Shown piece after piece: positions 1 to 63,196 of a DNA stretch of 63,196 nucleotides. Position 1 is the first letter of the stretch. Every line of letters begins with the position of its first letter. Where the stretch lies: NCBI GenBank assembly GCA_013140605.1, contig JABFSL010000080.1, forward strand, positions 1 to 63,196. The letters are read 5' to 3'. This DNA comes from Anaerolineales bacterium (lineage in GTDB: Bacteria; Chloroflexota; Anaerolineae; Anaerolineales; Villigracilaceae). The notes beneath the pieces are model-generated. The model ran no database searches. It saw nothing but the letters and a program-made list of their open reading frames with translations, and had not been told where the DNA came from. Both the position numbers and the translations under genes were made by a program.

Positions 1-55
1 CAATTGTCGAAAAATGTTCTGTCATGAAAAAATCCTCTTGTTTATTTCTATATCA

Positions 56-100
56 GGTGGTTGAGTAGTCCCGCGCTCTTTGCGGGACTACTCAACCACC
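56..100. repeat. 19-bp perfect inverted repeat of the GGTTGAGTAG family
   Basis: Arms 56-74 and 82-100 are perfect reverse complements around a 7-nt loop. A second, divergent member at about 144-190 (ending CTACTCAACCACC) overlaps the 3' end of the neighbouring minus-strand gene. The same family recurs at about 32560-32713. The first 177 bases hold no gene that I can support, only these repeats. Confidence 0.85.
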
Positions 101-177
101 ATTAACCAGTGAAATTCCAGTAACAAAATCACTCTTGAAACCTGGTAGTTTCGATACGAGCGGGACGATCACCCGCT

Positions 178-924
178 CTACTCAACCACCGAGTTGTAAT
201 CAACAGCCACCGCTTCGCGTTTTTTGAACATACGGGAGAGCACAATGCTCACAATTAAAATTACAACTGAAAATCCAAGTGTCACTGGATTTAGCTTTAG
301 CAGCGCGCCGTCAAATCTTTCAATGGATGCGCCGAATCCGATAAACGCCATCGTCCCAGGAATGGAGCCGAGCGCCGTGGCAAGAATGAACGGCCAATAT
401 TTGATCCGCAGAAAACCCGCCAGATAACTCACTGCATCGTACGGAAGAAAGATGAAGCGCATGATCATCACCGTCTCGAAACTGTTCTCGCGCATTCGCC
501 GTGCATAACCTTGCAAGACCCTAAAGGTCTTTGAGACCTTTAGGGTCTCTTCATCATCCTTCAACATATCTTCACCAAAGAAATGCCCGACGAAATACGC
601 AATTGTCGAAGAGATATTGCTGGCGATGACGGTATACACGACGCCCAAAACAGGTCCGTACACGAAGCCACCAGCCAGAGTCAAGACAGTGGACGGAAAC
701 AAGATCAAGGGTCGAATGGCATACAATATGATGTAGATGATCGGTCCCCAAAATCCGTTTGTCATAAAATCCAGCAACTGCTGGACGACCTGCAATGGCG
801 AGAGATGATTACCATTGGCATACCATTGATAGCCAACAATCAATAGCACCCAAAATAAAAGCGCAATCAATTTCTGCGCATGTGCTTGAAACCAGGGTTT
901 GGGTGTTTGAGCTGAATTTTCCAT
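178..924 (-). CDS. TVP38/TMEM64 family (DedA-like) membrane protein
   Basis: A 248-residue multi-pass membrane protein of the SNARE-associated/VTT superfamily, usually described as a lipid-scrambling or small-molecule transport protein of the cytoplasmic membrane. The family core is visible: a hydrophobic N-terminal helix (about 20-36), the segment LTLAGGFVYGPVLG (about 82-95), and after the cytoplasmic loop a re-entrant motif of the form RFIFLPYDAVSYLAG. The ATG at 924 has no good competitor. Two oddities are seen. A 33-bp perfect palindrome (516-548) is read in frame inside the loop. The C-terminal VVE-stop is encoded by a GGTTGAGTAG dispersed repeat. It is a single gene without obvious operon partners. 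Substrate unknown. Confidence 0.85.
   Translation of the reverse strand: MENSAQTPKPWFQAHAQKLIALLFWVLLIVGYQWYANGNHLSPLQVVQQLLDFMTNGFWGPIIYIILYAIRPLILFPSTVLTLAGGFVYGPVLGVVYTVIASNISSTIAYFVGHFFGEDMLKDDEETLKVSKTFRVLQGYARRMRENSFETVMIMRFIFLPYDAVSYLAGFLRIKYWPFILATALGSIPGTMAFIGFGASIERFDGALLKLNPVTLGFSVVILIVSIVLSRMFKKREAVAVDYNSVVE
516..548. repeat. 33-bp perfect palindrome inside a coding region
   Basis: Arms of 15 bp (516-530 and 534-548) flank a TTG loop. It is exactly 11 codons long and stays in frame in the TVP38 gene, where it encodes a charged stretch of the cytoplasmic loop. Its core, TCT-TTG-AGA, is the same as in the intergenic terminator-like palindrome at 54359-54389, so it looks like a mobile palindromic unit that landed in a gene. 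Confidence 0.8.
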
Positions 925-1123
925 GAAGATGTTACCTCCCCGAATAGAGATAAATGCCCGAAAATTTCTTACCCATCCAGAAACACGAGTTCAGAAAATC
1001 GTAAGAAATACTTGATAAAGGAATTTATCTGTATTGAAGCAATAATCACATCGGATAATATTTTCGCACAAATTGGGTAAGGGAAATTGAGAGATGCTCC
1101 TCTAATCGAATAAAGGAGCACCT

Positions 1124-2338
1124 ATGTTTAGAAACTGGATTATTCGGATTCTCACGGCTGGATGGATTCTCGCCGCATGTAATTCATCTCAAACGACCGA
1201 CTCCGCTTCACTCTCCCCTCAGCCTGATTCTGTTACCGAATCATTTTCATCCCCCGTTGCTTCGCTCACACCCACCTTGCTTCCCGAAGAGCCGCCTCCC
1301 GCTCGTGCCGAAAGCGAATTCACCACCGACTTCAACAAACATTCCGTGCCGTACAGTGAAGTCCTTTCGGGAGGTCCGCCCAAAGATGGGATTCCGCCCA
1401 TTGACACGCCCCAATTCATCCCTGTGAAAGAAGCGGATGCATGGCTTGAAGATCGCGAACCCGTTGTCTTTGTCCAGGTTGGCGATGATGCGCGTGCATA
1501 TCCAATCCAAATACTGATGTGGCATGAGATCGTCAATGACACAGTTGGAAATGAACCTCTTATCGTTTCGTTTTGTCCACTGTGTAATACGGCAATTGCT
1601 TTCAAGCGTACGTTTGATGGAACAGTTTTGGATTTTGGAACAACGGGCAGATTACGTTACAGCAACTTAATTATGTACGACCGCCAAACTGAAACCTGGT
1701 GGCAACAAGCCACAGGCGACGCGATTGCAGGCGAGCACACGGGCGCGCAATTGGAGTTTTACCCCGCCTCCATGATTTCATGGGCAGACTTCAAAAACCT
1801 GTATCCCAATGGCAAAGTGCTCTCACGTGATACAGGGCATCCGCGCGACTATGGGACGAATCCATATTTCGGATACGACGATATCAACCAGACTCCATTC
1901 TTGTACGATGGCAGGACGCCCGACCAACTCCCTCCAATGGCACGCGTGTTGACAATTGATTTGAATAAAGAAGCGATTGCCTATCCTTACGAGATTTTAA
2001 GAGAAATGAATGTGATCAATGACAGCATTGGCGGGAAAGAAGTAGTTATTTTCTGGACAGGAGGAACCGCTTCCGCGCTGGATGCGAGCAACATCACCGA
2101 AGGGCGTGAAGTTGGTTCGGCAGTGGCATATTCTCGATCCCTTAATAGCCAAATCCTTGACTTTGAATTCAAGGATGGAAAAATTCTCGATACTCAAACG
2201 GGCAGCGAGTGGAATATTTTTGGTCTTGCAATTGCAGGTGAATTGGAAGGCAGACAGCTTAGCCCAGTAGTATCCATCAATCACTTTTGGTTTTCGTGGG
2301 CGGCGTTCAAGCCTGAGACGAGGGTTTATCAGCCATGA
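1124..2338 (+). CDS. DUF3179 domain-containing lipoprotein
   Basis: A 404-residue protein with a lipoprotein signal (lipobox LAAC, Cys19) and a Ser/Pro/Thr-rich linker to about residue 60, followed by a DUF3179 domain. Recognisable pieces are PIQILMWHEIVND, SFCPLCNTAIAF (a CxxC-like pair in a conserved context) and the late FWFSWAAFKPET segment. It is probably anchored outside the cytoplasmic membrane. The family is frequent in Chloroflexota and archaea and has no established function. A clear Shine-Dalgarno site AAAGGAGCACCT precedes the ATG. An intrinsic terminator follows, so it is probably monocistronic. Confidence 0.88.
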   Translation: MFRNWIIRILTAGWILAACNSSQTTDSASLSPQPDSVTESFSSPVASLTPTLLPEEPPPARAESEFTTDFNKHSVPYSEVLSGGPPKDGIPPIDTPQFIPVKEADAWLEDREPVVFVQVGDDARAYPIQILMWHEIVNDTVGNEPLIVSFCPLCNTAIAFKRTFDGTVLDFGTTGRLRYSNLIMYDRQTETWWQQATGDAIAGEHTGAQLEFYPASMISWADFKNLYPNGKVLSRDTGHPRDYGTNPYFGYDDINQTPFLYDGRTPDQLPPMARVLTIDLNKEAIAYPYEILREMNVINDSIGGKEVVIFWTGGTASALDASNITEGREVGSAVAYSRSLNSQILDFEFKDGKILDTQTGSEWNIFGLAIAGELEGRQLSPVVSINHFWFSWAAFKPETRVYQP

Positions 2339-2350
2339 TATATGAAAACA

Positions 2351-2380
2351 AAAACGCCTGGAAGAATTTCCAGGCGTTTT
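2351..2380 (+). terminator. Rho-independent terminator of the DUF3179 gene
   Basis: 13-bp perfect arms (2351-2363, 2368-2380) with a GAAT loop, starting in A4 and ending in T4, 12 bases after the stop codon. It could work in both directions. Confidence 0.85.
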
Positions 2381-2774
2381 CCGATTCGTATGTTCGTATT
2401 TCCATTGCCTACATTGATGGGCACGCAACCGTCCTGAAGAATTCCAAAAGCGACTGCGGCACTTCATCGACACGTGACAATAACCACAGCACAACATAAA
2501 TATAAACTTGATGAATACGTCATCAAGTTTACTAGTTTTGGCAATCCCGAAGGGGGTCGGCCCGCAGTGCATAATTTTTTTCCTGCAAAGACTGGCTCTG
2601 TCTGTTCGGGGTCGTAGAGAAAGCAAAGCAATTAATGGGGGATTTGTTAAAGTCGGGAAAAGTGTCCACTTATGTCAATTCGTGTGACATAGTGATTCTG
2701 TTTTACTTCACCAGTTTGGGCGGATCAACCAAGTAACCAGCACAAATAGCCAACACACGACTAGAAATCTGTTT
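2381..2774. other. Intergenic region with a second hairpin
   Basis: No gene is supported here. One inverted repeat (AAACTTGATGA at 2504-2514 with its complement at 2520-2530) may be the terminator of the minus-strand response-regulator gene or a dispersed palindrome. A similar hairpin lies at 12599-12634. Confidence 0.5.
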
Positions 2775-3824
2775 TTAGATAAGAGCATCCTCGATCACTT
2801 GTCGCATCGAGGGTGTATCGAGATCTTTTTTATCCAAAAATGCAATTACTCCGGCAGATAATGCCTGCTTTCTGAATTCGCGATCCGGGTAGGCACTGAT
2901 GACTACAATGCGTGTCAGAGGTGAAATGGCACGCAACCGGCGCGCGCACAGAATCCCATCTTCGTCTTCCAAAACAACATCGATGAAAGCAAGCTGGGGC
3001 TTTACGTGTTCCCCCAAACTCAAAGCTTCGGATACATTTTCGGCTTCATAAAGCAGGGATGAAGGATATATCTTGCCAATCAATCTTTTAAGTTGTTGGC
3101 GATACCGTGTATTGTCATCCACAATCAAAACAGCAAGGCCGTGATCAACTTGGGTGGGTTCCAGTTCAACCATCTCCTGTCCGCTGGAGGCCAATATTTC
3201 AGGGTGACGCAATGCGTAATTCAATGCTTTAAGCCTACTATCCACACCCAGGATGCGATATAAAGCTGTCAAGTGGTTCTCAACGGTCTTAACGCTCAAA
3301 TCCAAAGACAACGCAATATTACGGTTATCTAAACCTCGAGCAATCAACCGTAACAAATCACGTTGTCTGCGAGTCAACCAAGGAGTATTTTGGGGGGCTA
3401 TAGTTACACGGCGGTTCGTCAGTCGGTCAACCAGACTACCAGAAACCCAGCGTTCGCCATTCAAAATTCTTTGTGTTGCCAGTTGCAGGTCTGCCAGGGG
3501 TTGATCCTTCATGTGATAACCGTTCGCACCGGCCCGTAACAACCCAACCACGTAAGATTCGTCATCGTATGCACTAACTATCAGGATTTTTATATTGGGG
3601 TGTTCAGATTTTATTTTTTGAACCGCTGAAATCGGTTCAAAGTCTGGCATACTCGCATCCATAACCAATAAGTCAGGATTGATGCGTTCCAACGCTTCCA
3701 TTAATTCAGGTCCGTTTCCAACTTCACCTAAGATTTCAAGGTTTGGCAATATTTCAAGGGCATTACGCAATCCGGCACGGACCACAGTATGATCGTCGGC
3801 CAATAAAACTCGTATGGGAGGCAT
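2775..3824 (-). CDS. NarL/FixJ-type response regulator with a second C-terminal receiver domain
   Basis: About 349 residues from the ATG at 3824 (a TTG six codons upstream is possible). Order: receiver domain (about 4-120, acidic pocket LLADD, phospho-Asp in LLVMDASMPD), LuxR-type helix-turn-helix (LTRRQRDLLRLIARGLDNRN, then SVKTVENHLTALYRILGV), linker, then a second complete receiver (LIVDDN, phospho-Asp in FIDVVLEDEDG, KK near the end). NarL-family regulators normally stop after the HTH. The extra receiver suggests a second phosphorylation input. It is divergent, 77 bp away, from the ABC-kinase fusion, the natural partner because that kinase has the HisKA_3 core that pairs with NarL-type regulators. 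The target is inferred to be the sugar importer downstream. Confidence 0.85.
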   Translation of the reverse strand: MPPIRVLLADDHTVVRAGLRNALEILPNLEILGEVGNGPELMEALERINPDLLVMDASMPDFEPISAVQKIKSEHPNIKILIVSAYDDESYVVGLLRAGANGYHMKDQPLADLQLATQRILNGERWVSGSLVDRLTNRRVTIAPQNTPWLTRRQRDLLRLIARGLDNRNIALSLDLSVKTVENHLTALYRILGVDSRLKALNYALRHPEILASSGQEMVELEPTQVDHGLAVLIVDDNTRYRQQLKRLIGKIYPSSLLYEAENVSEALSLGEHVKPQLAFIDVVLEDEDGILCARRLRAISPLTRIVVISAYPDREFRKQALSAGVIAFLDKKDLDTPSMRQVIEDALI

Positions 3825-3901
3825 AAAGCTATTATGCCCCAAGTAACATTAACTGGCTAGTGCTTCCAGTAACTTCAAAGGATTCAGGTTAAAATGAACT
3901 T

Positions 3902-5575
3902 ATGGCTGAATCCATGTTACGCGTTGAAAATTTATCCAAAAATTTTGATCGCCTGCCCGTTTTGAAAAATGTATCTTTCTCACTCGCGCAAGGCGAAGTG
4001 ATAGGTCTGGTTGGCCGGCAAGGAGCTGGGAAGTCAACATTATTCCATCTCTTAAATGGTGCCACATCTCCCTCATCTGGGATCATCTATTTTGATGGTG
4101 TACCTCGTCGATTTTCAAATCGCATTCAAGCGCAAAAGTTTGGGATCGAAACCGTATACCAGCCGTACGGGCAAATAAATCGGTTCGATTTCTCCGCCAA
4201 TTTTCTTACTGGTAGGGATTCAGGCATCGAAACCACACGCCAAACTTCCGGTTTGGTGGAACAGTTCAATGTGACTGAAAACATACTGTTAGGCCGTGAA
4301 ATTAGAAAATTAAGAGGGTTCGGAATCATTGATTGGGATCGCATGGTTGAGGTTGCCAGGGAATTGCTGGCTGAATTCGAGCTACCCCCGGACCTGGCAC
4401 ATGAACAGGTCCGCAATCTCTCTGATGAACAACGACAGGTGGTTATATTACTGCGCATGCTTTACAGACCCTGCCGTCTTTTACTCCTTGACGATATTAT
4501 CCCGATATTAAGTTTCCAACGTCAAAAGATCCTGCTGGATAAGATCAAAAAGCTGGCAACTCAAGGCACATCCATTATTATCAGCAGCGACGATCTCAAA
4601 CATCTGTTCACCATAACGGATAGAATTATCGTTTTGTATGAAGGCAGATTAGTGGCTGACCGTCGAACAGTTGAATCTACGCCACGTGAAATTGTAGAAT
4701 TAATTGTTGGGTCTTCCCGCCAGGATCAGGTCTCACCGCTTATATGGGCGCTGGAAAGTTATCATTCCGCGCAACAACAATCTGAGGAGTTACGTCGAAC
4801 CCAGATATCCCTGAAAGAGAGCCTGGAGGCACGCAACTCTCAAAACCGACAATTGGTTGAGCGACTTGGAAATCAACTTGCCGCACTCGATCATTTAAAT
4901 ACAGCTCTGCAAGCCACCCAGCGGCGGCTAATTACGGAACGCGAGGATGAGCGTAAAGTGCTTGCACGAGAATTACATGATCAGGTTATTCAAGACCTGC
5001 TGGGTTTAAGTTTCCACCTGGAGGAAGTTGAAGGCCTGGAAAAATCCCCAGTGTTACAAAGGGATGTGGCTGCCATCCGCCAAGGAATACGAAATCTGGT
5101 TGGGGAATTACGCCAAATGTGCAGTGATTTACGTCCACCGACAATTGACCATCATGGCCTGATTGCTGCGATCGCTTCTCTCGCTCATGAATGGGCTGAA
5201 AGGAATGACATTCAACTCCAACTCGAAATTGATCCCGCATTGGGACGCTTACCCGAAGCAATTGAATTATCTGTGTTTCGCATTGTCCAGGAAGGGTTAA
5301 ACAATATTCGTAAACATGCTGCCGCCCGTCACGTCAGGCTTTCCCTGCAACGGACCTCGGCAGCCAACTTGCTGGTACGGCTGGAAGATGATGGTCATGG
5401 ATTAGCAGTTCCGACAAATTTGGCCGCTCTTTCCATAAATAAGCATTTCGGCCTGGTAGGTATTAGCGAGCGCGTGGCTTTGCTGGGCGGATTTATGAAT
5501 ATAGAATCATCAAAAGGGAACGGTACGATCCTTCAAGTGGAAATCCCCAGTCCGTATCCACTAATAGCAGACTAG
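3902..5575 (+). CDS. ABC-ATPase domain fused to a NarL-type sensor histidine kinase
   Basis: A 557-residue soluble protein. Residues 1-270 form one ABC nucleotide-binding domain like the first half of RbsA/GguA CUT2 ATPases: Walker A GRQGAGKS (38-45), Q-loop region VYQPYGQ, and a segment ENILLGREIRKLRGFGIIDW that parallels ENIFLGHEIKKGSIIDW in the importer ATPase at 9604. The signature is degenerate (LSDEQ, 173-177), Walker B ends in DD instead of DE (197-198), and the H-loop His is replaced (ISSDDL). Residues 285-350 look like a coiled coil. A HisKA_3 domain follows with His359 in RELHDQ, then a HATPase domain (N-box EGLNNIRKHA, DDGHGL, FGLVGISERV). There are no membrane segments. Inference: nucleotide state or contact with the sugar permease controls the kinase. 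An IS follows 10 bp after the stop. Confidence 0.88.
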   Translation: MAESMLRVENLSKNFDRLPVLKNVSFSLAQGEVIGLVGRQGAGKSTLFHLLNGATSPSSGIIYFDGVPRRFSNRIQAQKFGIETVYQPYGQINRFDFSANFLTGRDSGIETTRQTSGLVEQFNVTENILLGREIRKLRGFGIIDWDRMVEVARELLAEFELPPDLAHEQVRNLSDEQRQVVILLRMLYRPCRLLLLDDIIPILSFQRQKILLDKIKKLATQGTSIIISSDDLKHLFTITDRIIVLYEGRLVADRRTVESTPREIVELIVGSSRQDQVSPLIWALESYHSAQQQSEELRRTQISLKESLEARNSQNRQLVERLGNQLAALDHLNTALQATQRRLITEREDERKVLARELHDQVIQDLLGLSFHLEEVEGLEKSPVLQRDVAAIRQGIRNLVGELRQMCSDLRPPTIDHHGLIAAIASLAHEWAERNDIQLQLEIDPALGRLPEAIELSVFRIVQEGLNNIRKHAAARHVRLSLQRTSAANLLVRLEDDGHGLAVPTNLAALSINKHFGLVGISERVALLGGFMNIESSKGNGTILQVEIPSPYPLIAD

Positions 5576-5585
5576 ATTTATTACC

Positions 5586-6697
5586 TGACCTTACGCAGAG
5601 AAGGAAACAGGATTGAGTAAGCGCAAAGCGGCATAAGCGGCGTGAATAGCATGTAAATAGAGTTTAGATTTGAGCGCAAAATGATTGAGTTGAGTATCGC
5701 CTTTGAGCAATTCAAGTTTGATGTATCCACACAAGGAAGCAAAGAAATGGTTTGTCTGAGTTGTCACAGTTTGGGTCGGTGATTTTTCGAGAGAAGCATT
5801 TTGTTTCAAAGACTTGTGATAGGGTTCCACATTCCATCGTTTTTGATAGACAGCGGTCATCCCGTCGCCAGATAAGGTAGTATCGCTGGTCACCAGATAC
5901 AAGATGCCCGTACTGCCATCTCCGTTTGCGAAGACTTGTTTGATCAGAAGCAGTGGAAATTCCACGCCTTCCAAAAAAATCGTGACGGGTTTCATCGGCT
6001 CCAGTTCTAGTGTTTCTACTTGCTGGTAACGTCCTTCTTGCTTGGCACTCAAACTCACAGACAACTTGCGATTGGCTTTGAGAGGCATAACAAAATCCTT
6101 TTTGAGTGTATTTTTAACGAATTTCATGTTGTCTGCTGAGGCAAACCATACGTCATTGAGCACATATTTGAACAGAATTTGGTTGCCAACAGCCTGTTCT
6201 AACATTTCACGGTAGTATTCGCTCTTGGTCTTCGGTGAGCGTCGTTTTTCTTTGCCATCTTTTTTATCAACGTAGTGTTCGGTTTTAGCAATGAGTTCGA
6301 ACCCAACTGGCAAAGACAGACCTGCGTTATGATACAGACAAGTCACAAAATTGATGCCTTTGACTGCCCGTTGTTGTGAATGATCATAATGCCAGCAGAC
6401 AATATCGTTTTCATCTGTGTGCGGCTTTTCCGATATGCTATCGTCTACAATCATTACGCCAGTTACACTCTCTATTTTCCGAACATGCACTTTGCTTACT
6501 CGCCAAAGATCTGCAGATGTTTGTTTTTCACCAGCCAAATATCGTTGAATATTATCATGGCTGATTTCACCGTTTAGCAACGCTGATAGTCCTGTGGCTG
6601 TTGTTTGACCAAATGCGCTAATCAGGTAGTCGCTGTATAAATCAAGTAGTTTTTCACTCTTCATCCACTCAGTTTACGCTATTTTTGCGTAAGGTCA
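5586..6697. mobile_element. Insertion sequence, about 1.1 kb, IS4/IS701-like
   Basis: Perfect 12-bp terminal inverted repeats TGACCTTACGCA (5586-5597 and 6686-6697) enclose one transposase gene. TTATTA occurs just outside both ends (5578-5583 and 6699-6704) and may be the target duplication. It sits between the kinase fusion and the sugar importer, and no gene is disrupted. Confidence 0.85.
5591..6664 (-). CDS. DDE transposase (IS4/IS701-like)
   Basis: A 357-residue transposase that fills the IS. The first catalytic Asp lies in MIVDDSISEK, the second in WFASADNMKF, and the Glu in YQKRWNVEPYHKSLKQN, the YREK-like region typical of IS4-superfamily enzymes. The reading frame is intact from ATG (6664) to a stop that overlaps the left inverted repeat, so the element may still be active. 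The exact family needs a comparison with ISfinder. Confidence 0.85.
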   Translation of the reverse strand: MKSEKLLDLYSDYLISAFGQTTATGLSALLNGEISHDNIQRYLAGEKQTSADLWRVSKVHVRKIESVTGVMIVDDSISEKPHTDENDIVCWHYDHSQQRAVKGINFVTCLYHNAGLSLPVGFELIAKTEHYVDKKDGKEKRRSPKTKSEYYREMLEQAVGNQILFKYVLNDVWFASADNMKFVKNTLKKDFVMPLKANRKLSVSLSAKQEGRYQQVETLELEPMKPVTIFLEGVEFPLLLIKQVFANGDGSTGILYLVTSDTTLSGDGMTAVYQKRWNVEPYHKSLKQNASLEKSPTQTVTTQTNHFFASLCGYIKLELLKGDTQLNHFALKSKLYLHAIHAAYAALRLLNPVSFSA

Positions 6698-7309
6698 CTT
6701 ATTAACTGATGTATATGAACGTCCCGAAGGTGTGAGAGAAAACCTTCGGGACTCCGTGTATATTGAAGCTGCTGTTTCAAAACGCAGGTAATTCAAGTGC
6801 GAATTAAGGGTTTTCCCCTAACAAAAAAGGGGGGATTTACATCCTTGTTAGGGGGGACAGGAGATATACAATCGTATGAAAAAACAATATACTAATTAAA
6901 ATAATTGCAGCATTATTTGGTGCCAGGAATAACGCACCCTTCAATGGTTGTATTAATAAACGTTTTACCACCCTAACCCCGTCGGTATCAAGGAAGGATA
7001 GGGTTGGTGATACCCAATATTATTATTATTTTAAACGTACAATAGCAGGCTAACAAATAAAATGTAATCCAAATACAATTTGATATTATCGCTTTATGCC
7101 CAAATAATTAAAAAGTGAGTCTCCTTGATTAATGGGATTTGTGAGTATTAGGCAAGTTTATTGGCGAAGTAATACGTTCCAACTGAACGTATTACTTCGC
7201 TTTTTCATATGCCGTTCTTGAAAGGAGGTGATTGCATTACCCGGTAAACTTATAAATCAGTGCAACTGTCGTCAACTTTAAAGAAACAAAATATTATTAG
7301 GAGAGAAGA
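6698..7309. other. Long leader region upstream of the sugar importer
   Basis: No gene of normal size is seen. It holds three inverted repeats: 6721-6731 with 6742-6752 (GTCCCGAAGGT; perhaps the original terminator of the kinase gene, now beyond the IS), 6815-6824 with 6845-6854 (CCCCTAACAA), and the strong terminator at 7164-7205. A near-perfect Shine-Dalgarno AAAGGAGGTGAT (7221-7232) is followed only by a seven-codon TTG-started frame (7232-7255). The importer start at 7310 has its own site, AGGAGAGAAGA. Confidence 0.6.
7164..7205 (+). terminator. Strong intrinsic terminator ahead of the importer
   Basis: 15-bp perfect arms GCGAAGTAATACGTT (7164-7178) and 7186-7200 with a 7-nt loop, followed by TTTTT. 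It lies 105 bp before the binding-protein gene. It ends upstream transcription or acts as an attenuator in a long leader. No alternative pairing is obvious to me. Confidence 0.8.
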
Positions 7310-9442
7310 ATGAACAAAAAGTTATTCGCACTATTAAGCATCCTGGTGATTGCGTCTTTCGCACTCGCCGCTTGTGGCGCAAAAGCAACTGCCGCACCGG
7401 AAACAAAACTCGCAGTCGGTATTGTACTTCCAACCAAAGATGAGCCACGCTGGGTCCAGGATGAAACCCGCTTCAAGGACGCACTAACAGCTGCTGGCTA
7501 CGATGTAGAGATTCTCTTCAGCCAGGGTGATTCTGCTAAAGAAAAAGCCAATGTTGAATCTCTGATCACCAAGGGTGTCAAAGTTATCATCCTCACCCCG
7601 CAGGATGGCGCTGCCGCTGGTGCCGCTGCTGAAGCTGCCCGCGTAGCCGGTGTGAAAGTGATCTCTTATGACCGCTTGATCCGCGACACTGATGCCGTTG
7701 ATTTCTATGTCACATTCGACAGCATTTCCGTCGGCGCTGCTCAGGCTCAGTACTTGGTTGACAACGCCACCGGTACAGGCAATCCGCTATATCTCTATGC
7801 TGGCGCTGCTTCCGACAACAATGCCTTCCTCTTCTTCGAAGGCGCCTGGAATGTCCTCCAGCCCAAAATCGCTGATGGCACTTTCGTCATCAAGAACTCC
7901 AGCGAAGCCATTACCCTTCAGGACAAGGCCACATTGACCCGCGATGAGCAGTCCAAGATCATTGGTCAAATCACCACCAACTGGGACTTCGCCACTGCCA
8001 AGAATCTGGCTGAAGCCAACCTCACCGCAGCTCCCGCTGCCGACAAGGGCAATGTCTTCATCCTCGCTCCGAATGATGGTACTGCCCGCGCGATCGCCGA
8101 TGCCTTCGCTGCTGATGGTGATGTCACCAGCTATGCTGTCACTGGACAGGATGCTGAAAAGGCTTCCGTTCAGTACATCATTGACGGCAAACAGTCCATG
8201 ACCGTATTTAAGGATGTCCGTACCCTGGTTGACGATGCGATTAGCGCTGCTGTTTCCTTCGTCAAAGGCGAAACTCCCACTGCGTCAAACTCCTACAACA
8301 ACGGCAAGATTGACGTTCCCGCTAACCCCACCGTAGTTGTGACCGTAACCAAGGACAATGTCCAGTCCGCCTTGATCGACTCTGGTTACTACCCCGCCAG
8401 TGATTTCACATTCGCTGAACCCACCACACTTTCAGTCGGTATTGTGCTTCCGACGAAAGATGAACCCCGCTGGGTCCAGGATGAAGCCCGCTTCAAAGAA
8501 GCGCTGACAGCTGCCGGCTACGATGTTCAGATTCTCTTCAGCCAGGGCGATTCTGCAAAAGAAAAAGCCAACGTTGAATCTCTGATCACACAAGGCGTCA
8601 AGGTCATCATCCTTTGCCCCCAAGATGGCGCCGCCGCTGGTGCCGCTGCTGAAGCTGCCCGCGCAGCCGGTGTGAAAGTGATCTCTTATGACCGCTTGAT
8701 CCGCGACACCGATGCTGTTGACTTCTATGTCACATTCGACAGTCTCTCTGTTGGTGCCGCTCAGGCTCAATATCTGGTTGACAACGCCACCGGTACAGGC
8801 AATCCGCTATATCTCTATGCTGGCGCTGCTTCCGACAACAACGCCTTCATTTTCTTTGAAGGCGCCTGGAATGTTCTCCAACCCAAGATCGCTGATGGCA
8901 CTTTTGTCATCAAGAACTCCAGCGAAGCTGTTGCCCTTCAGGACAAGGCCACATTGACCCGCGATGAGCAGTCCAAGATCATTGGTCAAATCACCACCAA
9001 CTGGGACTTCGCCACTGCCAAGAACCTGGCTGAAGCCAACCTCACTGCAGCTCCCGCTGCCGACAAGGGCAATGTCTTCATCCTCGCTCCGAATGATGGT
9101 ACTGCCCGCGCGATCGCCGATGCCTTCGCTGCTGATGGTGATGTCACCAGCTATGCTGTCACTGGACAGGATGCTGAAAAGGCTTCCGTTCAGTACATCA
9201 TTGACGGCAAGCAGTCCATGACCGTCTTCAAGGATGTCCGCACTTTGGTTGACGATGCAATCGCTGCCGCTGTAACCTTCCTCGAAAGTGGCACACCTGA
9301 GGCATCAAACTCCTATAACAACGGCAAGATTGACGTCCCCGCCAACCCCACCGTAGTTGTGACCGTAACCAAGGACAATGTCCAGTCCGCTTTGATCGAC
9401 TCCGGTTACTATCCTGCCAGCGATTTCACCGGCTTGAAGTAA
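7310..9442 (+). CDS. Tandem double-domain ChvE-like sugar-binding lipoprotein
   Basis: 710 residues: a lipoprotein signal (lipobox LAAC, Cys22) and two consecutive type I periplasmic-binding domains (about 34-372 and 374-710) related to ChvE/XylF sugar-binding proteins. Family motifs occur twice: VGIVLPTKDEPRWVQD, SYDRLIRDTD, ASDNNAF and VTGQDAEKASVQYI. The two copies are offset by exactly 1020 bp (340 codons) and are nearly identical. Long stretches match perfectly in DNA (for example 8032-8189 with 9052-9209), while others differ at silent sites. Normally ChvE is a single domain, so each translocator may be served by two tethered binding domains. It is the first gene of the importer operon, with a clear SD. 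The sugar is probably a monosaccharide (glucose, galactose, xylose or arabinose type). Confidence 0.93.
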   Translation: MNKKLFALLSILVIASFALAACGAKATAAPETKLAVGIVLPTKDEPRWVQDETRFKDALTAAGYDVEILFSQGDSAKEKANVESLITKGVKVIILTPQDGAAAGAAAEAARVAGVKVISYDRLIRDTDAVDFYVTFDSISVGAAQAQYLVDNATGTGNPLYLYAGAASDNNAFLFFEGAWNVLQPKIADGTFVIKNSSEAITLQDKATLTRDEQSKIIGQITTNWDFATAKNLAEANLTAAPAADKGNVFILAPNDGTARAIADAFAADGDVTSYAVTGQDAEKASVQYIIDGKQSMTVFKDVRTLVDDAISAAVSFVKGETPTASNSYNNGKIDVPANPTVVVTVTKDNVQSALIDSGYYPASDFTFAEPTTLSVGIVLPTKDEPRWVQDEARFKEALTAAGYDVQILFSQGDSAKEKANVESLITQGVKVIILCPQDGAAAGAAAEAARAAGVKVISYDRLIRDTDAVDFYVTFDSLSVGAAQAQYLVDNATGTGNPLYLYAGAASDNNAFIFFEGAWNVLQPKIADGTFVIKNSSEAVALQDKATLTRDEQSKIIGQITTNWDFATAKNLAEANLTAAPAADKGNVFILAPNDGTARAIADAFAADGDVTSYAVTGQDAEKASVQYIIDGKQSMTVFKDVRTLVDDAIAAAVTFLESGTPEASNSYNNGKIDVPANPTVVVTVTKDNVQSALIDSGYYPASDFTGLK

Positions 9443-9452
9443 TCAAATAAAC

Positions 9453-9493
9453 ATACAGGAATAGTGTGGACTAACTCAACACTATTCCTGTAT
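9453..9493 (+). promoter_or_regulatory. Intercistronic stem-loop after the binding-protein gene
   Basis: 15-bp perfect arms ATACAGGAATAGTGT (9453-9467) and 9479-9493, without a U-tract. Such stems often protect the 3' end of the binding-protein message and set its excess over the membrane components. Confidence 0.75.
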
Positions 9494-9515
9494 AATTCGG
9501 TTAGTAGGAAGTACT

Positions 9516-9570
9516 GTCCCACAGGTGGATTCAATCAAATTTGATGATTGCAAAAACTTGTGGGACTTTT
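9516..9570 (+). terminator. Attenuator-like terminator before the ATPase gene
   Basis: Stem GTCCCACA (9516-9523) with TGTGGGAC (9559-9566), an inner AATCA/TGATT stem, and a short T-run (9567-9570). It lies 33 bp before the ATPase start. Together with the stem at 9453 it would give partial termination and lower expression of the ATPase and permease. Confidence 0.65.
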
Positions 9571-9603
9571 ATCTGCTTTGGTATTTCTTAGGAGTGACAA
9601 CTT

Positions 9604-11130
9604 ATGAATAATACTCCCATACTAGAAATGAAAAAAATTACCAAGGAATTTCCTGGTGTAAAAGCATTAAATAATGTTAGCTTTCAAGTAAAAGAAGGTG
9701 AAATACACTGTTTGGTCGGTGAAAATGGCGCGGGAAAATCCACCTTGATGAAAGTATTAAGCGGGGTTTATCCACACGGCGAATATACAGGCGACATTAT
9801 TTTTGGCGGAAAAACGCAAAATTTCAGGGGAATCGGTGATAGCGAAAAAGTTGGTATCGCCATTATTTATCAGGAATTGGCACTAATCCCTGAAATGACC
9901 GTGTATGAGAATATATTCCTCGGCCATGAGATCAAAAAAGGCTCGATCATTGATTGGAACGAAACCATCAAACGCGCAGGCGAAATGTTGAAGAAAGTAA
10001 AACTCAACGTGAATCTCGCCGAGAAAGTAAAGGATCTTGGAGTAGGGAAAAGGCAGTTGATCGAAATTGCCAAAGCACTCAGCAAGGATGTTAAATTATT
10101 AATTCTGGATGAACCCACTGCGGCGTTAAATGAGGACGATAGTGAAAATCTACTAAACCTGCTACGCGACTTGAAAACTCACGGTGTTACCTGTGTATTG
10201 ATTTCGCACAAACTAAAAGAGGTTATAAAAATTGCCGATACAGTTACAGTTTTGCGTGATGGACAGACAATATGCACCCTGGATGCCCGAAAAGGTGAAG
10301 TGTCTGAAAATGTTTTGATAAAGCACATGGTTGGGCGCGAGATCAATAATATCTATCCAAAAAGAGAAACTCGGCAAATCGGGGAAGTCGTTCTTAATGT
10401 TGAAAATTGGAACGCTTATGATCCCAATCTTGGCAGAAGTATTCTCAAGGATGTTAGTTTTCATGTCAACAAAGGTGAAATCGTTGGGCTTGCAGGTTTA
10501 ATGGGGTCCGGGCGCACAGAACTTGCCTTGAGCATATTTGGAAATCCCGCTGGCTACCACATCAACGGAGAAATATCCATGCTGGGAAGCAAAAAGCGCT
10601 TTAGGCACCCTGAAGACGCGATCAGCGCGGGCGTTGCCTACGTAACTGAAGACAGAAAAGGTAATGGTTTGATCCTGATCCAAGATGTGAAACAAAATAT
10701 TACCATTGCAAATTTAAAGGAAATAGCAATCCGAAGCATTGTCAACGACAACGCAGAGGTCAAAGTTGCAAACGAATATAAAGTCTCTTTGAATATTAAA
10801 ACACCAAACGTTGAACAAATCGTTTCAAACTTAAGCGGCGGCAACCAGCAAAAAGTATCTGTTGGGAAATGGTTGTTCGTCAAACCAAACTTATTAATTT
10901 TAGATGAGCCGACCAGAGGCATTGACGTGGGCGCAAAGTATGAAATTTATACAATCATGACAAAGCTGGTGGAACAGGGCATGAGCATTATCATGATCTC
11001 ATCTGAATTGTCAGAGATTCTTGGAATGAGCGACAGGATTTACGTTGTCTCAGCCGGAAAAATTGCTGGTGAATTGGCAATTCTTGATGCAACTCAGGAA
11101 AAGATCATGCAGTTGGCGACAAATTACTAA
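9604..11130 (+). CDS. gguA: Multiple-monosaccharide ABC importer ATPase (GguA/MmsA type)
   Basis: 508 residues with two fused ABC domains of the CUT2 class. Domain 1: Walker A GENGAGKST, Q-loop YQELALIPEMTVYENIFLG, Walker B LLILDEPTAAL, H-loop SHKL; its signature region is non-canonical (LGVGKRQ). Domain 2: GLMGSGRTE in place of a canonical Walker A, signature LSGGNQQK and LLILDEPTRGID. This asymmetry is normal for RbsA/MglA/GguA. The segment DIIFGGKTQNFRGIGDSEKVGI fits the GguA branch. It is preceded by TTAGGAGTGACAACTT and followed 11 bp later by the permease. It energises uptake of the sugar bound by the ChvE-like lipoprotein. Confidence 0.93.
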   Translation: MNNTPILEMKKITKEFPGVKALNNVSFQVKEGEIHCLVGENGAGKSTLMKVLSGVYPHGEYTGDIIFGGKTQNFRGIGDSEKVGIAIIYQELALIPEMTVYENIFLGHEIKKGSIIDWNETIKRAGEMLKKVKLNVNLAEKVKDLGVGKRQLIEIAKALSKDVKLLILDEPTAALNEDDSENLLNLLRDLKTHGVTCVLISHKLKEVIKIADTVTVLRDGQTICTLDARKGEVSENVLIKHMVGREINNIYPKRETRQIGEVVLNVENWNAYDPNLGRSILKDVSFHVNKGEIVGLAGLMGSGRTELALSIFGNPAGYHINGEISMLGSKKRFRHPEDAISAGVAYVTEDRKGNGLILIQDVKQNITIANLKEIAIRSIVNDNAEVKVANEYKVSLNIKTPNVEQIVSNLSGGNQQKVSVGKWLFVKPNLLILDEPTRGIDVGAKYEIYTIMTKLVEQGMSIIMISSELSEILGMSDRIYVVSAGKIAGELAILDATQEKIMQLATNY

Positions 11131-11141
11131 GGAGTCTTCAA

Positions 11142-12326
11142 ATGTCATTTTTACAAAATGCCCGAAAATTATTAGAACAGAATATTCGCGAATATGGCAT
11201 GTATATCGCCCTATTCGTAATCATGACGATTTTTACGATCACGACCAAGGGTACTTTTATTTCGTCAAGAAACATCGTCAACCTGGTGAATCAGACAGGC
11301 TATATCGCAGTTTTGGCTGTTGGTATGACGCTTGTCATCGTAATCAGGCATATTGATTTGTCGGTCGGTTTTCTTGGCGGTTTTCTTGGCGCTGTAGCTG
11401 CCATTGCCATGGTTCAGTGGCACTTACCTGTATATTTGGCAATCCCTCTCACCTTGATCCTCGGGATTCTAGCTGGGCTAATCATCGCTTTCCTGGTGGC
11501 ACAGATGAAAATTCCGGCCTTTGTTGCAACACTGGCTGGCTGGTTGATTTATAGAGGTGCCATCCTGGTTGTAACTGAAAAAACCGGCACGATCGTTATT
11601 CCTGACAAAACTTTTAACGCCCTTGGAAACGGCTTTATTCCCGATATTCCAGACATTGGGATTTTACCAGGCGTACATAAATTAACCCTTATCATTGGCG
11701 TAATAGCCATTATTTTGCTGATCCTGAGCGAAATAAACAGCCGTAAAAAGAAACAAGCCTATAATTTTGAAGTATTGCCAATCGAAATGTTCGTTATTAA
11801 ACTGGTGTTCACATCGGCTTTAATTGGAGGTATCACCTGGCTGCTCGCAGGATACCAAGGACTCTCCTGGACAGCAGTGATCGTATTGATGGTGGTACTA
11901 ATCTATAACTTCGTTGCCACACAAACTGTACTTGGCAGGCATATTTATGCTGTCGGTGGAAACCCGGAAGCGGCTGAGTTGAGCGGCATTAATGTAAAGA
12001 AAATAACCTACATCGTTTTCGGTTCGATGGGCATGTTAACGGGTTTGGCAGGCATGTTGTTCGCCTCGCGTTTACAGTCCGCCACGACGACAGCGGGCCA
12101 ACTATGGGAATTGGACGCCATTGCAGCGACTTTTATTGGCGGTGTATCTCCGGCAGGCGGCATCGGCAAGGTGACCGGGTCGATCATTGGCGCATTGGTA
12201 ATGTTGTCATTGACAAGCGGCATGAACCTGATGGGCATCGGCATATCCTACCAATACATGGCAAGAGGTGCCGTTCTTGCCGCCGCAGTGATCTTCGATG
12301 TAGCCACTCGTAATAGAGCACACTAA
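11142..12326 (+). CDS. gguB: Multiple-monosaccharide ABC importer permease (GguB/MmsB type)
   Basis: 394 residues, polytopic, of the RbsC/XylH/GguB family. It has an N-terminal NIREYGMYIALFVIMTIFT segment, the conserved AVGMTLVIVIRHIDLSVGFLGG and, near the end, AVGGNPEAAELSGINVKKI followed by GGVSPAGGIGKVTGSIIGAL, the family's cytoplasmic coupling region. The start ATG lies 11 bp after the ATPase stop with the SD AAGGAGTCTTCAA. It is the last gene of the importer operon. Confidence 0.93.
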   Translation: MSFLQNARKLLEQNIREYGMYIALFVIMTIFTITTKGTFISSRNIVNLVNQTGYIAVLAVGMTLVIVIRHIDLSVGFLGGFLGAVAAIAMVQWHLPVYLAIPLTLILGILAGLIIAFLVAQMKIPAFVATLAGWLIYRGAILVVTEKTGTIVIPDKTFNALGNGFIPDIPDIGILPGVHKLTLIIGVIAIILLILSEINSRKKKQAYNFEVLPIEMFVIKLVFTSALIGGITWLLAGYQGLSWTAVIVLMVVLIYNFVATQTVLGRHIYAVGGNPEAAELSGINVKKITYIVFGSMGMLTGLAGMLFASRLQSATTTAGQLWELDAIAATFIGGVSPAGGIGKVTGSIIGALVMLSLTSGMNLMGIGISYQYMARGAVLAAAVIFDVATRNRAH

Positions 12327-12598
12327 TTTTTTACATACAGTTTTTCAGATTCGAAATAGTGGTCTGGTTTCAATATGAAACCCAATCAAAACTCGTATTG
12401 GTAAATTTGACAATGTCATGTCTGTCCTTGCTTGTGTTGGTTGCTTCGGCTACCCGCTCGAATTTGTGATATACGTGAATGATGTATTTCCCTAAAAGCG
12501 ATCTGTTAGCGACATCCGATGACAGAAAAATCTATTGTTTGAGATCCAGTGGATAAGTCAATTTACCAAGTTTGATGTGTCATTAAACTCAGTTAAAA

Positions 12599-12638
12599 TA
12601 GACAACTCGATGAAATATTTCATCGAGTTGTCTATTTT
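12599..12638 (+). terminator. Terminator-like 17-bp palindrome after the importer operon
   Basis: Arms 12599-12615 and 12618-12634 are perfectly complementary with a 2-nt centre and are followed by TTTT. It lies 270 bp downstream of the permease. Confidence 0.65.
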
Positions 12639-12639
12639 G

Positions 12640-12677
12640 CGGTCCCCGACCGGATTTGAACCCGCGATCTCGCCTTA
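12640..12677 (-). other. 3' remnant of a tRNA gene (possible att scar)
   Basis: Read on the minus strand this is a variable loop, a T-arm with the loop TTCAAAT, and an acceptor 3' strand CGGGGAC. The rest of the cloverleaf is missing and the T-stem has one mismatch, so it cannot be a functional tRNA. Partial 3' tRNA copies are common at integration sites of mobile elements. That origin is inference. Confidence 0.45.
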
Positions 12678-12860
12678 CAGAGCCACAAGAAAGAGAATGT
12701 GGCTTTATTCATAACCGCATAGTTGAAAAACTGTTTTCCACTACAAATGAGGTTATCGAGATTCTGGAAAAGTAGTTATGTTATAAAATTACACTCTCTG
12801 GTAGCAGGAAGCGTAGTTGTTTGCATAAATTGAAGTCTGGGAACCCCGTATATGGGTATA

Positions 12861-12945
12861 ACCAATCTTGCCAACACCAAACATTGTGTTCCCTTGAGAT
12901 TACATTGCCAATGCGATGTTGGGATGTGCTTGGGCAGTGGCTGTA
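12861..12945. repeat. Dispersed conserved element, copy 1
   Basis: One of three related copies (others at 24257 and 28561). Shared blocks are TCTTGCCAACACC and TTCCCTTGAGATTACATTGC, flanked by sequences that can pair (CCAACA...TGTTGG with an inner CATTG...CAATG). On the minus strand all three share a short frame containing IGNVISR or a close variant, but no copy belongs to a normal gene. Whether it is RNA, a gene relic or a mobile unit is open. Confidence 0.7.
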
Positions 12946-13075
12946 TAAGTGAACATATTAAAACACCTTTCAATGGAAAGGTACCATAAACAGATGTGGA
13001 ACTTGTCGGTCACTAGAAAAATGTCTTCTGCTTTTAATTTGAAAGATGGCATTGTGCAGGCGGTTTCATCCCCAC

Positions 13076-13897
13076 TTAATGGAAGTATCTATATTGAGCT
13101 AATGTCTTGTGACTCCATACGAATATTACAATTGCCACCACAATCGTCATGATGATAAAAGCAATGAAGGGGTCAAAATGCGAGCCGTAATTTGGGAACA
13201 GAGTCCAACTGACATTATCCACAGTATGGACCAGGATGGCGGCGAATACACTCTTTTGCGTGTTGTTATAGACCCAGACGATGAGAATTCGTAGTCCAAC
13301 TGAATAGAGGCTGTGCCATACAATCCATGCTGCCGTATTCCGAGCTTGCAGATACCCAATGATATGCCATGTCTGCCACACCAATCCCAAAATAATACCC
13401 GACTTTAATGCTCCCCATCGGTTTTGCATGGGGTCTATGGCATATCCCGACCAACCCAATTCCTCACATGCTGCGCCGATAAAGAACGCCGCAAAAAAGA
13501 CTGGTGTCATTAGAAATGGAGTTGTTATCAGTTGAGGGAGCGGCAACCCCGCCAAACGCATAATTGCATAAGACAAAAAATATATCAAGGGTACCAATAA
13601 CAGGGCGGGCATATACCAAATTTTATTTTTGATTTTTTTATAATCAAAGGTCTTCTTTATGAGGTCGTTGACACCATTCCATCCATATTGATTATATAGA
13701 AGAATGGAAGCCGCTGTCACTGGGATTAGAAACAGGAGCGCGCTTATGGGCAGGTTGATCGGAATTGGAAGTTTATTTCCGAGCAGGGAACTTATCAGCC
13801 AGATTGGGATTGAAAGAAGGAAAACCAACAGGATGAATTTCAAGGATGACTTGCTCGTGGATGTAACCATATCCATGGTCTTGATTTTCCTTTTCAT
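13076..13897 (-). CDS. CPBP family intramembrane metalloprotease
   Basis: 273 residues with about eight hydrophobic helices. The CPBP (CAAX-protease/bacteriocin-processing) catalytic motifs are present: EE in CEELGWSGYA (about 143-152), W-x-x-W-H in GLVWQTWHIIGYL and a third His/Asn in HTVDNVSW. Family members act as membrane proteases, some in self-immunity against peptides. It starts 16 bp after the glycosyltransferase stop on the same strand, so the two are probably cotranscribed. The start is not certain: a second Met lies nine codons in and no strong SD precedes either. Confidence 0.88.
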   Translation of the reverse strand: MKRKIKTMDMVTSTSKSSLKFILLVFLLSIPIWLISSLLGNKLPIPINLPISALLFLIPVTAASILLYNQYGWNGVNDLIKKTFDYKKIKNKIWYMPALLLVPLIYFLSYAIMRLAGLPLPQLITTPFLMTPVFFAAFFIGAACEELGWSGYAIDPMQNRWGALKSGIILGLVWQTWHIIGYLQARNTAAWIVWHSLYSVGLRILIVWVYNNTQKSVFAAILVHTVDNVSWTLFPNYGSHFDPFIAFIIMTIVVAIVIFVWSHKTLAQYRYFH

Positions 13898-13913
13898 GAA
13901 AGCGAGTTGTTCA

Positions 13914-15263
13914 TCAAGTGATGGTAACGCTGAATTGCTCGATCAGGGACGCGGCTTGGGCTGATCCTCCATACGAACGCATTTTCTCCCCGATTCTTTT
14001 TGCATTCTCCGCGAAAGCAGAATCAGTGAGAACATGCTTGACAGTCTTCCTCAATTCATCCACGTTGACATGTTTCTCTGGCAGAGAATTCTCAACGGGC
14101 ACAATAGCTCCCGCGCCCACGGCCACAATCCGCCGTGCATTGCTTTCCCGCTCCGAGTAGGTTGGGATGATGACCGAAGGTTTCCCCGCATACAAACCAG
14201 TTTGACAGGAGCCGTAGCCGCCGTGATGAATCAACAGGTCACATCTTTCCGCCATCGCCAGTCCGGGTACATACGGCTCATAGCGGAAGTTGGGCGGCAA
14301 TGGCAGTAGTTCCTTCGGCAGTGGATGATGACCCGTTGTGAGAATCACCTGCACATCCTCGTCCGCAAGAGCAGAGATGCAAGCGGATAAGACAACCGCC
14401 GAGTCAAGCAAGCCGCTGCTTGATGAGTAGTGTGGATTCCCTGAGTACACCCATATCAGAGGTTTATCCTTATCCAGTTCGTTCACCCAGCGCGGTAATT
14501 CCGTCCCTTCTTTTTGCCAGAGCGCCGGGCCGATATAGGTGACATCTGCATCTTCGGGTAGTGGATCTGTCTCCGGCATACCCACCACAAGGGTCAGGTC
14601 GCCTACGCACAATTCTCCCATTTTTTTAACTGATGGCAGGTCGTAATCCACAAGAATTTTATTGACAACAGACACAGGCGTGGGAATATCCGCTGGCGGG
14701 GTTTTCCACCAGATAAACCCATCGCTATCCGGATGCGCGTTGGACTGAATCACAGTCACCAGAGGTTTTTGGATTGCGCGCGCGGCAATCACTGCCATTG
14801 GATTCCAGAAGTCCACGATAACGTCCGCGCCACAATCTGCCATCATTTGTTTCAAAGCCTCACAATTGGCGCGCACAAAACCTTCGTTCAACATGCCCAT
14901 CATTGCGCCGGCATGATCCATATTCCATACTTCGCTGGTATCGGGTGCTGACTTGGTGGGCAGGGCTGGAATAAGTTTGCTCAGGAAATTGAAGAGGTTG
15001 CCATAACGCTGTTTATATTTTCCTGAAGCAATGAATTTGATCAATCCCCTGGAGCTTTGATCCGTTGCCACAAGATCATAAAGCGGATGTTTTGGTAAAA
15101 GATTTTCAAAACCCGCCTCGGCGATCAATTGACTGGGCGCTTTGGCCGGGCTGCAAAAAAATATCGTGTGCCCATGCGCTGACAATTCGCGGGCAATTGG
15201 CAAAGACCGTGTCAGCAGGCCGAGGTCATTGGTGGGCAGGGTGGTAAAGAGAAATTTTGTCAT
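13914..15263 (-). CDS. UGT/MGT-type glycosyltransferase (GT1)
   Basis: 449 residues in the two-domain GT-B fold. The N-terminal acceptor domain starts KFLFTTLPTNDLGLLTRSLPIARELSAHGH. The C-terminal sugar-nucleotide domain carries the UGT signature LLIHHGGYGSCQTGLYAGKPSVIIP (about 361-385), with the His-Gly-Gly that binds the diphosphate. Relatives glycosylate macrolides, sterols or other hydrophobic acceptors with UDP- or dTDP-sugars. In this context (SDR, hydrolases, monooxygenase-like genes) a detoxifying or secondary-metabolite role is plausible but not shown. Confidence 0.85.
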   Translation of the reverse strand: MTKFLFTTLPTNDLGLLTRSLPIARELSAHGHTIFFCSPAKAPSQLIAEAGFENLLPKHPLYDLVATDQSSRGLIKFIASGKYKQRYGNLFNFLSKLIPALPTKSAPDTSEVWNMDHAGAMMGMLNEGFVRANCEALKQMMADCGADVIVDFWNPMAVIAARAIQKPLVTVIQSNAHPDSDGFIWWKTPPADIPTPVSVVNKILVDYDLPSVKKMGELCVGDLTLVVGMPETDPLPEDADVTYIGPALWQKEGTELPRWVNELDKDKPLIWVYSGNPHYSSSSGLLDSAVVLSACISALADEDVQVILTTGHHPLPKELLPLPPNFRYEPYVPGLAMAERCDLLIHHGGYGSCQTGLYAGKPSVIIPTYSERESNARRIVAVGAGAIVPVENSLPEKHVNVDELRKTVKHVLTDSAFAENAKRIGEKMRSYGGSAQAASLIEQFSVTIT

Positions 15264-15328
15264 TGTATTTTCACCTTATATTGACAAACAAAAGATTGAA
15301 GTCTCGTCTGATACCAAGGCGAAATCAG

Positions 15329-16144
15329 TTATTTTCGTTCATCCAAATTGAAACTTCCGCGAATCCCCTGTTCGAGCATGGCCTCCGGCAGGAAGCGCCG
15401 CAGATTGGAAACCACAGTCGCCTGCTGACCCAGAATATACCGCAGCCGTGGTGACTTGCTCTTAATTATTTTCAGGACAGTGTTGGCAACCAGTTCTGGT
15501 CCCGGCGCGTTTTCCTCGAATTTGCGAACGGCAGCCAGCGCGCGTTTTCGCCATTGATCGTAGTCACCGATGGGATGTGCCGCCAACTGACGGGCGTCCA
15601 TCATTGGGGTCTTGAGAAAGCTCGGCTCCACCATGGACACGTGAATGTTGAATGGCTTTACCTCGTGGCGGAGCGATTCAGAATAGCCTTCCAACGCAAA
15701 CTTGCTGGCGGAATACATTCCCAAAAAAGGAATCCCAACCAACCCTGCCAGCGAACTGATATTAATGATCTGTCCTTGATTTTGTTCACGCATAATCGGC
15801 AGGGCCGCTTTGATCATTCGCAAAACGCCCAGAAAATTTGTATCGAATTGTCCAGTAGCTTCATCGAGGCTTGTCTCTTCCAGCGCGCCGCCTAACTCAT
15901 AACCCGCATTGTTGATCAGAATATCGAGGCGGCCGGCCTTGTTCATTACAGTTCTTATGCAGGCTTCCACGGATTCATCTGAACGGACATCCAGCCCGAT
16001 CATCTCTACCTGAGGAATGATTCTGCTAATCGGATAACGACTCGTCCCGAACACATGGTATCCCTTTTGAGCCAGCAGAATCGCGATAGCCTGTCCGATC
16101 CCCGACGATGCGCCGGTCACCAAAACGGTTTTAGTTTTGACCAT
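15329..16144 (-). CDS. Short-chain dehydrogenase/reductase
   Basis: 271 residues, classical SDR. The cofactor motif TGASSGIGQAIA is at 9-20, the NNAG motif in LINNAGYELGGALEE, the catalytic Ser in ISSLAGLVGIPFLG and the YxxxK motif in YSASKFALEGYSESLRHEV. The Arg-containing TSRYPISR after beta-2 suggests NADP(H). The last residues carry a PEAMLEQGIRG tail. It is preceded by AAGGAGATTTAAC. Substrate unknown. Confidence 0.88.
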   Translation of the reverse strand: MVKTKTVLVTGASSGIGQAIAILLAQKGYHVFGTSRYPISRIIPQVEMIGLDVRSDESVEACIRTVMNKAGRLDILINNAGYELGGALEETSLDEATGQFDTNFLGVLRMIKAALPIMREQNQGQIINISSLAGLVGIPFLGMYSASKFALEGYSESLRHEVKPFNIHVSMVEPSFLKTPMMDARQLAAHPIGDYDQWRKRALAAVRKFEENAPGPELVANTVLKIIKSKSPRLRYILGQQATVVSNLRRFLPEAMLEQGIRGSFNLDERK

Positions 16145-16184
16145 GTTAAATCTCCTTATGGTTTACTTTTGCGGCGGCAATCCA

Positions 16185-16490
16185 TTAGGAGTGTCCCACA
16201 ACCTCATAATGGACGACTGTCGGCTCGAACTCAAGCAGAAAGTCTTTGTCTTCGAGATAATATTTTGCTACTTCCGGATCGTTCCCCGCGAATCCCTTAA
16301 TCGAATCCATGTCTGTCCAAAACGTCATGGTAATGAAGTGAGTGACATCCTCTGCCTGACGCTCAAGAACATGCACACTGATGTTACCCGCTACGGATTG
16401 ATAATCGGGAATGGCCCGCTGATTTAGAAACTCGCGATACGCTTGAGCGTTACTTGTTTTGACACGTCCATGCCATATTCGTACGATCAT
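16185..16490 (-). CDS. Antibiotic-biosynthesis-monooxygenase-like (ABM/dimeric alpha-beta barrel) protein
   Basis: 101 residues, a single dimeric alpha/beta-barrel domain with the N-terminal IVRIWHGRVKTSNAQAYREFLNQ helix-strand pattern and HFITMTFWTDMDSIKGFAG before the last strand. Such small proteins are monooxygenases or stress-related heme/quinone proteins, and no catalytic residue can be assigned here. It is preceded by AGGAGAGATATT and sits in the accessory array. Confidence 0.75.
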   Translation of the reverse strand: MIVRIWHGRVKTSNAQAYREFLNQRAIPDYQSVAGNISVHVLERQAEDVTHFITMTFWTDMDSIKGFAGNDPEVAKYYLEDKDFLLEFEPTVVHYEVVGHS

Positions 16491-16518
16491 AATATCTCTC
16501 CTTCGCTTTTCACGGCAT

Positions 16519-16925
16519 TTATCTTTTCGATTTCATTCCTTTTAAATGCTTTATCGTTTTGTCTTTATAAAGTTTCCTGTATTCGCTCGACTCGACTGCA
16601 TATATGGCCGCTTTTCCATCTTTATTAAAATGAACTCCCCACCCATATCTTTTAACAAGCGGCGAAGACCTTAAGCACGGCTGTCCTTTGCTAAAGAATT
16701 TTTCTCTTTCCAATCGCAGGTTTCTTTGCTGATGTTATTCTTTTCCGCATAGACATAAAATACAACGTCGTCTGATGTGTATATGTAAGGATTGCCAATG
16801 AGCAATTCATACTGTATTACCGAAGCGGTTCTTTCACCGTTCTTCAGTTTTGGTATCTCCGCTTTTTCAACTGGACAATCTTCAGATACCTCAATTACCG
16901 TTTCGTAATAATTTGTTGTGCTCAT
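16519..16925 (-). pseudogene. DUF6157 family protein, split by a one-base frameshift
   Basis: The N-terminal part (from ATG 16925, starting MSTTNYYETVIEVSEDCP) and the C-terminal part (FFSKGQPCLRSSPLVKRYGW to the KGMKSKR end) are in different frames. Adding one A to the A5 run at 16699-16703 (T5 on the plus strand) restores one continuous protein of about 135 residues. It is either a sequencing error in a homopolymer or a real frameshift. The gene is otherwise complete. The function of this family is unknown. Confidence 0.75.
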
Positions 16926-16941
16926 ATTTGTTCCATTAACA

Positions 16942-17273
16942 TCAGGTATCCATTTGACTGTAATATCCCTGCTCCACCTTGATTCCAAGCCGTGTAAACA
17001 TTTCCTGCGGATTGAAATGTGCTTCTTTATGCATGGCCATGACGACCGGTTTGGCCTTCTCGACAGCCGCCATGTTCTCCCATTCGACAATAGTTACAAT
17101 CTTGATTTCGCCATTTTCTGACGATTGTTCCAGAACAAAGTCTTGCAGGAAGCCAGGGAGCGACCTGAGGAATTTTTGTGTATGAGTGCCTTTTCAAGAA
17201 ATTCTTCGCGCGCAGTGGCTGGAACGATAAACCTGTCCACGCGATAGACTCGTTGTGATTTATTCGAATTCAT
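16942..17273 (-). pseudogene. ABM-like (dimeric alpha-beta barrel) protein, frameshifted
   Basis: It starts RVYRVDRFIVPATAREEFLE in one frame and continues FLRSLPGFLQDFVLEQSSEN, IVTIVEWENMAAVEKAKPVV and HFNPQEMFTRLGI in another. One extra A in the A5 run (T5 at 17173-17177 on the plus strand) restores a full gene of about 110 residues ending at the TGA at 16942-16944. The next gene starts 16 bp downstream. Confidence 0.75.
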
Positions 17274-17292
17274 TTTTTCTCCTGTTGATTTG

Positions 17293-18150
17293 TTATGACT
17301 TGTTCAATTTATGTAAGATGCCGCACAGCGTTGATGCCCATTCATCAGGCATATCAAAAAAGGAAATGTGATGACCCGGGAAAGTAATCATCTCGCAACC
17401 GAGTTTTTCAGCCAAAATAGGAACTGTCTCAGCATAAAACCGCTTTTTCTCCACAGATATTTTCCCGTTAGCCATGAACATCTTGACACCATTTTTCTTG
17501 ATGGTCTCAATATCGGGTGAGTAATTTGTAACAGGCAACAACTCCTGCTTTATTAAAACATTGGTTGTATCGTCTGGACTAATGCGAACTTCGTTATGCT
17601 TTTCGACGTGAAGTTTCAAATCTTTTGCACCCTCGATGGATGCTTGAAGCGGCAACCCGACGCCAAGAGCAAACCTGAGGGCGGCGATGGATGCTCCAAA
17701 TTGAAAAGCCGTTGAATAAACGCTTGCAAAGAAGCGTTGCCACTTTTTGGCATTTGGATGCATAGTCGCTACCGGGGGTTCATGTACTATTACCGCTCTC
17801 ACCGCTTGAGGCTGTGTTTTTGCCATATCCAGCGTAATGACCGCGCCGCTGCTGTTACCGAATATGAACGCTGATTGTTCACCTGCTGCATGCAGTACGG
17901 CAACTGCGTCGCGACTCTGCTGGCTAATTTCAAAATTTTGCGGGAAATTCATCGTACTACGAGCATTGGCGCGGCGGTCATAGGTGATGACTTTATATTC
18001 ATCAGCGAGAATTTCAGCAATGGGCGTATACCACCAGCCATCTCCGCCGCCACCAGGAATTAAAAGCAGCGGTTGCCCCTGTCCGCGAACTTCGTAGTAA
18101 ATTTTATCGCCTTCACTTATTACGTGACTTATTTGCGGTATAACAGTCAT
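17293..18150 (-). CDS. Alpha/beta hydrolase
   Basis: 285 residues. It has the oxyanion-hole segment LLLIPGGGGDGWWYTP (about 29-44), the nucleophile elbow FGNSSGAVITLDMA (G-N-S-S-G, Ser about 99) and a late catalytic His in GHHISFFDMPDEW. The acid residue is not certain. The start is supported by AAGGAGTTCTAACA. The substrate cannot be predicted. It is one of at least two alpha/beta hydrolases in this array; the second one is frameshifted. Confidence 0.85.
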   Translation of the reverse strand: MTVIPQISHVISEGDKIYYEVRGQGQPLLLIPGGGGDGWWYTPIAEILADEYKVITYDRRANARSTMNFPQNFEISQQSRDAVAVLHAAGEQSAFIFGNSSGAVITLDMAKTQPQAVRAVIVHEPPVATMHPNAKKWQRFFASVYSTAFQFGASIAALRFALGVGLPLQASIEGAKDLKLHVEKHNEVRISPDDTTNVLIKQELLPVTNYSPDIETIKKNGVKMFMANGKISVEKKRFYAETVPILAEKLGCEMITFPGHHISFFDMPDEWASTLCGILHKLNKS

Positions 18151-18224
18151 GTTGTTAGAACTCCTTTGGACTTGGCGACTTATATCTCGCCAAGCGAATA
18201 CCTAAAAACTACGCGCTCTTCCTG

Positions 18225-19110
18225 TCACTGACGCCCTGGAGCGAGATGAGATAGCACCCGCCGCCACATTGGAATGATAAGTAGATGTCCGGCGTCGGGC
18301 ACCATTTCCAGGCGCGCATTAGGCAGATTCTTTTGCCACCAGTTCCCGTGACGTAAGTTTGCAATCGGATCCTTCGAGCCATACAGGCAAAGGGTCTGGC
18401 CCGTACTTCCGCAGGTTCGAAGCCCCAAGGTTGTAGACAGTAACCGGCAACATCAGCGGCCAGACCAGCTGTACCTTTTGCAAATGCGGCTTGGAGCATA
18501 AGTAGAAGACGGTTTGATGTTCCCGGCAAAACAAGTACCTTTGCATCGGCGGGGCTAAGCCCAATTAGAGAAAGCAATGCTTCATTTGATGAATCATGGG
18601 ACAGCATTGAAGAGAACTGAGACGCAAGCTTTTGGTGTACTTTGGCAGGTGGAAGACCCCGTAAGTTTTCAAGTACTTGTTTTTGATCTGCTGGAATCCA
18701 CGGCACGATTTCATCCGGAGCTGGTGTGCCTATAATTGCCACCCGTCTACGAGATTGGGGTGTCGAGCTGCGAGGGCGAGAGCGACTCTGCCTCCGGCTG
18801 ACCAACCTGCAACACCAACTTGCCCGATATTCGATTGTTTTAGAACCTCAGCCAGGTTATCAGCGGACGTGGCGACACTGACCCACTCATCGTCTCTGAT
18901 CGTTTCCGAATCTCCGTAACCGGGACGGTCGACGCTGATGAGTGTTACCTGGCGTTTGGTTGTTTCTTCTGGATCGGGGTTAAGATTACCTGCTCCGGGA
19001 GCTGGGTGACAGAAGACAATAGTTTGCTGTCTACTCCCTTTAGCCAACTGGTGCAGGGCTACTCGACGTCCCGATTTTAATCTGATGATTTCCACTTCAT
19101 CCATATCCAT
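18225..19110 (-). pseudogene. Alpha/beta hydrolase broken by two frameshifts
   Basis: Three frames together give one alpha/beta hydrolase of about 295 residues. The first part has TIVFCHPAPGAGNL and the nucleophile elbow VAGWSAGGRVALALA. The second runs from RVAIIGTPAPDEIVPW to CLQPWGFEPAEV. The third is GQTLCLYGSKDPIANLRHGN with the His in VPDAGHLLIIP. Both junctions (about 18773 and 18403) lie at GGG runs and are repaired by one added G. It is probably a real gene if the sequence is in error, otherwise a pseudogene. Confidence 0.75.
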
Positions 19111-19137
19111 CTTACACTCCGATTAAGACTACTGATC

Positions 19138-19185
19138 AGATCAAATTTTGCAATCTGCTCCAACCCGGTCTTGAAACCAAGTTGT
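19138..19185 (-). pseudogene. Fragment of a SnoaL-like gene 3' end
   Basis: The minus-strand sequence encodes a stretch containing EQLGFKTGLEQI, which matches the C-terminal tail KQLGFKTRLEPI of the intact SnoaL-like gene at 21858. Nothing else of that gene remains here. Confidence 0.6.
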
Positions 19186-19219
19186 TCACTTGCACGAAAT
19201 AGGTTTTGCGTCTATTCAA

Positions 19220-19729
19220 TTACCAATCACCAGCGTATTCGAGATTGTAAGGCTTTGTGATATTTTCCAGCCTCAGACGCCTGAGTTCCACCAGTTGGCG
19301 GATGTGGAGATTGTCATGCGCGACCCAACAGGCGAACATCTCTCCCGCACTGATGGTGCGGTACAGAGTTGTATAGGTTTTCGCCCAACCTGGATTCTGT
19401 AATCCCTTGAGCCAGGCAAGTGATTTTTCACGTTCGGCAAAGAATTTTTCCAGCATGTCAGCGAAGTTCTGTTCGTTATATTTTCGCTCTGTTACCAAAC
19501 GATCGGAGTCAATCTCATGCCATTTTTCATTTTGGCGGTAAAGAATGAAATCGAGATGTTCTCGAAAATCTTCGCGCTCTACATCGTATAAGTGACACAC
19601 CACCTCGAGCATTGACCACGACTCCGCACTCGGTTTGAGGCGTGCCGCCTCGGGTGCGACTCCTGACAATAAAGCACGGATCATCTCTGTGCTATTTTGA
19701 AGTTCCTGATAAAAAGTATTAAATTCCAT
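19220..19729 (-). CDS. DinB family protein
   Basis: 169 residues, a four-helix-bundle DinB-like fold with the metal-binding His pattern: His in SMLEVVCHLYDVEREDFREH and a pair in CWVAHDNLHIRQLVELRRL. Family members are thiol transferases (mycothiol or bacillithiol S-transferases) or of unknown role. A clear AAGGAGTTTTTT precedes the ATG. It lies in the minus-strand accessory array. Confidence 0.88.
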   Translation of the reverse strand: MEFNTFYQELQNSTEMIRALLSGVAPEAARLKPSAESWSMLEVVCHLYDVEREDFREHLDFILYRQNEKWHEIDSDRLVTERKYNEQNFADMLEKFFAEREKSLAWLKGLQNPGWAKTYTTLYRTISAGEMFACWVAHDNLHIRQLVELRRLRLENITKPYNLEYAGDW

Positions 19730-19927
19730 AAAAAACTCCTTTTTGGCGCAAGTTGTCCAATGGCTTGCGTTACCCGCTGGTGGGCGGGATGAGAAAACGC
19801 CATTTTGATTGAACCAACTTCAAGCCACGAAAACTGACTGAAAACGGAATTCTGCCGGTGTGTTGAAAACTGCCAAAAAACGCGGCGAATCCCAGTTGTC
19901 CGCTGCACGCTGTGTAAGTGGCAAAAC

Positions 19928-20521
19928 TCATTTACGGGATTGAGTCTCATTCTTTAGCTCTCGACGCATGACCACACGACCTGGAGACGGCGTTCGTTTC
20001 ACTTCAAACCCACACGAAGAAAACAATGGCTCAAAGCCAACTTGTATATCGCCGCTTGAGCGTCTTTTGGATTTCGAGAATGGAAAGCCTTCAATCGCAG
20101 TCGCGCCATTTTCTTTCGCAAGATCGACCGCTGCTTCAAGAAGGGCTTGACTTACGCCATGTCCTCGTACATCTTTGCGCACAAAGAGACAAGGCACCAG
20201 CCAAATATCAGAGTCGCTTTCCGCATCTCCTTCTCGGTACGTGGGTGTTTTCAAGGCGCGAACATAGCGTGACCTTGGCCCTGTTGCGCACCAACCGACA
20301 GGTTCCTCACCTTGATAGGCCAGCAGCCCGAGTGGATGTTCACTTTTGGCCAAGAGATTGCAGAAACTGGCACGATTCCCTTTGCTCCCAGCAGAGTGAA
20401 AATCTTTGACCGGGATGATGAACCACATACACCAACAGTCATTCGTGATCTTATCGGTGCCAAATAGCTTTGCTACATCATCAATCAAATCACCCGTTAC
20501 CTTCTCAATTCTAAGCATCAT
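19928..20521 (-). CDS. GNAT family N-acetyltransferase
   Basis: 197 residues. The GNAT core is clear: GLLAYQGEEPVGWCATGPRS for beta-4, then the acetyl-CoA loop CLFVRKDVRGHGVSQALLEAAVDLA (R/Q-x-x-G-x-G/A as RGHGVS) and a final GFEPLFSSCGFEVKRT strand. The acceptor is unknown. A second Met follows the first directly. Confidence 0.85.
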   Translation of the reverse strand: MMLRIEKVTGDLIDDVAKLFGTDKITNDCWCMWFIIPVKDFHSAGSKGNRASFCNLLAKSEHPLGLLAYQGEEPVGWCATGPRSRYVRALKTPTYREGDAESDSDIWLVPCLFVRKDVRGHGVSQALLEAAVDLAKENGATAIEGFPFSKSKRRSSGDIQVGFEPLFSSCGFEVKRTPSPGRVVMRRELKNETQSRK

Positions 20522-20551
20522 TTACCTGCCATCTCATTTTCTGAGGGGCGA

Positions 20552-20625
20552 CTGATATCTGACTTGTTCAACAATCTGCTCCAATTTGGTCTTGAAGCCG
20601 TGTTGTTTAATCACGATCAACCCTG
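20552..20625 (-). pseudogene. Fragment of a SnoaL-like gene 3' end, second copy
   Basis: The minus strand encodes GLIVIKQHGFKTKLEQIVEQ and then a stop. It matches the MIVIKQLGFKTRLEPISE tail of the intact SnoaL-like gene at 21858, including the DNA GTTGTTTAATCACGATCA (plus strand). The rest of the domain has been lost. Confidence 0.65.
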
Positions 20626-20633
20626 TAAAAAGT

Positions 20634-20834
20634 CTACTTCAAAATAAAACCTGCCAATACCTTCTGAACACCAACGATGTCTGTTCCGCGTTTAAATTCG
20701 CGCTGGATAGGGGTTGGATTTCCAGAAATGTAGATTTTCATTTCCGCATCCATGTCGAACGTGCCGGCCGTTTCATAATAGATCTGTGCATTTTCAATAC
20801 TTGCAAAGCCAGACGTGATTTTGGACATTGTCAT
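20634..20834 (-). CDS. Short protein, perhaps a relic of a larger gene
   Basis: 66 residues from ATG 20834 (SD GAGGTG). It begins MSKITSGFASIENAQIYYET, which resembles the N-terminus of alpha/beta hydrolases, but no hydrolase core follows. The end (ISGNPTPIQREFKRGTDIVG) has no family that I recognise. It may be a deletion product joining two genes. Low confidence that it is a real gene. Confidence 0.4.
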   Translation of the reverse strand: MTMSKITSGFASIENAQIYYETAGTFDMDAEMKIYISGNPTPIQREFKRGTDIVGVQKVLAGFILK

Positions 20835-20895
20835 ATAACACCTCAATTTATAGGTTTGTCACTATGATGGCTCATACGCGGCGAATATGATTCGC

Positions 20896-21387
20896 CTAGA
20901 ACGGCTTGGCGGTCATTAGCCAGGTGATGATGGCGAATCCGCCATAGCCAATGATTGTAAGCAAGGCCGGGTTGGTTTTTGCTAGAATCGCAAAGACTTC
21001 ATCATCGCTTTTAGCGGGTTCGGACGGAAACCACTTCCCTTTGATGTTGTAGCGAATGCCTGCAGCTTTACGTGCTTCGCTGTAAATGCGTGAGCCAAAA
21101 ACCACCATCAAAACAACGATGATAATCACCAAGACAAGTGAGGCCCAGACCCAACCAAACCTCCACCAGCCGCCTTGAATAGTTGCGGTGATGCCAAAGA
21201 TCAGGAACGCCCACATCAAGTAGGTCCTTGCGGGTTGTGAAGTCGCTGAAAGATCGAGCAGGGCGCGGACGCGTTGGATGTCGCGTTCCTTTTTGAGAGC
21301 GAACGCCACTGCCGCCGATACCCCGTGTGCGAGCAAGTAACCGAAAATGCAAACAACGTGCAAGAAAACAACGAGTTGATAAAACAT
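20896..21387 (-). CDS. DUF2269-like integral membrane protein
   Basis: 163 residues from ATG 21387, which has the SD AAAGGAGAAGTTTC. It has four hydrophobic helices: LVVFLHVVCIFGYLLAHGVS, the YLMWAFLIFGITATIQGG segment, WVWASLVLVIIIVVLMVVFG and a C-terminal TIIGYGGFAIITWLM. The first His (LHV) and the overall layout resemble DUF2269 predicted membrane proteins. The same frame is open far upstream because the preceding SnoaL pseudogene reads into it. Function unknown. Confidence 0.65.
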   Translation of the reverse strand: MFYQLVVFLHVVCIFGYLLAHGVSAAVAFALKKERDIQRVRALLDLSATSQPARTYLMWAFLIFGITATIQGGWWRFGWVWASLVLVIIIVVLMVVFGSRIYSEARKAAGIRYNIKGKWFPSEPAKSDDEVFAILAKTNPALLTIIGYGGFAIITWLMTAKPF

Positions 21388-21469
21388 TGAAACTTCTCCT
21401 TTGATAAAACAATTTATAAAACAATTTACGCCTTCATTGAGCAAGAACCGTTCAATCTTGGCTCCTATA

Positions 21470-21739
21470 GTGATGGCAGGCTGATCTATAATCCACAGCC
21501 ACGTTCCATCAGGTTGCCTTCGCGCGACTTCTGCAGTCACATTGCCGTTCACGAGAAGTGAAGAAGCGGCGGATAGATTCAATGCCACCTGCAACCTGCC
21601 CTTCTGGGCCAGCTAGTACCGCATCGGGTTCATACAAGGCGACAAAACCCTCAACATCCCCCGTGTTTGCTCGCAAGACAAAGAAGCGTGCGAGATCCTC
21701 GGGAATAAGAGCCGCCTGATAATTCTTTCGGTTATCCAT
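21470..21739 (-). pseudogene. SnoaL/NTF2-like protein with an internal deletion
   Basis: The start (LARFFVLRANTGDVEGFVAL, YEPDAVLAGPEGQVAGG, IESIRRFF) and the end (VNGNVTAEVARRQPDGTWLW, IIDQP) belong to one NTF2-like family, but they lie in different frames and about 25 residues between them are missing. This is more than a homopolymer error and looks like true decay. The C-terminal frame runs without a stop into the DUF2269-like gene. Confidence 0.7.
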
Positions 21740-21857
21740 ACTTAACTTCCTTTGCTAGTGATGATTGGAGATTGTGGAAATGCAGCCTAATTATGTGACC
21801 AGCTATTTTTTCTTTCCATCAGGATACAGGAATTCCACCGAGCGCCCAACATTTGAC

Positions 21858-22289
21858 TTATTCGGAAATTGGCTCCAATCTGGTCTTGAAACCGAGTTGT
21901 TTAATCACGATCATCCCGTTCTCCTCGCCCCAATGCTCGACAATTTTGCCGTTTGCAATTCGCACAATATAGATTCCCGTGAGATTGACACGCTTGCCGG
22001 TGGCAGGTATTCCCCAAAAGTTGCCGGTATGTGTGCCGGTCATTGTGACACGCGCCACCACCTTGTCGCCTTTGGCAATTAAGTCTTCAATGTTGGTGTG
22101 ATAATCCGGCATTCCAATAAGCGTAGTTTGATGCACAACTTTCGCTCCTTCAAGACCAGATGGCATACCAGCTATGATATTGGGCGTGAGCACATCGGCG
22201 GACACCAATTCGGCCAGGGCATCAAAATCACAATTGTTATAGGCTTCCTGATAGCGGCGGACGATATTCTTATTTTCTTCAATGGACAT
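21858..22289 (-). CDS. SnoaL-like polyketide cyclase/ester cyclase family protein
   Basis: 143 residues, one NTF2-like fold. It begins ENKNIVRRYQEAYNNCDFDA and has PDYHTNIEDLIAKGDKVVAR, then TGTHTGNFWGIPATGKRV and HWGEENGMIVIKQLG, all typical of the ester-cyclase branch. The active-site residues cannot be assigned with certainty and the substrate is unknown. The tail after WGEENG recurs in two gene fragments downstream (20552, 19138), so this gene or a paralogue was copied and lost there. Confidence 0.85.
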   Translation of the reverse strand: MSIEENKNIVRRYQEAYNNCDFDALAELVSADVLTPNIIAGMPSGLEGAKVVHQTTLIGMPDYHTNIEDLIAKGDKVVARVTMTGTHTGNFWGIPATGKRVNLTGIYIVRIANGKIVEHWGEENGMIVIKQLGFKTRLEPISE

Positions 22290-22492
22290 GTCTTTTCCTC
22301 TAATAGCAAAAGAACCTTTGCTATTTCAAAACTGATTATTCAGGTTTTGTGGATGAAGAAAGTTTAAATCAGCATTGGCGTTTGGAAAAGAACCAGTTAT
22401 TGATTAAATAATGGTACCGCTTCAATTCCCCCGATAAAAGCAATTGACAACGTGGTACTGCAATATGAATGCTGCCGCGCTCTTTATTATTT

Positions 22493-23962
22493 TTACATGG
22501 ATTGCAACACAGCTTTCAAGCGGCGGACTCCATCCTTTATTTCCAGCGTCTTATATCCGCCATAGCCGATGAGCACTCCCTTGCGCGCCAACGGCTCGAT
22601 GCAAAAGCCAGAAATAGGCAAAATACCAAGTCCATGCTCAACCGACTTACGAATCACTGCTCTATCATCCATCCCTTCCGGGAGCCAGCCAATGCAGCGC
22701 AGACCCGCCTGCGGCGAATCCATTTCCATTGGCAATTCACTGACCGCTTTAAGAAGCGTGGCGCGGCGTTCTGCATAAAGGATTCGCATTCGCCGCAGAT
22801 GGCGGGCAAAGTGGCCTTCGGCAATGAAATCAGCGAGCGCGGCTTGTTCCAGCACGGGAGCGTGCATGTCGAGGTGGCGGCGCACCGTCAGAAATGAATC
22901 AACCAACGGCGGGGGAAGAATCAAGTACCCAATCCGCAAAGACGGAAAAAGCACCTTGCTAAATGTTCCGATATAGATTACACGACCCGCATCATCCAGC
23001 CCTTGCAAAGCCGCCAGTGGACGTCCCGCAAAACGATATTCGCTGTCGTAATCATCTTCAAGAAGATAGGCATCGGCACGCTTTGCCCAATCCAATATTG
23101 CCAATCGCCGCGCCAGACTCATCGTGACGCCCAAAGGATATTGATGCGATGGAGTGAGATAGGCCAGCCGTGCTTTGGGAGCGCGTGCGATTCCCTCCTC
23201 TACGATCATTCCCTCCCTGTCAATTGGTACTGGGACGATGTGCGCCTTCGCCCCGATAAAAGCGCCTCGCGCGCCGAAATAGCCTGGGTCTTCCAACCAA
23301 ACAGAATCGCCAGCGTTGAGCAACATGCGTGATGTCAAATCAAGCGCGCCCTGGGAACCAGATACAATGACAATTTGTTCTGGCGTGCAATGAACCTGAC
23401 GGGAGACCGTAACATGAGCCGCAATCGCCTCTCGCAACGGTCGATATCCAGCCGCATCCTGGTATCCGTAATTTTTTTCGGACATGTACCTGGCTTGTTT
23501 GATAACAAGCTGTGACCAAAGTTTGTAGGGGAAGGCATTCAAAGCTGGCGCATCTGGGCTAAGCAGGCGCAGGGTTGTGGTGATTGGCAGTGACACAAAT
23601 TTGCGGGATAACTCCATTTGTGATCTGGCATGATCTGAAAATACTGGCTGAGACGGTTCGATGTGGTTCTGCGGGGTATCATGATTTTGCGGCGTTAACA
23701 GAAGATCGGGCAGGACACGCGCGACAAATGTTCCGCTCCCTTCCGTAGATTCGAGATACCCCTCCGCTGTCAATTGTCTGTAAGTGTTTAGGATGGTATT
23801 GCGCGACACACCGAGTTCATCTGCCAGCGCACGAGTGGATGGTAATTTCGTCCCCCCTTTCAATTCCCCGGAAAGGATCGCTGTCCGCAAATGTGTGTAG
23901 ATTTGCTGATAGAGCGGAGCATTTAAATCAGGATGAAATGGGTTGTCTTTAAATATGTTCAT
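22493..23962 (-). CDS. MocR/PdxR-family transcriptional regulator (GntR HTH plus aminotransferase fold)
   Basis: 489 residues. The N-terminal GntR winged helix is LYQQIYTHLRTAILSGELKG, then TKLPSTRALADELGVSRNTI (about 16-80). After a linker comes a fold-type I PLP domain with NYGYQDAAGYRPLREAIAAH, IVIVSGSQGALDLTSRML, the LLEDDYDSEYRF Asp/Tyr motif and the Schiff-base Lys in YIGTFSKVLFPSLRIGYL. Such regulators sense PLP or amino-acid adducts. No partner gene lies divergent within 500 bp, so its target is unclear; it may control the accessory array or itself. Confidence 0.9.
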   Translation of the reverse strand: MNIFKDNPFHPDLNAPLYQQIYTHLRTAILSGELKGGTKLPSTRALADELGVSRNTILNTYRQLTAEGYLESTEGSGTFVARVLPDLLLTPQNHDTPQNHIEPSQPVFSDHARSQMELSRKFVSLPITTTLRLLSPDAPALNAFPYKLWSQLVIKQARYMSEKNYGYQDAAGYRPLREAIAAHVTVSRQVHCTPEQIVIVSGSQGALDLTSRMLLNAGDSVWLEDPGYFGARGAFIGAKAHIVPVPIDREGMIVEEGIARAPKARLAYLTPSHQYPLGVTMSLARRLAILDWAKRADAYLLEDDYDSEYRFAGRPLAALQGLDDAGRVIYIGTFSKVLFPSLRIGYLILPPPLVDSFLTVRRHLDMHAPVLEQAALADFIAEGHFARHLRRMRILYAERRATLLKAVSELPMEMDSPQAGLRCIGWLPEGMDDRAVIRKSVEHGLGILPISGFCIEPLARKGVLIGYGGYKTLEIKDGVRRLKAVLQSM

Positions 23963-24414
23963 GGCTTATCTCAAGGTATTAAGATATTATCGCTTGTCTC
24001 ATAATTAAGTAAACTTTTTGTTGAAAATTGCGAGTAAAACCGAATTTTTTGTTTACCAAATTACGCGATACTCTGTAGATAGCGGCCAATCTAAATGATG
24101 GTACAAAAGTGGCATGATAAGCAAAGTCTTGGTTTTTCACTGTCCTGAATGCGATAGCACGAATGTTGTTATGAAGGCCAAAATAGACAGGTAGTCAATA
24201 GTTTTTGTGCAGGGATTATCGTAAATCGGCAGTTATATATCCGCAGAGCCAACTGGCCGGTCTTGCCATCACCAAATATCGCGTCCCTTGCGATTACATT
24301 GCCAATGCAATATTTGGATTTGCCTGGGCGGTGGCTGTGTGTGGAGATAGTGTAGCGACCTTTTGATTAGTTTATCACAAGGTGCAATGATGTCTTACTG
24401 GCTTAATAGGTGAT
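23963..24414. other. Intergenic region with copy 2 of the dispersed element
   Basis: No gene is supported. The element at 24257-24339 is described separately. The first 100 bases are AT-rich and would hold the promoter of the MocR-type gene. Confidence 0.6.
24257..24339. repeat. Dispersed conserved element, copy 2
   Basis: It aligns with 12861-12945 across TCTTGCC.TCACCAAA, CCCTTG.GATTACATTGCC and CCTGGGCGGTGGCTGT. Here the pairing arms are CCAAATATCGC and GCAATATTTGG. Compared with copy 1, a C-G pair is replaced by T-A, a compensatory change. On the minus strand it reads CIGNVIARDAIFGDGKTG without a stop. Confidence 0.7.
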
Positions 24415-24454
24415 AAAAGCTCTCCCTCAAGTAAGTTTTTGAGGGAGAGCTTTT
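24415..24454 (-). terminator. Terminator of the polyamine operon
   Basis: 16-bp perfect arms AAAAGCTCTCCCTCAA (24415-24430) and 24439-24454, loop of 8, T/A runs on both sides. It lies 25 bp beyond the potD-like stop. Confidence 0.85.
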
Positions 24455-24479
24455 GTTACTCTTTGGATACCTTTTGGTT

Positions 24480-25616
24480 TTACTTCACTTCCGTCCAAAG
24501 TGTATCGAAGATGGATGCGTTTTCAGGAGTGAGAGCTTTCAGCCAATGTCCGTTTTGCACAGCTTCGCCAGGGACATTGCTGATGTTGGATTTCATATAC
24601 GCGGCGTACACATCAGGCTGGTTGGCTTTGGCATATTCCACAGCGGCGGCATTTGGATTCGAACCTGAGTGGTCGCGCATCACCATCCAGAAGACATCGG
24701 CTTGGTTGAGGTAGTTGAGCCAGGCGTAGGCGGCGTCAGCGTGGGGTGCGTCTTTCATAATGGAGAAGTTATCCTGCCAGACGATGACGCCTTCTTTGGG
24801 ATAGACATACTGAAAGGCTGGTTTCTCAACGACAGTGGTGAACGCTTCGGTGCTCCAGATAACGCCGAGGTCTGCTTCGCCTCCGATGAGCGCGGTCTTC
24901 GGGCTGTCACTGTCGAAGATGCGGACGTTGGCGGTCAGTTCCTTGAGTTTCGTTTTGGCTTCGCTCAACTGCGTGGAGTCGGTTGAGTTGGCATCATAGC
25001 CGAGTGAAAGTAGAGTGAGGGTAATCATGGTGCGTGAGTCGTCCACGGCGATGATGCGACCTGCGTATTCTGCGTTCCACAAATCAGCGTAGGAGGTCGG
25101 CGGGGTCTTGATGGTTTCAGAGTTGTAGGCGATACCTGTCGAGCCGCCTTGATAGGGCAGGCTGTATTTGTTATCAGGGTCGAAGGCGGGATTCAAAAAT
25201 GCAGGATTGAAATTGCTCATCACTGGAAGTTGGCTTTTGTTGAGTTCGGCGAATAAATCTTTTTCAACCATTAATTGCACCATGTCATCGCTGGGTTGGA
25301 CAACGTCATAGCCAGATGCGCCGCGTTCTAATTTGGCGAGCAGTTCGCTCTGACTGGAGAAGGTGTCGTGATTGACCGTGACGCCATACACTTCTTCAAA
25401 ACAGCTGATGATTTCATCTGGGATGTATTCCGACCAGGTGAACATGTTAAGTTCTTTGGAGGTCACTTCCATTTTGGGGGAAGGTTGGGCGCAACCTGAT
25501 TCAGCAACGGGAACTTCTGTTTGGGCGGCGGGTGTTGAGGCTGCCCTACATGCGGTGAGAATCAAGATTGGGATGAGGATCAGGCTGAGGGTCGAAAAGA
25601 GGCGGGCGGTTTTCAT
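24480..25616 (-). CDS. potD: PotD/PotF-like polyamine-binding lipoprotein
   Basis: 378 residues from ATG 25616 (SD AAGGAGATTTGAA). Upstream in-frame codons lie inside the previous gene and are rejected. Signal with lipobox LTAC, then a type II binding-protein fold: MFTWSEYIPDEIISCFEEVY, YDVVQPSDDMVQLMVEKDLF, SLPYQGGSTGIAYNSE and late NFSIMKDAPHADAAYAWLNY. These are typical of spermidine/putrescine-binding proteins. It overlaps the amidase gene by 4 bp (ATGA). The permease and ATPase (potABC) are not in the window. Role: capture of a polyamine, probably putrescine or agmatine given the neighbours. Confidence 0.88.
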   Translation of the reverse strand: MKTARLFSTLSLILIPILILTACRAASTPAAQTEVPVAESGCAQPSPKMEVTSKELNMFTWSEYIPDEIISCFEEVYGVTVNHDTFSSQSELLAKLERGASGYDVVQPSDDMVQLMVEKDLFAELNKSQLPVMSNFNPAFLNPAFDPDNKYSLPYQGGSTGIAYNSETIKTPPTSYADLWNAEYAGRIIAVDDSRTMITLTLLSLGYDANSTDSTQLSEAKTKLKELTANVRIFDSDSPKTALIGGEADLGVIWSTEAFTTVVEKPAFQYVYPKEGVIVWQDNFSIMKDAPHADAAYAWLNYLNQADVFWMVMRDHSGSNPNAAAVEYAKANQPDVYAAYMKSNISNVPGEAVQNGHWLKALTPENASIFDTLWTEVK

Positions 25617-26533
25617 TTCAAATCTCCTTGGGTAGGTTTGACTTTGCGGAGGGGTGTTTCCTCCATCCAATCTGGCGCTTCGTCACCAGACCATTGCTGA
25701 AGAATTTTTTGATAGACAGACGGGCGGCGCTGATGCAGGAGCGGAAAATGCCAGCGCCACTCTTTGATGGCGTCGCGGCTGATGTCGGCGATGAGGACTT
25801 CAGTTTTGTCACGGCTTGCGCGGGCGATGATGCGACCATTGGGTCCGCAGATGAAACTGCTGCCGTAAAATGTGACGCCGTTTTCCGAGCCGACGCGATT
25901 GATGGCGGCGATGAAAATTCCGTTGGAAATCGCGTGCCCGCGCATGATCGTTTCCCACGAGTCCTGCGTGTCCATCACATGGTCTTCGGGTTCGTCGCCG
26001 ATGGCGGTGGGATAGACGATGAGTTCCGCGCCGCCGAGCGCGTAGATGCGCGCGATCTCTGGATACCATTGGTCGTAGCAGGTGGGCGTGGCGATATTGA
26101 GCGCGTCGAGTTTGATGACGGGGAATTGGTCGCTGCCCGCGTAGTAGTCGGTTTCGTGATAACCGTTGCCTGATGGAATTTGAATCTTGCGCGTCACGCC
26201 GACGAGTTTGCCTGCTTCATCGTGGACGGTGGCGGTGTCGAACAAGTTGCCATCCTGCGCTTCTTCATATAAACTGCCGACGATTTTGACTTTGTGCTGC
26301 TGCGCCATTTGACTGAAGAACCGCTCCGACTCTCCGCCGGGAATTGGTTCTGCAAAGTTGAATCCATCTGGCTGACGCGCGCCTGGGAAGTAGGGGATGA
26401 GAGAGAACTCTGGCAGGCAGACGAGTTCCGCTCCGCGCTGTGCGGCTTCGGCGATGAGGCTGCGGTATTGGTCTTTCATCGAGTCCATACTGCCTGAGTA
26501 GGCGAGTTGGATGAGGGCGATTTTTGTTTTCAT
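25613..26533 (-). CDS. aguB: N-carbamoylputrescine amidase
   Basis: 306 residues, nitrilase superfamily. The catalytic triad is visible: Glu in ELVCLPEFSLIPYFPG, Lys in VTRKIQIPSGNGYHET and Cys in IATPTCYDQWYPEIARIYAL (the family usually has ICWDQW; here TCYDQW). The GNGYHETDYY segment is characteristic of AguB. It converts N-carbamoylputrescine to putrescine, CO2 and ammonia, the second step of the agmatine route. It lies between aguA and the potD-like gene and is translationally coupled to the latter. Confidence 0.92.
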   Translation of the reverse strand: MKTKIALIQLAYSGSMDSMKDQYRSLIAEAAQRGAELVCLPEFSLIPYFPGARQPDGFNFAEPIPGGESERFFSQMAQQHKVKIVGSLYEEAQDGNLFDTATVHDEAGKLVGVTRKIQIPSGNGYHETDYYAGSDQFPVIKLDALNIATPTCYDQWYPEIARIYALGGAELIVYPTAIGDEPEDHVMDTQDSWETIMRGHAISNGIFIAAINRVGSENGVTFYGSSFICGPNGRIIARASRDKTEVLIADISRDAIKEWRWHFPLLHQRRPSVYQKILQQWSGDEAPDWMEETPLRKVKPTQGDLK

Positions 26534-26539
26534 AATTCA

Positions 26540-26630
26540 CCTAAAATGTTTTACCGCTAAGCCCGCTAAGAACGCAAAGAAAAAACTTTAAAACTTCGCG
26601 CCCTTGGCGGTCTTCGCGGTTAATTGATTT
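26540..26630. repeat. Intergenic dyad repeat between aguB and aguA
   Basis: The segment from TACCGCTAAG to CTTCGCGGTTAA is an imperfect dyad (ACCGCTAAG..AACGCAAAG against CTTCGCG..GGCGGTCTTCGCGGT). It is the same style as the tandem-unit palindromes at 28676, 35886, 44864, 50370 and 53366. Confidence 0.65.
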
Positions 26631-27734
26631 TCATTTCGATTTTGCGCTTGGCTGCTGTTGGGTGATGCAATGCACCATACCGCCGCCGAGCAAAATTTCA
26701 CGTCCGCTTTTCACGCCGACCACTTTACGCTCTGGCATTAACTTTTGCAAGGTTTCCAGCGCAATAGCGTCCGCAGGATCGTTGTAGAGTGGGACAACAC
26801 ATCCGCCATTGGCGAGATAGAAGTTAATGTAAGAAGGCCCCATGAAAGTTCCAGCAACGCGTTCAAGCACACCTTCGACAGAATCAATTCCTTCAGTCTC
26901 TTCTTCGGTCACATAGATGGGAGCGGGGTTGTGCAGTTTGTGAACTTTCAATTTGCGCCCCTTTGCGTCTGTGGCGTTTTGCAGCAACTCATAGGCTTCC
27001 ATGATGATGTCGTATTCAGGGTCATTCTTGTCATCCGTCCATTCAACGACAACTTCCCCAGGGCGGATGAAGGCGCATAAGCCGTCCACATGACCATCGG
27101 TTTCATCGTGCAGCGAGCCGCGCGGAATCCAGATGGTTTTGTCAATGCCGAGATAATCATGCAGATATTTTTCGATTTCATCCTTGGAAAGGTCAGGGTT
27201 GCGATTGGGATTTAACAAACATTGAGCTGTGGTGATGAGCGTACCTTCGCCATCCACGGTAATGGCTCCGCCTTCGAGCACCATGTTTGCCTTGTAACGG
27301 TCGAGCCATTGCATCTCTGCCACTTTGCGCGGAACGAGGTTGTCCAAATCCCACGGGAAGTAAATGCCTTCGGTCAGTCCGCCCCAGGCATTGAAGTCCC
27401 AATCTACGGCGCGGACTTCCTGTCCGTTGTTGACGAAGATGGGACCGCTGTCGCGAATCCATGAATCGTTGTAGGAGATTTCAACCACGCGGATATGTTC
27501 AGGAAGTCTGTTACGTGCATTCTGGAACTGTGAGGCGGAGACTCCCACGGTCATTTTTTCAAACTGGCTGATAGCGATTGCTACTTCAACATAGGCGTTT
27601 TGAGCGGGCTTTGCTCCGAGGCGGTAGGTGTCTGTGCGGTCGGGCCACAGCATCCAACAGCCATCGTGTTTTTCAAATTCGCCCGGCATACGAAAACCAT
27701 CTGCGCGTGGGGTGCTGGTCAATAGTTTTGGCAT
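26631..27734 (-). CDS. aguA: Agmatine deiminase
   Basis: 367 residues, porphyromonas-type peptidyl-arginine deiminase fold. Typical pieces are RMPGEFEKHDGCWMLWPDRT at the N-terminus, YNDSWIRDSGPIFVNN, DWDFNAWGG, IWIPRGSLHDETDGHVDGLC with the catalytic His, and the catalytic Cys in LLGGGMVHCITQQQP close to the end. It hydrolyses agmatine to N-carbamoylputrescine and ammonia. It is the first gene of aguA-aguB-potD, with a strong AAAGGAGGATGT site and a sigma70-like promoter overlapping the palindromic operators shared with tetR. Confidence 0.95.
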   Translation of the reverse strand: MPKLLTSTPRADGFRMPGEFEKHDGCWMLWPDRTDTYRLGAKPAQNAYVEVAIAISQFEKMTVGVSASQFQNARNRLPEHIRVVEISYNDSWIRDSGPIFVNNGQEVRAVDWDFNAWGGLTEGIYFPWDLDNLVPRKVAEMQWLDRYKANMVLEGGAITVDGEGTLITTAQCLLNPNRNPDLSKDEIEKYLHDYLGIDKTIWIPRGSLHDETDGHVDGLCAFIRPGEVVVEWTDDKNDPEYDIIMEAYELLQNATDAKGRKLKVHKLHNPAPIYVTEEETEGIDSVEGVLERVAGTFMGPSYINFYLANGGCVVPLYNDPADAIALETLQKLMPERKVVGVKSGREILLGGGMVHCITQQQPSAKSK

Positions 27735-27760
27735 ACATCCTCCTTTGAATAAGGAATTGC

Positions 27761-27793
27761 TAGAATAAATTGTCTTTATGACAATCTATTCTA
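27761..27793. promoter_or_regulatory. Operator O1 of the polyamine regulon
   Basis: Palindrome TAGAATAAATTGTC-N5-GACAATCTATTCTA with one mismatched pair. It shares ATAAATTGTC-N5-GACAAT with O2 (27812-27848). Centre to centre is 53 bp, close to five helical turns. It covers the -10 and start region of the aguA promoter. Confidence 0.8.
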
Positions 27794-27816
27794 TGCAGGT
27801 TGTTGATTTCTGTCAA
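27788..27816 (-). promoter_or_regulatory. Sigma70-type promoter of aguA-aguB-potD
   Basis: On the minus strand: TTGACA (27816-27811), 17-bp spacer, TAGAAT (27793-27788). The -35 box lies in the edge of O2 and the -10 box in O1. Confidence 0.75.
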
Positions 27817-27848
27817 GATAAATTGTCGAGTTGACAATTTATCTTGAC
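27812..27848. promoter_or_regulatory. Operator O2 of the polyamine regulon
   Basis: Perfect 16-bp arms (27812-27827 and 27833-27848) around GAGTT; inner core ATAAATTGTC-N5-GACAATTTAT. It overlaps the -35 boxes of both divergent promoters. The likely ligand-controlled repressor is the adjacent TetR-family protein. Confidence 0.85.
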
Positions 27849-27861
27849 ATGTTGGTATAAT
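27831..27861 (+). promoter_or_regulatory. Promoter of the tetR gene
   Basis: TATAAT (27856-27861) with an extended TTGG before it, and TTGACA at 27831-27836 with a 19-bp spacer inside O2. Autoregulation is therefore expected. Confidence 0.65.
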
Positions 27862-27898
27862 TCCCCCACTTGAAAAACTTAAAATATGGACGGCTGAT

Positions 27899-28504
27899 AT
27901 GGGACGCAAAAAACTGGTTGACCAAAGGCAAGTGGAAATTCTCGATGCCTTCGAGCGCTGCCTCCTTCAATATGGATTGGAGGAATGTACGCTTGAGCGA
28001 GTCGCACAGGAAGCGGGCAAGAGCCGCAACATTATTCGTCACTATATAGGTAATCGCGATGATTTGATCGCCGCATTCGTCGAGCGGATATTGATTCGGA
28101 TCAAACAAGTGGCGGCGGATATTTTGGAAAATACCCCCAAGCAAAAACTTGTCCCCAATGTGTTGAACTTCCTCTTTCAAGAACGGACCGCAAACGATCC
28201 GCCTGACCTGGGCGAACGGATGTTGGGCGGGATGTGGCGGATCAGGGAGCAAAGTCTGCTGACGCAACAAGCGTTGTTGAATTTCTACAAGGAATTTGAA
28301 AAGATACTTACAGATGGATTATCCCGCCTGTATCCGAAGGTGCCTGTTGAGAAATGTCAGGAAGTTGCTTATTCCATTATTTGTCTGGCAGAGACAAATT
28401 GGGTGCTGGGCTCGGTTGGCGTGGATAATTCCCATACGCACATGGTACGTCGCTCGGCGGAATATTTATTGCAGTCACTTGAAAATGGACCACTTGATGT
28501 CTGA
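27899..28504 (+). CDS. TetR family repressor of the polyamine operon
   Basis: 201 residues. N-terminal HTH: ILDAFERCLLQYGLEECTLE, RVAQEAGKSRNIIRHYIGNR, DDLIAAFVE, a TetR pattern in which the usual YYHF is HYIG. The C-terminal ligand domain is helical, with no recognised subfamily. It is divergent from aguA with two palindromic operators in the 164-bp gap. The ligand is inferred to be agmatine, N-carbamoylputrescine or putrescine. Confidence 0.85.
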   Translation: MGRKKLVDQRQVEILDAFERCLLQYGLEECTLERVAQEAGKSRNIIRHYIGNRDDLIAAFVERILIRIKQVAADILENTPKQKLVPNVLNFLFQERTANDPPDLGERMLGGMWRIREQSLLTQQALLNFYKEFEKILTDGLSRLYPKVPVEKCQEVAYSIICLAETNWVLGSVGVDNSHTHMVRRSAEYLLQSLENGPLDV

Positions 28505-28560
28505 GCGTCATTAATTATTTTGAAGCTATTGTACTGGCAGGAAATATCCCTACCGGGCAT

Positions 28561-28630
28561 AACAAGCCTTGCCGAAACCGTATAACGTGTTTCCTTGAGA
28601 TTACATCTCCAAGCCGATATGCCGAAATTT
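28561..28630. repeat. Dispersed conserved element, copy 3
   Basis: The most divergent of the three copies: CCTTGCCGAAACC and TTTCCTTGAGATTACATCTCCAA match the conserved blocks. A small hairpin CCCTACCGGG precedes it, as CCCCGTATATGGGG precedes copy 1. On the minus strand it reads RLGDVISRKHV. Confidence 0.6.
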
Positions 28631-28675
28631 TCATAATGAATTGCACTTTTTTCTCAATTGACTCTTGCAAAAGTC

Positions 28676-28755
28676 TTTTTGCCACAGAGATCACAGAGAA
28701 AAACAGAGTTTTAAAGGTTCTTCTCAAAAGACTCTGTGTGCTCTGTGGCTAAATT
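28676..28755. repeat. Palindromic repeat of CACAGAG units
   Basis: TTGCCACAGAGATCACAGAG on one side and CTCTGTGTGCTCTGTGGCTAA on the other form a long imperfect stem of short tandem units. Close relatives lie at 50370-50443 (same words) and, with ACAAAG words, at 35886, 44864 and 53366. Confidence 0.75.
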
Positions 28756-28795
28756 ACACCTACTTATGCAAGAGGACTAATATATAAATTCCCGC

Positions 28796-28824
28796 TTGCG
28801 AATTCCCGAACACATTGGTATACT
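28796..28824 (+). promoter_or_regulatory. Promoter of the his operon
   Basis: TTGCGA (28796-28801), 17-bp spacer, TATACT (28819-28824), with an extended TGG before the -10. The expected start, about 28831, is only a few bases before the leader-peptide ATG at 28835, so the leader peptide would be almost leaderless. Confidence 0.7.
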
Positions 28825-28834
28825 GCCAACCAAT

Positions 28835-28915
28835 ATGAACAACCTGTTCGCGCACAAGCATCATCACATTCAACCCCCGCATGGTCGGGAGGTTTATGTG
28901 CGCGTACTGTTGTGA
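28835..28915 (+). CDS. hisL: His-rich leader peptide of the his operon
   Basis: 26 codons from ATG to TGA. It starts MNNLFAHKHHH, with four His codons among codons 7-11 and a fifth at codon 16. It is followed by a transcription terminator and the hisG gene. The arms CGCGCACA and TGTGCGCG in the leader can form a first stem. GGTCGGG (28883-28889) can pair with the first strand of the terminator (CCCGACC), giving an antiterminator. This is the classical arrangement for ribosome-stalling attenuation: low His-tRNA stalls the ribosome at the His run and frees the antiterminator. It is too short for normal gene calling. The structure assignment is inference. Confidence 0.8.
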   Translation: MNNLFAHKHHHIQPPHGREVYVRVLL

Positions 28916-28947
28916 ACAACTAACAGCCACCCATATTTTGCCTCATC

Positions 28948-28975
28948 AATCCCCGACCCATGGTCGGGGATTTTT
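28948..28975 (+). terminator. Attenuator terminator in the his leader
   Basis: Stem AATCCCCGACC (28948-28958) with GGTCGGGGATT (28962-28972), a 3-nt loop CAT and a T-run (28971-28975). It lies 30 bp before hisG. Confidence 0.85.
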
Positions 28976-29005
28976 GTTAATCCATCACTCTTACAAAGGA
29001 ATAGC

Positions 29006-30004
29006 ATGAACTCACAACCAAATATTCGACTCTCCCTTCCCTCAAAGGGCCGCCTGCAAGTTGACTCGATGGAATTTCTCGCCGAGTGCGGGCTGACAGT
29101 CCAAAAGCTCAACCCGCGCCAGTATCAGGCAAAGATGCCCGCATTGCCTGATCTCACTGTGCTGTTTCAGCGTCCCTCAGATATTGTTGTCAGCGTGCGT
29201 CAGGGCAGTGTGGATTTTGGCATCACGGGCATTGATGTGCTTGAAGAAAAACGCGGCGCAGATGGTGACATTATCATTTTGCACGATGCGCTTGGGTTTG
29301 GTCACTGCTCACTTAAACTGGCTGTTCCTGAATCATGGACAGATGTCACAAATATTCCATCGCTCAAAAAATATGCAGGGACATTCGATCATCCCTTGCG
29401 TGTGGCGACAAAATTCCCCGTTCTCACGGAACGTTTTCTTAATCAGAAAAATATTCCGCATACATTGATCTCTGCCGAAGGCACGCTCGAAACCGCGCCG
29501 ACCATTGGTTATGCCGATATCATCTCCGATCTTGTTTCGTCGGGTCAGACACTGCAAGATAACCGTCTGCGCGCATTGCCCGATGGACTCATTCAAGCGT
29601 CACAATCCGCGCTGATCGCAAATCGTAAATCTTTGCAGACAAATCCTGAAGCGTTGGAGATGGCGCGTCGTCTGCTGGAATACATCGAGGCGCATCTACG
29701 GGCGAAGGAAAATCTCCTCGTTGTTGCAAACATGCGCGGGTTAAGTCCCGAAGCGATTGCTCAAAAACTTTTCACTCAAACTTCGGTCGGCGGTCTGCAG
29801 GGTCCAACCGTCAGCCCCATTGTCACGCGCGAATCAAATCAAGGTTGGTATTCGGTCACCGTTGTTGTGCGCCGCGATCACCTTCCACAGGCCATCGGTG
29901 AATTAAGAAGCATCGGCGGCAGCGGCATCATAGTTTCGCCTGTCACTTATATTTTTGAAGAAGAGCCGCCGCGTTATACAGCCATGTTGGCCGCGTTGAA
30001 ATAG
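29006..30004 (+). CDS. hisG: ATP phosphoribosyltransferase, long form
   Basis: 332 residues: catalyses the first committed step of histidine synthesis, ATP + PRPP to phosphoribosyl-ATP. It begins IRLSLPSKGRLQVDSMEFLA and has the PRPP-binding region ISAEGTLETAPTIGYADIIS DLVSSG (about 155-180). The C-terminal HisG_C regulatory domain (GLQGPTVSPIVTRES, RRDHLPQAIGELRSIGGSGI) marks it as the long, HisZ-independent form that is feedback-inhibited by His. SD AAAGGAATAGC. First structural gene after the attenuator. Confidence 0.95.
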   Translation: MNSQPNIRLSLPSKGRLQVDSMEFLAECGLTVQKLNPRQYQAKMPALPDLTVLFQRPSDIVVSVRQGSVDFGITGIDVLEEKRGADGDIIILHDALGFGHCSLKLAVPESWTDVTNIPSLKKYAGTFDHPLRVATKFPVLTERFLNQKNIPHTLISAEGTLETAPTIGYADIISDLVSSGQTLQDNRLRALPDGLIQASQSALIANRKSLQTNPEALEMARRLLEYIEAHLRAKENLLVVANMRGLSPEAIAQKLFTQTSVGGLQGPTVSPIVTRESNQGWYSVTVVVRRDHLPQAIGELRSIGGSGIIVSPVTYIFEEEPPRYTAMLAALK

Positions 30005-30012
30005 GAGACATC

Positions 30013-31353
30013 ATGCTCAAACAATATGATCCGCAAACTGCAAGACAAACTATTTTAAAGCGCACACCACCCGATGAATTTCCAGTCAGTCAGCGCGTGC
30101 TCGACAACATCGCAAAACTCTTTGGCGAATCTTTAACAGCGGAACAGGCAGTTACTAAAATTTTAAAAGATGTGCGGATGAATGGTGACTCAGCGCTGCA
30201 ACAGTGGACGCAACGCCTCGATCAAATCGACCTCAAGCCTGCTCCCGTTTCGAAAGCATTGATCCAGTCTTCATTAGATTCGCTTGCGCCTGAACAACGT
30301 GATGCGCTTGAAAAAGCCGCGGCGCGCATCGAAACATTTCACCGCCGCCAGCCGTTGACATCATGGTTCACGAATGAACTTGGCGGCACACTCGGGCAGA
30401 TCATCCGTCCCATTCAGCGTGTGGGATTATATGTTCCCGGTGGCACAGCTCCATTGCCTTCGACTGTTTTGATGAGCGCCATTCCTGCGCGAGTTGCAGG
30501 TGTGAAAGACATTGTTGCCGTAACACCACCTAATCGTTCTGTTTCAAATACTGATTTGCCTGTCAACCCAATGATCCTCGCAGCTTGCGCCATTGCAGGT
30601 GTGGATGAAGTTTATTTACTCGGCGGCGCACAGGCAATTGCCGCGTTGGCGTATGGAACAGAAACGATCCGCTCAGTGGATAAGATCTTTGGCCCGGGGA
30701 ATTTATTTGTCACGCTCGCGAAACGTCAGGTCTACGGCGTGGTCGGCATTGACGGATTGGCTGGCCCAACGGAAACCATTGTCATTGCAGATGAATTTGC
30801 AAACCCAGCCTGGGTCGCTGCAGATTTGCTTGCGCAAGCTGAACATGATTTTCTTGCATCCGCCATTCTTTTGACTCCATCCCAATCATTGATCGAGAAA
30901 GTGCAAATTGAAGTTGCAAATCAGCTTGAACAGCGCGGGCGCGCAGACATTATCCTTGCTTCGTTGGAAAACCGCGGAGGCGCAGTATTGACTCAAGATT
31001 TGAATGAAGCGTTGCAATTGGCAAATGAGTACGCGCCCGAACATTTGGCACTATCTGTTAGCGATCCCTGGCGCTGGGTGGAAAAAGTTAATAATGCAGG
31101 CGGTGTTTTCGTGGGCGAATATTCATTCGAAGTGTTGGGAGATTATCTCGCAGGCCCGAGTCATGTTATGCCGACAGGCGGTTCTGCGCGATTCGCATCC
31201 CCGCTCAACGTGTGGGACTTTATAAAAATTGTCAGCCTCGTGGCGCTTGATGAAAAAACTGTACAGGCCATCAGTCCCATCGCCGCGACAATTGCCGAAG
31301 CAGAAGGGCTGGATGCGCACGCCAATGCCGCATTGTTGAGAAGCCAGACCTGA
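30013..31353 (+). CDS. hisD: Histidinol dehydrogenase
   Basis: 446 residues, zinc-dependent, oxidises histidinol to histidine in two NAD steps. Family segments: RVGLYVPGGTAPLPSTVLMS, DEVYLLGGAQAIAALAYGTE, KIFGPGNLFVTLAKRQVYG, IDGLAGPTETIVIADE, the AQAEHD zinc ligands and YAPEHL. It is 8 bp after hisG with SD ATAGGAGACATC. The last codons (SQT-stop) lie in an AGACCTGACAGG repeat. Confidence 0.95.
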   Translation: MLKQYDPQTARQTILKRTPPDEFPVSQRVLDNIAKLFGESLTAEQAVTKILKDVRMNGDSALQQWTQRLDQIDLKPAPVSKALIQSSLDSLAPEQRDALEKAAARIETFHRRQPLTSWFTNELGGTLGQIIRPIQRVGLYVPGGTAPLPSTVLMSAIPARVAGVKDIVAVTPPNRSVSNTDLPVNPMILAACAIAGVDEVYLLGGAQAIAALAYGTETIRSVDKIFGPGNLFVTLAKRQVYGVVGIDGLAGPTETIVIADEFANPAWVAADLLAQAEHDFLASAILLTPSQSLIEKVQIEVANQLEQRGRADIILASLENRGGAVLTQDLNEALQLANEYAPEHLALSVSDPWRWVEKVNNAGGVFVGEYSFEVLGDYLAGPSHVMPTGGSARFASPLNVWDFIKIVSLVALDEKTVQAISPIAATIAEAEGLDAHANAALLRSQT

Positions 31354-31441
31354 CAGGTTTTTGCAGAAGCATAATCGTCAGGCTCTTTTCCATTCATGGA
31401 AGTCTGATTGATTAATGTCACAATAAAATCTGTCAGGTCTT
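31348..31441. repeat. AGACCTGACAGG inverted repeat between hisD and hisC
   Basis: AGACCTGACAGGTTTT at 31348-31363 and its near complement AAATCTGTCAGGTCTTT at about 31426-31442 bracket the gap. The first arm contains the hisD stop codon. Confidence 0.7.
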
Positions 31442-31456
31442 TACCTTGGAGTTGTT

Positions 31457-32569
31457 ATGGAAATTAGAAGACATCTTGAATCCCTCCCGCTATACACGCC
31501 CATCGAACCATTTGAAGTTTTGTCTGCGCGCATTGGCCGCAGTCCAGATCAGATCGTTAAGCTGGACGCGAACGAGAATCCCTACGGCCCGTTGACCATT
31601 GTCCGCGAGGCATTGGCGAACATGGAGTTCCCTCATATTTACCCCGACCCCGAAAGCCGCGCTTTGCGAAAATCGCTTTCCAAATTCACTGGCATTAGCG
31701 AGGAATATATTCTTGCTGGGCAGGGTGCGGACGAATTAATTGATCTGCTCATGCGCGTCTTCCTCGACCCGAATGATTGCATTCTTTCGTGTCCGCCCAC
31801 CTTTGGCATGTACTCCTTTGACGCGGAACTCAACGCCGCGCGCTGTATTGAAGTCCCACGCAACGCGGATTTTTCACTTGATATCGAAGGCATCCGTAAT
31901 GCGGTGGAAACTTATCATCCAAAACTGTTCTTTATTACATCGCCAAACAATCCAGATGGCTCTGTTATTTCACCAGAGATCATGAATGAGTTATTGTCCC
32001 TGCCAACTTTAATAGTATTGGATGAAGCCTATATCGAATTTGCAGGCGATGACTTGGGCGCAAAACTGAGCCGTATTCGTGAAGTCCCGTTGCGGGAAAA
32101 TTTGATCGTTCTCCGCACCTTCAGCAAATGGGCGGGGCTGGCTGGCTTGCGAATTGGATACGGGGCGTTTCCACTTTGGTTGATGCCCACCCTGTGGAAA
32201 TCCAAGCAGCCGTACAATGTCAATGTAGCGGCGAGCGTCGCTACGCAGGTTTCCTTGGAATATACAGATGAATTGGAAAAAGTCGTTGAACTTTTGAAAC
32301 TTGAAAGAACAAGATTGTTCAAGGCTTTACAGGAAACCCCGTATTTGAAACCGTATCCCACACAATCTAATTTCATTTTATGTCAGGTAATTGGACGCGA
32401 TGCAGCAGAACTCAAGATGCAGTTGGCACAAGAACATGGAGTCTTTATCCGTTATTTCAACAAGCCAGGTCTGCGAGACCACATCCGCATCAGCGTGGGC
32501 AGGCCTCAGGATACGGATGCGCTGATAAAAGCGTTGAAAAGTTTAGAGAATATCCCGTTGGTCGAGTAG
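31457..32569 (+). CDS. hisC: Histidinol-phosphate aminotransferase
   Basis: 370 residues, fold-type I PLP enzyme, transfers the amino group to imidazole-acetol phosphate. Hallmarks: KLDANENPYGP, FITSPNNPDGSVIS, LIVLDEAYIEFAG, the Schiff-base Lys in LRTFSKWAGLAGLRIGYG and the late RISVGRPQDTDALIKAL. SD TTGGAGTTGTT. The last codons (PLVE-stop) come from a GGTCGAGTAG dispersed repeat. Confidence 0.93.
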   Translation: MEIRRHLESLPLYTPIEPFEVLSARIGRSPDQIVKLDANENPYGPLTIVREALANMEFPHIYPDPESRALRKSLSKFTGISEEYILAGQGADELIDLLMRVFLDPNDCILSCPPTFGMYSFDAELNAARCIEVPRNADFSLDIEGIRNAVETYHPKLFFITSPNNPDGSVISPEIMNELLSLPTLIVLDEAYIEFAGDDLGAKLSRIREVPLRENLIVLRTFSKWAGLAGLRIGYGAFPLWLMPTLWKSKQPYNVNVAASVATQVSLEYTDELEKVVELLKLERTRLFKALQETPYLKPYPTQSNFILCQVIGRDAAELKMQLAQEHGVFIRYFNKPGLRDHIRISVGRPQDTDALIKALKSLENIPLVE

Positions 32570-32713
32570 GGCGAAGCCCGTATCGAGACCAACAGTCGAT
32601 AGCAAATGTAAAGTAACTTGAAAATATGGTGGTCTCGATACCAGCACTGCACCAAACGCAGTGCGGTGCAAGTGTATGCCCCTCAAAGAGCATTCGGGGC
32701 TACTCGACCACCA
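32560..32713. repeat. GGTCGAGTAG-type repeats between hisC and hisB
   Basis: GTTGGTCGAGTAGGGCGAAG with CCGTATCGAGACCAAC, then GGTGGTCTCGATACC up to GGGGCTACTCGACCACC, form two dyads. They are related to the elements at 56-190. The first one supplies the hisC stop. Confidence 0.75.
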
Positions 32714-32739
32714 AAGTTGGATTGAAATAAGGAGTAATT

Positions 32740-33327
32740 ATGCGAACGGCTGAAATATCACGTCAAACAAATGAGACACAAATTGAAATCAAACTGGATT
32801 TGGATGGAGCGGGCAAGCATGAGATTTTCACGGGTGTTGGTTTTCTCGACCACATGCTCACACATCTCGCTGTTCATGGACTTTTTGACCTGACAGTAAA
32901 AGCCAATGGCGATCTGCACATTGATCCTCATCACACGGTTGAAGATATGGCGTTGGCATTGGGTCAGGCTTTTGATAAAGCGCTTGGCGACCGCAAGGGA
33001 ATTGTCCGCATGGGTGATTGCTTCGCGCCGATGGATGAAACCTTGGCTCATGTTGCGATTGATTTATCAGGTCGCCCATATGCTGTCATTCAAGCAGAGT
33101 GGCATACGCCGTATGTTGGGAATATTCCAACCACGTTGTTTCCACATTTCTTTGAGTCGTTCGCGGTGACTTCACGCTGTAATTTACATGCGCGCGTTTT
33201 GTATGGACGCGACGACCATCACCAAGCTGAGGCTTTATTCAAAGCATGGGCGCGCGCGATGGATATTGCCACGCAGATTGACCCGCGCCGCGCGGGGATT
33301 ATCCCATCCACAAAAGGAACACTTTAA
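32740..33327 (+). CDS. hisB: Imidazoleglycerol-phosphate dehydratase
   Basis: 195 residues, monofunctional IGPD. It has the metal-binding motifs [56 protein letters not shown] and the intervening [15 protein letters not shown]. There is no N-terminal histidinol-phosphatase domain as in the bifunctional E. coli HisB, so that step must come from another gene. SD AAGGAGTAATT. Confidence 0.95.
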
Positions 33328-33348
33328 ATGATGAGTGCAGAAGGATGA

Positions 33349-33969
33349 ATGATGAATAAAGAAATTATTTTGATAGACGCAGGCACTGGCAATCTCCGTT
33401 CGGTGCAAAAGGCATTGGAAGCTGTTGGCGCGAATGTGTTACGAACAGATGACCCCCATAAAGTTTTGTTTGGCGAAAAGATTATTCTTCCCGGCGTGGG
33501 CGCGTTCGGCGATTTCATGTCAGGTTTGCGAGCGCGCGGACTTGAAGATGCTATCAATGATGTTGTGAAGCGCGGCGTTCCCTTGCTTGGAATTTGCGTT
33601 GGGATGCAGGCTTTGTTTGATATCGGCGAAGAGATGGGCGAGCATAAAGGCTTGGGATTGCTGCAAGGCAAGGTCGTGAAGTTTGCTGATTCTCTTTCAG
33701 TGAAGATTCCGCACACGGGGTGGAACCAGCTTGAGGCGGCGAAAGATGCGCGTCTCTTTGATCAGGTCAATGATGAGGCGTATGTCTATTTCAATCACTC
33801 GTATTACTGTCAGCCCTGGAATTCATCCGATGTTTTGGCAACAACAGATTACGGAATAAATTTTGCGTGCGCGGTTCGGCATGAAAATATTTTTGGCGTG
33901 CAGTTTCATCCTGAAAAGAGTCAGGCGGTTGGTTTGCAGATTTTGAAAAACTTTTTGGAGGCGGCATGA
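33349..33969 (+). CDS. hisH: Imidazole glycerol phosphate synthase, glutaminase subunit
   Basis: 206 residues, class I amidotransferase. Oxyanion strand PGVGAFGDFMSG, the nucleophile Cys in LLGICVGMQALFDIGEEMG and the His/Glu pair in GVQFHPEKSQAVGLQILKNF are present. It delivers ammonia to HisF. The gene overlaps hisA by 4 bp. The start could be either of the two adjacent ATGs. Confidence 0.95.
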   Translation: MMNKEIILIDAGTGNLRSVQKALEAVGANVLRTDDPHKVLFGEKIILPGVGAFGDFMSGLRARGLEDAINDVVKRGVPLLGICVGMQALFDIGEEMGEHKGLGLLQGKVVKFADSLSVKIPHTGWNQLEAAKDARLFDQVNDEAYVYFNHSYYCQPWNSSDVLATTDYGINFACAVRHENIFGVQFHPEKSQAVGLQILKNFLEAA

Positions 33970-34676
33970 TTATTTATCCCGCGATTGATTTGCGCGCTGG
34001 AAAAGTTGTACGATTGAAAGAAGGCGATCCTGAACGTATGACGTCATATAGCGATGACCCAACAGAAATGGCGCGAAGATGGCTGGGCATGGGCGCGACA
34101 TGGCTGCATGTTGTCAATCTCGACGGCGCGTTTGGCGAAAGTGATAATGCGAATCGTGCGGCGCTTGAAGCGATTTTGAAACTTGGCGCGCAGGTGCAGT
34201 TTGGCGGTGGGATGCGTTCGCTCGGTGCAATTGAAAATGCAATTGAGTTGGGTGTGAGCCGCGTTGTGCTTGGCACGATTGCAATCGAACAACCTGATGT
34301 GGTTGGGGATGCATTGAGAAAATTTGGCGCAGAAAAAATTGCGGTTGGGATTGACGCGCGTGACGGACTCGTGCGCGTGCGCGGCTGGAAGGATAACAGC
34401 GGAATCTCTGCAACGCATCTGGCGCTTCAAATGCGGACCTTTGGACTGGGTACGGTTATCTTTACAGATATCCGCAGGGACGGTTTGGGCAGCGGGCTGA
34501 ATATTTCGTCCACCCGCGAGTTGGCTGATGTGAGCGGACTCGATGTGATCGCTTCTGGCGGCGTGCATACTTTGGATGATGTGATTGCGGTGCGTGAAGC
34601 AACTCTGGCTGGCGTGATTATTGGGCGTGCTTTGTATGAAGGCACGATCGATTTAGAAAAAGCGTTACAAGTTTGA
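33966..34676 (+). CDS. hisA: ProFAR isomerase
   Basis: 236 residues, (beta-alpha)8 barrel. It has the N-terminal Asp in IIYPAIDLRAGKVVRLKEGD, two half-barrel phosphate sites (VQFGGGMRSLGAIENA and VIASGGVHTLDDVIAV) and the second catalytic Asp in VIFTDIRRDGLGSG. It opens the ribose of ProFAR (Amadori rearrangement). Translationally coupled to hisH (ATGA overlap). Confidence 0.95.
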   Translation: MIIYPAIDLRAGKVVRLKEGDPERMTSYSDDPTEMARRWLGMGATWLHVVNLDGAFGESDNANRAALEAILKLGAQVQFGGGMRSLGAIENAIELGVSRVVLGTIAIEQPDVVGDALRKFGAEKIAVGIDARDGLVRVRGWKDNSGISATHLALQMRTFGLGTVIFTDIRRDGLGSGLNISSTRELADVSGLDVIASGGVHTLDDVIAVREATLAGVIIGRALYEGTIDLEKALQV

Positions 34677-34722
34677 GGGTTGATGCTTTCAACCTGCAAC
34701 TTTTCAACCACTCGGAGTTATT

Positions 34723-35478
34723 ATGTTAGCAAAACGAATTATTCCATGTCTTGATATCAAAGATGGGCGTGTAGTGAAGGGAGTAAATTTTATTAACTTG
34801 CGTGATGCAGGCGACCCTGTGGAGCAGGCGCGTTTATATGATGGACAAGGCGCGGACGAGTTGGTCTTTCTCGACATTTCTGCTACATATGAGGGGCGCA
34901 AAACCACTTTGGAATTGGTCAGTCGAGTGGCGGAAACTGTCTTCATGCCATTGACCGTCGGCGGTGGCATCCGTGAAGTGGACGATATGAGGAATCTGCT
35001 GCTCGCTGGCGCAGATAAGATCAGTGTTAATTCGGCGGCTGTAAAGAAACCAGAATTATTATCAGAAGGTGCGGCGCGTTTTGGAGCACAATGTATTGTA
35101 TTGGCAATTGATGCGCGCCGAAGTGCTTCAAGTTGGGAAGTGTACGTCAATGGCGGACGAGTCCCCACAGGAATTGACGCAATCGAATGGGCAGTGCGCG
35201 GAGTGGAATTGGGCGCGGGTGAAATTTTATTAACCAGCATGGATGCGGATGGGACATTGGCTGGTTACAACATTGAATTGACTCGCGCCATCGCGGAGGC
35301 AGTATCTGTGCCCGTTATCGCTTCTGGCGGGGCGGGGACTCCATCTCATTTTGCCCAGGTGTTAACCGAAGGCAAAGCGGATGCCGCGCTGGCGGCTTCT
35401 CTGTTTCATGATGGCAAGTTAAAGATCGCAGAATTGAAAAAGGAATTGCAGGGTTGGGGTGTGGCGGTGAGAATGTAA
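34723..35478 (+). CDS. hisF: Imidazole glycerol phosphate synthase, cyclase subunit
   Basis: 251 residues, (beta-alpha)8 barrel homologous to HisA. It has the N-terminal Asp in [19 protein letters not shown], the first phosphate site [17 protein letters not shown], the catalytic Asp in [16 protein letters not shown] and the second site [17 protein letters not shown]. It forms IGP and AICAR with HisH. SD CGGAGTTATT. Confidence 0.95.
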
Positions 35479-35536
35479 ACGGACTCTGTCACGGATTCAC
35501 GGACGAGGAACGGACCTTGATTCGCGGACTCACGAA

Positions 35537-35920
35537 TTGGAAACGGATGGTGAGATGGATACAGTTTCGGTTGAGAAAATTAAGTTCGATGCCAATGGAC
35601 TTGTCCCTGCGATTGTGCAGGATGCGGAGACGAATGAAGTCTTGATGCTGGCGTACATGAATGAAGAATCTTTGCGTTTGACTTTGGAAAAAGGCGAGAC
35701 AGTTTTCTGGTCGCGCAGCCGCAGTGAACTATGGCACAAAGGCGCGACATCTGGCAATGTGCAGCGCGTGGTTGAAATCCGCGTGGATTGTGATGCGGAT
35801 ACACTTTTGATCCTTGTCCACCCTGCAGGGCCAGCCTGTCATACAGGGAAAAAGACTTGTTTTTACCGCGAAATGGAAAACCCATTTAAACACAAAGGAC
35901 ACTACGGGCACCAAGGTTAA
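35537..35920 (+). CDS. hisI: Phosphoribosyl-AMP cyclohydrolase
   Basis: 127 residues. It has [20 protein letters not shown], the zinc-site residues in [20 protein letters not shown] and [13 protein letters not shown], and [11 protein letters not shown] with [20 protein letters not shown]. It opens the purine ring of PR-AMP. The gene is not fused to HisE. The last residues ([12 protein letters not shown]) are read from a dispersed palindromic repeat and are unlikely to matter. ATG 35537 or the ATG six codons later are both possible starts. Confidence 0.94.
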
Positions 35921-35965
35921 GAACAAAGGGGTTTCCTTCGTGACCTTTGTGTACTTTGTGTTTAA
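35886..35965. repeat. Palindromic ACAAAG-unit repeat between hisI and hisE
   Basis: TTTAAACACAAAGGACACTA on the left and TGACCTTTGTGTACTTTGTG on the right form a long imperfect stem. It overlaps the hisI 3' end and supplies its stop region. The same family lies at 53366 and 44864. Confidence 0.75.
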
Positions 35966-35986
35966 TATTCTATTGGAGAAAACCAA

Positions 35987-36262
35987 ATGAGCATACAATG
36001 GCTGTTCGATGTAATTGAAAACCGTAAAAATAACCCAACTGAAAAATCGTACACAGCAAGTCTGTTTGCAGAAGGTCTGCCGAAGATCGCGCAGAAAGTT
36101 GGCGAGGAGGGGACGGAAGTCGTTGTGGCGGCGCTCGCGCAGGAAGATCAACGCCTGATCGAAGAAGTGGCTGACCTGACCTATCACACTCTCGTGCTGC
36201 TCTCCGCGCGCGGACTCACGCCCGCACACATCCTCGCTGAGTTGGAGAAACGCCACAAATGA
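35987..36262 (+). CDS. hisE: Phosphoribosyl-ATP pyrophosphatase
   Basis: 91 residues, all-alpha MazG-like fold. It has SYTASLFAEGLPKIAQKVGE, EGTEVVVAALAQEDQRLIEE and VADLTYHTLVLLSARGLTPA with the acidic metal-binding pattern ExxE...ExxD. It removes pyrophosphate from PR-ATP. SD TTGGAGAAAACCAA. It overlaps the following HAD gene by 4 bp. Confidence 0.95.
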   Translation: MSIQWLFDVIENRKNNPTEKSYTASLFAEGLPKIAQKVGEEGTEVVVAALAQEDQRLIEEVADLTYHTLVLLSARGLTPAHILAELEKRHK

Positions 36263-37389
36263 CGAAGATCGTTTTGCTCGATATTGACGGCGTGCTGGTC
36301 AGTCATGGCGGATACCGCGCGGCTTTGCATTCCACATTGAATCATTACGCCAGCCTGATGGGACTCGACCATTTTGATTTCCACGAAGAAAAACTGGCTG
36401 AATTGGAGAAGCGCGGAATCTTTAGTGAATGGGATATGGTTCCGCTTTTACTGGGAACTTTGTGGAATGATGTTCTCTCGCATCGACCTGATCTGAATCT
36501 GCCTGCGGATTTATCTTCTGCGGCAGTGGAGATCGGCTGCAATGTAAATGGGTATATACCTCGTGAACTTCACATCCCTGAGTTTAAGTTGATCGCAGGT
36601 CAATACCCTGCAGAGTCAGCCTTGCAGCATGGATGCTTTCCTTTTATCCCATTAAGTCTGCGTACAAACCTTTTGAGTCAATCACGCAATGTAAATTTCT
36701 CGCAGACCATGCGATTGTTTCAACACTATACATTGGGCAGTCGCGTGTTTAGCCAGACCTATGATCTGCCCGCCGAAGTCGAAACGGAATCTTTTCTGCA
36801 CACGCATGACCGCTCGAATATCAATGATGAAATCCGCGCGAGACTGCGCCAGCCGCATCTCCACCTCGTGGGATTAACAGCGCGTCCCTCTGCGCCGCCG
36901 AAAGAGATTTCTGATTCATATATTGGGTACGCCCCTGAAGCAGAGATTGCCCTTGAGCTGGTTGGGTTGGCAGGTATTCCATTGATGGCTTTTGGAAAGC
37001 TGGAATATCTTGCTGCCAAATATCAACTTGACCCTGCAACATTAATGAAGCCTTCTCCTTTTCAGGCTTTGGCTGCGACTCTCGCCGCGTGGACTGGCGA
37101 AGAATGGTCTGCTTTGCAGGCGGCGAATCACTGGCGGGAAACGGGTATGTTGAATGAGATGTTCAAGCGATTGCCGAACACTTTTGAATTGATCGTAGTG
37201 GAGGATACGATGGGTGGAATCCGCTCGACGCGCAAGGCCGGCGAGATATTGAAGGAAGCTGGTTTTGATCTGGATGTGCAGGCTTACGGATTGACCTCGG
37301 GCAGCGCTTCGAAAGCTGAGGCGTTCGAGCAATTTGATGTTCCGTATTTTGAGGATTGGTCAGCGTTGATAAATGGCATTGAATTATAA
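36259..37389 (+). CDS. HAD-superfamily protein at the end of the his operon
   Basis: 376 residues. HAD motif I is clear (VLLDIDGVLVSHGG, Asp at about 8 and 10), and a late VVEDTMGGIRSTRKAGEILK fits motif IV with its acidic metal site. Between them is a long region (about 30-290) that I do not recognise, much larger than an ordinary HAD cap. It starts inside hisE (ATGA overlap), so it is cotranscribed with the his genes. All other steps of histidine synthesis are encoded in this operon except histidinol-phosphate phosphatase, so this enzyme is a good candidate for that step. The role is inferred from position and is not shown by the sequence. Confidence 0.7.
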   Translation: MTKIVLLDIDGVLVSHGGYRAALHSTLNHYASLMGLDHFDFHEEKLAELEKRGIFSEWDMVPLLLGTLWNDVLSHRPDLNLPADLSSAAVEIGCNVNGYIPRELHIPEFKLIAGQYPAESALQHGCFPFIPLSLRTNLLSQSRNVNFSQTMRLFQHYTLGSRVFSQTYDLPAEVETESFLHTHDRSNINDEIRARLRQPHLHLVGLTARPSAPPKEISDSYIGYAPEAEIALELVGLAGIPLMAFGKLEYLAAKYQLDPATLMKPSPFQALAATLAAWTGEEWSALQAANHWRETGMLNEMFKRLPNTFELIVVEDTMGGIRSTRKAGEILKEAGFDLDVQAYGLTSGSASKAEAFEQFDVPYFEDWSALINGIEL

Positions 37390-37391
37390 AT

Positions 37392-37491
37392 ATGTCGTTG
37401 CGAGGAACGAACGATAGTGAGTGACGAAGCAACCCCAACTTATAAGGAGATTGCTTCGTCGGGCTAAAGCCCTTCTCGCAATGACATTATT
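37392..37491. repeat. GTCGTTGCGAGG-type palindromic repeat
   Basis: GTCGTTGCGAGGAACGAACG on the left and TTCTCGCAATGACATT on the right, with GACGAAGCAACC and GGAGATTGCTTCGTC inside, form a nested dyad. Relatives lie at 45254-45299 and 47371-47466. This well-known type occurs in many bacterial genomes. Confidence 0.8.
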
Positions 37492-37498
37492 GGCAACA

Positions 37499-39334
37499 TT
37501 ATTGAAGCTTTTCCAACTCTTCCCATCTGTGATAAGTCTGCGCAAGTTCATCGTGTAATTGATTTAACTTATCCACTGTGGATGTGATCTTGGCGCTGTC
37601 TTGTTGATAGAAAGATGCGTCGGCCATTAATGCGGTTAAAGCGTGGACTTCGGCTTCGAGGGACTCGATCCGCTGGGGGAGTTCGGCGAGTTCCTGTTTT
37701 TGTGCTTCGAGTGCGCGTTGTTCCTTGTACGTTAATTTGCGCGGAGCGGACGAGTCTTTCGGCGCTGATTCTGTTTGGGATGTTACAGCAGGTTTCGGTG
37801 AGTCGGATGCGGACTTGTCGAGCAGATCAGCCTGCTTCTTCCATTCATCATATCCACCCACTGTTTCAGTGACTCTGCCATTTCCATCCATTGCAATTGT
37901 GCTCGTGACAATGTTATTAAGAAAGGCGCGGTCGTGACTGACGAGCAGGAGCGTGCCATCGTATTCGAGCAAAAGTTCTTCGAGAATTTCCAGCGTTTCA
38001 ACATCGAGGTCGTTAGTGGGTTCATCGAGCACGAGCAGATTTGCGGAACGGGCAAAGAGCCGCGCCAACAAGAGACGATTGCGCTCGCCGCCCGAAAGCG
38101 CGCTGATGGGCGCGTTGACCCGCTCGCGGGTGAAAAGAAAATCTTCGAGATAGCCCATCAGGTTGCGCGTGCGGCCATTGATCGTGACCGTATCGCGTCC
38201 CTGCCCGACGTTATCCAAAATGGATTTGCTGTCATCGAGCTGCGCGCGCAGTTGATCGAAATATGCGATCTCCAAATTCGTGCCGTATTCAACGCTTCCA
38301 GTTTGTGGAGTTAATTCATTGAGCAGTAAACGCAATAAAGTTGTTTTGCCAGAACCATTGGGACCAATGATGCCGACCTTGTCGCCGCGTTGAATCGTTG
38401 TAGTGAAATCGCTGACAATAGTTTGATCTCCAAATGAATAGCTGACGTTCTCCACTTCAATGACAAGTTTGCCAGAACGCTTCTCGGCCTGGATTTGCAT
38501 CTTCACTTTGCCGGGACGTTCACGCCGTTCGAGACGTTGCTCGCGCAGACGTTTCAGCGCGCGGACACGTCCTTCATTGCGTGTGCGGCGCGCCTCGATG
38601 CCTTTGCGAATCCAAACTTCCTCTTGCGCCAGCTTTTTATCGAAGAGGACATTTTGCTCCGCTTCGGCAGTGAGCATGGCTTCCTTGCGTTCGAGGAAGG
38701 TCGTATAGCTGCAATCCCAATCGAAGAGATGACCGCGGTCCAGTTCAATGATGCGGGTAGTTAATTTTTGCAGAAAGACGCGGTCATGCGTGACGAATAA
38801 TAATGTGCCGCCCCAGCGTTTGAGAAAATCTTCGAGCCAGTTGATCGAGTCAATATCGAGGTGATTGGTGGGTTCATCCAATAAAAGCAGGTCAGGCTTT
38901 TTGACCAATCCGCGTGCGAGCATGACGCGGCGCTTCATCCCAGCGGACAGCACTTCAAAACGCGCGCCCACGTACGCATCCAAACTCATGCGCGAGATGA
39001 CCTGCTCCACTTGAAGCTGTCCCTGCCAGTGATGCTCATCCGCTTTTGGGAGAGGGGAGTCTAGTCCGCCTGCGACGATATCAAATACTTTGCCTTCCAC
39101 ACCTGCGGGGACTTCCTGCGGTAGATATGCCATGCGTAAATTTTGCTGACGGGCGATGGTTCCGCTTAACGGGGAAATATCCCCATTGACCAACTTAAGC
39201 AGCGTAGATTTTCCCATGCCGTTGCGTCCCAACAGACCGACCCATTCGCCCTGTTCGATCTGCAAGTTGATCTCGTCAAATAGGCGCGGTCCGCCGAAGC
39301 CGAGACTCACGTCCTGTAAACTGATTAATGCCAT
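37499..39334 (-). CDS. uup: ABC-F family ATPase, Uup-like
   Basis: 611 residues without membrane segments: two ABC domains (Walker A GRNGMGKST at about 37-45 and GPNGSGKTT at about 325-333; Walker B LLLLDEPTNHLD and LLVLDEPTNDLD; signatures LSAGM, degenerate, and LSGGE), an arm/linker with KGIEARRTRNEGRVRALKRL and a C-terminal coiled coil (about 545-611). These fit Uup, an ABC-F protein acting on ribosomes or branched DNA rather than in transport. The first 13 codons lie in an 83-bp sequence duplicated at 42166-42248. Confidence 0.9.
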   Translation of the reverse strand: MALISLQDVSLGFGGPRLFDEINLQIEQGEWVGLLGRNGMGKSTLLKLVNGDISPLSGTIARQQNLRMAYLPQEVPAGVEGKVFDIVAGGLDSPLPKADEHHWQGQLQVEQVISRMSLDAYVGARFEVLSAGMKRRVMLARGLVKKPDLLLLDEPTNHLDIDSINWLEDFLKRWGGTLLFVTHDRVFLQKLTTRIIELDRGHLFDWDCSYTTFLERKEAMLTAEAEQNVLFDKKLAQEEVWIRKGIEARRTRNEGRVRALKRLREQRLERRERPGKVKMQIQAEKRSGKLVIEVENVSYSFGDQTIVSDFTTTIQRGDKVGIIGPNGSGKTTLLRLLLNELTPQTGSVEYGTNLEIAYFDQLRAQLDDSKSILDNVGQGRDTVTINGRTRNLMGYLEDFLFTRERVNAPISALSGGERNRLLLARLFARSANLLVLDEPTNDLDVETLEILEELLLEYDGTLLLVSHDRAFLNNIVTSTIAMDGNGRVTETVGGYDEWKKQADLLDKSASDSPKPAVTSQTESAPKDSSAPRKLTYKEQRALEAQKQELAELPQRIESLEAEVHALTALMADASFYQQDSAKITSTVDKLNQLHDELAQTYHRWEELEKLQ

Positions 39335-39379
39335 ATATGATCCATGTCCTTTGAGGGGGAAAATATACTACGAAAAATG
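39297..39379. repeat. 83-bp perfect direct repeat, copy A
   Basis: Identical to 42166-42248. It contains the first 38 bases of the ABC-F gene (start codon at 39334) and 45 bases of its upstream region. The two copies enclose the acyltransferase pair at 39539-42056; the period is 2869 bp. Confidence 0.95.
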
Positions 39380-39538
39380 AAACTGGCCCTCTTACTGATA
39401 GCAAATCTATGTTCAGTCAAGAAAATTATAGTGATTGCTCTTTGAAAAAGAACAAACATCCAACTAGGTTGTAATCCTTTACGTGAAGCTTTGGCCAACG
39501 CATGAGTGAGGGCATGTATCATATTAATTTAAAAATTT

Positions 39539-40588
39539 TTATTTTGGTGCGAAGTTTGAAAGAAGAAATACAAGCCCATCCAAATTTCTTTCTACAATTT
39601 CGATAACGATTATGTCTGGTTTAAATTGCTGAATCGATTCTTCAGTTAAATATTTGGGCATATTATTTTGGATAAAATGGGATTTCCCGAAATTCATACT
39701 TAAGTAGTTGTTCAAGTACAGACTGCCAAAAGAATCATGAAACATAAGAAGTGACGGTAGTTTACTATCGGAAATCCATGAATATTGGTTATAACCAAAG
39801 GTGTCACCGGGAGGTAAAGTGGGATGTAGTGTCTGAACAAAAAGTTCTTTGGGCGTAAAAAAGAAACTTGTCTCTGTTATAAAATTTACATGCATTAACG
39901 CCCTTGGGATACCAAGTATATCGGGGTTTTTAGTTACCAACTCCATATCTGATGTTTCGTAGGGTTTGAGCTCAGGGTACGAACCTCTAAGAGTATTCAT
40001 GATTGTTGTATATGCTATAAAGGCTCCATAGCCATTCCAATGAGTGTCCGTTTTGTAATAAACATCTTGATTCTGCCTTGCTTTTTTTAGTGCAGGCCTA
40101 AGATCCAATATTACCGGCAAATTGTTGCTTTCCAGATAAGAAATTAAACTATCAAGCCTAGATTGTGTTGGTAGGGATTTCATCTGTTCGGGAAGTTTAT
40201 CTGGATAAATCGTGGCTTTGTTTGGGGTAACTACAATTAGCAAGGTGATCCCTTGCGATTCTAGGTATTGATTAAGAGTCCCCAGCTTTTCTCCTAATAT
40301 TTTTTTGTTGTCTAATTCTTTTACGTTTTGAAAATCATCAAGATTACCACCACCTGTATATTCCATCCATCCATCTTTGCCTATTAAGGTCTGAGGGAAA
40401 ATTCTGTCTCCTATTTTCATGCGTAACAGGGTTACTCTCTCTATCAGGAAATCCTTTTTATATAGGTTTTCCTGAATTTTTGTTGTGCCAAGGCTTATAC
40501 TCTGTGTCATCACATAGATGATAGCGCAGAGTATAGAGAGAACAAAGAATTGAGTATATCGATAACGTAGAAGGGATGCTTTAGGCAT
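39539..40588 (-). CDS. AlgX/AlgJ-like SGNH O-acyltransferase partner
   Basis: 349 residues with an N-terminal membrane anchor (about 10-30). The extracytoplasmic domain has the AlgX/AlgJ features: FPQTLIGKDGWMEYTG, LLIVVTPNKATIYPDKLPE, the catalytic Asp/His in VYYKTDTHWNGYGAFIAY and the Ser in SLLMFHDSFGSLYLNNYLS. These proteins take an acyl group delivered by an MBOAT partner and put it on a polysaccharide outside the cell. The MBOAT gene lies 16 bp upstream on the same strand. The polymer is unknown; no alginate genes are present. Confidence 0.85.
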   Translation of the reverse strand: MPKASLLRYRYTQFFVLSILCAIIYVMTQSISLGTTKIQENLYKKDFLIERVTLLRMKIGDRIFPQTLIGKDGWMEYTGGGNLDDFQNVKELDNKKILGEKLGTLNQYLESQGITLLIVVTPNKATIYPDKLPEQMKSLPTQSRLDSLISYLESNNLPVILDLRPALKKARQNQDVYYKTDTHWNGYGAFIAYTTIMNTLRGSYPELKPYETSDMELVTKNPDILGIPRALMHVNFITETSFFFTPKELFVQTLHPTLPPGDTFGYNQYSWISDSKLPSLLMFHDSFGSLYLNNYLSMNFGKSHFIQNNMPKYLTEESIQQFKPDIIVIEIVERNLDGLVFLLSNFAPK

Positions 40589-40604
40589 GGTGTAATTCCA
40601 TTTA

Positions 40605-42056
40605 TTAAAATTTGGCGTAAAGATTCGGCAAAAAGCTATTGCCTAATAGCAGTGCGAGTCCCAGAATAAATAGGAGGATAAGAGAAATATCTTCAAAAAA
40701 TTGGAAAGGAAAGAAGAGATTTTCATGATGTTTTTCAAGACTTGTGCGCAATTGATTCCACATCGATGAAATAGGCATTGAGAAGAAAATACCTGTAATC
40801 AAAGCCAAAATAAAAGATGGCTCAATAAATGGCATGGGAGTTGACACGCTAAACGGAAGCAGTGTCAGCTCTGAAGTGTCGCCGAATAAACGGCGAAAAA
40901 ACCAATACGAAAAGCGTAGGTTGTTTGAACGAAAAAATACCCATCCCACAGTGATAATGGACAAGGTATATATGTGGCGCATTGGTCTCCACGCTTGTTT
41001 TAGCCAACGACCAAAGCCCAGGCTTTCCAACGCCAACGCGAATCCATGAAGCAGTCCCCAGACAATAAATGTGGGCTTAAACCCATGCCATAAGCCAGTT
41101 AAGATAAAAACAATTAGTATATTAATTTGTTGTCCTGCCCATCTAAAGCGTCGTCGCTCCAGTGGGTAAAATACATATTCACGAAACCAGGTTGAAAGAG
41201 TAATATGCCAGCGGCGCCAAAAATCACTGATGTTTTGAGCAATATATGGGAAATTAAAGTTTTCAGGCAGTCGAAAACCGCTCATTATTCCCAACCCAAT
41301 TGCCATATCGGTGTAGCCGGCAAAATCAAAGAAAATTTGTAATGTGTAAGCGATCAATGCCAGCCATGCGAATTTAGGCTCAACATTGGCTGTGGGAAGA
41401 TTAAATACAGCATTGGCCATCAGCGCCAGTTGATTTGCAATTAATGCCCGTTTTACAAAGCCAGCCAGTAAACGCCGAAAGCCTGCCGCAATATCATCAA
41501 TGGACGGATCAAGCTGCTGCATTTGAAGGGCAAAGGGTTTGTAGCGGGTGATAGGCCCGGAAATAAGTTTTGGAAAAAACAATAAATAAGCCGAAAATGC
41601 AATGAAGTTTTTTTCGACAGGAATCGTACCCCGCCAGATATCCACCAGATAAGAGATCATTTGAAAGGTCACATAGGACAAGCCAATTGGTACAGCCAGC
41701 CCAGCCGCGGGTGCGATCCAATTTTGAGGCAGGGGGAGCCGCGCAAAAACATTATCGCTATATGCAATAATGTTTTTGAAAAAGGAAAGTATTGCTAAAT
41801 TGATTCCAACCCCAGCCCAAAGCCAAAGTAGGGAGTAATTCCCTTTTTCCTTTGACTTGGCGATGGCAAGCCCCAACAGATACCCGGAAATGAGGATGCC
41901 GCCCAACCACCACAAAGCCGTCCTCTCTCCCCAGGTAAGAAAGACAACGCTCGCCACTAAAATGATGGGCAGTCTTAAGCATTGAGTACTGACCAGATAT
42001 ATTGACAGGAAAACTGGCAAAAACAAAAATAGGAAAAGCGGCGAAGAAAGGTCCAT
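40605..42056 (-). CDS. MBOAT O-acyltransferase, AlgI-like
   Basis: 483 residues, polytopic. Diagnostic segments: WLALIAYTLQIFFDFAGYTD, MAIGLGIMSGFRLPENFNFP, ISDFWRRWHITLSTWFREYV and the catalytic His in LTGLWHGFKPTFIVWGLLHG. AlgI-like MBOATs move an acetyl (or other acyl) group across the membrane for polysaccharide modification together with an AlgX/AlgJ protein, which follows here. The start codon lies 3 bp after the stop of a 47-residue chimeric ORF made from the duplicated ABC-F start. Confidence 0.9.
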   Translation of the reverse strand: MDLSSPLFLFLFLPVFLSIYLVSTQCLRLPIILVASVVFLTWGERTALWWLGGILISGYLLGLAIAKSKEKGNYSLLWLWAGVGINLAILSFFKNIIAYSDNVFARLPLPQNWIAPAAGLAVPIGLSYVTFQMISYLVDIWRGTIPVEKNFIAFSAYLLFFPKLISGPITRYKPFALQMQQLDPSIDDIAAGFRRLLAGFVKRALIANQLALMANAVFNLPTANVEPKFAWLALIAYTLQIFFDFAGYTDMAIGLGIMSGFRLPENFNFPYIAQNISDFWRRWHITLSTWFREYVFYPLERRRFRWAGQQINILIVFILTGLWHGFKPTFIVWGLLHGFALALESLGFGRWLKQAWRPMRHIYTLSIITVGWVFFRSNNLRFSYWFFRRLFGDTSELTLLPFSVSTPMPFIEPSFILALITGIFFSMPISSMWNQLRTSLEKHHENLFFPFQFFEDISLILLFILGLALLLGNSFLPNLYAKF

Positions 42057-42059
42057 AAG

Positions 42060-42203
42060 TTACTGATGTCCCTGAATAAATTTGGCAGGATGTTGTAAAG
42101 CAGCAAAGGATTCAGCGTTGGGTTCTGTCGCATCACTATGTACACAAAAGATCAACTTTAATGAAAAGCCGAGACTCACGTCCTGTAAACTGATTAATGC
42201 CAT
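42060..42203 (-). CDS. Chimeric 47-residue ORF formed by the 83-bp duplication
   Basis: It starts with MALISLQDVSLGF, the first 13 residues of the ABC-F protein, then continues in frame into unrelated sequence ending AALQHPAKFIQGHQ. The TAA is 3 bp before the MBOAT start. The tail may be the remains of a gene once located upstream of the MBOAT gene. Inference: the duplication gave the acyltransferase pair the ABC-F promoter and a translated leader. It probably has no function of its own. Confidence 0.55.
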   Translation of the reverse strand: MALISLQDVSLGFSLKLIFCVHSDATEPNAESFAALQHPAKFIQGHQ

Positions 42204-42248
42204 ATATGATCCATGTCCTTTGAGGGGGAAAATATACTACGAAAAATG
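42166..42248. repeat. 83-bp perfect direct repeat, copy B
   Basis: Identical to 39297-39379. It carries a start codon (42203) and the upstream region of the ABC-F gene, separated from the rest of that gene by 2.8 kb. Confidence 0.95.
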
Positions 42249-42286
42249 GATAATCAGGGATGAAAAAGGTGGTGAGAAGAATCAAA

Positions 42287-42321
42287 AAGACCTCCGAGGA
42301 TTTCAAAACCTCAAAGGTCTT
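42287..42321. terminator. Terminator-like hairpin between two minus-strand genes
   Basis: AAGACCT...AGGTCTT with an inner GAGG/CCTC stem and CC/AA bulge. It is probably the terminator of the DUF4145 gene or a member of the palindromes around 516 and 54359. Confidence 0.6.
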
Positions 42322-42369
42322 AATTACTATGATTTATAGATTAGTTAATGATCTTTGTGCTAAATAACT

Positions 42370-43023
42370 TTAGAAAACCTCAGGATACTCTTCGGCGTTT
42401 CTTTCTTTCGCCTCTTTTTTAGCCTTCTCTTCTTGCCGTTTTATGAAGCTGTCAAATTTGTTGCTTAATACAAATACATATTCACATATTGCGTCTGCAA
42501 AATCTAATATATCCCTTGCATCTTCTTTGGTTATTTTTTCTCCTGTGGCATGGGCGCCAAGGTTGCGCTGTTTCCTCAAGGCTTCTCCCCATTGAAATAA
42601 CCTTTCATCAATAATCTTTCTTTCCAACAACTCTTTTATCCCTCCCCCTATTGTTTTGCTTTTCGTTTGATAATGATTGCACAAGCCTTCCAAAGATCGT
42701 CCACACATTACAGCACATGCACTATATGCTCTTGCGTTATAACATTTTTCTGCTTCTTGAAGTGAGTCGCTTACAATACTCGGAAGTAGCCATCGATTGT
42801 TGTTTGTAGGTTTTGGCCATAAACGATTGCTTCCCGTTATCCATTCATCTTGCTCAAAGCCTACTTGGATTAATTCTTGATAACCTAATAATGATTCTTT
42901 GCAAGCAGGACATTCCAATAGAACAGCCTTGAATGGATGTGGGTCTTCGTCGCCGTAAGATACATGTTCCCCAATTATTTTTCCATCGACTTTCGACTCG
43001 CAATATGGACATTCAATAATCAT
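42370..43023 (-). CDS. Zinc-ribbon plus DUF4145 domain protein
   Basis: 217 residues. N-terminal zinc ribbon: Cys pairs in IECPYCESKVDG and LLECPACKESLLGYQE (about 4-45). The C-terminal DUF4145 domain (about 80-195) has AEKCYNARAYSACAVMCGRS, LEGLCNHY, LRKQRNLGAHATGEKITKED and ILDFADAICEYVFVLSNKF. It ends in a Lys/Glu-rich helix. DUF4145 is often found near restriction or defence genes, but none is seen here. Function unknown. Preceded by a gap of about 120 bp to the ligase gene, not an operon partner by spacing. Confidence 0.8.
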   Translation of the reverse strand: MIIECPYCESKVDGKIIGEHVSYGDEDPHPFKAVLLECPACKESLLGYQELIQVGFEQDEWITGSNRLWPKPTNNNRWLLPSIVSDSLQEAEKCYNARAYSACAVMCGRSLEGLCNHYQTKSKTIGGGIKELLERKIIDERLFQWGEALRKQRNLGAHATGEKITKEDARDILDFADAICEYVFVLSNKFDSFIKRQEEKAKKEAKERNAEEYPEVF

Positions 43024-43146
43024 AGTGAAATCCTTCTTTACTGATAGTGTTTAGTTGAATGGTAGCATATAGGCGGGCATGAAAAATCTCCCGCACTTGT
43101 GCCAACTATACAACCAAATTAATCCTTTGACAACGCTTCTCCCTTT

Positions 43147-44832
43147 TTACTTCTCACTCCCCAACTCCCTCAAAAACTTTTCCTTATTCGCCGAACGCGC
43201 CGTCTTTCCGCTGGATGTTTTCACGATCCATTTTTCTCCGACCACCTTGACGTGCCTCAGCGCGATGGCGGAGCTTTTTGTCACATGCTTGCGGATCGCG
43301 TCTGCGATGACTTCCTGCTCGGACGGTTCTTCGCTGTCCACTTCGGCGATGATGACGACTTCCTCTGTCCCTGCTTCTTCATCGTACATGCCAAACGCCA
43401 CCGTGCGGCCAGGGTGTACGCCGGGCACTTCACTGGTCAGCGCTTCGAGGTCCTGCGGATAAATATTTTTTCCGCCGACGATGATCATATCCTTTTTGCG
43501 GCCAGAGACATACAACTCACCGTCCGCGAGAAAACCATAATCGCCAGTCATGTACCAGCCATCGCGCATCGCCAATTCGGTCGCATCGGGGCGGTTGTAG
43601 TAACCCGTCAACATGCAGTTACTTTGCAGCATGATCTCACCCACCATGCGGTCAAGGTTGTCCTCACCGTTTTCATTGATCACGCGGATTTTCGTGTTGT
43701 CGAGCGGACGTCCCGACGACATCACTTTCATTGACGAGCGACCAGCCACCGGCGGAGTTACGATGCGCTCCATCATGAAGGATTCGCGGTCGATCTCAAC
43801 GACAGTTGGTCCAGCTTCCAATGAACTTTGAGTGACCCCGAAGACATTCTCCGCCATCGCGTATGACGTTTGCAAAGCCAGCGGATTCAGCCCAAACTTC
43901 TCGAACTTCTCCGCGAAGAGTCGATGGCTTTCGGCATGGACAGGTTCTGAGCAATTGATGATCGCCCGCCATGTGGAGAGGTCAACGCCTTCAAGGTTTC
44001 GCTCGCGAATTTTATTCGCGCAAAAGTTGTAAGCAAAATTCGGGAGCCAGCTTAATGTCCCTTTGTATTGCGAGACAGATTGCATCAACTTGTACGGTGC
44101 GCGCACCCAATCGAAAGGTGACAACTCAACGACCGGCACGCGCAAAAGAACGGGCATGAGGAAGCAAGAGATCAATCCCATGTCGTGATACAACGGCAGC
44201 CACGACACTATGACATCTTTTTCAGGGTCAAGTTGAATGGCTTTGCTGTACGCCTCAAGTTGATTGAGCACAGCCTTGTGCGAAAGCGCCACGCCTTTTT
44301 GCAGTCCCGTTGTCCCTGAAGAATGCTGCAAGATAACAATATCTTCTGGCGCGGCCTTCATGCCTTGCAGTGAATCGAAGTCAGGCTCAGATTGCGGCTC
44401 GATGGTGTTTGTGACTATAACTTTACGAATCGAGTCGCCGGGTACGAGTGCCGAACGCGCCTCAGATTCAAATTCCGCAGATGTGATGATCGCAACTGGT
44501 TTTGTAATTGAAATCAGCGAAGCCAAGTCTGCGCGATAGCGTTCTGGTGAAAGTTTCTCGCTCAAGAACGGCATGATCGCGGGAATTGCGCCGTGCAATA
44601 CTGCGCCCCAAAATGAGAAGGCTAAATCCTGCCCGTGTTGAAGGATTAAGAGCACAACCTCGCCCGGTTGTATTTCTTCGCGGGCATAAGTCAATGCATA
44701 TTGATTCGCGCCAAGGATCAGCTGACGATAGGTCAACTCCTGGTCGGGTTGACTTGAGTACTGTAAAACAATGCTCCTTTTTTCAGGAACTTCCAAAAAG
44801 GAGCGGTGTAAAAGATTTGAGAGTGTTGTCAT
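43147..44832 (-). CDS. Fatty-acyl-AMP ligase (acyl-ACP activating enzyme)
   Basis: 561 residues, ANL superfamily. The P-loop is LQHSSGTTGLQKGVALSHKA (about 168-187). Further motifs: WLPLYHDMGLISCFLMPVLL as in FAAL-type ligases, SYAMAENVFGVT, the DGWYMTGDYGFLADGELYVS hinge with catalytic Asp, GRKKDMIIVGGKNIYPQDLE and the C-terminal catalytic Lys in VKTSSGKTARSANKEKF. FAALs form acyl-AMP and load acyl carrier proteins. The ACP gene lies about 150 bp upstream on the same strand, so the two should work as the DltA/DltC-like part of this operon. The acyl chain is not predictable. Confidence 0.87.
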   Translation of the reverse strand: MTTLSNLLHRSFLEVPEKRSIVLQYSSQPDQELTYRQLILGANQYALTYAREEIQPGEVVLLILQHGQDLAFSFWGAVLHGAIPAIMPFLSEKLSPERYRADLASLISITKPVAIITSAEFESEARSALVPGDSIRKVIVTNTIEPQSEPDFDSLQGMKAAPEDIVILQHSSGTTGLQKGVALSHKAVLNQLEAYSKAIQLDPEKDVIVSWLPLYHDMGLISCFLMPVLLRVPVVELSPFDWVRAPYKLMQSVSQYKGTLSWLPNFAYNFCANKIRERNLEGVDLSTWRAIINCSEPVHAESHRLFAEKFEKFGLNPLALQTSYAMAENVFGVTQSSLEAGPTVVEIDRESFMMERIVTPPVAGRSSMKVMSSGRPLDNTKIRVINENGEDNLDRMVGEIMLQSNCMLTGYYNRPDATELAMRDGWYMTGDYGFLADGELYVSGRKKDMIIVGGKNIYPQDLEALTSEVPGVHPGRTVAFGMYDEEAGTEEVVIIAEVDSEEPSEQEVIADAIRKHVTKSSAIALRHVKVVGEKWIVKTSSGKTARSANKEKFLRELGSEK

Positions 44833-44863
44833 TTATTTTTTATCCGAAGATTTATCTGAAAAT

Positions 44864-44945
44864 TAACCACGAAGACACAAAGTCTCAAAGGCTCAAAGAA
44901 AAAAACTTTGTGATTTTGTGTCTTTGTGACTTTGTGGTGTAAAGC
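44864..44945. repeat. Palindromic ACAAAG-unit repeat between ACP and ligase genes
   Basis: AACCACGAAGACACAAAGTC on the left and GTGTCTTTGTGACTTTGTGG on the right form a long imperfect stem, the same family as 35886 and 53366. Confidence 0.75.
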
Positions 44946-44986
44946 TTCAGGCAATCTGCTTAATCTGCAAAATCTGCGGATTGATT

Positions 44987-45232
44987 TTATTGCCGCGAAG
45001 CGATCAAATCAGTCAGCTGGGATAAATTATCGAATGTCTGGGCATTCAACTCGGTATCCTCGATCCGCACCCCGAAGGTGTCTTCGACAAACATAGCCAG
45101 GTCCATCAAACTAAACGAATCGATCAAGCCGCTGGAGATCAGGGCTTCATCAGGTTTAATAACCTTATTCGCCTGCTTCAATATTTTTTCAGCGATGAAT
45201 TTTGCAAGCGCAGATGTGATGTTTTCGGTCAT
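44987..45232 (-). CDS. Acyl carrier protein
   Basis: 81 residues from ATG 45232, supported by TAGGAGAACAACAC; the upstream in-frame part belongs to a repeat. The phosphopantetheine Ser lies in ISSGLIDSFSLMDLAMFVED (about Ser40). The acidic helix after it (EDTFGVRIEDTELNAQTFDN) is typical of ACPs. It is too different from housekeeping AcpP (which has GADSLD) to be assigned to fatty-acid synthesis. It probably carries the acyl group made by the neighbouring ligase, like DltC in D-alanylation. Confidence 0.9.
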   Translation of the reverse strand: MTENITSALAKFIAEKILKQANKVIKPDEALISSGLIDSFSLMDLAMFVEDTFGVRIEDTELNAQTFDNLSQLTDLIASRQ

Positions 45233-45253
45233 GTGTTGTTCTCCTATTTTTTT

Positions 45254-45299
45254 TGCGTCATTGCTTCGTCGGGAAGAGCGCCCTCCTCGCAATGACGAA
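45254..45299. repeat. Short GCGTCATTGCTTCGTC-type repeat in the dlt-like operon
   Basis: GCGTCATTGCTTCGTCGGGA on the left and CCTCCTCGCAATGACGAA on the right form a dyad of the same family as 37392 and 47371. Confidence 0.75.
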
Positions 45300-45300
45300 T

Positions 45301-46254
45301 TTATTTATTCAACCCATTTCGCACAGCATCCAAAGCCTGCAATGCAGTGAGATTTCTCCAGGGCCAGGCGCGTTCCATGTTCGCGGGATCGTCAAAATAA
45401 TAACTTTTACCTATGGACAAATGGAAGCCATCATCAAGGCTTAGGTCAAATCCGTTATTGGGCAGGTTGTGAACCGCCGCCCAAAAATTCCATAAAGGAA
45501 TATCGTATTCATTGGCAATCGCGGCGATCTCGGCATTGATACTGTTGTTGCCTTCAATGTTATCAGCTTTCGTGCCGACGATCGGTATCACCCCCTGCGA
45601 AATGCTGTATTCCACGATCTGGCGCATATAGGTCCCATATTTTTCAGCGGACTGCTGATTGAAATTCGTTTCCATGCTGATCAGTACCACCGATGGATGA
45701 TTCAATCGAATTTCACAAGCCAGCGGGGTCTCACCCTGATTGCATTTTTTAGGATCAGCTCTCAGCGGAGAAAGAACCGCCGCTACATTGAATCCATCTT
45801 TAACCGCCAGGCTTTGACGTGAGAACGATCCTTCATAATAATCGATCGTGGATTGCAGATAAGCATACTCCTGTCCCAAACCATATTGATTGGGATGATC
45901 GAATCCCACCAGAAAGAAATCGGTGCTGGTCTGGCAATCGCCAACTTTGGAAAACGCATTTGGGTCATTGCCTAATTCAAGTCCATGACGATAGATCTCA
46001 AGAACAGCATCACTGACTGTCGGTACGATCGGAAGATTTTTCCATTCGTCTGCCGCGAGTGTTGGCCGCGGCATAGATGTGTTTGATACCTTGGTGGCAT
46101 TTGTCGGGGGTTGTGTCGCGTGTGATACGCTTTTTTGCGGAGTTGATGTGCTGTCTTTATGCGATGGGATAACTGCTGTTTGAGCAGCGCCGCCACCGCA
46201 GGCAATGATCAATAAGGCAACCGTTAATATCAATACGAATCGAACTCTATACAT
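45301..46254 (-). CDS. SGNH-like lipoprotein of the dlt-like operon
   Basis: 317 residues from ATG 46254 (GGAGTAGGA before it); an upstream ATG at 46278 would overlap the previous gene. Lipobox LIIAC, then a Ser/Thr/Pro linker. The globular part has SVVLISMETNFNQQSAEKYG and GFHLSIGKSYYFDDP, a pattern like the last block of SGNH/GDSL hydrolases (D-x-x-H as DDGFHLS). The N-terminal GDS block is not clear: DAVLEIYRHGLELG and KVGDCQTSTDFF may replace it. It probably sits on the outer face of the membrane and acts in acyl transfer or removal. Confidence 0.65.
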   Translation of the reverse strand: MYRVRFVLILTVALLIIACGGGAAQTAVIPSHKDSTSTPQKSVSHATQPPTNATKVSNTSMPRPTLAADEWKNLPIVPTVSDAVLEIYRHGLELGNDPNAFSKVGDCQTSTDFFLVGFDHPNQYGLGQEYAYLQSTIDYYEGSFSRQSLAVKDGFNVAAVLSPLRADPKKCNQGETPLACEIRLNHPSVVLISMETNFNQQSAEKYGTYMRQIVEYSISQGVIPIVGTKADNIEGNNSINAEIAAIANEYDIPLWNFWAAVHNLPNNGFDLSLDDGFHLSIGKSYYFDDPANMERAWPWRNLTALQALDAVRNGLNK

Positions 46255-46268
46255 TCCTACTCCAAAGT

Positions 46269-47363
46269 TTATTTGCATGCCGCCGTGATGACGGGCGCAA
46301 GTTTTTCGGCCAGTTGCGCCTCGCCCGTTGGCGTGAGATGAATTGCGCTATTGGTAAATTCATTCGCAGGCACGGCATCCCAAAGATCAACATAGACCCA
46401 ATTATTTTTCTGGCTTTGCTCGATCATCATGGCGCGATATTGGTCATATGCCCAACGCGGATAAAAGAAATTATAGCGGATGTCACTATTTTTTCCTGCA
46501 CTGATCAGCATCGGTTCGTTGACAATTACGACAGGCGTATCACCCGCAATGCTCATTCCAGTTTCGAGCGCATTGAATGCGAGTAAGTTTTCATCCATTG
46601 CTGGCGGCTCGAACTCGTGAAATTTCTGGTCAGTATCAAAATCAGTTTGCGCCTTTTGATAATCTGTTGGATAAATTTGGTCAATGCCAGTCGCGTCCCA
46701 CATCACGCCATAGATTTGCAGGCGGAAAACATCTGCGAGAGATCTCTGCTTCCCGATGATGGTACTACCCCAAAATGAGTCCCGGCTAAAAGCAGGGTCA
46801 TTCGGATCAACCCTAAGCCCGGACCTGCTTGCCAGTCGAAGGAGAGACTCCTCGTTGTTGGCGACCAATGGCGAAGCGACCTGTTTTTCCTGCGGAAACG
46901 CTTCCAAAGTTGTCATCCAAATGACAAGGTCAGGCTGGTATTCCATTCCACGTGAAAGTAAAAGCACATCCTTTGTCAATGAAATGGTTGGATATCCCAA
47001 GTTGTAGACACGGACATTTTTTCCACAAACTGAAATGTTTGCAGAATTAAGTTGACCCGCCAACGTCTCTTCGGGTTTGAGCAAAGTTCCCCACACGGAC
47101 GAGTCGCCGATCAAAATCACACGGAATTCATCGGCCTGTTTCGGGTCGCCGCTGATTTCATGTGACGCAAACATTGCATCCAGATCAAACAGACTCAGGT
47201 TGTAAGCCTTTGCAGAATTTTCTCCAAACGGTAGTCGCTCACGCCCTGGAAAGATGGTGTTATACGCCGAAAGATGCCCGATCCCCGGCTGCAGGAGCGC
47301 GAATAGTAAATTGATAATAATAAAAAGAAGAAAGCCTTTTAGGATGATATTAAGTGTTTTCAT
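46269..47363 (-). CDS. DltD-like SGNH hydrolase with membrane anchor
   Basis: 364 residues: N-terminal membrane helix (about 8-27), then an extracytoplasmic SGNH domain with block I Ser in FRVILIGDSSVWGTLLKPEE, a Gly/Asn pair in VRVYNLGYPTISLTKDVLLL and the catalytic Asp/His in FTNSAIHLTPTGEAQLAEKL. In Dlt systems DltD is the extracellular partner that transfers D-Ala to teichoic acid. Here it is next to a MBOAT and an ACP/ligase pair. The next gene starts within 15 bp. Confidence 0.82.
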   Translation of the reverse strand: MKTLNIILKGFLLFIIINLLFALLQPGIGHLSAYNTIFPGRERLPFGENSAKAYNLSLFDLDAMFASHEISGDPKQADEFRVILIGDSSVWGTLLKPEETLAGQLNSANISVCGKNVRVYNLGYPTISLTKDVLLLSRGMEYQPDLVIWMTTLEAFPQEKQVASPLVANNEESLLRLASRSGLRVDPNDPAFSRDSFWGSTIIGKQRSLADVFRLQIYGVMWDATGIDQIYPTDYQKAQTDFDTDQKFHEFEPPAMDENLLAFNALETGMSIAGDTPVVIVNEPMLISAGKNSDIRYNFFYPRWAYDQYRAMMIEQSQKNNWVYVDLWDAVPANEFTNSAIHLTPTGEAQLAEKLAPVITAACK

Positions 47364-47370
47364 AAAGTTT

Positions 47371-47466
47371 CACCATGTCGTTGCGAGGGCGATGCACTTT
47401 CGCCCGAAGCAACCTCCTGATTTATGACGAAGGTTGCTTTGTCGCGTTTGCTCCTCGCAACGACAT
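47371..47466. repeat. GTCGTTGCGAGG-type palindromic repeat between MBOAT and SGNH genes
   Basis: GTCGTTGCGAGGGCGATGCA on the left, GCTCCTCGCAACGACATTC on the right, with a nested GAAGCAACC/GGTTGCTTTG stem. It fills the gap between the two genes and may act as an mRNA stem. Confidence 0.8.
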
Positions 47467-48894
47467 TCATCTCATACCAAACAACTTCAAAAATACCTGC
47501 ATCGAAGCGGATGTTGACGATAAGGCAAAAAATATCCAGCCGAGTGCGACGAAGTTAAATGTAATCACAATTCCACTCACATTTATCAGAGACTTTCGTA
47601 AAGGCGTGTTCGCCCACTCCCCAGCGCGGACTTTGGTCATATCGTTCCAACGGTTGTGAACAAATAACCCAATCCCATGCCACAATCCCCACAGCGCAAA
47701 ATTCCATGTGACGCCGTGCCAGAAGCCGATTAGTAACATGGTGGCAATTTGAGTCAACGCGATCATGACCACCATCGGCATGGGCTTGTTCCATGATCTC
47801 AGCCAGCGTGTGACTGGATTGAAGAAATAAGCGCGGAACCATTGAGTCAGCGTCATGTGCCAGTTGTTCCAGAACTGGGTCAGGTTTGGCTTTTGATAAG
47901 GCGCGGAAAAATTCTCCGGTAATTGAATCCCCAGAAATTTGGAAATGCCGAGAGCAATGTCTGTATAGCCGCTAAAGTCAAAGTAGATCTGAAATGCGTA
48001 GGCGTAGAGCAGAATCCACATCCACCCAGCCGTGCGGACTTGTAGCGCGTTCGTGTCATTCAAGGCGATCAAGGCCAGCGCATCTGCCACGACAAATTTT
48101 TTGAACAAGCCAACCATAAAGCGTTGACCTGCAATTAATAGTTCATCGTTTCCAAGCGTGGATGGTTTGCGCAGGTCTTTGATAAATCTTTCGATGCGGT
48201 CAATGGGACCTGCTGTGAAGGCAGGAAAAAAAATAACATAAGTCACGTACTCGGAGAGATCAACGGCGGGCAAACGTCCCATTTGACGGTCACGCAACGT
48301 ATGGATGATGCGGAAGGCGACATACGAAAAACCCAGCCAGCGCAGGTCGATGGCTTTTGCCTCAGCGAGCGATTGATGCGTAAGAGATCGAATCCCATAG
48401 CTGACCCAATATGCCAGCGCGGGAATTTTGATTGCAAGAAAAATAGCAATAAGACCGATGATGCTTATGGCTAATAAAGTTGCATTGAAGCGCGTGAGGC
48501 GAGTCACCAAAAGGTAGATGATGCCTGAGAATGCCAGCACCAGCATCAAGGTCAAGGGCTGAGGCGGGCGGGATGGGGTGAGAATCGAGTCAAAGGGCAG
48601 GTATCGAGTCAGGTTTAGGAGTAAAACCGTTCCAGCGAGAATCGCAATCACGATCCAATTCTTTTTCTCGCGGCGTGTTTCTTCTTTGGCAGTGATATAC
48701 CAACTGAAAACTGTGATGATGAGCGTGGCAATAGGAATCCAAAAATCAAAGCCACGCAGGGGTAGGGCGGGCTGCAGCCAGAAGATGACAAGGACGCTTG
48801 CGATCAGCAGAAAATATTTTCGGCCGCGTTCACGCATCACCAGCCCCCAGAACAAAGCGGCCGTCGCAACGATCAGGATTTGAATGATCGTCAT
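47467..48894 (-). CDS. MBOAT acyltransferase of the dlt-like operon
   Basis: 475 residues, about ten membrane segments. Typical MBOAT pieces: WILLYAYAFQIYFDFSGYTD, IALGISKFLGIQLPENFSAP, LTQFWNNWHMTLTQWFRAYF and the catalytic His in LLIGFWHGVTWNFALWGLWH. It is not close to the AlgI-like protein at 40605 in its N-terminal half. It follows a 38-residue DltX-like peptide with only 1 bp between stop and start. Role by analogy with DltB: takes the acyl group from the ACP in the cytoplasm and passes it through the membrane to the SGNH partners. Confidence 0.9.
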   Translation of the reverse strand: MTIIQILIVATAALFWGLVMRERGRKYFLLIASVLVIFWLQPALPLRGFDFWIPIATLIITVFSWYITAKEETRREKKNWIVIAILAGTVLLLNLTRYLPFDSILTPSRPPQPLTLMLVLAFSGIIYLLVTRLTRFNATLLAISIIGLIAIFLAIKIPALAYWVSYGIRSLTHQSLAEAKAIDLRWLGFSYVAFRIIHTLRDRQMGRLPAVDLSEYVTYVIFFPAFTAGPIDRIERFIKDLRKPSTLGNDELLIAGQRFMVGLFKKFVVADALALIALNDTNALQVRTAGWMWILLYAYAFQIYFDFSGYTDIALGISKFLGIQLPENFSAPYQKPNLTQFWNNWHMTLTQWFRAYFFNPVTRWLRSWNKPMPMVVMIALTQIATMLLIGFWHGVTWNFALWGLWHGIGLFVHNRWNDMTKVRAGEWANTPLRKSLINVSGIVITFNFVALGWIFFALSSTSASMQVFLKLFGMR

Positions 48895-48895
48895 T

Positions 48896-49012
48896 CTAAA
48901 AGCCCTGATAGATCCATGTTGGACTGCTGTCTGCGGTGAAGATGACCAGAGCTATCAGAATCAGGCAGAACAGCAATGCCCAAAGATTCTCGCGAGAGAA
49001 GATGCGTTTCAT
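48896..49012 (-). CDS. DltX-like 38-residue membrane peptide
   Basis: ATG 49012 to TAG 48896-48898; a single nucleotide separates the stop from the MBOAT start. A basic start MKRIFSREN is followed by one membrane helix (about 10-26) and a short outer tail that ends TWIYQGF-stop. DltX peptides have the same layout, single helix and a C-terminal F-I-Y-N-x-F motif with an essential Tyr near the end. Here W-I-Y-Q-G-F is the equivalent. No good Shine-Dalgarno site precedes it. Too short for routine gene calling. DltX assignment is by pattern and position. Confidence 0.8.
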   Translation of the reverse strand: MKRIFSRENLWALLFCLILIALVIFTADSSPTWIYQGF

Positions 49013-49075
49013 AAGGAAGGACGGTGGACGATAGACCGTGGACAGTAGTTCATTGTCCATGGTCTGCGGTCGTTC

Positions 49076-49465
49076 TTACTGCACCCCACATACAAGCCAG
49101 TCGCCGCCCTGTTCCACAACTTGATAGGTGCGGGTGGACAGGTCAAGTTCCTGATTTTCGCCGTTGTAGCTGAGGATCATCTTTCCATCACAGTGGACGA
49201 GGGTCATCTCGCCATCTGTCCCTGTTTCCTGACAGGCAAAACCTTCAAGCGTTGATGTCACTGCCTGGAGTGAATCCAGTTCGATCAGCGCGTCAGATTC
49301 CCAATCAGCGCACGAAAGAGAAGAGAGTTTGTCGGCGTCGTTCGCTACAATGGAGTTGACATAGCCTTCAACCGCTCCAACCGCAGGGCTTGCTGATGCG
49401 CTCGATCCGCAGGCGGATAATAGGATGGCAAGGCCAAATATACAAACGAGTAATAGTTTTTTCAT
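49076..49465 (-). CDS. Small lipoprotein, function unknown
   Basis: 129 residues, signal with lipobox LSAC (Cys19), then a compact domain that begins VGAVEGYVNSIVANDADKLS and ends GGDWLVCGVQ. This layout resembles small NTF2-like extracytoplasmic domains, and the Cys residues (about 52, 77, 91 and 126) could form disulfides. It lies just upstream of the dlt-like operon on the same strand; the 63-bp gap holds another dyad (GGACGATAGACC...GGTCTGCGGTC). It may be the first gene of the operon. Confidence 0.65.
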   Translation of the reverse strand: MKKLLLVCIFGLAILLSACGSSASASPAVGAVEGYVNSIVANDADKLSSLSCADWESDALIELDSLQAVTSTLEGFACQETGTDGEMTLVHCDGKMILSYNGENQELDLSTRTYQVVEQGGDWLVCGVQ

Positions 49466-49665
49466 GAATTTCTCCGAGTAGGTTTCAAAAATGTAGTAAC
49501 GACTTTAGTCATTTAGGAAAAAGCGACTGAAGTCGCTACTACAGGTTTTGTGAAGCGTTGATTATTCAAAAACAATGGCGGATTATAGCATGGAGATATT
49601 TGTGGGAATATCTTTTTCTGCAAATGCGGGTTTTATTGTGCAAACCAATCCTTCAGGAGTTTCAC

Positions 49666-50367
49666 TTGAACAATTACATTGCTCTGATCATCACGTTCGC
49701 TCTTTCAATGGTGTTTTTGCGCTCAATGGATTTCATCGCCCACCGCGGCTGGATGGACAGCAAACTCAGCCGCAAAGTCATCCACATTGGGACAGGTCCG
49801 CTGTTTGTGTTGTGCTGGCTGCTCTTCCGTGATACGCCTGATGCGCGCTGGCTGGCCGCCCTTGTACCTTTTGCGATCACAGTTCAATTTGCATTAATCG
49901 GTTTTGGGGTGATCAAGGATGAAGCCTCTGTTAAATCCATGTCCCGCACGGGCGACCCGAAAGAAATTTTACGCGGTCCGCTTTATTATGGGATCATGTT
50001 CGTAGTGTTGACTCTGGTCTACTGGAAAGATTCCCCAATTGGCATTATCGCCTTAATGATGATGTGCGGCGGCGATGGCATTGCCGACATTGTGGGGCGT
50101 CGCTTCACTTCGCCGAAACTTTCATGGAGCAGTGAAAAATCAATTGCAGGGACAGTGGGCGTTTTTGTGGGCGGCTGGGTGATGTCGGTTGTAATTATTT
50201 TTGTATATATTCAGGCTGGTATTTTCTCCGCCCCCGTTACCAATTACCTTTTACCAATTACCGCCATTGCGCTGGCAGGTTCATTGATCGAGTCATTGCA
50301 CTTCAAAGATATTGACAACGTCACTATGACTTTGGCTTCGGTGTTGACCGGGAGTTTGTTCTTCTAA
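49666..50367 (+). CDS. Phytol/dolichol kinase-like or CTP-dependent polyprenol kinase family protein
   Basis: 233 residues from a TTG at 49666 with the site CAGGAGTTTCAC; an open frame reaches 36 codons further up but has no SD. About six to seven membrane helices. Family features: SRKVIHIGTGPLFVLCWLLF near the N-terminus, then MMMCGGDGIADIVGRRFTSP, KLSWSSEKSIAGTVGVFVGG and the final LIESLHFKDIDNVTM segment, typical of DGK1/VTE5/SEC59-type enzymes that phosphorylate lipid alcohols with CTP. The substrate (phytol, polyprenol or diacylglycerol) is not predictable. Confidence 0.8.
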   Translation: MNNYIALIITFALSMVFLRSMDFIAHRGWMDSKLSRKVIHIGTGPLFVLCWLLFRDTPDARWLAALVPFAITVQFALIGFGVIKDEASVKSMSRTGDPKEILRGPLYYGIMFVVLTLVYWKDSPIGIIALMMMCGGDGIADIVGRRFTSPKLSWSSEKSIAGTVGVFVGGWVMSVVIIFVYIQAGIFSAPVTNYLLPITAIALAGSLIESLHFKDIDNVTMTLASVLTGSLFF

Positions 50368-50369
50368 CT

Positions 50370-50443
50370 TTTTGCCACAGAGGCACAGAGTCTCGGAGAA
50401 AAAATAAAAGATTTTCTCTGTGTTCTCTGCGCCTCTGTGGCTG
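50370..50443. repeat. Palindromic CACAGAG-unit repeat
   Basis: TTTTGCCACAGAGGCACAGAG on the left and TTCTCTGCGCCTCTGTGGCT on the right form a long stem between two convergent genes, the same words as 28676-28755. It may serve as a bidirectional terminator. Confidence 0.75.
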
Positions 50444-50444
50444 C

Positions 50445-51185
50445 TTATTTCTCTTCTTCCTCACTTTTCAAAATCATCACACGATAGGTCTCGGCAAATT
50501 CGAGGCCTTTTTCTTTGCCTTCTGCCTTTGCCCAGTCGCGCATCTCTTTATCTATATTATGTGTATCCGACTGGCTGACGTGCTTTATCAGCGCTTCGAT
50601 CTTGATGTCAATCGTCTCGCTAATATCCACCCACGTATCGGATTTTTCATTGCCGTGAATGTACAGGCGTTTGACATCGTGCGGTTCATACCCCGCTTCG
50701 AGCAGGTCGGTGAAGATGAGCCTTGTCCCCGCTGACGGGAAGACCGCGTACACGGCGGCTTCTGCGGCGGCGCGATGGTCGGGGTGATTGATATACCCAT
50801 TTCCGTAGAACCAGCCCGAAGGGTCGCCTGTGACGACTGTGTCAGGTTTGTAGATGCGGATGAGGCGAGTCAGCTCTTTGCGGAGTGCCAGGCTCGCGAC
50901 AAGTTCTCCATCTGGATAATGCAGGAAAACAGTTTCACTGATGCCAAGCACATTGTTCGCGGCTTGCTGCTCAGCTTCGCGCAGTTTTGCCAGCACAGGT
51001 TTATAGTCAGCGCCTTTGGTGATATCGTTTGAACCCGAGTCGCCGCTGGTGATAAGCACGGAGATGACTTTGCATCCCGCTTTGGCCCATTTCGCTAAAG
51101 TGCCCGCAACGGTAAAATCCTGATCGTCAGGGTGGGCTTGAATGGACATGGCAATTTTTGGGAGGTATTCTTTTTCGTTTGACAT
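50445..51185 (-). CDS. PIG-L/LmbE family deacetylase
   Basis: 246 residues from ATG 51185; an upstream in-frame ATG would add a basic stretch with no family match. Zinc-site motifs AMSIQAHPDDQDFTVAGTLA (AHPDD) and GYINHPDHRAAAEAAVYAVF (HPDHR) are present, with ISVLITSGDSGSNDI between. Members deacetylate N-acetylglucosamine conjugates such as mycothiol or bacillithiol precursors. Substrate unknown here. Confidence 0.9.
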   Translation of the reverse strand: MSNEKEYLPKIAMSIQAHPDDQDFTVAGTLAKWAKAGCKVISVLITSGDSGSNDITKGADYKPVLAKLREAEQQAANNVLGISETVFLHYPDGELVASLALRKELTRLIRIYKPDTVVTGDPSGWFYGNGYINHPDHRAAAEAAVYAVFPSAGTRLIFTDLLEAGYEPHDVKRLYIHGNEKSDTWVDISETIDIKIEALIKHVSQSDTHNIDKEMRDWAKAEGKEKGLEFAETYRVMILKSEEEEK

Positions 51186-51513
51186 GAGAGGTATTTTACC
51201 CGAAGTAATCGTAGTAAAATAGAACGTACATTCTACTGACCTGGGCATCTCCTTGAATCGAGAGAGCCAGGGTCGCCTACCCTGGCTCTCTTTCACAAAG
51301 GAGGAGAAGAGAAATCACCTTACGCCTGTAACTTTATCATGTTCATCCCAATACTACTTGACGCCAGCCCTACGCCATTCCAACGATTACACCACGACTA
51401 ACATAAACGATAAGTGGTAGATGAAAAAAATAAATTTAGGTAACATCGTCCCGCAGGTTACTGGAAAAACCGAATCACCTGATTAAACCTGCGGGACGTT
51501 ATATAGGAGAAAT
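51186..51513. other. Intergenic region between PIG-L and exporter genes
   Basis: No normal gene. It contains a hairpin AGAGAGCCAGGGT/ACCCTGGCTCTCT (51261-51291) followed by TT, and a dyad GTCCCGCAGGTT/AACCTGCGGGAC (51448-51459 and 51486-51497) 16 bp before the exporter start. A 21-codon frame starts at ATG 51421 (MKKINLGNIVPQ) and spans the dyad, perhaps a leader peptide, but it has no Shine-Dalgarno site. Confidence 0.6.
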
Positions 51514-52530
51514 ATGTCCAACTCACTTGCAATTGAAACTCAAAACCTGGGCCGCATTTATAAACTGCGAGGCAGTAAAAAAGAAACCCGCAAGGAACTT
51601 GTCGCTTTACAAGATGTCAACTTGACCGTTCAACGCGGAGAATTGTTCGGACTCCTCGGCCCGAACGGCGCCGGTAAAACGACTCTGATCAAAGTGCTGA
51701 CCACGCTTCTTTCCCCGACCTCGGGCTGGGCGCGCGTTGCAGGAGCAGATGTCCACGCTGAGCCAAACCTCGTGCGCCCGCGCATCAACATGGTATCGGG
51801 AGGCGAGTCTTCTGGCTATGGACTTTTGACCGTAAAAGAGAATCTTTGGATGTTCTCTCAATTCTATGGCGCGCCGTCGAAGGAAGCGAATGAACGGATT
51901 GAGGCATTACTTGAAATGGTCGGTATGAAAGACCGTATGCATACGAAGTCATCTGACCTTTCGACAGGCTTGCGCCAGAAGATGAACATCGTGCGTGGAT
52001 TTCTGACTGATCCCGAAGTTTTATTCCTTGATGAGCCGACACTTGGGCTTGATGTGGGCGCGTCACGCGATGTGCGCAAATTCATAATTGAGTGGTTGAA
52101 GGCTGATAAGGAACGCACCTTATTGTTGACAACACATTACATGGTCGAAGCGGATGAGTTATGTGACCGTGTTGCCATCATCAACAAGGGGAAAGTCCTC
52201 GCTTGTGATACACCATCCGCGTTGAAACAGCGGCTGCAAAAGGATGTGACCTTTGAGATCGAGACGAGTCCGCTCAACGGGCTGACTCCGCAAATGATGG
52301 AGGAACAGCCCGAGGTTAAGAAAGCCGCGCTGACCGACATCGAAGGCGGCGCGCGCTGGAAGTTGTCGCTTGTGGATGAATCCGCATTGGCGCGTGTCTT
52401 CAATCTATTTGCGCAAAAAGATGTGAAAGTGATGAATCTCAACAAACGTCAGCCGACACTCGAAGATGTGTTCGTGGATCTGGTCGGGCGCAGCATGGCG
52501 GAGGAAGAGTCAAATGAACGCAGTCAGTAG
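51514..52530 (+). CDS. ABC-2 exporter ATPase (DrrA-like)
   Basis: 338 residues, one ABC domain: Walker A GPNGAGKTT, signature LSTGLRQKMNIVRG, Walker B VLFLDEPTLGLD, H-loop TTHYMVEADE. The C-terminal 100 residues form the DrrA-type regulatory tail (PTLEDVFVDLVGRSM). It powers export of an unknown compound with the two permeases that follow. SD ATAGGAGAAAT. It overlaps the first permease gene by 17 bp. Confidence 0.92.
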   Translation: MSNSLAIETQNLGRIYKLRGSKKETRKELVALQDVNLTVQRGELFGLLGPNGAGKTTLIKVLTTLLSPTSGWARVAGADVHAEPNLVRPRINMVSGGESSGYGLLTVKENLWMFSQFYGAPSKEANERIEALLEMVGMKDRMHTKSSDLSTGLRQKMNIVRGFLTDPEVLFLDEPTLGLDVGASRDVRKFIIEWLKADKERTLLLTTHYMVEADELCDRVAIINKGKVLACDTPSALKQRLQKDVTFEIETSPLNGLTPQMMEEQPEVKKAALTDIEGGARWKLSLVDESALARVFNLFAQKDVKVMNLNKRQPTLEDVFVDLVGRSMAEEESNERSQ

Positions 52531-53362
52531 CAAATATTCACGCAAGGATACGGGCTGGCGATTATTTTTAAAGACCATCATCGCCCGTGCCTATCCGCGC
52601 ATTATTGGGCAGCAGCGTGAAGTCTCGTGGCTGGTGTTCGATGTGGTCATGCCGATGCTGGCGGTGATTGCGTATGTGCTGGTGTATCGCGCGTTGAAAG
52701 CGCCCGAGGAATATATCGGCTTCGTGGTGATGGGTGGTGCGATGACCGCTTTCTGGATGAATATTTTGTGGAGCATGTCGAGCCAGTTGTATTGGGAAAA
52801 GGAGACGGGCAACCTTGCGCTTTACATCATGGCGCCGAATTCGATGATGGCTGTTTTGCTTGGCATGGCGCTGGGCGGGATGCTGGCAACTGCCATGCGC
52901 GCCATCGCTGTGATCTTGCTTGGCTCGTTGATGTTCGGCGTGACTTATGAAGTTTCCAGTTTCATACAATTATTCGCAGTATTCATGCTGGCGATGATTG
53001 CTTTGTACGGTCTTGGAATGATGATGGCTTCGGCATTCCTGCTTTTTGGGCGTGAAGCGTGGCACATGGCGAACCTTGCGCAGGAACCGATCTTCCTTGC
53101 TTCGGGATTTTATTTCCCGATCAAGTCCCTGCCGTTTTGGGTAGCGGCGGGCGCTTCTATTATCCCACTCACGCTTGGCATGGATGCGATGCGTCAACTT
53201 GTTTTCCCATCAGGGTTTCAGTATGGATTTATAGGTGTGCAGTTGGAGATTCTTCTGCTCGTGATCTTGTCCGTGTTCTTTGTCACCACATCGAAATTTC
53301 TGCTGGCGTATGTGGAGAAGATCGCGGTGCGAGAAGGAAGAATTACAGAGAGTCGGAGATAA
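52514..53362 (+). CDS. ABC-2 type exporter permease 1
   Basis: 282 residues from ATG 52514 (GGAGGAAGAG before it); the longer open frame upstream is the ATPase read in another frame. Six membrane helices in the ABC-2 pattern, with the conserved extracellular/last-helix block GFYFPIKSLPFWVAAGASII, PLTLGMDAMRQLVFPSG. Cytoplasmic N-terminus FLKTIIARAYPRIIGQQREV. Works with the second permease as a heterodimer. Confidence 0.88.
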   Translation: MNAVSSKYSRKDTGWRLFLKTIIARAYPRIIGQQREVSWLVFDVVMPMLAVIAYVLVYRALKAPEEYIGFVVMGGAMTAFWMNILWSMSSQLYWEKETGNLALYIMAPNSMMAVLLGMALGGMLATAMRAIAVILLGSLMFGVTYEVSSFIQLFAVFMLAMIALYGLGMMMASAFLLFGREAWHMANLAQEPIFLASGFYFPIKSLPFWVAAGASIIPLTLGMDAMRQLVFPSGFQYGFIGVQLEILLLVILSVFFVTTSKFLLAYVEKIAVREGRITESRR

Positions 53363-53365
53363 GAT

Positions 53366-53458
53366 GTTTAAACACGAAGGACACAAAGTACACAAAGGTT
53401 TAAAGGCCTGAAGACTTAAAGGTTTTCCTTGGTGTTCCTTCGTGCCCTTTGTGTTTAG
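53366..53458. repeat. Palindromic ACAAAG-unit repeat inside the exporter operon
   Basis: TTTAAACACGAAGGACACAA and CTTCGTGCCCTTTGTGTTTA form a long imperfect stem between the permease genes, as at 35886 in the his operon. Confidence 0.75.
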
Positions 53459-53479
53459 TTGGTTGTAAACAGGAGACTT

Positions 53480-54334
53480 ATGCAAACATCAACTTCATGG
53501 CGTTCGTTTCGCATGGCGGCGTGGCTGGGCTGGTTGATCGAATCCAACTGGACCGATCCATTCCTCTTTGCTGTGTATTCCATCGTCAAGCCGCTTTCGG
53601 GCGCGGCGATATTAGTCATTATGTATGGCATCATCACGCAGGGGAATTATGACAGCGCGCTCTTCCCATATATTTATCTGGGCAATGCATTTTATATCTA
53701 TGTCGGCGCGGTGATGACGGGAGTCTCATGGGCGGTGGTGGATGACCGCGAGCATTACAAGACTCTCAAATATATGTATATTGCGCCGATCTATATCCCT
53801 GTGTATCTGTTGGGACGCGGTGTGGCACGCTTCATCACCGGCTCAATTGCGGTCTTTATTACGATTGCGGCAGGTGTGCTGTTCTTGAAGGTCCCGCTTC
53901 ACTTCGCGGATATTAACTGGATTTTGTTCATCGTCACGCTCATCCTCGGCGTAGTGATGCTTGCGCTTCTGGGCTTGCTGTTGGCTGGTATCACGTTGAC
54001 AGTGGCCCGGCACGAGGGCTTTATCGGCGAAGCGACTGCGGGCGTGCTTTATATTTTCAGCGGCGCAGTTTTCCCATTGGATGTTCTGCCCGCATGGATT
54101 CGTCCGATCGGGTATTTTATGCCGACAACTTATTGGCTGGAACTGTTGCGAAGGTCACTGGTGGGGAATGTGGCGCAGGCGTTTCCGACCCTCGCAAATT
54201 TCACCAATATGGAGATCCTTGGAATATTGCTTGGATTAAGTATTTTCTTTGGAGTGATCAGTGTGCAGGTGTTTCGATATTGCGATGGTATCGCGCGTGA
54301 ACGCGGGCTGATCGATCACACGACGAATTATTAG
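53480..54334 (+). CDS. ABC-2 type exporter permease 2
   Basis: 284 residues from ATG 53480, preceded by AGGAGACTT; an upstream ATG in the repeat is rejected. Six helices, with the ABC-2 block YIFSGAVFPLDVLPAWIRPIGYFMPTTYWL near the end. Related in layout to permease 1. Confidence 0.88.
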   Translation: MQTSTSWRSFRMAAWLGWLIESNWTDPFLFAVYSIVKPLSGAAILVIMYGIITQGNYDSALFPYIYLGNAFYIYVGAVMTGVSWAVVDDREHYKTLKYMYIAPIYIPVYLLGRGVARFITGSIAVFITIAAGVLFLKVPLHFADINWILFIVTLILGVVMLALLGLLLAGITLTVARHEGFIGEATAGVLYIFSGAVFPLDVLPAWIRPIGYFMPTTYWLELLRRSLVGNVAQAFPTLANFTNMEILGILLGLSIFFGVISVQVFRYCDGIARERGLIDHTTNY

Positions 54335-54358
54335 GGGATGTAAAATGTAAACAGGTAA

Positions 54359-54389
54359 AACCTCCGAGTTCTTTGAGAACTCGGAGGTT
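54359..54389. terminator. Bidirectional terminator-like palindrome
   Basis: 14-bp perfect arms AACCTCCGAGTTCT and their complement around a TTG loop. It lies between the convergent exporter and hybrid-kinase genes. The core TCT-TTG-AGA is identical to that of the coding palindrome at 516-548. Confidence 0.8.
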
Positions 54390-54396
54390 TGTTGTG

Positions 54397-57300
54397 TTAT
54401 TTTTTGGGGTGCCCCAGAAACTTTTCGATTATTTGTTTAAGCTCCTTCAATTTGACGGGCTTGCTCAAGTATTCATTCATGCCGGCTTCGAGGCAGCGCT
54501 CTCGGTCGCCGGGCATGGCAAAAGCGGTGAGAGCGATGATCGGAACAGTGGCAAACCTCGGGTCGGCTCGGAGGCGGCGGGCTGCATCAAACCCGTTGAC
54601 CTGCGGCATCTGAATGTCCATCAAAACAATATCGGGAAGACACTCTTTCGCTTTTGGCAGTACATCCCCGCCATTATTGACAGAAAACACTTGATAACCA
54701 TGTGCTTCAAAATAATCCTGAAGCATCATCACGTTGGCTTCATTATCTTCCGCAAGCAAAATCTTCCTTCGGCCCGCTGAACCTGGATGCACGGTCGGGT
54801 TATGTTCTTCATTTTCCATATTGGGCAGGCCCTGGTTATCTGCATCTTCGATGGTTGGATTCCAGGGCAGGGTAAAGGTAAAACGGCTGCCTGTGCCAAC
54901 TTCACTTTGCACTTCAATGCTTCCGCCGTGCATTTCGATCATTTTTTTTGCAATGGTCAACCCCAGCCCTGTGCCTTCATATTGACGAGATAAACTGCTG
55001 TCCACCTGCACAAAGGGTTTGAACAATTTTTGAATGTCCGCAGGCGCTATGCCGATGCCTGTATCTGTAACTGAGAAACTCATCAGTCTTTCTTTGACAT
55101 CCGCCTGCACATCAAGTTGGATGCGCCCGTTTTCAGGAGTGAATTTCACAGAGTTGTTCAGCAGGTTGACGAGGATCTGCTTGAGGCGCTTCGGATCCGC
55201 ATGGAGCATGGATGCGGCTGAAGAGGACGAATAGTCCACGGTGATGGATTTTTTGTTTGCCATCTGTTTGATAAATATCAGGCTTGACCGGCAGATTTCG
55301 TCCACTTTAACGATTTCGGATTGCAGTTCAAATTTACCGGCCTCGATTTTGGAGACATCCAAAATATCGCTGATCAATCCCAAAAGGTGTTCGCCGCTGG
55401 ATTGGATTGTTTGCACCGCCTGCCTTTGTCTTTCATTCATCGGGCCGCGTACTCCTTCCAACAATGTTTCCGAGAAGCCCAGAATGCCATTTAGGGGAGT
55501 GCGTAATTCGTGGCTCATGTTCGCCAGGAATTCATCCTTGGCGCGGTTGGCGTAGACAAGCTCCGCAGTGCGCTCCTCAACCCGCATCTCCAATTCATCG
55601 GTGTATTGACGGATCAATTCTTCAGCCCGTTTGCGTTCGGTGATATCGCGTTGGATGGCTTGAAAACGTCCATCGGGAAGCATGCGGGCGCTGATTTCGA
55701 CTGGCAGCAGGCTTCCATCTTTGCGGATCAGCCGTCTTTCTGTAAGGATGTATTTCCCCTGACGCAATTCATCCAGCCGTAGTGATGTTACGGCCAGGTC
55801 TTCAGGGGCAATGATTTCGGAAATTCTTTTGGTAAGAATTTCCTCGCGGGTATAACCCATCATGGCGCACCCGCTTGAATTAACTTCAACATACTTTCCG
55901 CTGGCGTCGGCGATGAATATCCCATCCGAAGCCTGTTCCAGTATGGAACGATAGTTGTATTCACTTGCGCGCAAGGCTTCCTCCGCCTGCTTGCGCTCGG
56001 TGATATCTGAAATGATGCCATACCATAATGTGCTGCCATCCTCCATGCGCTCCGGCAGCGCATCGGATAACCGCCATCGCAAACCTTGCCGCGGAAGAAC
56101 GACACGGAACTCACAATGGAATGGCTGCAGGGTACGGGCGGATTCCAGAATGGAAGTAACGACATCTTCATTGTCATCTGGATGAAGACGCCCAAATACC
56201 GGGGTGGCATCCTCCTGCACTTCTTCGGGAGTCACTTCATAGATGTCATTCATGCCCGGACTTGCAAACGGGAAGGAGGAACGCCCATCCGGGTACAACC
56301 GGTATTGATAAACCACGCCCGGCACCTGCGCGGTAAGTTTGACGATCATATTGTGGCTTTTTTGCAAAGCATCTTCCGCCTGCCTGCGCTCAGTGATGTC
56401 GCGCAGAAACACATAAAATCTTCCGCCCAGGGCTTGATGGAAATTAACACTTACTTCAATATCAATGAGCCTGCCATCTTTGCATCGATGCTTGGTCTCA
56501 AAGCGGTCATGACCTACTGCCGCCACTTTCTGAATGTGTTGTAGGGTTTCAGCCGGCTTTTCGGCGGCTTCTATATCCTGGATGCTCATTTTCAATAATT
56601 CTTCGCGGCCATAACCGATCAGGTGACAATAGGCATCGTTCACATCCACAAAGCGGCCCTGGGCATCTGTAATCCAGAAACCATCCATGGTCGTTTTGAT
56701 GATCGTGCGAAACTCTTCCTCCGCCCGCTTGCGCTCTGTAATATCCTTCACTGTCGCTGAATAACTGATTGTGTTGCCCTGATTGTCTTTAACGGCAAAC
56801 GGGCTGACTATGACGGGGAAGAGTTCACCGTTCCTGCGTTTAAATGTTAGTTCGAAATTGCCGGCCTCGCCTGCCAATGTCTTCTGAAACGCGGCTTGAA
56901 TATGTTCGTATTCTTCAGCGGGCCAGTACGGATGCGGCGTTCCGCTGCCAATCAGTTCATCGCGTGAAAACCCGGTCATGCGGCAGAGGGCCGAATTGAC
57001 ATCCAAATGCATGCCGTCTTTATCCAACACTGAAACGCCATCCTGCATGGAGGCGATCAGGTTGTTCGCAAATTCGGTTGAGGTTTTTAATGCGGCTTCC
57101 GCCTGCTTGCGCTCGGTGATATCACGCGCCACCCACAGTGTGCTTTCTTCGGTCATCAGTGAGATGGAGGTGGAGAACCAGATCATACGCTCGCGAATGG
57201 TCAGTGCATATTCGATGTTGGCGGTTTGACGCGTCTTTAATACCTGCCGGATGGAATCGATAAAAGCCTGAGCCTGTTCAGCGGGGAAAATATCCCTAAG

Positions 57301-58713
57301 ATTCCTGCCGAGTAGTTCCTGCGGCGGTTTCGCCAGCAAAGCGGGATTGGTGGGGGCGACCTTGCGATACATGCCCTCGCGGTCAATTACCATCACCACA
57401 TCCTGCATGGAGGTAAACAGGGCGCGAAGTTCAGCTTCGGAGGCGATCAGGGATTGTTCATTTTGTTCGCGCAGAATGGCGGCGGTCACCTGTCCGCTAA
57501 TGTTGCGGACGCGGGTTAGATCATCGGGTGTATAGGAACCCGCGCCGGCTAATTCAAGCAGTCCAATCGTCTTGTTGGCCGAGGTCAAGGGAACGGTCAG
57601 GGTGGAGCCGATATTCAAAAATTTAAAAATTTGCGGAACAAATTTTCGAACCAGCCCGCGCAGTGTCTGTGGAATGGATATGCTTTCAGCGAATTCCAGC
57701 ATCCACTGCTGGATCAATTTCGGGTCGCTGGTAATCACGCCTTGTTCGGCCTTCAATTTCTTTTGAATATAACCTCCCTCTTTAAAGGGGATTTCAAGCT
57801 GCGGCATTCGCTGACCGATAACCCTCTCGATCCTTTCGATGGTCGTGGGTGAGATCGTGAGGTGTGGTATGGTGAGGACTTGCCCATCCAGGCTGAGCAG
57901 GAAAACGGTACATGAGTGGGCGGAAAAAATCCGCTGCGTTTCATTGCTCAGGGTGTCTATTAATTTTTCCAGGCTTGCACCGCGATTGACAAGATCGTTG
58001 AGCGTATTGATCAACTCCAGGTCTTCCTTACGGTGTTGTAGTTCAAGCTCCGCCTGCCTGCGCTCGGTGATATCCTGTGCGATGACCAATACCGCTTCAT
58101 ACCCGCTAAATTGAATGGTGTGCGACGTGATCGAAACGTCAATGACCCTGCCGTCTTTCAAGCGGTGATGCCAGCCCTCGGAATATTCCAAAACCTGACG
58201 TTCTTTTGCGAGATTTTCCATTAGGGGGGGCAGTTCCTCCACTGGGCGAATATCTTTAATGGACATTTGCAGGAATTCGGCGCGGGAATATCCATATTTT
58301 TCAATGGCCGCATCGTTGACTTCGAGAAAGGCCAGTGTTTTCAGATCATAGATCCACATCGGGTGGGGATGGTTCGCGAACAGGTAACGGTAGGTTTCTT
58401 CGCTTGCGCGCAATTTTTCATCGGCTTGTTTACGCGCGACCAGTTCCTGCTCCAACAAGCTTTGATTGATTTGAAGGCGCCATGCGCTTACTTGAACATA
58501 GGCTGAAAATGCCAGTACCAATATTACGACACTGGTGCGCATATAGACCTCATACGGCGAGGGCGTGAGAATCAACTCAAGGAGGCTTTCTTCGGGGAAA
58601 AAATGGGTATCGAATATGATATCGACTATCAGGAAGAAAATACTCAACCCAATGCCCAGCCAGACGAGCCGATATGATTTTCTGACGAGAATTGCGCGAA
58701 TTATCTTTGTCAT
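54397..58713 (-). CDS. Hybrid sensor histidine kinase with six PAS domains, a GAF domain and a receiver
   Basis: 1438 residues. Two membrane helices (about 15-35 and 58-78) with a short outer loop, a coiled linker, PAS1 (about 105-215), GAF (about 240-410), then PAS2 to PAS6, each with the DITERKQAE-type exit helix (after about 555, 680, 800, 930 and 1055), a coiled coil, HisKA (His in [20 protein letters not shown]), HATPase ([38 protein letters not shown]) and a C-terminal receiver ([14 protein letters not shown], phospho-Asp in [13 protein letters not shown]). No DNA-binding output domain is attached. Signals are probably cytoplasmic. No dedicated partner gene is adjacent. Confidence 0.93.
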
Positions 58714-59256
58714 AAATTGCCTCTACTATATTTCACAACGTTCGCGTTCAGCGAAGCTGCGGACGCCCCGACAACAGCCGGGGCGGTTGGCCCAATCTAT
58801 TTCACCCCCGCTACTTCGATGGCGTTCCTCGCTTTTCGATATGGATTTCATATCGTGCGCGGCATAAAACAAATCAGGCTGGCGCTTCCACAGACAGCCG
58901 GCCTTGTTGGTTTGAATTACGAGATGAGGATCCACAAAACCCAAAATAATGTGTAGGTGAGTGACGGGCGCAAGAGAGTTTGAATTTTCCCTGTTTTCAT
59001 GTTTCACTCCCTGTAACCAGCCTTATATAACAGAATATAAAATAAGTATAGCACTCCGGGTTCATGAAAAAAATATGATGTTTGTCCCTAAATCCGCTTA
59101 TACAATTGACTTTTCAAAAAGATTCCAGAATATAGGGGATGCTCTGGGATTTCCAACCTGACTATCAATCAATTTCAGCGCATCGAGGAATTTATGGATT
59201 GGGAGGACCCACGATCACAAAATTATTGTTGATTGTTTGAAGTAGTGGCTCGTTGT
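58714..59256. other. Intergenic region without a supported gene
   Basis: Open frames on both strands here show no family resemblance. The segment contains the dyad CCCCGacaacagcCGGGG (about 58767-58784) and an AT-rich stretch (59025-59070) that may hold the hybrid-kinase promoter. Confidence 0.5.
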
Positions 59257-59303
59257 AAAAGCAACTCATCCCGAAATCAACCTTTCGTGGATGAGTTGCT
59301 TTT
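59257..59303. terminator. Terminator of the DUF1801 gene
   Basis: 15-bp perfect arms AAAAGCAACTCATCC (59257-59271) and 59289-59303, with A/T runs on both sides. Confidence 0.8.
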
Positions 59304-59329
59304 ATAGAGCAATTTTCCAGTAAATGTCG

Positions 59330-59719
59330 TTATTTCTTTTTGACCGTTTTTGTCCCGGTTTTCTTTGAGTTTTCAGCAACTCTAAATTTCACAATCTTGG
59401 TAATTAGTTTCAACGGCATGGGTTCATTGATTGGAAATTGTACCGATCCCTTTGCGCCTTTATAAATGGACAATTCCTTTTGAAAAGCTTCAGTTCCGCT
59501 TGGCGTGGGATAAAACCCGATATGATTTTTAAAGGCGGCAAAGTGAACTAAATTGCCATTCATAAAAAACGTAGGCATTTGATAACTGATCTTTTCTTCA
59601 GCCTCAGGCGCGGCTGCTTTTATAACTGCTCGTATTTCTTCCAGTATTTTTTGTATGTCCGACGGGAAAGTTGCGATGTATTGATCAATTGAGTTAAAAC
59701 CACTTTTATTGCTGTCCAT
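59330..59719 (-). CDS. DUF1801 domain-containing protein
   Basis: 129 residues. It has IDQYIATFPSDIQKILEEIR, AVIKAAAPEAEEKISYQMPT, FHMN-like FFMNGNLVHFAAFKNHIGFY and GSVQFPINEPMPLKLITKIV, all typical of DUF1801/YdhG-type small proteins, with a Lys-rich tail. Some relatives are iron or frataxin-like fold proteins; role unknown. SD AAAGGAGAAATC. Confidence 0.88.
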   Translation of the reverse strand: MDSNKSGFNSIDQYIATFPSDIQKILEEIRAVIKAAAPEAEEKISYQMPTFFMNGNLVHFAAFKNHIGFYPTPSGTEAFQKELSIYKGAKGSVQFPINEPMPLKLITKIVKFRVAENSKKTGTKTVKKK

Positions 59720-59754
59720 GATTTCTCCTTTTTCTAAAGTTTATTCTGGATTGC

Positions 59755-59857
59755 GGACTTGTGCGAAGCCCCCTTTAGTAGGGTAGTCCGCTTTAGCTGG
59801 GGAAATGCAGACTAATACTTCGACAAGCTCAGTACAAGAGTCTGCAATCCGTGAATA
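59755..59857. repeat. CTTCGACAAGCTCAG-type repeat
   Basis: ACTTGTGCGAAGCCCCC, ACTTCGACAAGCTCAGTACAA and GTCTGCAATCCG form loose dyads between the two genes. It is the kind of short intergenic palindrome that is common in many genomes. Confidence 0.5.
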
Positions 59858-61105
59858 TCATACGCTTTCCAGCCACTTTACTGCTCCCGCCCCGGCCACT
59901 CTTCCACTCGCGAAACAAGCCGTCAACAAATATCCGCCCGTCGGCGCTTCCCAGTCCAGCATTTCTCCTGCGCAAAAAACGCCGGGCAATTCGCGGATCA
60001 TCAAATTTTCATCCAGCGACTCAAACGTCACGCCGCCCGCGCTGCTGATGGCTTCATCCAATGGACGAGTTGCGATCAACGGCACAGGCAATTGCTTGAT
60101 ATAAAAGGCAAGTCTTTCCATACTCGAAAACTCATCTTTTGGTACAAATTCGCGCAGCAGTCCCGCCTTCACGCCTTTCATTCCAACCGTCTTCTCTAAA
60201 TGACTCGCCATGGAGCGCGACCCGCGCGACTTCAACAACCTCTCAACCAACTGCGCTTCGGTTTTATCGGGCGCAAGGTCGAGGCGCATCACTGCTTTTC
60301 CATTCGCAAGGATTTCATCACGCATCAACGCCGATGCCGCGTAGATCAAACTTCCTTCCACGCCTTCCTGCGTCACAATAAATTCGCCCTGCTGACGAAA
60401 CGCCCCGAACGATAACACCACTGACTTGATCGGCTGACCGTCAAACTTTTCCTTGAAGACCGGACTCCACGCCACATCGAATCCGCAATTGGACGGCTTC
60501 AACGCTTCCACTTTAACCCCGGCCTGACTCAGCCAATGGACCCATGCGCCGTCCGAGCCGAGTCTTGCCCAACTCCCGCCGCCGAGGGCCAATATGACAG
60601 CATCTGCTTTTATGTTTTTGATTCCATCAGGAGTTTCAAATTCCATGCTCAAGCCGCCGTCCTCGGCGGCGGGGACGCCGCCTTGAGCAGATTTAATAGT
60701 TCCATTCCACTTATGCCTCAAATAAAAATTGACCCCCGCATCATCCAACCCTTTTAGCCACTTCCTCAATAGCGGACTGGCCTTCATCTCATTTGGAAAT
60801 ACGCGTCCCGAAGTCCCAACAAAAGTTTCGACTCCCAGCCCGCTCGCCCATTCGCGCAGATCATCGGGCGTGAAATCCAACAACCACTTTTCTATTTCAC
60901 TTTTTCGATTCCCATAACGCGAGACAAATTTCTCGAATGGCTCCGAGTGAGTCAAGTTCAATCCGCTCTTGCCAGCCAGTAAAAACTTCCGCCCAAGCGA
61001 CGACATGGAATCATATACATCCACCTTCACGCCATGCTGACTTAACACCTCCGCCGCCATCAACCCCGCAGGTCCGCCGCCGATAATTGCAACAGTTTTT
61101 TCCAT
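59858..61105 (-). CDS. HI0933/YhiN-like flavoprotein (TIGR03862 type)
   Basis: 415 residues, FAD-dependent. N-terminal dinucleotide motif VAIIGGGPAGLMAAEVLSQH; the family segment SSLGRKFLLAGKSGLNLTHS; a second motif ADAVILALGGGSWARLGSDG; and a C-terminal SAGGVTFESLD with PGVFCAGEMLDWEAPTGGYL closing the FAD site. The reaction is not known for this family. No operon partner. Confidence 0.9.
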   Translation of the reverse strand: MEKTVAIIGGGPAGLMAAEVLSQHGVKVDVYDSMSSLGRKFLLAGKSGLNLTHSEPFEKFVSRYGNRKSEIEKWLLDFTPDDLREWASGLGVETFVGTSGRVFPNEMKASPLLRKWLKGLDDAGVNFYLRHKWNGTIKSAQGGVPAAEDGGLSMEFETPDGIKNIKADAVILALGGGSWARLGSDGAWVHWLSQAGVKVEALKPSNCGFDVAWSPVFKEKFDGQPIKSVVLSFGAFRQQGEFIVTQEGVEGSLIYAASALMRDEILANGKAVMRLDLAPDKTEAQLVERLLKSRGSRSMASHLEKTVGMKGVKAGLLREFVPKDEFSSMERLAFYIKQLPVPLIATRPLDEAISSAGGVTFESLDENLMIRELPGVFCAGEMLDWEAPTGGYLLTACFASGRVAGAGAVKWLESV

Positions 61106-61122
61106 GAGTTCATTATAAAGAA

Positions 61123-61149
61123 AAAACTCCTGATCGGGTCAGGAGTTTT
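61123..61149 (-). terminator. Terminator after the zinc-ribbon gene
   Basis: AAAACTCCTGA (61123-61133) and TCAGGAGTTTT (61139-61149) with a 5-nt loop, 54 bp beyond the stop of the minus-strand gene at 61203. Confidence 0.8.
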
Positions 61150-61202
61150 CGTTATTTGCCTTCTGAATTCCACCCTCTGTATTCAGCCTTTCACCTTCTG
61201 TT

Positions 61203-62267
61203 TTACCTCTCTATACTAACAATTCCACCAATCGCATTCATCTTCAATGTCCATACACTTCCGATCTCGAACTGCTGAAATTCAGTCATTGAATCAGTTG
61301 AGTACGATTCCTGTCCATGGTCAGTGTTAAAAATAACAGTCAATGTTTCTGAAGATGATCCTACGCGCTGATCGCTGGAAACGTTGGGGCTTTCATAAAT
61401 AGGATAGAGATCATTACCTTCCAATGTGTAAGTCTGGATGGTCGTCCACTCGTCCACAGTGTAATCGCAGTATTTAGTGCTCTCCGTGTGACATTCCTGA
61501 ACCACTTCCGCAAAGCCATTGCCTTTGTCAATGGTTTTCTCTTCGCATATTTCCTCGGTTTCATCGTGGCATGATACGTTTTTTGCGTCAAAAGGTGGAT
61601 CCCCGCTTTCGTTCGTGTGATTAACCTCCTGAAGTTCTTGCACCGGCACGGATGTTTGCCAGCGCACTTCCCCCACAGTCCCGGTTAAAGTTTTGGATGG
61701 CAGGGCAAAGATCATTACAACAGCAATGCAGCAGATCAACAAAAATGCGCCAATGCCGCCGAACAACAACCAGTTTGTTTTCTTCTTCGCTACATTCACT
61801 GGCACTGGTGCGGCTTGTGCGGAGCTTGCAGCCGCTTGAGCTTGAACAGTTGCTGCTCGTGGTAATGGCGAACCGCATTTTGCGCACATGCGCTCACTGC
61901 CCGGGTTCTCGGCCCCGCAATTCGTGCAGGTGACAACTTTCGGCGCAGCGGGAGCCGCCTGCAATACCTGTCCCGCCGCACGCGCCTTGCCTTCCTTCAA
62001 ATCCGCGCCGCACTGCGAGCAGGTTGACGCAGTCGCCGGGTTGCGCGTACCGCAGAATCCGCAGTGAATATCCGCGCCCGCTTTGGCAACTTCGACAACT
62101 TTTTCATCTGTGATGATCTTCTCATCCGCCGCGCGATGAAACTGCACATTATCCGGTTGTGGCGCGCCGCAATTTTGGCAGGTCTTGACCGGGCCGGGAT
62201 TGCGCCCATCACAATTCGGGCAGACCCATTCAAGTTGAACAAAACCTTTGCTTTCTTTTCTAGCCAT
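61203..62267 (-). CDS. Triple zinc-ribbon single-pass membrane protein
   Basis: 354 residues. Three zinc-ribbon units, each with two CxxC pairs: WVCPNCDGRNPGPVKTCQNC, IHCGFCGTRNPATASTCSQC and VTCTNCGAENPGSERMCAKC (about 14-130). An Ala/Gln-rich linker, one membrane helix (about 168-190) and an outer domain of about 165 residues with Cys residues in NVSCHDETEEICEEK and VQECHTESTKYCDYTVDEWT, which may form disulfides. No known family was recognised for the outer domain. SD AAAGGAGTGAG. Function unknown. Confidence 0.75.
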   Translation of the reverse strand: MARKESKGFVQLEWVCPNCDGRNPGPVKTCQNCGAPQPDNVQFHRAADEKIITDEKVVEVAKAGADIHCGFCGTRNPATASTCSQCGADLKEGKARAAGQVLQAAPAAPKVVTCTNCGAENPGSERMCAKCGSPLPRAATVQAQAAASSAQAAPVPVNVAKKKTNWLLFGGIGAFLLICCIAVVMIFALPSKTLTGTVGEVRWQTSVPVQELQEVNHTNESGDPPFDAKNVSCHDETEEICEEKTIDKGNGFAEVVQECHTESTKYCDYTVDEWTTIQTYTLEGNDLYPIYESPNVSSDQRVGSSSETLTVIFNTDHGQESYSTDSMTEFQQFEIGSVWTLKMNAIGGIVSIER

Positions 62268-62327
62268 CTCTCACTCCTTTAATATTTTGTGAGTGTACAA
62301 CAGAAAAGATTTTACATCATAATGATT

Positions 62328-63196
62328 CTATTGCGAGATGTCGTGCCATTTTAATATCTCGTGGATGCGGGATTCGTGGTCCACGTCTGCATAAGGCGAC
62401 GGGTCGTTCGCATCTTTATTTAACTGTGAGTTGGTCAATGCGTCGAAGACAGCCGCCGCCCCGTGAGAGACGTTGTGCGGGTCATAGCCGCCTTCGAGCA
62501 CAAAGACAATTTTGCCGTCACAATATTCCTCGGCGATCTCGACCAGCTTCTTCGACATGTTGTAATATCCGCGCGTGGATAATCCCAGCGAAGTGATCGG
62601 GTCATTCCAATGCGCATCGAATCCCGCCGAGATGAACAACATCTGTGGACGAAATGATTCAACAATTGGCTTGAATATTTCATCTGCAACGCGCGCATAA
62701 GTTTCATCGCCAGCATGTGCCTCCAACGGCACGTTGACAATGCGCTTCTTCGCACGCGGCGCATCTTCGATCCAGCCTGTGCCGGGATAAATTCCCCATT
62801 GATGAGTTGATATAAAACCAACGCGTTCTTCATTTAGGAACGCAGCCTGAGTCCCATTGCCGTGATGCGCATCATAGTCAATGACTATCACACGCTGGAG
62901 TCCATTTTGCAAAGCTTCACGCGCGCCAATGGCAATATTATTGAAGATGCAAAATCCCGTGGCGCGGTCTGGTTCCGCATGATGCCCCGGCGGGCGGACA
63001 ATGGCGAATGCATTTTTCGCATTCCCATGAATCACCGCGCGCGTACATTCGACCACGCCGCCAGCCGCCAACAATGCATCCTGATACGATGTCTGCGTGA
63101 TGTAAGTGGGGGCATGGTCAATGATGCCCGGGCCTTCCTTGCATACCTCTTCAATCGCCCTGATCAATTGCGGGTGATGAACACGCGCAACCTGCT
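62328..63196 (-). CDS. Histone-deacetylase family protein, 5' end beyond the window
   Basis: About 289 residues are seen; the open frame continues through the window edge (VARVHHPQLIRAIEEV upstream of the first Met), so the start lies outside. Class II HDAC/acetylpolyamine-amidohydrolase signatures: FAIVRPPGHHAEPDRATGFC, VIVIDYDAHHGNGTQAAFLN (metal Asp and His), MLFISAGFDAHWNDPITSLG and VFVLEGGYDPHNVSHG. It probably deacetylates small acetylated compounds (acetylpolyamines or acetoin-related) or lysines in proteins. The polyamine genes are 34 kb away, so no link is claimed. Confidence 0.9.
   Translation of the reverse strand, partial: QVARVHHPQLIRAIEEVCKEGPGIIDHAPTYITQTSYQDALLAAGGVVECTRAVIHGNAKNAFAIVRPPGHHAEPDRATGFCIFNNIAIGAREALQNGLQRVIVIDYDAHHGNGTQAAFLNEERVGFISTHQWGIYPGTGWIEDAPRAKKRIVNVPLEAHAGDETYARVADEIFKPIVESFRPQMLFISAGFDAHWNDPITSLGLSTRGYYNMSKKLVEIAEEYCDGKIVFVLEGGYDPHNVSHGAAAVFDALTNSQLNKDANDPSPYADVDHESRIHEILKWHDISQ

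Follow-up and report, generated by a model that had tools for sequence, protein, structure and literature searches.

In Gram-positive bacteria, D-alanylation of teichoic acids is carried out by the Dlt system, which is composed of DltX, DltA, DltB, DltC and DltD. An acyl-tyrosine shuttle has been described for DltX and for PatA, the latter using acetyl-CoA as donor and having the motif fused to the MBOAT, and non-Dlt MBOAT-SGNH pathways reportedly have neither a carrier protein nor a microprotein (accessible text of PMC12148441). Fatty-acyl-AMP ligases (FAAL) load a fatty acid on an adjoining acyl carrier protein (ACP) in starter units of polyketides and lipopeptides, for example JamA/JamB; MBOATs are not mentioned in the accessible text of this review (PMC11837247). 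No paper joining an MBOAT with a fatty acyl-AMP ligase was found in the literature searched, outside which most subscription papers fall.

Here we describe a gene set of an Anaerolineales bacterium (assembly GCA_013140605.1, contig JABFSL010000080.1), which we read, with a probability of roughly 70 per cent, as a trans-membrane acylation system that resembles Dlt and in which a FAAL does the charging. The whole stretch of DNA analysed, 63,196 nucleotides, is called the window. Because the feeding enzyme is of the fatty-acid-activating kind, the set probably transports fatty acids to the cell surface. Gene content and order, conservation, co-occurrence, conserved residues, the FAAL insertion, one-piece MBOATs and predicted folds form the observed basis of this reading.

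Results

Gene content and layout

The six genes listed in an earlier note on this DNA, among them that of a 38-residue single-helix peptide ending WIYQGF, were found in the order given there, all on the minus strand, together with a seventh gene coding for a small lipoprotein (Table 1).

Table 1. Genes of the set and their positions in the window
Feature	Position	Strand	Remarks
NTF2-like lipoprotein, 129 aa, lipobox LLSAC	49076-49465	-	probable family; not in the earlier note
DltX-like microprotein, 38 aa, C-terminal WIYQGF	48896-49012	-	one hydrophobic helix by eye; Tyr35 candidate acyl-shuttle
DltB-like MBOAT, 475 aa	47467-48894	-	Pfam MBOAT 68.6 bits
SGNH acyltransferase candidate, 364 aa, N-terminal helix	46269-47363	-	GDS88, His342; DltD analogue
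Second SGNH-fold protein, lipoprotein (Cys27)	45301-46278	-	GDC, Cys115 at nucleophile position; Asp283/His286
Acyl carrier protein, 82 aa from likely ATG	44987-45235	-	PP-binding 30.9 bits; phosphopantetheine Ser in GLIDSFSL
Fatty-acyl-AMP ligase (FAAL), 561 aa	43147-44832	-	AMP-binding 144.6 bits; FAAL-specific insertion; SWLPLYHDMG

The genes are packed on one strand, the stop codon of the peptide and the ATG of the MBOAT being 1 base apart and the two SGNH genes overlapping by 10 bases, and this packing counts for the reading as a FAAL-charged Dlt-like system. A scan for promoters and terminators gave results at about the level of shuffled sequence, so the operon boundary could not be derived from it. 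In the related locus L033, the upstream neighbour of the set had no match in Pfam or NCBIfam, and the ORF at the same upstream place in the window had none in NCBIfam. A separate one-piece MBOAT and an AlgX-like protein adjoin the set at 39539-42056.

The activating enzyme and its carrier

The nearest PDB entries of the ligase are FAALs, and its best NCBIfam model is that of fatty acyl-AMP ligase, with a score below the model cut-off. The FAAL-specific insertion present in the ligase was absent from 7 of the 8 other AMP-binding proteins found in the genome and partial in L185, and the motif SWLPLYHDMG occurred in 86/86 orthologous frames of at least 500 residues (some fetched twice). Insertion and motif together point to a FAAL; an ordinary CoA ligase, the alternative that the earlier note had raised, was rejected because the insertion is present. 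The ACP assigned in that note was recognized by its PP-binding domain, and one match to a phosphopantetheinyl transferase was found in the genome.

An ordinary Dlt system with a diverged DltA, in which D-alanine is still the group moved, would have the same layout. It would also agree with the position of the MBOAT, whose nearest PDB entries are DltB (E 1e-44) and which, in a small tree of 13 rows, forms a group with two DltB separate from five one-piece MBOATs (support 99/98). We consider this explanation extremely improbable, since its insertion, its motif and its nearest PDB entries all place the ligase among the FAALs, and the ACP scores 20.1 and 15.6 bits with the DltC models against cut-offs of 68 and 52. 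The best match to DltA (TIGR01734) in the same genome reached 118 bits, the cut-off being 560, and Pfam DltD (PF04914) had no match anywhere in the genome at E values up to 1; on these two grounds a plain Dlt system was rejected. In the order, a DltA over the cut-off was found in 2 of 101 genomes; these two also have the set described here, which counts against the preferred reading. The proposal of the earlier note that the group moved is an acyl chain other than D-alanine thus holds as far as the enzyme family can indicate it: the acid would be a fatty acid.

The MBOAT and its one-piece relatives

The Pfam match (Table 1) bears out the earlier assignment of the MBOAT. His346, His393 and His406 are invariant in 15 aligned MBOAT sequences, and the DltB model TIGR04091 gave 224.7 bits, below its cut-off of 375. 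The protein stops where DltB stops, its end being KLFGMR, and the two extra C-terminal helices and own motif of AlgI/PatA-type MBOATs are absent from it, on which ground a PatA-type MBOAT was rejected. MBOAT2 of the window and three reference proteins extend tens of residues to about 100 further and end in a motif.

With a one-piece MBOAT and an AlgX-like protein next door (39539-42056), the set might be thought to perform acetylation of the PatA/PatB kind, the FAAL-ACP pair being an unrelated neighbour. This appears very improbable, since the MBOAT of the set has no C-terminal motif of its own and the ACP-FAAL pair recurs with it across the order, and also adjoins one-piece MBOATs ending YQGF. 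The latter arrangement occurs in G129 and G160, two genomes without the MBOAT of the set, where the orthologous ACP-FAAL pair has as its neighbour a one-piece MBOAT with FIYQGF or FVYQGF at its C-terminus; judged from its sequence, such a protein is a natural fusion of the microprotein motif. The other 9 of the 11 one-piece MBOATs matched in related loci have different endings (the list was made by pattern match and leaves out L159, which ends FVYP, and the window). The SGNH-length neighbour of the YQGF one-piece MBOAT matched DltD with 17.9 bits, below the cut-off, in L205 and had no DltD match in L207.

Conservation of the microprotein

Relatives were searched for the gene order, as the earlier note had proposed. 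The related loci considered are the best 80 of 367 by match, many of them truncated where a contig stops. The peptide was found in 74 and the lipoprotein in 75 of these 80 loci, ACP and FAAL in fewer. The peptide has the form W-I-Y-x-x-F/Y, and its endings in the 74 loci were WIYQGF (70), WIYLGF (2), WIYQGY (1) and WIYQNF (1). One further locus, L049, is masked at the peptide stretch and shows no motif, although it is included in the raw count of 75. In the remaining 5 of the best 80 loci the peptide is truly absent between lipoprotein and MBOAT, which speaks against the preferred reading; three of these genomes were searched, and all three carry it elsewhere. In G076 the MBOAT lies at one locus without the peptide, and peptide, SGNH, ACP and FAAL lie at another without the MBOAT.

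The pN/pS ratio of the peptide was 0.25 (72 loci). A degenerate 21-base pattern for WIYQGF and stop matched 18 of 201 genomes of the phylum, which are the same 18 that have the MBOAT, and pattern and MBOAT were adjacent in 17 of them; the reversed control pattern had 0 matches in the 201 genomes. The conservation of the peptide is more than chance. Compared with the FxYxxF of DltX, W replaces the first F and the remainder is kept in the 74 of the best 80 loci, one of which has Y in place of the final F. The C-terminus of L. crispatus DltX reads FIYNEF. None of 23 microproteins tested matched Pfam DltX, which counts against the preferred reading.

SGNH proteins and lipoprotein

Predicted models of both SGNH-type proteins have the SGNH fold, in line with the earlier note, and the Pfam GDSL matches of the first and the second protein, 21 and 20 bits, are below the cut-off of 32.9. 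The model of the first aligned with DltD (3bma) over 284 residues with Z 14.7 and rmsd 5.0, DltD ranking under small esterases; its block V is SxxH, not DxxH, and this counts against the preferred reading. The model of the second reached Z values up to 15.7 with SGNH esterases. In this protein Cys replaces the block I Ser (GDC for GDS) in 74/74 relatives, and the gene was present in 56 of the best 80 of 367 loci, the shortfall stemming partly from contig ends. For an SGNH protein with catalytic cysteine, one paper, on a thioesterase, came up, and nothing on an SGNH protein with GDSL plus a cysteine nucleophile was found in the literature searched, which leaves out most subscription papers.

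Single-linkage clustering merged the two SGNH families, perhaps through double-length frames. Alignments A2 and A3 of these families hold 47/54 and 41/54 sequences. Despite this clustering, comparison of the family profiles gave no relation (probability 1.1%), and the two genes are therefore not treated as recent duplicates.

The lipoprotein shortly precedes the peptide in 67 of the 71 loci having both and has four further invariant Cys (alignment A5, 25 relatives). It is probably NTF2/SnoaL-like: weak matches to DUF4440 (8/25) and SnoaL_3 (4/25) were obtained with family members, the window protein itself giving none.

Linkage of MBOAT and FAAL

The set was seen in one class of Chloroflexota. 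Among 201 genomes of the order, 110 have MBOAT and FAAL, 67 neither, 11 FAAL only and 13 MBOAT only, when FAAL is counted at places with E below about 1e-130, to the exclusion of weaker matches (~1e-60 to 1e-84), and each split gene enters with one piece; the odds ratio of co-occurrence is 51, uncorrected for kinship. The linkage implied by the earlier note stood for the most part, 75 of 122 FAAL orthologues lying within 10 kb of the MBOAT, and did not extend to the 13/201 and 11/201 genomes that have one partner only. Of 20 genomes picked for a ligase-less MBOAT locus, 17 carry the orthologous FAAL elsewhere, and in 17/17 genomes whose FAAL is not at the MBOAT locus the FAAL cluster includes an ACP. 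ACP was found in 38 and FAAL in 37 of the best 80 of 367 loci, numbers that count against the preferred reading and derive partly from contig ends; ACP was present in 37/37 related loci with FAAL. Beside the FAAL of L204 no ACP was found.

The 13 genomes with MBOAT and without FAAL show that the FAAL is not the sole possible charger. Conceivably, MBOAT, microprotein and SGNH proteins draw on a different acyl-ACP, such as one of fatty-acid synthesis, the FAAL having a salvage or accessory role. Genus g47 and G174 would fit this, since they keep the order lipoprotein-peptide-MBOAT-SGNH-SGNH-ACP in genomes without a FAAL orthologue, one of them a single-contig genome. For the reading as a FAAL-charged Dlt-like system counts that ACP is kept in 6 of 12 MBOAT-only loci examined although the genomes have no FAAL orthologue (12 of the 13 genomes covered, G247 out); against it counts that 8 of 10 FAAL-only genomes examined have no MBOAT match in the stretch (10 of 11 covered, G217 out). 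We regard the FAAL as main charger nonetheless and the other source as rather unlikely, since FAAL and ACP occur together in most genomes with strong co-occurrence, and the distances of MBOAT and FAAL correlate (0.92, 20 linked loci), which shared ancestry alone would also give.

Discussion

Each Dlt position has an analogue in the set, as the earlier note had it, and the relation is one of working like Dlt, not of being Dlt. By analogy with the Dlt and PatA/PatB mechanisms, the ligase would adenylate a carboxylic acid, which is most probably a fatty acid, before loading the acyl group onto the dedicated ACP. The MBOAT would take it from the ACP inside and pass it through a membrane tunnel to Tyr35 of the microprotein. 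From there the first SGNH protein would receive it on Ser88, on the outer side, and would esterify a putative surface acceptor. The Cys-SGNH lipoprotein and the NTF2-like lipoprotein are perhaps partners on the acceptor side.

Instead of a polymer, the acceptor might be a lipid or glycolipid, or else the small lipoprotein, so that the set would serve lipid remodelling or protein acylation. Two lipoproteins do recur in the set, and no glycan polymerase was seen among the recurrent neighbours annotated, a minority of the neighbour clusters, which comprise a PIG-L-type deacetylase, a TauE permease and a release factor. We consider such an acceptor unlikely, as the MBOAT-SGNH pairs treated in the accessible text of PMC12148441 modify polymers.

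It is quite unlikely, but would be of consequence, that Anaerolineae export fatty acids one by one via a carrier-fed MBOAT and a one-helix shuttle onto a surface polymer, building an acyl-rich outer layer, with a second relay on the Cys-SGNH protein (a thioester outside the cell). If true, this would offer a way in which diderm-like envelopes could form where known outer-membrane genes are missing; such envelopes have been reported from tomography of Viridilinea and Chloroflexus, which are other Chloroflexota (accessible text of PMC13319060).

The reading as a FAAL-charged Dlt-like system predicts acylated surface material in bacteria with a poorly understood envelope. The set offers a testable cysteine SGNH protein and parts separable for assay, and the relatives with fused motif show the acyl shuttle as a swappable module. 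To our knowledge, the bacterial group carrying the set is not known for teichoic acids.

Like Dlt, the set has a carrier protein, a short MBOAT, a one-helix microprotein with C-terminal F/W-x-Y-x-x-F and a membrane-anchored SGNH protein. Unlike in Dlt, the charging enzyme is a FAAL, the genome has neither a DltA over the cut-off nor a Pfam DltD match, and a Cys-SGNH lipoprotein and an NTF2-like lipoprotein are additional. With the O-acetylation systems of the PatA/PatB and AlgI/AlgJ/AlgX type it shares MBOAT, SGNH protein and a Tyr acyl-shuttle motif, but differs from them by the separate microprotein and the ACP. In contrast to FAAL-ACP pairs of the JamA/JamB type, the ACP is paired with a trans-membrane acyltransferase, and the set contains no polyketide or peptide synthase. 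The set represents a second lineage, beside Dlt, with carrier protein and microprotein, charged by a FAAL on the preferred reading.

Organization of the gene set

The earlier note had described six genes on one strand, in the order peptide, MBOAT, two SGNH-type proteins, acyl carrier protein (ACP) and ligase, and this arrangement was confirmed at minus-strand coordinates 43147-49012; neighbouring genes are 1 to about 155 bases apart, except for one pair that overlaps by 10 bases. The source assembly comprises 132 contigs (3.93 Mb). For comparison, the best 80 of 367 related loci were used, whose record titles name Chloroflexi, Anaerolineae or its lower groups; the order and phylum comparisons below are accordingly taken to refer to Anaerolineales and Chloroflexota. 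Because a small lipoprotein was matched in 75 of these 80 loci and stands shortly ahead of the peptide in 67 of the 71 having both, it is counted as the seventh member of the set.

Genes of the set and their coordinates in the window
Gene	Position	Strand	Remark
Small lipoprotein	49076-49465	minus	63 bases upstream of peptide
38-residue peptide	48896-49012	minus	
MBOAT	47467-48894	minus	
First SGNH-type protein	46269-47363	minus	
Second SGNH-type protein	45301-46278	minus	
ACP	44987-45235	minus	from likely ATG
AMP-binding ligase	43147-44832	minus	

On a 212 kb plasmid of Leptolinea sp. HRD-7 (L221, AP024711.1) the lipoprotein, peptide and MBOAT occur together, all three annotated as hypothetical. 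A polytopic membrane protein at L033:7656-8384 (minus strand of a related locus), which by eye resembles a prenol/dolichol kinase, found no match in Pfam and NCBIfam searches; proteins of this kind are encoded upstream on the opposite strand in 19 of the 80 loci, and the window ORF 49558-50367 (plus strand) is perhaps a counterpart.

MBOAT and microprotein

With E values up to 0.001, the only solved relatives of the operon MBOAT were DltB proteins (about 1e-44). It stops at the same place as DltB, without a C-terminal extension, whereas the window's other MBOAT (40605-42056) and three reference MBOATs extend further and carry their own end motif. In a 13-row tree the operon MBOAT joined two DltB sequences, apart from five such one-piece MBOATs, with 99/98 support; the MBOAT of L159, a more distant locus, had a long branch and an unsure position. 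His346, His393 and His406 were invariant in 15 aligned sequences, and His393 presumably corresponds to the catalytic His of DltB. In a separate pair at 39539-42056 (minus strand), likely of the acetyl type, a one-piece MBOAT that ends NLYAKF is accompanied by an SGNH protein of the ALGX family; the flanks of 6 of the 80 loci hold MBOATs closer to that of this pair than to that of the operon.

A peptide with one hydrophobic helix, ending W-I-Y-x-x-F/Y, was found in 74 of the 80 loci (WIYQGF in 70, WIYLGF in two, WIYQGY and WIYQNF in one each). Five loci are truly without it ahead of the MBOAT, and in L049 the stretch is masked. Codon changes over 72 loci gave a pN/pS of 0.25, which shows that selection acts on the peptide at the protein level. 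Among 201 phylum genomes, a degenerate DNA pattern for WIYQGF-stop matched in 18 and its reversed control in none; these were exactly the 18 genomes matched by the MBOAT profile, all belonging to one class. The pattern adjoins the MBOAT in 17 of them and is on a separate contig in G372. The shuttle motif is published as FXYXXF (PMC12148441). DltX annotated on an L. crispatus plasmid ends FIYNEF. The Pfam DltX model matched none of 23 of the set's peptides.

SGNH proteins

An SGNH fold was predicted for both proteins. For the first, modelled at a mean pLDDT of 85.6, the best Z was 16.9, with TesA, and DltD (3bma) aligned over 284 residues at Z 14.7 and rmsd 5.0. GDS88 is present in 70/70 relatives and His342 in 69/70, with the usual Asp replaced by Ser339 in 67/70. 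The second protein (pLDDT 86.5, best Z 15.7), whose gene is present in 56 of the 80 loci, has GDC as block I in 74/74 relatives, Asp283 in 65/74 and His286 in 70/74. In its model, residue 106 aligns to residue 1 both of TesA, the nucleophile of which we take to be Ser10, and of the S10A esterase 5b5l, and in the S15A esterase 4jko to residue 6; Cys115 would thus lie at the nucleophile position, provided that the first strand is gap-free. Since Cys179 and Cys188 are invariant too, Cys115 may instead have a disulfide role. Multiple copies of the Cys-SGNH gene, some with frames of 650-700 residues, occur at four loci (L071, L076, L092 and L112).

Ligase, ACP and their linkage to the MBOAT

The proposal that the activating enzyme looks like a fatty-acyl-AMP ligase (FAAL) was borne out by sequence. 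Its top NCBIfam model was fatty acyl-AMP ligase (349 bits, thus below the cut-off of 600), and its top PDB matches were 3pbk (fatty acyl-adenylate ligase) and 3kxw, labelled saframycin synthetase, which we take to be a FAAL. In an alignment with the eight further AMP-binding proteins identified in the same genome, it alone had the full FAAL-specific insertion, which is partly present in one of the eight (L185). SWLPLYHDMG occurs in 86/86 orthologous frames of at least 500 residues (some genes fetched twice). The insertion has been linked to the use of ACP rather than CoA, by a mechanism described as not settled (PMC11837247). The ACP serine lies within GLIDSFSL or a near variant in 95/96 frames, repeats included, and one phosphopantetheinyl transferase match was found in the window's genome.

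Among 201 order genomes, the FAAL orthologue and the MBOAT were both present in 110, FAAL only in 11, MBOAT only in 13 and neither in 67 (Fisher p 4e-28, kinship not corrected). The earlier note had raised the possibility that relatives carry ligase and ACP elsewhere; the genes proved mostly linked, with FAAL within 10 kb of the MBOAT at 75/122 FAAL places, but in 17 of 20 genomes selected for an MBOAT locus showing no FAAL, the orthologue was located elsewhere (it was absent in three). The FAAL clusters of these 17 genomes included ACP in every case, the peptide in seven and an MBOAT1 copy in six. Genome G076 splits the set (L105/L144) into a locus with the MBOAT and no peptide, and another with peptide, SGNH, ACP and FAAL and no MBOAT. 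No FAAL orthologue was found in the 13 MBOAT-only genomes (two weak matches, 1e-25 and 1e-21), and ACP was kept in 6 of 12 fetched MBOAT-only loci; therefore the acyl-ACP donor looks like the constant part, and FAAL like the usual, though not sole, charger of the ACP. In genus g47 (L189-L191, L194, L195) the MBOAT operon retains ACP, the orthologous FAAL is absent, and several MBOAT matches were reported with one internal stop.

Among the 10 FAAL-only genomes fetched, two carry a one-piece MBOAT (497 aa, Pfam MBOAT) adjoining the orthologous ACP-FAAL pair, co-oriented with it in L205 and divergent from it in L207; the other eight stretches gave no MBOAT match. These two proteins end APFIYQGF and APFVYQGF, and the remaining 9 of the 11 one-piece MBOATs matched in the fetched loci end FIYFQF, FIYVQF, FIYARF, FIYWSF or FLYFQF. 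As only the two of these that adjoin ACP-FAAL end YQGF, this ending tracks the pair even with the other MBOAT type (n = 2), and the two cases are a strong hint that the microprotein tail is the partner of the ACP-FAAL donor. Their SGNH-length neighbours have 353 and 364 aa; one gave a weak DltD match below the cut-off, the other no Pfam match. A distant FAAL (about 30% identical) accompanies ACP and a one-piece MBOAT at L159:4290-9000 (genome G080) and at L160 (genome G072). The L159 MBOAT ends PVFVYP and is preceded by a weakly GDSL-like protein, and this FAAL-ACP-MBOAT-GDSL set adjoins pentose-phosphate genes.

Proposed pathway and relation to known systems

The analysis directly shows which genes make up the set, how they are conserved and co-occur, and their motifs and predicted folds. 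On the model of Dlt and PatA/PatB (PMC12148441), the acyl group would pass from the carrier to the MBOAT, then to an acyl-Tyr on the shuttle microprotein, to an acyl-Ser on the SGNH protein and on to the acceptor. Judging from the enzyme family, the acid moved would be a fatty acid. An acylated surface polymer is an attractive candidate acceptor, because multilayered or diderm-like envelopes, with known outer-membrane genes absent, are described for some Chloroflexota (PMC13319060). No paper combining MBOAT with FAAL was found in a literature search, and MBOAT-SGNH pathways besides Dlt are described as having neither carrier protein nor microprotein (PMC12148441). The set is placed within MBOAT-SGNH acylation, as a variant that probably works like Dlt yet is no member of it.
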